A stretch of DNA of 26,268 nucleotides from a virus: positions 1 through 26,268 of the IMG/VR virus record IMGVR_UViG_3300030943_000151. One strand, 5' to 3'. Shown one piece after another: positions 1 to 26,268 of this stretch (within the stretch, counting starts at the first letter, position 1; the number at the start of each line of letters is the position of its first letter). The notes below the pieces were generated by a model that was given only the letters and a program-made list of their open reading frames with translations, was not told the DNA's origin and made no database searches. The position numbers and the translations under genes are program-made.

Positions 1-863
1 CCCCCGAATTGTAGATCGATAAGATAACTTGCTGCGCCCAGCAGGGTGGGGCGTACTAGGGCTAACTCTGTATGCATACGGTTTGTAAGTAGAAACCTCA
101 CGGAGTACTCACACAACTGTAATTAGCATACTGCTTTTGCTTCGGTTCTGTCTACAATAATCCACGCCAAAAAGACCTGCATTTTTGTTACCCCACGGGT
201 ACAGGCTACCTTACGTTTGCTCTGGCTCTGTGATGAATTGGTTTACATCATAGAACCTGTGCTATTGTTGGGTTGCCTTTTTTAAGTCTTGGTATTTGTA
301 TCTACTTTTAGATACGTCAGTAATAAAGCTGGCGCTCCCCACTACATTTTTAAGATACAAGGTACTTGTTGTTTTACCACCAAGGTTGGCTTTTGATACC
401 CTCATTGCCAATCTGACGCATCACGTCACCAGCTCGTATAACACGCCATACGAGTAGCGTTGTGTATTCTTGTGGCCTCAACAAATAGACAAGTATGTGA
501 AATGGAGGCGCTATACAGCTTTAAGCATGGGCTGCTCCTCGGGGAGTACTACCAGCTAGTACTAGGCTGCCATTGCGATGACCCATACAATGACCGTATA
601 AACCCCTTTCATTTCACATATCTGCCTACTTGTTAAGGTGTGTACCACGTTCTTTTAAGTGCCGTGGTGGGTAGAATACAACCCTGCCTACACTGAACTC
701 CACTCACAATCGAAATTATGAGCAGAAGTGGACGCACAGTGTTTGGGCAAAGTGCGCCCGCTTCCAAACTAAAAACCCCTAGGCTTTTAACGGCTTAGAG
801 GTTTAGTCATGAAGTCTCATGGCCTCTAAGCTTGCGCTTGGCCATGAGTTAGAAGTCACGATA
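1..863 (-). ncRNA. Large structured non-coding RNA (GOLLD/ROOL-like candidate), 3' end not defined
   Basis: This 0.86-kb stretch has no credible reading frame on either strand, in a phage segment that is otherwise packed with genes. A good minus-strand promoter sits at 870-898, so transcription should start near 863 and run towards position 1. Read as RNA, it contains many strong pairings: 840-848 with 816-824 (9 bp, GCAA-capped inner helix); 793-801 with 823-831 (9 bp, pseudoknot-forming); 715-722 with 703-710 around a UUCG tetraloop; 610-620 with 494-504 (11 bp perfect) extended by 626-634 with 480-488; 557-563 with 545-551; 448-454 with 433-439; and 309-315 with 298-304. Known families of this size found in phages are GOLLD and ROOL. 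I cannot confirm membership by eye, and no tRNA or tmRNA signature is seen. No clear terminator is visible, so the RNA may run past position 1. Confidence 0.62.
773..848 (-). other. 5' pseudoknot with a competing terminator-like hairpin
   Basis: Just after the predicted transcript start, the RNA arm at 840-848 pairs perfectly with 816-824 (9 bp). Its loop segment 825-831 pairs with 793-799, giving an H-type pseudoknot. The same downstream strand also overlaps a second helix, 796-804 with 773-781 (9 bp with one G-U pair), which runs into a short T tract on the minus strand (opposite the A run at 771-775). The two folds exclude each other, as in an attenuator. It could equally be just one domain of the large RNA. 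Confidence 0.5.
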
Positions 864-869
864 CCAAGA

Positions 870-898
870 ATTATAGCAAATTAGTTGTTAAATTACAA
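870..898 (-). promoter_or_regulatory. Sigma70-type promoter for the left-end non-coding RNA
   Basis: On the minus strand there is a perfect TATAAT -10 box (870-875) with a TGC extension directly upstream (876-878, the TGn extended -10 motif). A -35 box TTGTAA (893-898, four of six consensus bases) lies exactly 17 bp away. It sits just downstream of the stop of the 64-aa gene and points into the gene-free region, so it most likely drives the large RNA. Confidence 0.72.
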
Positions 899-909
899 GC
901 CTTATAATG

Positions 910-1104
910 CTAGCCTACTATATGCTCAGGCGGTGGGATAACTCCGCTACCCTGCCACATCTTCAGAACTTCCATACGCAAGTATTGTTTACGTGTAGCC
1001 TCATATTCTGCCGTCTGACAGGCGTTATGACCGGGAATGAATAACCGCGCCATTTCGTTAGCAAAGTGGCTCTGACGTACTGTAGGTGTCTCAAATGTTC
1101 CCAT
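910..1104 (-). CDS. Hypothetical 64-aa protein
   Basis: I do not recognise this small protein. It has a polar N-terminus, a helical-looking stretch with the only two cysteine/histidine-bearing segments near residues 26-30, and a proline-rich tail (PPPEH near residue 57). There is no signal peptide or membrane segment. Its ATG overlaps the last 14 bases of the metallophosphoesterase gene, so translation is probably coupled to that gene; only a distant AAGGG is seen as a ribosome binding site. It is the last protein gene of the late operon before the non-coding RNA promoter. The compact overlap and lack of competing frames support it as real, but its role is unknown. Confidence 0.55.
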   Translation of the reverse strand: MGTFETPTVRQSHFANEMARLFIPGHNACQTAEYEATRKQYLRMEVLKMWQGSGVIPPPEHIVG

Positions 1105-2398
1105 CGTAAACTCGACCCTTAAAATAAGCTACACCATCAACTACGTCTATAGTAATCAATTGGTATCTTCCCTCTCCGTAATCCTCTATGACTGCAAACG
1201 TATTCTGATGCTTACTGTTATGAAACTTCACTGGGTAGTTGTGATCGTCTACCGCTGAGTGGTAGCCAGGTACAGGGCCATCATTCATACACGAACTGCC
1301 GAGCATCTTATAAAAGAGCTGTTTACCATCTCGGGTTGTTTGCCGTACTTCTTCGTCAGAGTGTCCATGTCCACGTATGATATTCACAGTAGGATTTGAT
1401 GCGGCTTCTTTTCGGACTGTCGCACCGGGATTACTTGAAGTGAATACTCCATGCTTAAAGACTATCGGGTTTGTGTCTCCATAGACAAACTCCGCAGCAC
1501 CATAGCCTGAGACAAAGTGAATATCTAGCTTGCCGAGGTTAGCCATGCGGTAGTAAGAGAGTACAGGGTAATCTTCGCCAGGGAGTACAAGATCGTACAA
1601 CGGTTCAATATTCCTCAGTACTTGCTTCTTTATACGGACTTCGTGATTGCTTGATACTTCTACGTGCGTAGCTTTGGGGTTATCTGCTCGCATCTGAGCA
1701 TAGAAGTTATGTATCCATCTGAGTGATGGGCCGAGTGTCTTGTGAAAGTGGTCGCTGTCCTTATCAAAATGAGACAGGGCTGACATATCCGCAAAGTCAC
1801 CGAGATTAACTGTGTATTCAGGTTGGTACTCAGCATTAATCTGCTGGATGATGTTATGCATCGGTATGTTATGTAACGGGATTAGCTCCATTTCATCTGT
1901 TACAGGGTCAATTCTTCGTCTAAAGTCCACCTGACCATCTCCATACACGATCAGCATTTTGTAGGGTCGTTCTTCTGCTATGAGCTTAGTCGGGTGAATG
2001 ATAGCCGGTTCAACTGGTGGATATAGTTCTGCGAGTTCTTCGGGTGATTTTCTAATATTACCTTTAGCATGAGGCAGCGGAATGGTGTATTCAATCTCAC
2101 CCTCTTTGTTTTTGATATACCCAACGTGAAAGCCTTGCTCAGTAAACTCTTTGGCAAGTTGTGGTGAGAGGTTATGAAGTTTGAGAACATCTGAAAAGTC
2201 GTTGCCATCAACAGGTTTCGGCGGCATCGTAATTTCTCCTAAACTTAGTTTAGATCGCCAATAGCTTTTCTTACCTTTAAGTCCGCCCTGCGTATATTGA
2301 GGGTATCGTTCCATAAGTTCAGCCGTAGTGAGATTGAGTAAGTACCAAAGTTTGTCACCTACCCATACAGGGTTTCCCACTAGTGTTTCTTCTGCCAT
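1091..2398 (-). CDS. Calcineurin-like metallophosphoesterase
   Basis: A two-metal phosphoesterase-fold protein of 435 aa. The metal-site motifs are in the family order: D-G-Q at 154-156 (usually D-x-H), LGDFAD at 199-204, SNHE at 250-253, KHG at 315-317 and GHGH at 343-346. The first motif lacks the usual histidine, which could weaken or change metal site 1. Residues 1-130 form an extra N-terminal region, perhaps DNA binding, with a basic stretch near residues 41-50. Known relatives act on nucleic acid ends or phosphodiesters, and in phages they are often of unknown role. It overlaps the 104-aa gene upstream by 19 bases and the 64-aa gene downstream by 14 bases. No clear ribosome binding site precedes the ATG, which suggests coupled translation. 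The fold is confident; the substrate is unknown. Confidence 0.82.
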   Translation of the reverse strand: MAEETLVGNPVWVGDKLWYLLNLTTAELMERYPQYTQGGLKGKKSYWRSKLSLGEITMPPKPVDGNDFSDVLKLHNLSPQLAKEFTEQGFHVGYIKNKEGEIEYTIPLPHAKGNIRKSPEELAELYPPVEPAIIHPTKLIAEERPYKMLIVYGDGQVDFRRRIDPVTDEMELIPLHNIPMHNIIQQINAEYQPEYTVNLGDFADMSALSHFDKDSDHFHKTLGPSLRWIHNFYAQMRADNPKATHVEVSSNHEVRIKKQVLRNIEPLYDLVLPGEDYPVLSYYRMANLGKLDIHFVSGYGAAEFVYGDTNPIVFKHGVFTSSNPGATVRKEAASNPTVNIIRGHGHSDEEVRQTTRDGKQLFYKMLGSSCMNDGPVPGYHSAVDDHNYPVKFHNSKHQNTFAVIEDYGEGRYQLITIDVVDGVAYFKGRVYDGNI

Positions 2399-2694
2399 TC
2401 AATCGGCACAGCATCTAGTTTTGCTACGTCTTTGAGGGCTTTTTCTGCAAAGCTGTTTACAACATCGGGGTCAACCTCTTGTAATTCAGTATGCTTCGGG
2501 TAGTTCTCATCAACCGCTAGTTTGGCTAATTTTGTGTAGAGGTCTTTGTATTCGCTTTGTTCCCATAACTCTACATAGCTATTAACTCCGTTCACATAAA
2601 CAAAGTTATACATTGAAAGTTCACCAGCATATTTGAATAGAACTGTGTTATCTGGTGAGGTGTCTACTTTCTCACCGAACATTTTTAGACGCAT
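2380..2694 (-). CDS. Hypothetical 104-aa protein
   Basis: An unrecognised protein with a tyrosine-rich N-terminal half (residues 20-55) and an acidic, helical C-terminal half. There is no membrane segment or signal peptide. The ATG is preceded by GAGAGG at suitable spacing. It lies between the holin gene (17 bases upstream) and the metallophosphoesterase, which its end overlaps by 19 bases, so all are probably one transcript. Its position in the lysis cluster does not by itself imply a lysis role. Confidence 0.65.
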   Translation of the reverse strand: MRLKMFGEKVDTSPDNTVLFKYAGELSMYNFVYVNGVNSYVELWEQSEYKDLYTKLAKLAVDENYPKHTELQEVDPDVVNSFAEKALKDVAKLDAVPIEWQKKH

Positions 2695-2711
2695 TACAGC
2701 CTCTCAGTTAT

Positions 2712-2885
2712 TTATTTGTTAGAAAGCAAAGCGTTCCATACAGCCGAGATACCAGCAGCACCGGCAGCTATGAGTAGTGCTTTGAGTGTGCCAATATTAG
2801 TTACACCAGCGACACCCGTAGCGAGTGCTGCGAGGAATGCTTGTGTAAATGTTTTTGCTGAGCGAATGAGTATGTCTTTTTTCAT
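2712..2885 (-). CDS. Small holin, r1t-like
   Basis: A 57-aa membrane protein that should form lesions in the cytoplasmic membrane and release or activate the endolysin. It starts with a charged segment (MKKDILIRSAKTFTQAF), followed by two hydrophobic stretches at about residues 15-29 and 33-50 rich in Ala, Gly and Leu, and a short tail ending SNK. This layout, with the basic R-x-x-K-T-F-x-Q-A-F region before the first membrane helix, matches the r1t holin family of phages of Gram-positive bacteria. The ATG has a good site (AAAGG) that overlaps the end of the endolysin gene; the two genes are one base apart. The neighbouring endolysin supports the call. Confidence 0.78.
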   Translation of the reverse strand: MKKDILIRSAKTFTQAFLAALATGVAGVTNIGTLKALLIAAGAAGISAVWNALLSNK

Positions 2886-2886
2886 A

Positions 2887-3693
2887 CTAACCTTTCAGTC
2901 CAAGACGGACTATTATTTTAGATAACAAAACACCGAAACCATTTAAGAGTTGGGTGTCACCTGATTGCATAGCTACTTGAGCGTCGAGCTTATCGACTAA
3001 ATCATTCTTAATCTTCAAAGCTCGGGTAAGTTCTGCTACTTGAATAGTGAGGTCTTTCACTTGTTGCTCGACTTGTGGGCGTTTGTTGTCGAAGTAGTCA
3101 ATTGCTTCAATTCGTTTAGCGCGAAATGCTGCACCACCTAGCCATTGAGCATAGATAAACTCATCAACTGAGTGACCATCCCATGCTGCATGAAATGTTG
3201 CATCGTATTCCCCAGCGTGAGTTTTGTTTACATCCCAGCCACCAATTTCACTGTGACCAATTCTGAGAGTATTAGTACTGTTTTCGTTTATAAGTTCCAC
3301 TGTCTGCTCCTTTATTAGTCTTACGTTGCTTAAGTCTTCCACCCATCCGACATATTGAGAAGATGGGTCAATCTTTCTAATACGTGCCGTCATAGCATCT
3401 ATCGAGGCATACCATTCGCTCCCATAGCTCACGTTGAATGGTGATGTGTATATTCTGCCGTCTGGTGCGTGAGTTGCTACATGCCAATACGGTGTTCCGT
3501 TCTCGGTGTACGTCCAGTAACAGATAGAGTAAACATCACTAGGCGGTAGGTCTGTATGTTTGAACTGTGCAGCATCCCATGCGTCCTTTGCCGTAGCGTA
3601 GAGATGAGGTGTACCCCATACGTCCTGCTGAACTGATAGACACCAACCAGCCTTACCTTGTACGGTGAGGTTAGGGCTAACAAGTTGTTGCAT
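2887..3693 (-). CDS. Endolysin, CHAP-like peptidoglycan hydrolase
   Basis: A 268-aa lysin expected to cut peptidoglycan at the end of infection. The N-terminal domain (about 1-115) carries the pattern of a CHAP/NlpC-type cysteine peptidase: AGWCL with Cys18, then a hydrophobic core, then WHVATHAPDGRIYTSPF at 70-86 with His71 as the likely catalytic partner. Residues about 130-205 form a second, unrecognised domain (possible wall binding). Residues about 205-245 are predicted coiled coil, followed by a hydrophobic C-terminal segment. There is no signal peptide, so release would depend on the adjacent holin. A strong AAGGAG precedes the ATG. The catalytic assignment is by pattern only. Confidence 0.75.
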   Translation of the reverse strand: MQQLVSPNLTVQGKAGWCLSVQQDVWGTPHLYATAKDAWDAAQFKHTDLPPSDVYSICYWTYTENGTPYWHVATHAPDGRIYTSPFNVSYGSEWYASIDAMTARIRKIDPSSQYVGWVEDLSNVRLIKEQTVELINENSTNTLRIGHSEIGGWDVNKTHAGEYDATFHAAWDGHSVDEFIYAQWLGGAAFRAKRIEAIDYFDNKRPQVEQQVKDLTIQVAELTRALKIKNDLVDKLDAQVAMQSGDTQLLNGFGVLLSKIIVRLGLKG

Positions 3694-3701
3694 GTAACTC
3701 C

Positions 3702-3965
3702 TTACTTACCCCAAATGTCATAGAGGGCTAATACACTTATGATGGTTGTGGTGGCGAGTGCGACCCACTGTAGAGTGTTTCTCAGCCCACCTTTACGCTC
3801 AAGCACTCCCACGCGGTCTACTACTTCCTGATGGTCTTTGATTGATACGAAAGCTGTAGGCAGGGATTTAACAATCTCTTTCAGTTCTCGTAAATCATCA
3901 CGCATATATCCAATATGTATGCCGACTTCTTTGATGGTAGTGGGGGCTTCTGCGTGATTGTCCAT
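3702..3965 (-). CDS. XhlA-like membrane protein (holin accessory)
   Basis: An 87-aa protein with a heptad-rich, charged N-terminal two thirds (about residues 10-55, including RDDLRELKEIVKSL) and one C-terminal membrane helix (about 64-82, WVALATTTIISVLALYDIW). This topology, coiled coil then membrane anchor, is that of haemolysin XhlA-type proteins, which sit next to holins and endolysins in phages of Gram-positive bacteria. The start chosen is the ATG at 3963-3965, two bases after the tail fibre stop. A longer frame exists but its extra residues lie over the tail fibre gene and look random. The gene is nine bases from the endolysin start. Together with the 57-aa holin this makes a two-component membrane lysis set. 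Confidence 0.7.
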   Translation of the reverse strand: MDNHAEAPTTIKEVGIHIGYMRDDLRELKEIVKSLPTAFVSIKDHQEVVDRVGVLERKGGLRNTLQWVALATTTIISVLALYDIWGK

Positions 3966-3967
3966 GA

Positions 3968-5245
3968 CTAGGCGTACTCCACCAAGATAAATGCAACTGC
4001 TGTTGCTCCTGAACCACCTGCTGTGAGTGTTCCTGTATTTGTACGAGCGCCAACACATATAGGTACGGTTCCTGCTGCTGGCGTAAATTGGTATATGAGA
4101 GTGCCTGAGTGCCCAGTGCCAATAGTCGGCATGTACGCTTGAGCCGTCTGTACTGGTGAACCTGTTATTGTCAGAGCATTGTATAGGTCTAAGAACCATG
4201 CAGCTGCTGAGGTATTACTAATATTCTGTGCAAAAACAGTTACTTTTATTGGGCGGCCATTAGTGATTACATTTGTAGTTAAACCTGTAAGTAATGTCGT
4301 AGTAATAGAAATGCTGCCGACACCCGTAATAAGTTGTCTGTAGCCTAAAACTTTGCGGTTCGGGTCACGAGGGCAAATTAAGTTTCCGAGGCTATCTGTC
4401 TTTGTCATAGGCACACTAGAAATGATAGGCAGAACCATAGTCTCTTGCCCTTGGTTCACTGAAGTAGCAGCAGCGATGTTAGAAGCACCAACAACAATGA
4501 TTGCACCCCTGAGTGTTCCTGTAGTCGTAGCAAATGATGGTGAAGCTGCGTTTGTCGTGTTGTCGTAGTACACCCATACTGCTGTACCGTCGCCGTTATC
4601 TTTGAGGTCACAGTAGACATCTTTTGAAGCGGTGAATGAGCGAGTTGTTACGGCTGCTACGGTTAGTCTTTTGCCTGATAGGTAGACAACACCTGCGGTA
4701 CAAGAAGCGTTACGAGTTGAGGCGTATGCATCACCTGACCAGACACAGCCTGAGTTAATGTGGTCAAAGACTGTTTCTGCTCGCATAGTTGAGTGAACTG
4801 CACCAGCTTCAGTTAGGGAGCCACCTATAGTAACGTTGCCAGTGGTAGTGAGGGTATCGGTTGTGAGGGATTTGTGAGTGCCGTCTTGGTTATGTTGGGC
4901 TATACCCCAATCGTAAAGGTCTTTACCCCAGTAACCCGTTGGGTTCATTTCTACTACGTCACCGATTGCACTACCTGCATCGGTTGCGCCAGCCATTCGG
5001 GTAAGTGTGCCGATTGTATTTCCCGAAACAATACCCTTCCAGTCAATCTGTGTACCAGGAATAACCTTATTACTCGTGTCAATTTTGTACGTTGAGAAAT
5101 GAACAGCTGCAACTGTAGGCCAGCCAGCAAGGTTGTCACAGGTAAGCGTTGTTGCTAGAGCAGTTCGCCCTACGGTTACTCGTGCTACGTTTGGGTTAGC
5201 TGTGTTAAATGTTGGTGATATTTTGTCTGTGATCGCGGCTGGCAT
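3968..5245 (-). CDS. Tail fibre / receptor-binding protein
   Basis: A 425-aa protein rich in Thr, Ser, Gly and Ala with the composition of a beta-rich trimeric tail appendage. The N-terminal part (about 1-140) resembles the virion-attachment segment of many phage tail fibres, including GTLTRMAGATDAGSAIGDVV and the recurring HNQDGTHK motif near residue 118. A repetitive Thr/Gly stretch (about 127-147) leads to a distal domain with several cysteines near residues 168-210 and a beta-rich C-terminal domain (about 300-425). It lies after the tail genes and before lysis genes, as expected. A good AAAGGAG precedes the ATG. The distal part is the likely host-binding region; the receptor is unknown. 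Confidence 0.75.
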   Translation of the reverse strand: MPAAITDKISPTFNTANPNVARVTVGRTALATTLTCDNLAGWPTVAAVHFSTYKIDTSNKVIPGTQIDWKGIVSGNTIGTLTRMAGATDAGSAIGDVVEMNPTGYWGKDLYDWGIAQHNQDGTHKSLTTDTLTTTGNVTIGGSLTEAGAVHSTMRAETVFDHINSGCVWSGDAYASTRNASCTAGVVYLSGKRLTVAAVTTRSFTASKDVYCDLKDNGDGTAVWVYYDNTTNAASPSFATTTGTLRGAIIVVGASNIAAATSVNQGQETMVLPIISSVPMTKTDSLGNLICPRDPNRKVLGYRQLITGVGSISITTTLLTGLTTNVITNGRPIKVTVFAQNISNTSAAAWFLDLYNALTITGSPVQTAQAYMPTIGTGHSGTLIYQFTPAAGTVPICVGARTNTGTLTAGGSGATAVAFILVEYA

Positions 5246-5256
5246 GATAACTCCTT

Positions 5257-7275
5257 TTAATTTATGTCCTGTATTCCGGCATCGACATAGATACCCACCA
5301 CGCTCGCCAAGGTGTAATCAACACCTGGGTCTACCGTACTGAGTGCATATGACCACCACCGGACATCTTTATTTACTTTTACTTTGATATACTGTGTTGC
5401 ATCGTTAAATGACACAGGCACAGCTACAATCTCGCTCCAACCTCGTAAACTACTCCATCCAGCACCAGGCTCACTCCAACCAGCTCGTGAGCTAGTCGGT
5501 ACAAAGTTTTCTGAGCCAATCTGTGATAATGGTGAGCCTTTAGTTTCTCCTGATACCGTGACAGCTATTGCACCCTGTGGACGGTAAACGGTGAGAATAA
5601 CCATGATGAGCCGACCCCACATCATGCCGTCATCAGAGAACTTAATTTGTCCTGAGTTTACCGAGGTAGAAAAAGTAACCCCGTTATCTGTGGTCAGAGC
5701 AACATAGGCAAGTTCGCATAGTTTATTATTCGAGAGAACAAGGTGATGTGTAACTCCTGAGTTATCTGTGTATAAGAGCATCCAGTCGGCAGCGATTGAC
5801 CACGGTTTGACCCACGCTCCGCCCCTGTCCATATCAAGCACCCATATTTGGTTATTCGTAGTAGAGCCAACGGGTAACGCCCAATAAGCGCGTCCATTAG
5901 CAACAAGCCCGACACACCTATCCATAGCTGAAACATTGAGTGTTTGGATTGCGTCTTGAATAGTATTTGTTAGTTTATCGGTAGAGATAAGGTTCTGAAG
6001 TTGTGGCTTTGTTCCTGTCGTCTTGAAGCCTTCACGCGATGGGTATAACAGACTATCTTTATACACAACGACACCATCAGGGCTATCTGTACCCTCCTGG
6101 CCGTTATCTTCAGTGACTTGGTAAACAATAAATTGCTGTGAACCGTAGGTGATACTCTGCGGTACGATCAGACTTCTTTTGCCACTGCCTGAAAGCCCTT
6201 GTGAAAGGACGGTGACAGTTGGCGTACCTTTGTTATCCCTAAACTGTTTGACTTTGATAGGGAGGTTTTCTGTACCACTTCCAACGATTGAATAACCACC
6301 ACCATTAGAGGGTGAAAAATCCAGTTCCCAACCAGGGTCGCCACCGCGCCAGACATAATACGGATTGTCTGGGTCACCCGTGAGCCATGGTCTACCGTTG
6401 ATAACTTCACCTCTTGTAGATTTCGGGCCAGCAGTTGAGTTATATGTAGGTAGCGGTACATTCAGCTGTTGTGGACGCGTTCCGTCATCCCTAAACGTAG
6501 TAACAGCAATATCTATACCACTTACGATGAGGTAGAGCTGTGGTTGTCCTGAGCCGTCTGTACCTTGTCCTGCGTATAGGTTCCATGACGTAGCACCGCC
6601 AGGGATAGCTCCACGGACCACATCAACGTAATCTGTTGCAGCAGCCCATAGTTCGCGGTCTTTGAGGACTGGTTTTGTAAGCGTTGCAGAGCCGTCGGTT
6701 TCACCGACAGTTGAGTTCCATGTTGTTGAGTAGTACATGTTAAATGTCGTGCCAGTTATGCCAGCAGATACGATTCCTGTAGGTACAGCAGGTGTCGTGA
6801 GTACGGTATAGGGGGTAATAACACCTGTAGAGATAGTAAGATAGCTAAGATTATCGCTACCGTTCATTACAAGGACTTTATTATTCACCTGTAAGAAGTG
6901 AGCGCGAGCAGTGTTGCTATACGTTTTCCCGTTGCATACTGTCCACGTCGTATCTTCACCCTTAGCGATATAGACTTTTGTTGTGCTAGCAACATTCTGC
7001 ATAGAAATAAGCCAGTTTTCACGAGTTGTGCCGACTACCTTTTTATAGGGGAATATCTCACCGAGTACTGTTCCGAGAGGCTGTGGGCCATATGCTATAA
7101 GAGAGGGGCGAGGACGTATTTTGCTATCTTGTACGAGTATGACGTTCTCAGCACTTTTCAATCCCTCTACAGGAGTTGAGCCGTCATCATACGCAGACAC
7201 TACGCCCTTAGAGAAGTCCTTAACAGGCAATCTCTTGATCGTAGGTACTGGTATCTGTTTAGGCGCAGCAATCAC
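5257..7275 (-). CDS. Tail nozzle / tubular tail protein (T7 gp12-like role)
   Basis: A 672-aa beta-rich protein. The beginning (residues 1-60: basic and proline-rich, then KDFSKGVVSAYDDG and a repeated pattern of short loops) and its size are typical of the large nozzle proteins of short-tailed phages, which form the lower tail tube. There are many Gly/Asn/Thr-rich turns, and no coiled coils or membrane segments. It starts with GTG, with only weak pairing upstream, six bases after the 228-aa gene, so coupling to that gene is likely. It is followed after 11 bases by the tail fibre gene. The assignment rests on size, composition and gene order more than on a recognised motif. Confidence 0.6.
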   Translation of the reverse strand: MIAAPKQIPVPTIKRLPVKDFSKGVVSAYDDGSTPVEGLKSAENVILVQDSKIRPRPSLIAYGPQPLGTVLGEIFPYKKVVGTTRENWLISMQNVASTTKVYIAKGEDTTWTVCNGKTYSNTARAHFLQVNNKVLVMNGSDNLSYLTISTGVITPYTVLTTPAVPTGIVSAGITGTTFNMYYSTTWNSTVGETDGSATLTKPVLKDRELWAAATDYVDVVRGAIPGGATSWNLYAGQGTDGSGQPQLYLIVSGIDIAVTTFRDDGTRPQQLNVPLPTYNSTAGPKSTRGEVINGRPWLTGDPDNPYYVWRGGDPGWELDFSPSNGGGYSIVGSGTENLPIKVKQFRDNKGTPTVTVLSQGLSGSGKRSLIVPQSITYGSQQFIVYQVTEDNGQEGTDSPDGVVVYKDSLLYPSREGFKTTGTKPQLQNLISTDKLTNTIQDAIQTLNVSAMDRCVGLVANGRAYWALPVGSTTNNQIWVLDMDRGGAWVKPWSIAADWMLLYTDNSGVTHHLVLSNNKLCELAYVALTTDNGVTFSTSVNSGQIKFSDDGMMWGRLIMVILTVYRPQGAIAVTVSGETKGSPLSQIGSENFVPTSSRAGWSEPGAGWSSLRGWSEIVAVPVSFNDATQYIKVKVNKDVRWWSYALSTVDPGVDYTLASVVGIYVDAGIQDIN

Positions 7276-7281
7276 GATCTA

Positions 7282-7968
7282 TTACCAGTTCACCCCTCCA
7301 CCGACCTTGACGCGCTCGAACGTGTCATTCTGTGCGGTGTCGTTATTCTGCTTCATTCGCTTCATAGCTTCAGTGGCTTCGGCGATAAGGTTCGGGTATT
7401 GGTTTTGTTTGACGGTGTTGTTTCTAGTTCTTTCAGCAGCGCAGATAAAGACTAACCAGTTAGCGTCGTCTACGGGTACGATACTGGTAGCAATAGAAAG
7501 TCGAGTAGCAGCATTATAGACAGGGCATTTAATCGTGCCACCGAACTCAGCATCAGTCGAAGCGAATATTGTGTTAAATACTAAGTCAGCACCTATTTGA
7601 GCGCAGTATTTGCCGTGTTGAGATGTTTTATTTCCCTCGTAGTAGAGTTTCAGTTCGTCAGCATTGACTATATCGTAAGTAGTATACGTTCCATCGGCAT
7701 GGTCAATACGAACAACATCACCAGGTTTATCACTTATATATAGGTAGCCAGTAGGGAGTGTATAGGTGTCAGTAGCACTAATAGTGCCTAAAGTTTCTTC
7801 AGGTGAGTAGAGGGAGTTCCAGTTAGTACCTGGTTCACGTTCCCATGTACCAATGTAGATGTTCCCAAGCTGTAGGATTTTGGTGTAGTCATCGTCGCCA
7901 AAAGCAGCAGTCGATACTTCGCCATCACTTTTAAGAATTACCGCAGCTACGAAATTGTCCGTAGTCAT
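7282..7968 (-). CDS. Putative head-tail connector or upper tail protein
   Basis: A 228-aa protein of mixed alpha/beta composition. The N-terminal half has hydrophobic strands and an IYIGTWEREPGTNW stretch near residues 37-50; a helical Asn/Gln/Lys-rich region lies near 185-215; and it ends GGGVNW. In short-tailed phages a protein of this size directly before the nozzle gene is normally the tail adaptor (T7 gp11 role). I see no diagnostic motif, so the call is by context. It is the first gene after a promoter and terminator-like hairpin at 7981-8061, so its expression may be set separately from the 1459-aa gene upstream. The ATG has a short AGG site. Confidence 0.45.
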   Translation of the reverse strand: MTTDNFVAAVILKSDGEVSTAAFGDDDYTKILQLGNIYIGTWEREPGTNWNSLYSPEETLGTISATDTYTLPTGYLYISDKPGDVVRIDHADGTYTTYDIVNADELKLYYEGNKTSQHGKYCAQIGADLVFNTIFASTDAEFGGTIKCPVYNAATRLSIATSIVPVDDANWLVFICAAERTRNNTVKQNQYPNLIAEATEAMKRMKQNNDTAQNDTFERVKVGGGVNW

Positions 7969-7980
7969 TGTCGCCTATCT

Positions 7981-8023
7981 AAAAAGCACGAAGGCCGACA
8001 TTTTACTTTGTCGGACGCTTCGT
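7981..8023 (-). terminator. Intrinsic terminator-like hairpin before the 228-aa tail gene
   Basis: On the minus strand an 8-bp outer stem (8018-8025 region with 7986-7993, one G-U pair) and a 6-bp inner stem (8009-8014 with 7995-8000) around a short loop run directly into five T residues (opposite A at 7981-7985). It lies downstream of the promoter at 8053-8061 and about 20 bases before the ATG at 7968. It could end transcription from upstream, limit the local promoter (attenuation), or give a short RNA. Confidence 0.62.
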
Positions 8024-8061
8024 ACTATTCGATGGCGTTGCTTTGTGTCTACATTATACCA
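8022..8061 (-). promoter_or_regulatory. Extended -10 promoter with repeated leader (copy 1)
   Basis: TATAAT on the minus strand (8053-8058) with a TGG extension (8059-8061) and a poor -35. The following leader (8022-8042) is nearly identical to the leader upstream of portal (22776-22797), with the plus-strand core GTACTATTC then TGGCGTT and GCT. A strong hairpin follows in both copies. It is placed just past the stop of the 1459-aa gene and probably drives the tail genes. Confidence 0.6.
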
Positions 8062-8082
8062 AACTTTGGCATATTTTAACAG

Positions 8083-11000
8083 CTAAACAAGGTTTGCCAA
8101 TTTGCGTAAGTCTACACTATGCTTTGCTGTAGCATACTTTTTGAGTGGTGTTTGTGCTTGTTTTTTGAGTGTCGCGGTGGCCGTTGGTGCGGCTGACATT
8201 TTGAACTTCTTTGTTGCGCTTCTAGCGGCGTTGTTTGCGGTGATGGCTGCGGTTGCTGCTGCGAGTGTTGAAGTTTTACTCCCACTACCAGACTTCTTTG
8301 TACTGGTTGAACCACTAAACTTTAGGGTTTTATTTATACCAGCAGCGACGAGTGCTTTGTCATAGGCTAACAGTTGATCGTACAGAGATTTCTTGTCTAC
8401 TCCCTTAGTTTCAGTTGATAGGTACTTAAGAGCTTCCGTTTTGCTCATACCATACAAGCTGACCACATCATTTGAATATGGCGCATTGACTTTTAGTTTG
8501 GCTAGGCTCTTATTGGTAGAGTACTTGGTTATATCACTCATCGTACCTTGGTTTTTATTGTAATTATCTAGGGCTGTTTGGTATTTTTCGGCAGGCGAAC
8601 CGAGGGCAGCTTTTTGTGCGGCGGTTTTTGTATAGTTATCTACACTTGATGAGCCAGATGCAAGTCTTAACTGTGACTTAGTAAGGTTATTCATTTGTAT
8701 TTTGTTAGCAATAGAAAATTGCTTTTTCTGTACTGTAGCAGCGTCTTGTTTGAGTTTTGTTAGCGCTGATGCTTTATCTTCGTCTGATAGTTTTTGGTAC
8801 TCAGGATTTTTGATTAACTCATCCCATTTTTGCTGAGTAAATGCACCCGTCATAGTCTGTAGTTCACGGCGTTGGTTATCAGTAAGAGTAACTTTTTTAC
8901 TACCGAATGATACAACCTTATCTATTGGGGTTGGTGTAACTTGTAAGTCTTTGTTATTCGGGTCAACATTATGCAATCTATCAACTTCACTTAGTACTGG
9001 GCTAGTTACTCCGTCTGATGGTCTAAGTGGATTTATAAGACTGTTTATAGCCCCCGTTTTTCTCTCTAATGGGTTGCCATACACATCTTGGTCTTGGGGT
9101 AACATATTTCTAAGGCCAGGTATCTTTGCCTGTATCGCATCTTTGGCGCTTACAACTGCGCGTTGTGCTTTATCTGCACCAACAGCCACATCACCCATGA
9201 GTGTTGGAATGGTTGAGCTTGCAAGCGAGTTCACGTAGTTTGTTGCGTATCTGCCTGGGTCATTGACTGCGGAGATTGCTTTGTTTAATCCTTGCAAGAA
9301 TGACTGCTGCGTAAGGTCTTTTGGTAGACCCGCAACTGCTTGTCCAACTTGGCCGATAGTATTAGACCCTTTAGCACGAGCATCAGATATACGATTAGAC
9401 ATGCCGAATATCATACCTACTGGCCCCATGTAATTGAGACTTAAATATGTACCACCAAACTTAACGCTGTTAGGCTGTATTTTGTCTGTTTTCCATCGTT
9501 CTTGTTCTTTTGGGTCTGTTGGGTATGAGCCTGTAAGTAACCTAGCATTTGCGAGTGCTACACCAAGAGCTAATACTGCTGTTCCTGTTGTTGCTTCTGA
9601 TAGCGCGGTAGATAGTGCGCGTTGGTCAAACTTCCCTTGTGATATTTGATGGAATATCTCTTTCGGTACACCTAGAGCTGTGAAGTCTATGGTACGCGAT
9701 AAGAATGCGGATGGCACTCGAACGAATGGCGCATTGAACCCTAGTGCTAGTTTAGCCGCAAACTTACCGATTTTTGTATTTGCTGGCATTTTATTTAGGG
9801 CATTTGCAATCGCTGCCGCACCCTTACTCAATATAGTGTCGTAGTTCAGCACGGCTTTGTTGGCTTCATTTACAGCTACTTGCAACATTGCTTCATGAGG
9901 ATTATCTATTGCATCTTTGATGAATGCTGTACGTTCTGCGCCTGATAGTCCCTTATTCTTTGCTTCAGCTTCCGCAAGGTCATACAGTGAGTTTTTAAGC
10001 TGTGAGTAGTAGGCTGGTCGGTCTGCTGCACCCATAAGCTTAAATACACCATTCACATAAGTATTTAGGGCTTTGTTTTTGAATACAACGCCACCACCCT
10101 CATACTTACCGATAAGGGCAACACGCTCGTCAATACCTGTTTGCATGAAGCGTTTTGCATGTCCCACTCCCTCAACTGCCCCAGAGAGCCTACCTTGTCC
10201 TGTGAGTGTCTTAGTACGTTTACCGGTGAATATTGATATACCCTTGTCTATAGCTGATGCAAGTGGGTTTGATGCATCATGAAGCACGCCGAATGTTCCG
10301 TTTGATAGGAAGTTACCTGTTTGAGTTTTTACGCCCGTAAGCAATCCGGCTTTCCATGTAGAAGTTATTTTATCTGCAAGGTCTGATGGTACTTGGTCTG
10401 TGACTTTCTTGAGTACCCTGTTGACTGCATACTCACGAGCTGTACCGTTCTTCATACCACGGATTGCTTCAATATCTGTTTTAAGCTCTGCTCGAAGTTG
10501 TGGCGGCATGGTTACACCAGCTTCACGCAAAGTTTTCTCGGCATGATAGAGTAATCCATCTGCGCTACGTCGGGCCATCATTGCAGCAGCCTGTACAGTT
10601 TGACCGGCAGCAGTAAAGTGTTCACTTAGTTTCTCGTATATACGGGCTGCACGAGCTTGGCTTATTTCATCGGGTCGCATATCTAGTAGAGATGCTGCAC
10701 TCTGAGCATCAACAGCTTCTTGTCGTGTGATCGTGCCTTTCGGCTTATCTAGTGCTTGTTCGGTATTGTGTAGGTATTGATCTTCACCAACTTGCTGATA
10801 TCTGCGACCCGATTCGGTGACTGCTTGTGCTTCGGTATTTTTATCATACGTTGGAGCATCTAACTTTTCTTTTACTCCCTCACTTATATAGGGGTTTTCA
10901 GGTACGGTCTTTGCTGCATAACGGGTCTTTGTTTGTGTTCCATTAGGTACGCTCAATCCATTCTCAGAGTTAGGGACAAGTTCGCCGCCTGCTACTGCAA

Positions 11001-12462
11001 TTCGTGAATTAGGAGGTACTATTGGTGGCTGTGCAGCGGTATGGATGGCTGGTGGTTCAACTGGTGGTTTCACACCTGACGTTTCAGTCTTGGGTACGTC
11101 GAGGGTTTTGTTTGTTTTCCCCTCCCCATAAAACGCATCACTACTAGCACCACCTACTTGATTGAGGGGTGTTACTTTCATTCGCATCTGGTCTGCTAAC
11201 TTGGCTTTAGCATCTGCAACATTCAGGCTTATGGCATCTCTCGCTTGCTGCGGGTGGAAGCTTAACTTTCCGTTCGCGTTATCGAATTGTAGAGCTGTTC
11301 CAGGGTAGTACTGTGTGCTATTGCCTTGGGTTTTGTTGGCTAGTGCGACGAATGGGTTTTGTATTTTGCCTGATTGGTCAAGAGGTTGAGCTGTTTTAGC
11401 AATCTGCTTAATAGCTCCACCAGCATAACCAGCACCCATAAGTGGAATGGTCATACCAGCACTGAGTAAACCTGCTTTGAGAGCATCAGCAGCATTTGCA
11501 CCTTGTCCGTATGCACTTAACCCACCACCTGCACCATTCAATGTGGCATTAGTAGCTAGGTCAGTTGCACCTGTACGAAGTGCTTGTTTAACGGGCATAC
11601 CAGCGAGTGATGCACCACTAACAGGTGATACAGCAAAGCCAGCGACGTTAGCGAGGTCGCCAGCAGTTTGAGCAAACATTCGAGTTTTACTATCATTCAA
11701 GCCAAAGTTAGCATCTTGCAGTTTCTTCATCTGCATAGCGTTAAGAGTTTGGTTAGGAGCGTTTAAGACTGCACCAGTTTGTCTGATGTATTCGGCTGCT
11801 TTGGTTGGGTCGTATTGACCTGATTTAACACCAGCTTGTACATTCTTGATTAGGTTGGTCGAGGTTTTATTATTCTGTGTTTGTATCTGTGATAGTTTAT
11901 TTTCAAGCGTGGCTTGCATTTGTCTTTGACCGGGAGCAATTAAGTCACCTACTACAGGTGTTTGCTTCAGCCGGTTGTATGATCGTGATACCATCGGAGC
12001 AAGTGATTGCTGATAGCTTTGGTCACGATTAGTTCTAACATTGTTAGCTGCTACGGTATTTCCAGTAGCATTTGCAACACCAAGTTGTACGGCAGATTTT
12101 GCAAGGTCGCCTGTTTCCCAGAAAGGCTTTGCTACAGTTTTAGCGACAGTCTTTATAGCGTTAGTAGTTGGGGCTACGTTCTGTGCGAATGTCTTATTAC
12201 TCTGTGGAGCAGTAGCAATCTGCTGTGGTGTAGTTAGTATTGGTTTTGCTACAGATGCAGCCGATACATTGAATGTAGGTCTAACAGGAGCAGGTACAGA
12301 GCCAAAACTAGTAGTCTGAAGTCGTTGACCACCAGTTGCTATGAGGTTTTGTGTGTTCTGTGATCGTTGTACAGTTTTTGGTGTGACAGCATCAGGGTTT
12401 GACCAACTATCATTGTTCCCTATAGATATAGCTGCCTTTAGCCTCTTTAAAAGAGTTGCCAT
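8083..12462 (-). CDS. Giant internal virion protein (ejection / polyvalent-type, 1459 aa)
   Basis: The largest gene in the window. The first 480 residues or so are low-complexity, rich in Ala, Thr, Gln, Asn and Pro. Residues about 560-800 are helical. Residues about 870-1130 have the pattern of the large polyvalent protein region seen in internal or ejected proteins of many phages: FNAPFVRVPSAFLSR, then a hydrophobic Ala/Leu-rich segment, LTGSYPTDPKEQERW and a GGTYLSLNYMGPVG stretch. The tail is basic and Ser/Thr/Ala-rich. Such proteins are packed in the capsid and injected with DNA in short-tailed phages. I see no clear lysozyme or peptidase motif. A very strong AAAGGAGG precedes the ATG. 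It follows two probable partner genes of 355 and 133 aa. Confidence 0.62.
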   Translation of the reverse strand: MATLLKRLKAAISIGNNDSWSNPDAVTPKTVQRSQNTQNLIATGGQRLQTTSFGSVPAPVRPTFNVSAASVAKPILTTPQQIATAPQSNKTFAQNVAPTTNAIKTVAKTVAKPFWETGDLAKSAVQLGVANATGNTVAANNVRTNRDQSYQQSLAPMVSRSYNRLKQTPVVGDLIAPGQRQMQATLENKLSQIQTQNNKTSTNLIKNVQAGVKSGQYDPTKAAEYIRQTGAVLNAPNQTLNAMQMKKLQDANFGLNDSKTRMFAQTAGDLANVAGFAVSPVSGASLAGMPVKQALRTGATDLATNATLNGAGGGLSAYGQGANAADALKAGLLSAGMTIPLMGAGYAGGAIKQIAKTAQPLDQSGKIQNPFVALANKTQGNSTQYYPGTALQFDNANGKLSFHPQQARDAISLNVADAKAKLADQMRMKVTPLNQVGGASSDAFYGEGKTNKTLDVPKTETSGVKPPVEPPAIHTAAQPPIVPPNSRIAVAGGELVPNSENGLSVPNGTQTKTRYAAKTVPENPYISEGVKEKLDAPTYDKNTEAQAVTESGRRYQQVGEDQYLHNTEQALDKPKGTITRQEAVDAQSAASLLDMRPDEISQARAARIYEKLSEHFTAAGQTVQAAAMMARRSADGLLYHAEKTLREAGVTMPPQLRAELKTDIEAIRGMKNGTAREYAVNRVLKKVTDQVPSDLADKITSTWKAGLLTGVKTQTGNFLSNGTFGVLHDASNPLASAIDKGISIFTGKRTKTLTGQGRLSGAVEGVGHAKRFMQTGIDERVALIGKYEGGGVVFKNKALNTYVNGVFKLMGAADRPAYYSQLKNSLYDLAEAEAKNKGLSGAERTAFIKDAIDNPHEAMLQVAVNEANKAVLNYDTILSKGAAAIANALNKMPANTKIGKFAAKLALGFNAPFVRVPSAFLSRTIDFTALGVPKEIFHQISQGKFDQRALSTALSEATTGTAVLALGVALANARLLTGSYPTDPKEQERWKTDKIQPNSVKFGGTYLSLNYMGPVGMIFGMSNRISDARAKGSNTIGQVGQAVAGLPKDLTQQSFLQGLNKAISAVNDPGRYATNYVNSLASSTIPTLMGDVAVGADKAQRAVVSAKDAIQAKIPGLRNMLPQDQDVYGNPLERKTGAINSLINPLRPSDGVTSPVLSEVDRLHNVDPNNKDLQVTPTPIDKVVSFGSKKVTLTDNQRRELQTMTGAFTQQKWDELIKNPEYQKLSDEDKASALTKLKQDAATVQKKQFSIANKIQMNNLTKSQLRLASGSSSVDNYTKTAAQKAALGSPAEKYQTALDNYNKNQGTMSDITKYSTNKSLAKLKVNAPYSNDVVSLYGMSKTEALKYLSTETKGVDKKSLYDQLLAYDKALVAAGINKTLKFSGSTSTKKSGSGSKTSTLAAATAAITANNAARSATKKFKMSAAPTATATLKKQAQTPLKKYATAKHSVDLRKLANLV

Positions 12463-12475
12463 TTGTGAGCCTCCT

Positions 12476-12877
12476 TTAGAAGCTTATTTTTCGGAAACGT
12501 GCGAATGGGTCTTGCTGTACGTTGTCAAATGTAGGAGCTTGAATAGCAGCTCGGTAGTTGATGTTCTGACTTTGAACAGGGGTAAAGCCTGGGTTCTGCA
12601 TACCCTGAATACCTGTTGCATCGTTTGTTTCATTGCCATACATCTGACCGCTAACTTGAGGCACAGTTTGTGTTTCCTGTAGGTCTCCACCGTACATAGT
12701 TGGCGAACCATATGCAGGTGTACCTACTGACATTGATTGCTGTGGAAAAACAGCTCCATGACCAGCAGTTGCCATCGGTATAGCCATTTTTGCCATAGGT
12801 TGTGCCATCTGAGCCATTGGTAGTGCTTGTTGCTGTGGTTTCTTACCAAGATGCATAAGTTGTTCTAGAAAGTTCAT
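12476..12877 (-). CDS. Low-complexity virion-associated protein, 133 aa
   Basis: An unrecognised protein with an N-terminal helix (MNFLEQLMHLGKK), a Met/Ala/Gln/Pro repeat region (about residues 14-50, with repeated PMA and MAQP units), then a Gly/Gln/Asn/Tyr-rich disordered stretch ending QQDPFARFRKISF. It has no membrane segment. AAGGA precedes the ATG. It sits between the 355-aa and 1459-aa genes with gaps of 24 and 13 bases, so it is probably another internal or accessory head protein. Function is unknown. Confidence 0.6.
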   Translation of the reverse strand: MNFLEQLMHLGKKPQQQALPMAQMAQPMAKMAIPMATAGHGAVFPQQSMSVGTPAYGSPTMYGGDLQETQTVPQVSGQMYGNETNDATGIQGMQNPGFTPVQSQNINYRAAIQAPTFDNVQQDPFARFRKISF

Positions 12878-12901
12878 GGTTTTAATCCTTCAATTCGTTA
12901 T

Positions 12902-13969
12902 TTAGTACGCTAGTTGCTGTTGTTTGCGCTTGTCACCTGCAAGCATAGAGAGGAATGGTGAAGCTTGGCTCTCAAGAGCGTTGTTTGCTACAGCTCCTGA
13001 TGTTGAGGTTGGGGTATAGCTACTCAGTGACGGAGCCTGATAGACAGGAGTTGTACCGTCATAGGTAGGATTGACTGCGCCGAGTTGGTCTACTTGTCCT
13101 TGTATGCCGTTGATTTGGTCGAGATATGACTGTGCGGCTGTAGTAGCGTTTCCACCGGCTGCTGATGCACGACTTGATTGTAGTTCTGCAAGCTTTGATA
13201 GAATGTTTTGCTTGTTCGTTAATCCTGTTGCGCGAGCAGAGTTTTGCTGTTCGGTTTGCCAGTCGTTTAATTTCTTATCCGAGTTTGCGTAGTCTAAGCC
13301 GTAATTGCCCCAGTTCGTGTCAAGTCCTTGCTGGTTTTGACCAAAGGTTTGACTTGCACCTGAACGCTGACGAGCTGCATCAGTTGAAGCAACACCGCTA
13401 GCGAGTGAACGGTCTGAGCCGTTAGCACCGTAAGCACCTAACATTCTGAGCATTCCACTCAAGCCAGATGAGAAGCTATCATTTATTTGGTTCTTGTTTG
13501 TAACGTATTGCTGACTGTTTTGTTTAGTGCTTGTGTCGTAAGTATTCTTTGATTGGTTATAACCTGTGGTAAGTTCGTTCTTTTTTACTCCGAATTGCCT
13601 ATTGATGTTATCTATGGCTATTTGCTCTTGATTGGGTAGGCGGTCAAGTTGTGAATTGTATTGACCGATAGCTTGGTCGTAACCTGCTATGTTTTGTGAT
13701 CGGGCGGCGCTAGCGGCATTTGCTGCTAGTTGGTCGGTAGTTGAAGTGAGCTGTGTATTGTCACCTGATGGGGAACCATCTGACACATATTGAGGTGAGG
13801 GTGCTGAGCCGGTAGTTGCGCCAAGTACGCCTGTATGTGATACAAATGGTATACCTTCGCCAGGCGAGCGCGTAACATTAAAACCTGGGGTAACGTCAAC
13901 GCCTAATTTGTCCTGAATTAGATTAGCCGCTGGTTTGGCTAACTGTGTTAATAGACTGAACGGGTTCAT
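12902..13969 (-). CDS. Internal virion protein candidate, 355 aa
   Basis: A Gln/Asn/Ser/Ala-rich protein with a short hydrophobic N-terminus (MNPFSLLTQLAKPAANLI), a long helical, probably coiled-coil middle (about residues 85-290, many Q, N, K and D at regular spacing) and a Pro/Thr/Ser-rich tail. Proteins of this shape and position, just before the giant internal protein, are usually core or ejection proteins of short-tailed phages (T7 gp14 role). No catalytic motif is seen. Its ribosome binding site GAGGAG lies inside a terminator-like hairpin (13972-13997), so its translation or transcription is probably regulated there. Confidence 0.55.
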   Translation of the reverse strand: MNPFSLLTQLAKPAANLIQDKLGVDVTPGFNVTRSPGEGIPFVSHTGVLGATTGSAPSPQYVSDGSPSGDNTQLTSTTDQLAANAASAARSQNIAGYDQAIGQYNSQLDRLPNQEQIAIDNINRQFGVKKNELTTGYNQSKNTYDTSTKQNSQQYVTNKNQINDSFSSGLSGMLRMLGAYGANGSDRSLASGVASTDAARQRSGASQTFGQNQQGLDTNWGNYGLDYANSDKKLNDWQTEQQNSARATGLTNKQNILSKLAELQSSRASAAGGNATTAAQSYLDQINGIQGQVDQLGAVNPTYDGTTPVYQAPSLSSYTPTSTSGAVANNALESQASPFLSMLAGDKRKQQQLAY

Positions 13970-13971
13970 AA

Positions 13972-13997
13972 AAACTCCTCTGTGGTTCGAGGAGTTT
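13972..13997 (-). terminator. Hairpin combining terminator and masked ribosome binding site
   Basis: On the minus strand, AAACTCCTC (13989-13997) pairs perfectly over 9 bp with GAGGAGTTT (13972-13980) around an 8-base loop, and the 3' arm continues into a T run ending at the ATG of the 355-aa gene. The 3' arm contains GAGGAG, that gene's ribosome binding site. The element lies 18 bases after the CAP gene stop. It may terminate the CAP transcript and also hold the next gene's start closed until it is opened. Confidence 0.65.
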
Positions 13998-14015
13998 ACA
14001 ACTTGGTTAGGAGTT

Positions 14016-14519
14016 CTATTTTATATCACAGAAATGCTGGACGTAGTAGACAAAGTTGCCCACTCTAACTGCGCCAAAACCTGTTGTGTCATTATTTGGG
14101 TCGATCTCTGCTGCGTAATGCGGTTTGCTACTGACCCAACCTATACCACTGAATGGTGACTGATTGAGATTTGTACCATCTATATTTTCACCAGTATATG
14201 AGCAGTCATTTCCGGTAGTTTCAAATGCTTTGCTTGTACCATTATGTCCAGTTTCACCAGGTTTAATATGCCCAAAGTAATTAAACTTCGCCATATCGTC
14301 TGCTTTCCACTGAGCCGACTGGTTTAGCCGCTCATCTAACTTAAGAGGAGCAACACCTTTGGCTGCGCGTAATCTATTCGCTTGTACGAGTAATGACCGG
14401 GTACTAAATACTAGTATCTGTGGCTGTTGTACGGTAGTTGTAGGCTTGTTTGACGCATACGCAGCACCAGCACTCATAAGAATGAGCAAAGTGGCTGTAA
14501 TGGCAAATATTCGTTTCAT
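14016..14519 (-). CDS. Secreted CAP-domain (SCP/PR-1-like) protein
   Basis: A 167-aa protein starting with a clear signal peptide (MKRIFAITATLLILMSAGAAYA), so it should leave the cytoplasm. The rest matches the bacterial CAP fold: a helix with QANRLRAAKGVAPLKLDERL, then SAQWKADDMAKFNYFGH with the family's conserved His, a GENI segment, and a C-terminal YYVQHFC. Cysteines near the GND-C and HFC segments could form a disulfide. CAP proteins are secreted and mostly of unknown activity; one in a phage late region may act on the host surface or during lysis. I chose the ATG at 14517-14519. An upstream TTG would add a 24-residue extension that destroys the signal peptide. No ribosome binding site is seen, and a promoter lies 9 bases upstream. 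Confidence 0.78.
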   Translation of the reverse strand: MKRIFAITATLLILMSAGAAYASNKPTTTVQQPQILVFSTRSLLVQANRLRAAKGVAPLKLDERLNQSAQWKADDMAKFNYFGHIKPGETGHNGTSKAFETTGNDCSYTGENIDGTNLNQSPFSGIGWVSSKPHYAAEIDPNNDTTGFGAVRVGNFVYYVQHFCDIK

Positions 14520-14528
14520 GCTATATCC

Positions 14529-14557
14529 GTTATACCACAAAAAGTACAATAATGCAA
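14529..14557 (-). promoter_or_regulatory. Promoter giving a near-leaderless CAP mRNA
   Basis: On the minus strand, TGG-TATAAC (14529-14537, extended -10) with TTGCAT (14552-14557) as a weak -35 at 17-bp spacing. Only nine bases separate the -10 box from the CAP ATG, so the transcript would begin within a few bases of the start codon. This agrees with the absence of a ribosome binding site. Confidence 0.55.
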
Positions 14558-14579
14558 TATACTTCCTAACCAAGTTGTA

Positions 14580-14764
14580 AAAGTTCCTCAAAGCCGAAAT
14601 GCTTAGATTGTTTGTAAATCTTAGCTTTCGTACTGTAAAGTCTTTTACTCTTTGGCGGTCTAAACTGTTAGTACCTGAGTATGAAAAGCTATAGCCCTTA
14701 CGCTATATGCCTTTCTTTTAAGGTCATTGCCTGGGTCTTTTACCCTTTTATGGCACGTTATGCT
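14580..14764 (-). ncRNA. Structured leader or small RNA between groEL-like and CAP genes
   Basis: A 0.27-kb gap without a gene. RNA from the promoter at 14771-14779 could form a row of hairpins: a nested TGCC/GGCA and GGGT/ACCC hairpin first, CCTT/AAGG, TATAGC/GCTATA, GTAAA/TTTAC, and finally a 13-bp hairpin at 14595-14630 with an A-A mismatch. No T run follows the last hairpin. It may be a structured 5' leader for the CAP gene or a separate small RNA; nothing identifies a known class. Confidence 0.4.
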
Positions 14765-14770
14765 GTATAC

Positions 14771-14779
14771 ATTATACCA
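14771..14779 (-). promoter_or_regulatory. Extended -10 promoter after the groEL-like gene (copy 3)
   Basis: TATAAT on the minus strand (14771-14776) with TGG directly upstream (14777-14779), starting 9 bases after the groEL-like stop. The bases following the box (TGTATACAGCATAACG then GCCA) resemble those of the two other extended -10 elements, but the match ends sooner. The -35 is poor. Confidence 0.55.
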
Positions 14780-14787
14780 GATTTTCT

Positions 14788-16317
14788 CTATTTTCCGTCA
14801 TCGACTATTAGCGCACCAGCGGTCATACCTATTATTCCGAGACTTACAGACGTAGATAAAGCTTGCTCTGTTACCATGTATGGGTCAATAATTCCCATAT
14901 CCAAAAGGTTTACACTCTGTCCGTCACGGACGTTTACGCCTTGCCATGGGTCATCTGTCAGTTGTTTCCTCGCTGTATCGGGGTCAATACTGCTATTACT
15001 CATAAGTTGTTCAAATGGTTGCTTGAGTGCTTTTGATAGTACTTCAGCTCCGTCAGTCTTTCCCTGAACAGGTGCGCGGTAGAGAGCAGTTGCTCCTCCA
15101 GGTAGTATGCCACTATCTAAGGCTGCTCGGACGGCTGCGACTGCATCATCTACTCTATACTTACGTTCTTCAATTTCAGTTTCACTTCGTCCACCAACAC
15201 GGATAGTTGCAACTTGACCGGCAAGTGCAGCAATGCGTATATTTAAGTGTTCCTCGTCTGCACCCTCTGCGGTCTTTAGCATGTCGCGGAGTAAGTTCAG
15301 TCTACCCTCTAAATCGCCACCAAGCCCGATCATGGTAGTCTTAACTGTATTCGCTATGACACGTTCGACTTTGCCAACATGTGTAATCTTTGCACTGGCC
15401 AGTGATATTGTACTGTCAGACAAAACAGTTGCGCCTGTCGCAGCTGCAATATCTTCAAGTATGTGTTCTTGTCGTTTCTCGAACCATGGAGCTACTACAG
15501 CTAAAGTCTTGAACTTACCATGTGCGCTATTCAAAACAAAGTTAGCCAGCGCATCTTCACCAAAGCCTTTCGCGAATATAACGGCCTGTGAGTACTGCGC
15601 TTCTGCAACTTGCTCCAAGAGGGGTACAATCTCCATAAATGTGGTTATATCTTTGTTTACCACGATCACCGCAGCATTCTCATATTGTGCGACACCGCTT
15701 TTTTCATCTGTAGCCATACGTGGACTTGCATAGCCAGAGGTTACATGAGTACCTTTTCCAACTTCTGCCTCTGTTTCGAGCTTACTAGAGTATTCAACTG
15801 TAATCGTACCAGCTTTACCAACAGCAAAGACAGTCTCAGCAATCAAACGACCAAGCGTTTCATCGGCTGCACTCAGTGTTGCAATCTTCGTCAATGTCTC
15901 AACATCGTTTGCTTCTACCCGTAAGTCTTTCAGGTAATCAATTACGCCACCAAGTGCATCTTCAACTTCACGAGCGAGTTGCATCGGGTTACTACCAGTA
16001 TCAATGAGCTTCTTGGCTTCGTTCATGAGATGGTAGGTTAGGACTGTGACGGTAGTCGTGCCGTCACCAACATCATTATTCATTTTATTAGCCGCTTCTT
16101 TAATAAGGTCAGCACCCGGGCGTATGTGCTCATCGCGAAGATTAACGGCTTTTGCGACAGTCACGCCGTCATGGGTGACGGTTGGTGGTTGTCCTTTGGG
16201 TGCTATAACAACATTCCGACCCTTTGGCCCCATCGTAGTTTTCACTGCGTTATATAAGGCTTCCGCACCTTTTAATAGATTAGTTCTCGCTTCATCTTCA
16301 TAGTTTACTTCGGTCAT
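14788..16317 (-). CDS. groEL: GroEL-type chaperonin (HSP60) of phage
   Basis: A group I chaperonin subunit of 509 aa, expected to form rings that fold proteins with ATP. Key features are conserved: TTMGPKGRNVVI (27-38), Asp50 in THDGV (the E. coli Asp52 position), VGDGTTT at 83-89 with catalytic Asp85, and RVDDAV near residue 390 (the Asp398 position) followed by a slightly altered ILPGGATAL. The apical domain keeps PLLEQVA and ALANFVLN, where substrate and GroES bind, but the usual PGFGDRR is PWFEKRQ. It is shorter than the usual 540 aa and lacks the Gly-Gly-Met tail. A strong GAGGAGGT precedes the ATG, which overlaps the glycosyltransferase end by 20 bases. A partner GroES homologue lies upstream. 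Capsid or tail proteins are likely clients. Confidence 0.95.
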   Translation of the reverse strand: MTEVNYEDEARTNLLKGAEALYNAVKTTMGPKGRNVVIAPKGQPPTVTHDGVTVAKAVNLRDEHIRPGADLIKEAANKMNNDVGDGTTTVTVLTYHLMNEAKKLIDTGSNPMQLAREVEDALGGVIDYLKDLRVEANDVETLTKIATLSAADETLGRLIAETVFAVGKAGTITVEYSSKLETEAEVGKGTHVTSGYASPRMATDEKSGVAQYENAAVIVVNKDITTFMEIVPLLEQVAEAQYSQAVIFAKGFGEDALANFVLNSAHGKFKTLAVVAPWFEKRQEHILEDIAAATGATVLSDSTISLASAKITHVGKVERVIANTVKTTMIGLGGDLEGRLNLLRDMLKTAEGADEEHLNIRIAALAGQVATIRVGGRSETEIEERKYRVDDAVAAVRAALDSGILPGGATALYRAPVQGKTDGAEVLSKALKQPFEQLMSNSSIDPDTARKQLTDDPWQGVNVRDGQSVNLLDMGIIDPYMVTEQALSTSVSLGIIGMTAGALIVDDGK

Positions 16318-17392
16318 TGCATACCTCCTCGAACATAGTTTTATATTTCATCCAGTTATCTTCAAGTCGCCAGTTAGTCTCTAGCTCTTTTTGAGCAGCA
16401 GCGACTAGTTTCTTGCGCTTCTCGGCATCGGTTACAAGCGTTTCTAAAGCCCCATACCACGCATCAGTTGTGTTCTCAACAGTTACGCCAGTACTTGGTT
16501 TAACACTCTTGTATGGGCCTACATTCGAGCCAAGGAAGGCTGCACCCATTCGTGTATACTCTTGCCACTTAATGTTAGACTTACCGTCTGCAAAGACTGT
16601 CTGTCGAAGTGGTGCAATGCCAATATCAAACTGCATAGTCGGGAATAGATCGGTGACGAACTTACGACCATAGATTACATCCTTCAGGTTATACCTTGCC
16701 TTTGGTAAATAGTGAGTAACTGGTACTCCATAACTAACAAAGTGGACATTCTTATGATCGTGCATCACTCGTTGCAAGGCTGGGAGTATGCCTGTTTCCT
16801 CAAAGTCTATCCAGTGAGCAGAGCCGCCAAAGTAACCTATAACTAGCTTGTCTCCGTTATCAGGCTTTGGGCTTTGGTAACTGTCGGCTATATAGTTAGG
16901 GATTACATAAATAGTTGCACCACACTCTGTACGCTTTCGGAATACATCGGCTAGGTTCTCGGTTGTAGTACAGATATATGGAGAAGTCCGGTTTATTATC
17001 TGCATAATGTGAGCATGATCGGCAGTCATGTTTGCCCAAAACGGGTTCTCTTTGTCGATAGCAAAGGTATTATCGTCATCATCGAGTATAAACTTCGTAC
17101 CATACCGCGCGTTAACAGCGGTCATAAGTGCATCCGCTCCGGCATCGGCGTGATAAGACGCAAAGACAATATCATACGAGCCTAAATGTCTACCGGCTGC
17201 TTCGACTTCTTCATTCGTAAACTCGGCAAACTCTTTGAACTTGTCGATGTCTTTTATAAAGGTTCTCTGGTAGTCAATCGTCCAGTCTACATGCTTGCGT
17301 AATTCTTCAAGTGGTCGCCAGATACGCCATATTTGTACGGCACTTTCTTTCTTTTCGTCAAATCCTACATTCGTTATTGCAAGTATACGCAT
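16298..17392 (-). CDS. Glycosyltransferase, GT-B type
   Basis: A 364-aa enzyme with a two-Rossmann-domain layout. The N-terminal domain begins MRILAITNVG and has a KFILDDDDNTF segment near residue 100. The C-terminal domain begins KLVIGYFGGSAHW, a typical donor-side strand and turn, and contains a QFDIGIAPL segment followed by SNIKWQEYTRMGAAFLGSNVGPY, the nucleotide-sugar-binding region of family 4/1-like enzymes. Phage versions modify DNA, virion proteins or host surface sugars; the substrate here is unknown. It has a very strong ribosome binding site (GAGGAGGTG), shares one base with the groES-like stop (TAATG), and overlaps groEL-like by 20 bases, so it is co-translated with both chaperonin genes. 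That placement may mean that a virion protein is both folded and glycosylated. Confidence 0.8.
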   Translation of the reverse strand: MRILAITNVGFDEKKESAVQIWRIWRPLEELRKHVDWTIDYQRTFIKDIDKFKEFAEFTNEEVEAAGRHLGSYDIVFASYHADAGADALMTAVNARYGTKFILDDDDNTFAIDKENPFWANMTADHAHIMQIINRTSPYICTTTENLADVFRKRTECGATIYVIPNYIADSYQSPKPDNGDKLVIGYFGGSAHWIDFEETGILPALQRVMHDHKNVHFVSYGVPVTHYLPKARYNLKDVIYGRKFVTDLFPTMQFDIGIAPLRQTVFADGKSNIKWQEYTRMGAAFLGSNVGPYKSVKPSTGVTVENTTDAWYGALETLVTDAEKRKKLVAAAQKELETNWRLEDNWMKYKTMFEEVCNDRSKL

Positions 17393-17661
17393 TACACCTC
17401 CTCGATGATGCCTAAGATATCTTCCTCATGTATCAGAATGTAATCTGTTTCGTTCAGCTTGAATTCGGTAGATGCGTAGGGCTTATAAACGATAACGTCA
17501 CCTGTTTTAATCCAGTCAATCTCATGCCCCACTGCAAGTACATCAGCAGCGAGAGGCTTTTCAGCGGTATTCTCAGCGACTAAAAAGCCACTCTGTGTAG
17601 TTGTTTCTTTTTGTTTCTCAACAGCGAATACTTGTTTGCCAGCAGGTTTAATGGTTTGCAT
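17392..17661 (-). CDS. groES: GroES-type co-chaperonin
   Basis: An 89-aa protein with the GroES fold pattern: a short first strand (IKPAGKQVFAVEKQKE, where the usual sequence is IRPLxDRV), a mobile-loop region around QSGFLVAEN (residues 23-31, where bacterial GroES has GGIVL), then AADVLAVGHE (usual GEVLAVGNG), GDVIVYKPYASTEFKLNETDYILIHEEDILGIIEE at the end matching the family's GDxVxF ... YLIxxExDILAxxE. It should cap the GroEL-like ring encoded two genes downstream. A GAGGT site precedes the ATG. The mobile loop differs from the host type, which may make the pair specific for each other. Confidence 0.88.
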   Translation of the reverse strand: MQTIKPAGKQVFAVEKQKETTTQSGFLVAENTAEKPLAADVLAVGHEIDWIKTGDVIVYKPYASTEFKLNETDYILIHEEDILGIIEEV

Positions 17662-17662
17662 C

Positions 17663-17911
17663 TTATACCTCGATTTTCTCTTGCTTTAGATAGCTTTTAA
17701 TCTGATTGACTAGTTTTAGCTCTACCTTTTCATCATAGTGATAGGCGGCACTCACAAGCTGTTCACGTAACCTACGGAGCTTGCGGTCTTTCATCTGTTT
17801 TACAATGCTTTTCTTGACCTCATCCGCACGCTTACGCGCCCCTTTAGTTTTAAGAGGATTGTTGATGATAGCATTAAGCCGTTTAATGTCGGCTAGTCTA
17901 CCTATATCCAT
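17663..17911 (-). CDS. Hypothetical basic helical protein, 82 aa
   Basis: I do not recognise this protein. It is lysine/arginine-rich and predicted helical throughout (for example KGARKRADEVKKSIVKQMKD, then a second basic helix and an amphipathic C-terminal helix). There is no membrane segment or cysteine. The ATG directly follows the TAA of the 77-aa gene (TAAATG) and lacks a ribosome binding site, so it depends on coupled translation. It lies one base before the groES-like gene. A nucleic-acid-binding or structural accessory role is possible but unproven. Confidence 0.6.
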   Translation of the reverse strand: MDIGRLADIKRLNAIINNPLKTKGARKRADEVKKSIVKQMKDRKLRRLREQLVSAAYHYDEKVELKLVNQIKSYLKQEKIEV

Positions 17912-18145
17912 TTAGTTTGTCGTGAACTTAGTCTTGTATATTTTAGAACTACTGAGCGTGACTTCGGGGCCAGCCTCTTGTTGGTCGATAAGGTCGCCGA
18001 TGCCCTCAATAGTTGTTAGATCGGATAGGTTTAGCACATCTAGCACATCCTCGACTGGTAGATGATAGATACGTGCTAAGTCTTGTATTGAACCCTCACC
18101 CCTTTGGTAGTGGTTCTTCAGTTTGCCTTTTAGTTCTTCGTCCAT
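17912..18145 (-). CDS. Small protein with a helix-turn-helix-like segment, 77 aa
   Basis: The N-terminal half (residues about 10-42, GSIQDLARIYHLPVEDVLDV) has the spacing of a helix-turn-helix of the kind found in resolvases and small phage regulators. The C-terminal half is acidic, then Ser/Thr/Lys-rich. AGAGG precedes the ATG. It is the first gene of the block leading into the groES-like, glycosyltransferase and groEL-like genes. It could be a DNA-binding regulator or a small head-completion protein; sequence alone does not decide. Confidence 0.55.
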   Translation of the reverse strand: MDEELKGKLKNHYQRGEGSIQDLARIYHLPVEDVLDVLNLSDLTTIEGIGDLIDQQEAGPEVTLSSSKIYKTKFTTN

Positions 18146-18166
18146 TGTAAATGCCTCTCTTTAGAT

Positions 18167-18448
18167 TTAGTTACAGACAACACCGACAGTTGGTACGGTT
18201 GTACCTGCTAAGGCGATGTATAGTCCTGTTGAAAATGCTGCGCCGTTTCCTGCGCCATCAGTCAGGTCAAAGCTACCTTGTGCAAGGCCATCACCCTGAA
18301 ACAAGATTGAGCCTGATGCTGCACTTGGATTGTCATAGATAGTAATAGAACTTGCGCCCGTACCAACTTTGGTAACGTTCACTTTAAACAAATACCCTGA
18401 TGTAGTGCTTGCTGATACATTCGCGGTTGCTACTTTATGTCGTGCCAT
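18167..18448 (-). CDS. Small beta-rich protein beside the capsid gene, possible decoration protein
   Basis: A 93-aa Gly/Ala/Ser/Thr-rich protein with alternating hydrophobic residues that predict a beta sandwich (for example GYLFKVNVTKVG, SSITIYDNPSAASGSILF and GLYIALAGTTVPTVGVVCN). There is no signal peptide. It lies directly after the major capsid gene, separated by a strong hairpin, and has a clear AAAGGA site. Proteins of this size, composition and position often decorate or cement the capsid, but I recognise no specific family. Confidence 0.5.
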   Translation of the reverse strand: MARHKVATANVSASTTSGYLFKVNVTKVGTGASSITIYDNPSAASGSILFQGDGLAQGSFDLTDGAGNGAAFSTGLYIALAGTTVPTVGVVCN

Positions 18449-18474
18449 GATAATTCCTTTATTTCTTAGTGAGG

Positions 18475-18526
18475 AGTACCCCCGTAGCGTTCAGCCGACT
18501 ATCGGTACGCTATCAGTGGGGGTACT
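18475..18526 (-). other. Long nested hairpin after the capsid gene
   Basis: A 9-bp perfect outer stem (18475-18483 with 18518-18526, AGTACCCCC against GGGGGTACT), an inner 6-bp stem (TAGCGT/ACGCTA) and a small 4-bp apical hairpin, within the gap between the capsid gene and the 93-aa gene. No T run follows on the minus strand, so it looks more like an mRNA stabiliser or processing site than a simple terminator. Confidence 0.6.
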
Positions 18527-18540
18527 TACCCCTTTAATGT

Positions 18541-19461
18541 TTAGGCTGTAATACCAGTCTTAACAACTACGAGCCAGTTGGCGTTCAAAGTCTTAGCGAC
18601 ATAGGACGTAGCCCATGAAACTATACTGAAACGACCTGCTGGGTTGCCACTGTCAATCTTGGTGTGAGGGATGATGTACAGCTGTGCAGTATCGCCTTCA
18701 AGGTCAATCGAGCCAAAGGCTTGGTCGCCGTGAATAAAGTTACTGTAGACAGTCGTTGCACCACCGGCTTCACTCTTAGGAGCAGCACTTTCGAGAAGGC
18801 GTACACCTGAGATTTTGCCTAGCTCACCACGGTAGATCATGCTGCCGTTTTGGTAGCTGTCTACGTTGATGAACGTGCTATCTTGCTGCAAGTCGTAGCT
18901 AGTATCAGGAGAGAGTTTACCCATCCATGGAGCTGCATTGCTAGTAAGACGGCGAGCTTTGTTGCGCTTCAAAGTACGAACAGCAAGCTGAAGGTCTTTG
19001 ACTTTTAGAACATCCGATGCACTTAGAGCAGACAGAGCGGTTTTAGCGTTCTGGAACTGAACAGTTGCGCCAGTGAATAGTTCGTTGCGAACGAGAACGT
19101 CAAGCGTTTCGCGCATGTTCTGACCGACAACTTCGATTTTCTCGGCGTTGGCAGCGTCGATACCGTTTAAGGTAAGGAAGCGTGAAATCTTAACAGTCGT
19201 ACCATACTCAGCGAGCTGGGCAGATACGTTTGCAGCCGTCAGGTCTACTTCAGTTGGGTTTACACCCTGTGTGAGAGCAGCAGTTACGGTTGCGAGTGGG
19301 GTGTGTCGAGTAAACTTGACTACATCACCACCATTCTTTGGCTGAGTTCGCATTTGTGCGCCCTGCTCAAAGACACTTTCATATTCGGCACGAGATAGGA
19401 ACTTCTTCTCGTATGCGGTCTGAGCTTCTTGGGTCAGGCCAGTTGTTATTTGGACAGTCAT
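18541..19461 (-). CDS. Major capsid protein, N4-gp56 family
   Basis: A 306-aa shell protein. The family pattern is clear: an N-terminal region with EKKFLSRAEYESVFEQGA and GGDVVKFTRHTPL, then LTAANVSAQLAEYGTTVKISRFL (about residues 72-94), a helix with RETLDVLVRNELFTGATVQF (about 117-136), and a C-terminal part with GDTAQLYIIPHTKIDSGNPAGRFSIVSW and a conserved final strand. This type is the capsid protein of N4-like and many other short- and long-tailed phages. It has a good AAGGA site. It lies directly downstream of the scaffold gene, and the transcript is bracketed by strong hairpins, fitting high expression. Confidence 0.9.
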   Translation of the reverse strand: MTVQITTGLTQEAQTAYEKKFLSRAEYESVFEQGAQMRTQPKNGGDVVKFTRHTPLATVTAALTQGVNPTEVDLTAANVSAQLAEYGTTVKISRFLTLNGIDAANAEKIEVVGQNMRETLDVLVRNELFTGATVQFQNAKTALSALSASDVLKVKDLQLAVRTLKRNKARRLTSNAAPWMGKLSPDTSYDLQQDSTFINVDSYQNGSMIYRGELGKISGVRLLESAAPKSEAGGATTVYSNFIHGDQAFGSIDLEGDTAQLYIIPHTKIDSGNPAGRFSIVSWATSYVAKTLNANWLVVVKTGITA

Positions 19462-19485
19462 CGTATTTTCCTTGTTTTTATGTCA

Positions 19486-20367
19486 CTACCAGACAACTTC
19501 AAGCCCCTTGGCTTTGATATATTCATTAGCTGACATAGCTTTTTCGCTAGATGGGCTTTGTTTGACTGGTGCGCTACTCGGTGTATCTGATTGGGATAGC
19601 ATCTTCTCAGTTGCACGTTGCCCTTTTATTTGAGCTTTTACGGCAGCTTTGTTGTAGGCATTAGCGACGGTTTTTGCTAGTTGGTACGGTGATGTATACG
19701 TGTCTACAAGAGTTTGTGTTTCGGGATTGATGCCGTTAGTTATCAGGGTATTAGCGGTGTAGACTTTGCCATCAGTGAACCTATATAAGAGGTTATCCCC
19801 TAATAGTTGGTTGTAATCGGCGGCTAGTTCAGCGTTGTACTCTGGGCTGGTTTCATTGAAAAGTGGGAACTCCTCAATAATACTTTTGGCTTCGTTCGAG
19901 ATAGTCTGCTGCTTTACTTGGGTTTGTAATGATTGCTGTTGCTGTTCAATCCTCTGTTGTTCAGCTTGGTTCGCATTAAAACGAGCAATGCGTTCGACCT
20001 CTTGTGTCGTGTAGTACTCACCAGTTTCAGGGTTCACCTGGTCTAGTAATTCCTGCTCCTGCGCGACTTGGGCCTTACGCGCATCTAGCCGTTCAAGCTG
20101 TTCGCGCAACTCTTTGTTTTCGTTGGCGAGCTGTTGAAAACGGTTTTGACTTTTAGGTGCTAGTTCGGGTACTTCCTGTTGATCGTTGGGCTTCGGTTCG
20201 TCTGCAACTGGTGCATCTGTTTCCACCTCATCTTGGAAGTCATTAGGGTTTAGCTCTGGGCCTTCCGTTACGATCTCAAGTTCTTTTGTTTCCTCTGTTG
20301 CTGGGGCAGGGGTAGTAGTTACTTGCTCTACTGCTTCGTTTACAGCTGTGCCTTCCTCGTTTGGCAT
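19486..20367 (-). CDS. Capsid scaffolding protein
   Basis: A 293-aa, highly charged, Glu/Gln-rich protein typical of phage scaffolds, which guide capsid assembly and then leave. Residues 1-70 are acidic, Pro/Thr-rich and likely disordered. Residues about 75-150 are predicted coiled coil (NENKELREQLERLDARKAQV onward). The second half is helical, and the C-terminus is short and amphipathic (SANEYIKAKGLEVVW), as expected for the capsid-binding end. It lies immediately upstream of the major capsid gene (24-base gap) and has a strong AAGGAG site. The assignment is by composition and position. Confidence 0.82.
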   Translation of the reverse strand: MPNEEGTAVNEAVEQVTTTPAPATEETKELEIVTEGPELNPNDFQDEVETDAPVADEPKPNDQQEVPELAPKSQNRFQQLANENKELREQLERLDARKAQVAQEQELLDQVNPETGEYYTTQEVERIARFNANQAEQQRIEQQQQSLQTQVKQQTISNEAKSIIEEFPLFNETSPEYNAELAADYNQLLGDNLLYRFTDGKVYTANTLITNGINPETQTLVDTYTSPYQLAKTVANAYNKAAVKAQIKGQRATEKMLSQSDTPSSAPVKQSPSSEKAMSANEYIKAKGLEVVW

Positions 20368-20422
20368 GTTTCTCCTTGTTTACGACTTATACGCTGTCGG
20401 GGCGAGAGCATGAGATGCGCTC

Positions 20423-20459
20423 TGTGGTGGCTACTGTCGAGGCGTTGGTAGCCACCACA
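20423..20459 (-). other. Perfect 12-bp hairpin upstream of the scaffold gene
   Basis: TGTGGTGGCTAC (20448-20459 on the minus strand) pairs perfectly with 20423-20434 around a 13-base loop, just 8 bases after the stop of the 100-aa gene and about 55 bases before the scaffold ATG. There is no T run. It probably separates or protects the scaffold-capsid part of the transcript; partial termination is possible. Confidence 0.6.
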
Positions 20460-20467
20460 CAAAGCAT

Positions 20468-20770
20468 CTACTTAATGTGTTCTGCTATCAGGGCTTCGAG
20501 CCAACCTTTCACCGTGTTTAACTCACTCACTAATCGAGCATTCGCATCTACTGTCACCATAAACTTTTGCGTGTCTTTTCTATCTTCAGGGGCTATTGCT
20601 GATATAGAATTGAAGTGGTCAATCTGTAGTGATAGGTAGTCAATCGCTTGTAACATGATTGGGTGGTCTACTTGAACGGCGTTCTTCTCGACTTCAGTAG
20701 CAGTCTGCTGTTCGGCTGGTGCTTCGAGTAGGTACTCAGTACTTATTGGGTAGAGGTTGTCATCCTGCAT
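20468..20770 (-). CDS. Hypothetical acidic helical protein, 100 aa
   Basis: An unrecognised protein, acidic in the first 35 residues and helical after that (LLEAP..., then HPIMLQAIDYLSLQIDHFNS, ending VSELNTVKGWLEALIAEHIK). There are no cysteines and no membrane segment. The start overlaps the portal gene end by 11 bases and has a good AGGAG inside the portal gene, so the two are coupled. Small genes between portal and scaffold are common in phages and are often accessory head proteins. Confidence 0.6.
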   Translation of the reverse strand: MQDDNLYPISTEYLLEAPAEQQTATEVEKNAVQVDHPIMLQAIDYLSLQIDHFNSISAIAPEDRKDTQKFMVTVDANARLVSELNTVKGWLEALIAEHIK

Positions 20771-22745
20771 ATGCGGCTCCTATTCGTGCGAGTACTTCAT
20801 CTTCGTGCATGCCTTGGTTAAGGTCGTCTATAGCCTGAGCAATGACGTTATCATTCATACCGAGGGCTTTTAGTTGGTCGATAATCTGGTAATCTTCTTC
20901 GCTTAACTCGCCTTGCTCTTGTGGCTGCATTTCCTCTGACTGCATAGGCATTTGTTGTGGCATACCTTGGGGCATTTGTGGGGATTGTGGCTGCATTTGG
21001 GGCTGCTGGGCTGTCTGTGTTTGTACTGCTTGAGCCTGAGCCGTTTGCGCGTCTATTTGCTGTTGTTGCATAGCCTGAGCCTGTTGCTGTTGAGCTAAGA
21101 ACTCTTTGACATCTATGGTTAGTTCTTCAGGGTCTTGGACTGATGAAGCGGTGACCATAGCATTCCATACGCCGATAATCTTTTCCTGTGGTATGACACT
21201 TTGTAGGACTTGGCTACTACCGTATATTGTGAGTAGGCCATTGAGCGCATCGAGTTGCATTGCATCGTCATTCTTCTTACTAGTCGAAGCATCTACACTG
21301 AAGTGAAGTGCCGCAGTTGCGGTATCAAAGTCAATCATTATCTTGTCATCGTCTGACAGAAGATTAATGTCGAACTTACCCTCATCGGCTAGTTTACGGA
21401 GCTTATTTGCAGTGTCATCATCGAGCTGTACTTCTTCGACACCATGCTTCTTTGCAAAGTAGATGTTAATAGCCGTTTCTGACCAATCCTCAAACCATGC
21501 CTCAAACATCTTGCGAACGTAGTTATCATCAACTGAGATAGTGGCTTTCTGTTGATTTACTGCTGCTGGGGTCTTACCAAAGCCAGGGTTTCCTACTTCT
21601 GCGCTAATTGAAGTATCGGGTGAGTTCACAAGGTTTAAGAGCTGAGACTTTTGCAATCCATAGAGTGCTGGGTAGTTTGCAACAGCTGATGTATCAATCT
21701 TAAGTGTTTCGAGTGTAGCCTCTGGTGAGTACTTTGTTATAACAGCATGAGGGGCTAGCTTCACACCACTGAACTGACCGTACTTGACCATAGGTGGAGC
21801 TAACATAAGAGCGCGGTTGTACTGGTACATCTGCATACCGCTGTCGATAAGGTTCTGCAATCCACCGACTAGTTCAGGTATACCCCTACCCATTGGGTTA
21901 GAGCCGTCTATATCGCCGTAGCACCAGTCAATTGGTATCTTGCCGCGAGGGTCTACATTTGGTTCTGTTCGAACGATAGTTTCAAGGCGTGGGCTGAATG
22001 TGTAGAATACTGCATCAACACCCTCTTGAAAGCCAGTGATAAGCTCTACGCCTGAAACATCTAGGTTGCGCTCTAATTCGGTTGGAGTTTTGGCTTGTTG
22101 GTCTTTAGTACTGCCACCATCTTTGATTTCTTCAAGGGCTCTAATATCCCATGAGCTGTCATATTCTTCGCCACGTTCTTTAGCTTGTTTCTTAAGCTTT
22201 TTCTCACGATCTATAAGGGCTTCGATGTCCTCTTTCTGCCACCATGAGCGCACGAATACATAGCTTGATGCTTCACCGGACTTCTTGCCTGGTTGGATAG
22301 CTAGGTCGCCCCAATATATAACAGATAAATCAGGGCCAAAGCCTTTTGCATGTTTGACGAATGGGGTATAGGTAGCACAGACACCAAGTGTCAGGGCAGT
22401 TTCTAATACATTCCAGCACTTCTGTAGTAGGTCATACTCTAGGTTAGCGTTGGGTAAGATTTCAGTACGATATTTGAAGTCGGCAACAACCGGGAGCCAG
22501 TCCTCAACTTCACAGGTGACGACACCAGTAGGGAGCTGCTGAATAACACGCTTTGGTGTCTTACGAACAGTAGATGCAGTTGTACCATCGGTTACATTTG
22601 GATACGTTGGGTCTGTGTTCTCAGCTGGTCGGTTACGCGCAATGCGAACAAACTCAGGGAATGGGCGAGTAAGCAGCTCAGTGTGTCGCTTGGATGCCGT
22701 ATATTTTGTATAGAGGTTGTCTGGTTTTAGAAACGAGAATGCCAC
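20760..22745 (-). CDS. Portal protein
   Basis: A 661-aa protein forming the DNA-entry ring. The body (about 1-480) has a portal pattern: FPEFVRIARNR near the start, a conserved RGIPELVGGLQNLIDSGMQM segment (about residues 281-300), and long helical parts. The last 120 residues are extremely Gln/Met/Pro-rich (repeated QPQMQ and PQM units), then an acidic helical end. It lies between terminase and scaffold as expected. The only usable start is GTG at 22743-22745, which has no ribosome binding site and lies in the 3' arm of a strong hairpin; the frame upstream has no other start before a stop. Translation control at this point is therefore likely. Confidence 0.85.
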   Translation of the reverse strand: MAFSFLKPDNLYTKYTASKRHTELLTRPFPEFVRIARNRPAENTDPTYPNVTDGTTASTVRKTPKRVIQQLPTGVVTCEVEDWLPVVADFKYRTEILPNANLEYDLLQKCWNVLETALTLGVCATYTPFVKHAKGFGPDLSVIYWGDLAIQPGKKSGEASSYVFVRSWWQKEDIEALIDREKKLKKQAKERGEEYDSSWDIRALEEIKDGGSTKDQQAKTPTELERNLDVSGVELITGFQEGVDAVFYTFSPRLETIVRTEPNVDPRGKIPIDWCYGDIDGSNPMGRGIPELVGGLQNLIDSGMQMYQYNRALMLAPPMVKYGQFSGVKLAPHAVITKYSPEATLETLKIDTSAVANYPALYGLQKSQLLNLVNSPDTSISAEVGNPGFGKTPAAVNQQKATISVDDNYVRKMFEAWFEDWSETAINIYFAKKHGVEEVQLDDDTANKLRKLADEGKFDINLLSDDDKIMIDFDTATAALHFSVDASTSKKNDDAMQLDALNGLLTIYGSSQVLQSVIPQEKIIGVWNAMVTASSVQDPEELTIDVKEFLAQQQQAQAMQQQQIDAQTAQAQAVQTQTAQQPQMQPQSPQMPQGMPQQMPMQSEEMQPQEQGELSEEDYQIIDQLKALGMNDNVIAQAIDDLNQGMHEDEVLARIGAAYAG

Positions 22746-22789
22746 TGGTAGTACAGATATTTCCGCAACGGTCTGTACTATTCAGTGGC
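22741..22789 (-). promoter_or_regulatory. Hairpin leader that covers the portal start codon
   Basis: Minus-strand GCCACTG (22783-22789) pairs with CAGTGGC (22741-22747), 7 bp; and AGTACAGA (22772-22779) pairs with TCTGTACT (22750-22757), 8 bp, with a small CCG/CGG apical hairpin. The portal GTG start (22743-22745) is inside the 3' arm. It directly follows the promoter at 22803-22811. Confidence 0.65.
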
Positions 22790-22811
22790 GTTTGCTACAT
22801 ACATTATAACA
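22776..22811 (-). promoter_or_regulatory. Extended -10 promoter with repeated leader (copy 2), before portal
   Basis: TATAAT on the minus strand (22803-22808) with TGT upstream (22809-22811, TGn pattern) and a poor -35. The leader 22776-22797 is nearly the same as 8022-8042 upstream of the tail genes, and both continue into strong hairpins. It should provide transcript for portal, scaffold and capsid. Confidence 0.62.
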
Positions 22812-22817
22812 CAACTG

Positions 22818-23135
22818 CTAGTATTCTAGTAACGTATAGCGTTTTACAACGTAGAAATATCCACTCTTATCACCATGGGTACTACGCTCTTTTGGGATAA
22901 ACATCGGGTCGAGCATGACGTTGTTATCTTCAAGCTCTTGCATGAAGTCCTCTTGCTTTTGGCGAGCTTCTAATTGGTTAAATACTTTCTCTCTGAATGT
23001 ATACGTGTGACGGATAGGACGTTTGATCTCACCCTCTATATAGTTGGTACTATCTGTACGGGTTGAACCGTTATCGTCAAGTATCTTTGTCGTTTCAATG
23101 CTGCCGAATTGTGGTGTTTTTTTCAGTAAGCTCAT
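22818..23135 (-). CDS. Hypothetical 105-aa protein between terminase and portal
   Basis: An unrecognised charged protein beginning MSLLKKTPQFGSIETTKI, with a basic middle (RPIRHTYTFREKVFNQLEARQK) and a Tyr-rich end. There is no membrane segment. I place the start at the ATG 23133-23135 because AAGGAG stands four bases upstream; a TTG five codons earlier would overlap that ribosome binding site. It follows the large terminase stop by 8 bases. A role in packaging or head completion is suggested only by position. Confidence 0.65.
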   Translation of the reverse strand: MSLLKKTPQFGSIETTKILDDNGSTRTDSTNYIEGEIKRPIRHTYTFREKVFNQLEARQKQEDFMQELEDNNVMLDPMFIPKERSTHGDKSGYFYVVKRYTLLEY

Positions 23136-23143
23136 GGTACTCC

Positions 23144-24625
23144 TTACCAATAGTTATGTATGTTTCCGCTTGTTGATACTTCATCTTCATTTATAGGTTT
23201 TTGGCTAGCTTGGTCTTGGTAGGCCAGAGCGTCGCTTGCATCATCATTCGTAGCTTTCGGGAACAGGGTCAGTTCTTCTTCTACATCTACGCAAGTGTTC
23301 ACTCCGTCCTGCTTTATGTGATAAATACCGCCATGCTCATAGCGTGGTACAAGTGCTTCAATGCGTAACTCTTTTTGTGTGCCTCCATGCTTTAGGTAGA
23401 TTATGTTTAGGTATACCCCTCTTAGCTCCATCTCATCGTTAATAGATTTCTTCAGCCCCTCAGTAAATTGGTTATCCTCTATGCCAATAACATGTAGGTT
23501 GTACCGTTGCCAGTTGGTGAACATTAAGTCAATAAGGCCGGTAGCGGATAGTTTCTGCCGGCGAGCCATGATATTCCATTTGTTTTGATCGTCTATGAAG
23601 TTTACAACTATGCCGATGTAGTCTTTGCCTAACTTGATGTCATCTTTGCCTCTTGGGTCAATGGTCATTGTGTTATAGGTTTGTTTCTCACGGACTTCTT
23701 TATAGTCACGGTACTGAAACCATGATTGCTTGAACTTACGATTTTCTTCGTCAACTGGGGTCTGCTGATAGAGAGCTGAGAACTCATAGCTACCCATGAC
23801 AGCTTTTTTCTTTAATAGTTTTTGCAGAGGGAACTTGTCGGGCCATAATGCTTCACCCTCTTTACGGTTTGGTGCATCTTCAGTAGCTATAGCTTTGTGT
23901 TTGATAATATCCCATGTTTCGTATGCTTCACCCTGCTTCTTAGCTTCTGCTGCATCTTTGAGTACTCGACCGGCTAGGTCGTCGTCATGCCAACGGGTCA
24001 GAATAAAGATAATCATTGAGTTACCTTCTTCGCGAGTTGAGAAGGTAGACTGATACCATTTGTGGCGGCTGTCACGGATTACGGGGCTATCTGCTTCTTC
24101 GCGGTTCTTAAATGGGTCATCAATGATACCAATCTTGAAACCTCTACCTGTGACTGCACCACCAACACCTGTTGCTGTATAGCCACCACCTGCGTCTGTA
24201 AGCCATTTACTCTTAGCTTTTGCATCTACTCTCAATTTAGTAGCAAACATAGCCTTATACTCATCGGACTGCATGATGTCGCGTGTCTTTTGTCCGAAGT
24301 CAGTTGCAAGTTCGTCTGAGTATGAGCTTACGATAATAGGAATGTCCGGTGACTTACCAAGTACCCATGAGGTGAACTTCTGCGTGGTCATGTCACTCTT
24401 GCCGTGGCGTGGTGGCATGAAGAACATGATGCGCACATCTTCACCAGCCATTAAGCGTTTATAGCCATCTTCAAGCTTCTTGGCTACCTCTGCGTGGAAC
24501 CATTCCATCTGATAGTTTTTATCGAGAAGAATACAGTACTCACCAAAAGTACCGTCAGTTGCTGTTTCTTTATAGAGTGCTGCGATTTGCTCTTGCTCGG
24601 ATAAGCTGTTCGGCTTGTTCTGCAC
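23144..24625 (-). CDS. Large terminase subunit (packaging ATPase and nuclease)
   Basis: A 493-aa motor protein that drives DNA into the prohead and cuts it. The ATPase domain has Walker A PPRHGKS (71-77), an ATPase strand and Walker B IGIIDDP (165-171), and the coupling motif ILTRWHDDDLAGRV. The linker ends with FSALYQQTPV. The RNase H-like nuclease has an active-site Asp in MTIDPRG, a second acid in VIGIEDNQF and the C-terminal NDDASDALAYQDQ. Length is normal. The start is GTG at 24623-24625, with AGGAG about ten bases upstream; it overlaps the small terminase gene by 56 bases, indicating coupling. Confidence 0.93.
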   Translation of the reverse strand: MQNKPNSLSEQEQIAALYKETATDGTFGEYCILLDKNYQMEWFHAEVAKKLEDGYKRLMAGEDVRIMFFMPPRHGKSDMTTQKFTSWVLGKSPDIPIIVSSYSDELATDFGQKTRDIMQSDEYKAMFATKLRVDAKAKSKWLTDAGGGYTATGVGGAVTGRGFKIGIIDDPFKNREEADSPVIRDSRHKWYQSTFSTREEGNSMIIFILTRWHDDDLAGRVLKDAAEAKKQGEAYETWDIIKHKAIATEDAPNRKEGEALWPDKFPLQKLLKKKAVMGSYEFSALYQQTPVDEENRKFKQSWFQYRDYKEVREKQTYNTMTIDPRGKDDIKLGKDYIGIVVNFIDDQNKWNIMARRQKLSATGLIDLMFTNWQRYNLHVIGIEDNQFTEGLKKSINDEMELRGVYLNIIYLKHGGTQKELRIEALVPRYEHGGIYHIKQDGVNTCVDVEEELTLFPKATNDDASDALAYQDQASQKPINEDEVSTSGNIHNYW

Positions 24626-24944
24626 TAAGACTTACTCCTAATTTTTCACCATCACTAGTTAAATCAGCACGTTCAATAATTCTTCCACGTAGTTTTACAG
24701 CTAATGTAAGTTCTTGAGTACGATTGCCAGGCTTTGCTTTGATGTCCTCTACTAGAGCATCTACAATTAAGGTATCTGTTAAACCCTTTTCATCCATCAG
24801 TTCCATAAAGCCTTTTGAGTTCAATAATTTAGATGGTGTATGTGCTGTGTTTTCACTATAGCCAGCTTCTAACATTGCCCGTGATGCATTACCACCATTT
24901 TCCACCATCTTGTCAACTGCTCTTTTTTGCTTACTAGTTGGCAT
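24570..24944 (-). CDS. Small terminase subunit
   Basis: A 124-aa DNA-recognition subunit of the packaging complex. Residues about 8-45 (VDKMVENGGNASRAMLEAGY, then a second helix) have the helix-turn-helix pattern of small terminases, and the rest is helical with an oligomerisation-type LTLAVKLRGRIIERADL segment near 77-95. It immediately precedes the large terminase and overlaps it by 56 bases. Its ATG overlaps the last 11 bases of the 37-aa zinc-finger-like gene. The ribosome binding site is weak, so coupling is likely. Confidence 0.82.
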   Translation of the reverse strand: MPTSKQKRAVDKMVENGGNASRAMLEAGYSENTAHTPSKLLNSKGFMELMDEKGLTDTLIVDALVEDIKAKPGNRTQELTLAVKLRGRIIERADLTSDGEKLGVSLSAEQAEQLIRARANRSTL

Positions 24945-25047
24945 GATGTTGCTTCTCGCAATCTACTGAACAGTGGTTCTTTGGCTTTGTCGATTGAAAA
25001 CTTTTGCCGCAGTTTAGGCATACGTTAGTTTTAGTTTGTTCAGTCAT
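24934..25047 (-). CDS. 37-aa zinc-finger-like protein
   Basis: A very small protein with four cysteines in a C-x2-C-x12-C-x3-C arrangement (Cys10, Cys13, Cys26, Cys30), followed by two adjacent histidines. The spacing and the CLNCGKSFQS start are those of small treble-clef or ribbon zinc proteins found beside phage terminase and HNH genes. It overlaps both neighbours: its ATG shares 4 bases (ATGA) with the preceding 37-aa gene, and its end overlaps the small terminase start by 11 bases. GGGG lies upstream. Likely a DNA- or protein-binding accessory factor. Confidence 0.62.
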   Translation of the reverse strand: MTEQTKTNVCLNCGKSFQSTKPKNHCSVDCEKQHHAN

Positions 25048-25157
25048 TCCCCGACCCTATACCCTTTCTTCGTGAAGACGATCTCTTTAGGGCGGTAAGG
25101 GTAAGCTGTGAGGTGGTAGTGATAACCTGTTAAGAAGGCTAGTAGTTTGTAAATCAT
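25044..25157 (-). CDS. Hypothetical 37-aa protein
   Basis: A tiny protein with a hydrophobic N-terminus (MIYKLLAFLTGYHYHL), possibly membrane-associated, followed by a basic, Tyr/Pro-containing stretch. It is linked at both ends by ATGA overlaps (to the 105-aa gene before and the zinc-finger-like gene after), and a strong GGAGGAG lies about nine bases before the ATG. The double coupling and ribosome binding site argue that it is translated. Function is unknown. Confidence 0.55.
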   Translation of the reverse strand: MIYKLLAFLTGYHYHLTAYPYRPKEIVFTKKGYRVGE

Positions 25158-25471
25158 TTCTCTAACTCCTCCAACGCATCAAGTAATTGAATATAAATCT
25201 GACTGTGCATATCGTTCTGTGAGCAGTTGGTAACAGCTTTAGTCACTTTGTCTTTGAACTTCAAGAGGGCTGTGAGTTTGGGTTTAAGCGTATAAAGATA
25301 GGATGCTTGGTCGAGGACTTCTTCTATACCCATATCTAAGAGTTGGTCTGCTGGTACTTCGCCTAGAAAGCCTGGTGCGTGTTCTATAGCACCTTTTTCG
25401 TACTTGGCTTGGTGATCGGCTACAAAAGCTTCTATGATTTGGTTCTCGTGGTCTATTTGTTGGGGGGTCAT
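25154..25471 (-). CDS. Hypothetical 105-aa protein
   Basis: An acidic, helical protein without recognised motifs (contains HENQIIEAFVADHQ, and GFLGEVPADQLLDMGIEEVL, ending LDALEELEK). A strong AAAGGAG precedes the ATG. It is part of the chain of small genes leading to the terminase genes, with ATGA overlaps at both ends. Function cannot be inferred. Confidence 0.65.
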   Translation of the reverse strand: MTPQQIDHENQIIEAFVADHQAKYEKGAIEHAPGFLGEVPADQLLDMGIEEVLDQASYLYTLKPKLTALLKFKDKVTKAVTNCSQNDMHSQIYIQLLDALEELEK

Positions 25472-25647
25472 TCCTGCTCCTTTAGATCGTCACTACGATA
25501 TTTCACTATGTATTCCCAAAAGTTCTCTGTAATCAGTTGGTTATGATCGAGCCAAAATATAAGGTCATTGTTACTTCCGTTAGGGGCTTTTGAGCACCAT
25601 ACTAGGAATTGGTGAAAGTGTTTGTCTTCTATCTCAGTCTTGGTCAT
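25468..25647 (-). CDS. Hypothetical 59-aa protein
   Basis: An unrecognised small protein with several aromatic residues (FHQFLVWCSKAP, then FWLDHNQL and FWEYIVKYRS). I start it at the ATG 25645-25647, preceded by AAAGG; a TTG four codons upstream would overlap that site. Its stop shares an ATGA overlap with the next gene. It is the first gene after the candidate promoter at 25665-25695. Confidence 0.55.
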   Translation of the reverse strand: MTKTEIEDKHFHQFLVWCSKAPNGSNNDLIFWLDHNQLITENFWEYIVKYRSDDLKEQE

Positions 25648-25664
25648 ATAACCTTTCAATTAGG

Positions 25665-25695
25665 TTTATAATCTATATCTCATAACTGCGGTCAA
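25665..25695 (-). promoter_or_regulatory. Candidate promoter of the head operon
   Basis: On the minus strand, TTGACC (25690-25695, five of six bases) with TATAAA (25665-25670) 19 bp away, or TTATAA at 18 bp. It lies in the 0.1-kb gap between the 102-aa gene and the chain of small genes and terminase. The spacing is slightly long. Confidence 0.45.
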
Positions 25696-25766
25696 GGTCG
25701 TTAATTTAATGTTGTGTAAAATATATTATTCTTGGCTTTGGCAGTATTTTTCTTGGTGGGCGTGGG

Positions 25767-26075
25767 TTAGCGTAACTCATCTTGTCCATCTACGTGAGTT
25801 TCTTTTGGCTGTAAACCTGGTCGCTGCATTCGTACTGCTTCATAGATTTCCCCTTGGTTTCTGTCTATGAGGGCGAACATTTCACGTCTAACGATTGCTT
25901 TTAACGCCTCTGCTTGTTTACTATCGCCTAGAGCAGCTTCAACTGCCGTGAGCAGCAAACCTAGTGTGTAATTCCCATGCCCTCTAAGAGAACCTATACG
26001 ACGCGTTAATTCTTCGCCACTGACCTCTTTAGGTTCGTAGCTGATTTCTTCTTCTACTGGGATTGGTAATGACAT
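25767..26075 (-). CDS. Hypothetical 102-aa protein
   Basis: An unrecognised acidic protein: a disordered Glu/Pro-rich start (residues 1-20), a helical middle (LTRRIGSLRGHGNYTLGLLL and a following helix with AIVRREMFALI), and a polar tail. There is no membrane segment. A strong AGGAG precedes the ATG. It is separated from the following small genes by a promoter-bearing gap, so it may belong to an upstream transcript. Confidence 0.65.
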   Translation of the reverse strand: MSLPIPVEEEISYEPKEVSGEELTRRIGSLRGHGNYTLGLLLTAVEAALGDSKQAEALKAIVRREMFALIDRNQGEIYEAVRMQRPGLQPKETHVDGQDELR

Positions 26076-26125
26076 AACGTAACTCCTCTAAACTTAACTT
26101 GAACCGCAGATAGAGATATAGATTG

Positions 26126-26268
26126 TTAAGGTACTGCATCATATACAAAGCGAGGCACACAGATTGTTTTGATTTTTGTGATATACATCTTTTTAGAGAG
26201 AAATAAATCTTTAGAAGTAAGTTGGTCTGTGTTGCCATCGCACTTTTCAAACACTAGCAAACTGCCAG
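26126..26268 (-). CDS. Partial gene at the right edge (C-terminal 46 aa)
   Basis: A frame that is open from the window edge to TAA at 26126-26128 and reads as a balanced protein end (GSLLVFEKCDGNTDQLTSKD, then KKMYITKIKTICVPRF and VYDAVP). The start is beyond the window. It is chosen over a competing 73-aa frame because its composition is more protein-like and it leaves a normal 50-base gap before the 102-aa gene. Tentative. Confidence 0.38.
   Translation of the reverse strand, partial: GSLLVFEKCDGNTDQLTSKDLFLSKKMYITKIKTICVPRFVYDAVP

Follow-up and report, generated by a model that had tools for sequence, protein, structure and literature searches.

The minus strand of positions 1-863 of the window, by which we mean the whole 26,268-base linear virus record of an uncultured phage that was analysed, is likely to specify a structured RNA of very large size. 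The reading that we favour, with reasonable confidence, is an orphan giant phage RNA, separately promoted and of the same sense as the late genes, that would act as a folded molecule. The absence of genes, the very strong fold, the strand-specific tetraloops and the promoter match behind this reading are computed. Broadly, the RNA would belong with GOLLD, ROOL and the ICP1 RNA in kind, with no detectable relationship to any of them.

Gene map and folding strength

The window covers the late region of a phage, whose structural and lysis genes are read from the minus strand; large virion proteins are also encoded there. The genes referred to in the text are as follows:

24570-24944, minus strand: small terminase
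23144-24625, minus strand: large terminase
20760-22745, minus strand: portal-like protein
18541-19461, minus strand: major capsid protein
17392-17661, minus strand: GroES
14788-16317, minus strand: GroEL
14016-14591, minus strand: secreted CAP-domain protein (PF00188), among the late genes
2887-3693, minus strand: endolysin-like protein (phrog_12298, E = 3e-20; tblastn matches to annotated endolysins and lysin A)
2712-2885, minus strand: r1t-type holin of 57 aa (PF16945, E = 5.6e-6, 0.1 bit under the cut-off)
1091-2398, minus strand: metallophosphoesterase (phrog_20266, E = 7e-23)
910-1104, minus strand: 64-aa reading frame without a family match, the last one upstream of the RNA

In the middle of the structural genes (14788-17661), the phage encodes a diverged GroEL together with GroES and a glycosyltransferase-like protein, and phage MW202497 carries GroEL and glycosyltransferases near its terminase. 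Residues 156-303 (148 aa) of the product of 3968-5245 are 63% identical to a protein of the same phage; the remainder is unmatched, and such an isolated stretch suggests exchange of a receptor-binding domain. The closest terminases in bacterial or archaeal genomes (50% identity) were found in two metagenome-assembled genomes of ≈1.2 Mb, which hints at hosts with small genomes, with misbinning a possible explanation.

Left of position 910 we found no credible gene. The longest frame within 1-863 is 58 aa long and none has family support, so that the gene-free 0.86 kb described in the original prediction was borne out.

This stretch folds far better on its minus strand than expected by chance. 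Compared with shuffled sequences, the 863-nt stretch had a folding z of -6.8; the value was -7.3 in a set of 120 shuffles, none of which was equally low, and -7.9 for positions 1-900. Among 30 stretches of 863 nt, with both strands considered, the best one outside 1-863 reached a z of -3.1, and the other stretches of the window averaged -0.1 (sd 1.26). Base pairs with p > 0.9 numbered 147, or 2.5 times the 60 ± 32 seen in shuffles, and the longest helix had 17 pairs (9.7 ± 2.0 in shuffles). The strong structure that had been proposed for the region is thus evident. Long non-coding gaps in related phages often fold somewhat above chance, several of them with z between -2 and -5, so that some of this signal may be nothing unusual.

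The plus strand also folds well (z = -5.5), as would be expected of a DNA-level element rich in inverted repeats, such as a replication origin or a packaging (cos or pac) site. We consider such an element quite improbable: there are no iterons or tandem direct repeats, the terminase genes are far away on this map, and the stable RNA tetraloops described below occur on the minus strand only, which a DNA-level element does not predict.

Promoter, strand and predicted architecture

Predicted hairpins on the minus strand of 1-863 are capped by GCAA, GUGA and UUCG, and none of the plus-strand hairpins carries such a loop. Three special tetraloops compare with a shuffle mean of 0.18, and none of 120 shuffles reached three, a control that only partly removes the bias introduced by the energy bonuses that the folding model gives to these loops. 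None of 58 other stretches had more than one. The folding energy of the minus strand is also 20 kcal/mol better than that of the plus strand.

No other site in the window combines 10/12 matches, a perfect -10 and a TGn as the sigma-70-like promoter at 898-870 does, in agreement with its earlier description as the best promoter here. It lies ≈10 nt ahead of the first predicted helix. Two other sites equal it in TATAAT or in TGn, and promoter-like sites are fewer in the window than in shuffles, so that the promoter is weak evidence by itself. Taken together, the minus-only tetraloops, the better minus-strand energy and the extended -10 promoter point to an RNA that starts at ≈862-865 and runs leftwards. 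The predicted features are:

870-898, minus strand: sigma-70-like promoter with an extended -10 (TGn), TTGTAA-17-TATAAT, 10/12 matches
1-863, minus strand: putative giant structured non-coding RNA; no gene, z -6.8 to -7.9, promoter just upstream
816-848, minus strand: 5' hairpin of 9+4 pairs with a GCAA (GNRA) loop at 832-835 (p = 1.00/0.98)
793-831, minus strand: candidate for an alternative H-type pseudoknot, a 9-bp helix 823-831/793-801 with 842-848/816-822
761-814, minus strand: stem-loop of 4+5+8 pairs (p = 0.92-0.94)
730-759, minus strand: 8-pair hairpin (p = 0.95)
699-726, minus strand: 12-pair hairpin 699-710/715-726 with a UUCG loop at 711-714 (p = 0.89)
644-668, minus strand: 6-bp hairpin (p = 0.93)
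476-638, minus strand: central long arm (p = 0.95-1.00; inverted repeat I1)
476-492/622-638, minus strand: central-arm helix of 17 pairs including G-U
494-504/610-620, minus strand: central-arm helix, 11 bp, perfect (p = 1.00)
512-519/593-600 and 525-532/581-588, minus strand: further central-arm helices
428-458, minus strand: hairpin of 8+4 pairs (p = 0.98/0.87)
298-315, minus strand: perfect 7-bp hairpin (p = 0.92)
224-257, minus strand: hairpin of 6+5 bp, its base extended by 203-210/271-278 (p = 0.97-1.00)
70-131, minus strand: 3' hairpin domain with a GUGA (GNRA) loop at 98-101 (p = 0.72-0.80)
24-859, minus strand: predicted 5'-3' closing helices 24-30/853-859 and 40-47/681-688 (p = 0.89/0.73)

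The perfect 11-bp helix that had been picked out from the sequence at 494-504/610-620 was recovered unchanged, its proposed 9-bp extension was bettered by the 17 pairs of 476-492/622-638, and the UUCG-capped stem of 8 bp grew to 12. The folded RNA would have three parts: four stable hairpins that make up a 5' block, an arm of 160 nt in the centre, and a 3' block. Its GNRA loops are candidate docking elements. Near the 5' end, the H-type pseudoknot (842-848/816-822 with 823-831/793-801) had no equivalent in 100 shuffles; it competes with the nested fold, which the energy model predicts to be more stable, and we regard it as a mere candidate.

The first 160 nt contain four independent hairpins, and the closing helices do not reach significance by themselves (at least seven confident long-range pairs were present in 16 of 40 shuffles), both of which would suit not one RNA but a cluster of several distinct small RNAs with terminators and promoters. 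Such a cluster has, in our estimation, little chance of being correct, because the minus strand has only one good promoter and one weak terminator-like site, and because the central arm, with p = 0.95-1.00, extends over 163 nt.

Homologues and known RNA families

No homologue of 1-863 was found by blastn against phages and plasmids or by an exact-pattern scan of viral contigs, in which an exact 19-mer match in one contig was judged to be chance. Relatives of the phage itself were identified through its proteins. By the phosphoesterase these were L104 (66%), L106 (52%), L105 (49%) and L193-L197 (42-44%); by the terminase, among the matches listed, L008 (69%), followed by others at 49% and less. 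The 66% identity of the metallophosphoesterase to its counterpart in G016 (L104) exceeds the ≈30% of the other shared proteins, and the gene has probably moved horizontally. The flanks and whole records of these relatives, searched by blastn, nhmmer and covariance models, contained no homologue of 1-863; L008 and L002, the closest terminase relatives among the matches listed, are short fragments that end before the RNA locus. With metallophosphoesterase (alone and in the alignments A2/A3), terminase (alone and in the alignments A1/A4) and GroEL as guide proteins, relatives were listed, none with similar flanking DNA. Sequence and single-sequence covariance searches of 380 small bacterial genomes (from the phylum of G036) likewise gave no homologue, and the best short blastn match there (L406) lay inside a reading frame and was rejected. 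The single-sequence covariance models R1 and R2 matched only the window, and antisense pairing to the other window genes did not exceed chance-level matches.

The original prediction assigned the RNA to GOLLD or ROOL, to a distant relative of these, or to a new class, and proposed covariance models as the check. Up to E = 10, cmscan placed the 1-863 region in no Rfam family. That the tool had not failed is seen from the ICP1 sequence, in which the identical setting gave weak matches. Directed covariance searches were empty for GOLLD (RF02032), with a model of 416 positions and the 3' part of the RNA possibly past base 1, and for ROOL (RF03087), for which the control genomes gave no match either. 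Neither covariance models nor ARAGORN found a tRNA array, a group I or group II intron or a member of another Rfam family. The window contains no tRNA, and hence no tRNA island, the common though not universal location of GOLLD. The check thus came back negative; what stood of the assignment was a very large structured RNA running leftwards from ≈863, after the lysis genes, and what was not supported was membership in GOLLD or ROOL.

In size (863 gene-free nt in a phage late region, where GOLLD exceeds 800 nt in phages or prophages) and in its lysis-side position, the region fits published traits of these families (PMC12286853). A very divergent GOLLD or ROOL member is nevertheless extremely unlikely, given the lack of a covariance match at any reported threshold (control genomes also being unmatched in the ROOL search) and of a tRNA. 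GOLLD resembles the 1-863 RNA in being longer than 800 nt and phage-encoded with expression tied to lysis, during which it rises (PMC12286853), and differs by the covariance match and tRNA island that 1-863 lacks. In a Lactobacillus brevis prophage, GOLLD was dispensable for phage production, as cited in PMC7567579. ROOL, which assembles into a homo-oligomeric nanocage, is likewise a large, multi-helix, phage-linked RNA; the 1-863 RNA is longer than the 574-position ROOL model and has neither its covariance match nor a tRNA island. The long non-coding RNAs lnc001 and lnc002 of phage K (PMC9241854), also of unknown function, adjoin tRNA genes and were shown by RNA-seq; they were compared here only through blastn against the phage collection.

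The nearest functional parallel is the RNA of the Vibrio phage ICP1, whose most abundant transcript is a ≈800-nt non-coding RNA in a 1-kb ORF-less space at the lysis cluster (PMC7567579), between ORF139 and ORF140. The two share their size, an ORF-less gap beside the lysis cluster, the absence of a nearby tRNA and of an Rfam family above its cut-off. They differ in phage group and have no sequence similarity, and the ICP1 RNA folds more weakly (z = -3.0). Whereas the ICP1 RNA was shown by RNA-seq, the 1-863 RNA is predicted from sequence.

Corresponding loci in related phages and a proposed role

Two distant relatives have structured regions in the corresponding place. In MW202692 (L103), the late genes are on the minus strand, with the endolysin at 4533-5462, and positions 3165-3525 at the late-gene end fold with a z of -5.3 in the late sense and -2.8 on the other strand, including a helix of ≈20 pairs; only tiny hypothetical frames are annotated there. 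In G025 (L418; terminase 44%), positions 2340-2770 have a z of -5.7 in the late sense and -4.9 on the other strand; this region adjoins a holin-like gene and has a TTGACA box ahead of it. Both regions have position and sense in common with 1-863, are shorter and do not share its sequence. No sequence similarity to the 1-863 RNA was found in the G025, L103, G017 or ICP1 RNAs. A class of such RNAs is a lead, not proof, because other gaps in these phages also beat chance and the two regions were picked after viewing about two dozen gaps.

Other candidate counterparts were rejected: the gaps at 41.9-42.9 kb of MW202497 and in G016 are promoter regions or small genes, the good fold of G019 38441-39062 is at least partly due to tRNA, and G029 4330-4880 contains small genes and terminators. 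At 18488-18560 of the related phage contig L414 (G019), a tRNA-Thr lies beside a tyrosine recombinase at the contig end, perhaps an attachment region.

These loci also bear on whether 1-863 is a structured cis-acting 5' leader, attenuator or antitermination region of genes left of the window. The window stops at base 1 with no convincing terminator seen before it, and the early genes of related phages do have structured non-coding leaders that contain promoter-like sites, as at L105/G017 6541-7350, on the minus strand, where several TATAAT-like boxes alternate with hairpins (z = -6). We nonetheless regard a leader as unlikely, since the structured region lies at the late-gene end in both relatives with context, 0.86 kb would be an extreme length for a leader and, more weakly, the fold brings both ends together within 1-863.

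We return to a giant RNA that would act as a folded molecule. A promoter of its own, of the sigma-70 type with an extended -10 (898-870), would drive leftward transcription of an RNA of ≈0.85 kb, with a predicted 5' end at ≈862-865 and a 3' end that may fall beyond the window. The RNA has the same sense as the late genes and lies directly behind the lysis cassette; it would be produced late in infection, together with the lysis genes or after them. It would most likely be a trans-acting structural RNA that functions through its own fold, as GOLLD, ROOL and the ICP1 RNA do. We infer its transcription, timing, 3' end, tertiary folding and function from the computed features. A bolder and rather doubtful extension is that giant ornate RNAs of this sort form a new class in phages, which may self-assemble as GOLLD and ROOL do and is fixed downstream of the late and lysis genes in a phage group with small-genome hosts, its position and sense conserved and its sequence evolving too fast for recognition.

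To our knowledge, only a few giant phage RNAs have been described, none with a settled function. A further one would offer new material on what such RNAs do during lysis, and, because its sequence is unrelated and it too adjoins lysis genes, like the RNA of ICP1, it would suggest that phages have repeatedly adopted a large late-sense RNA at this place and that its presence is no accident of a single family.
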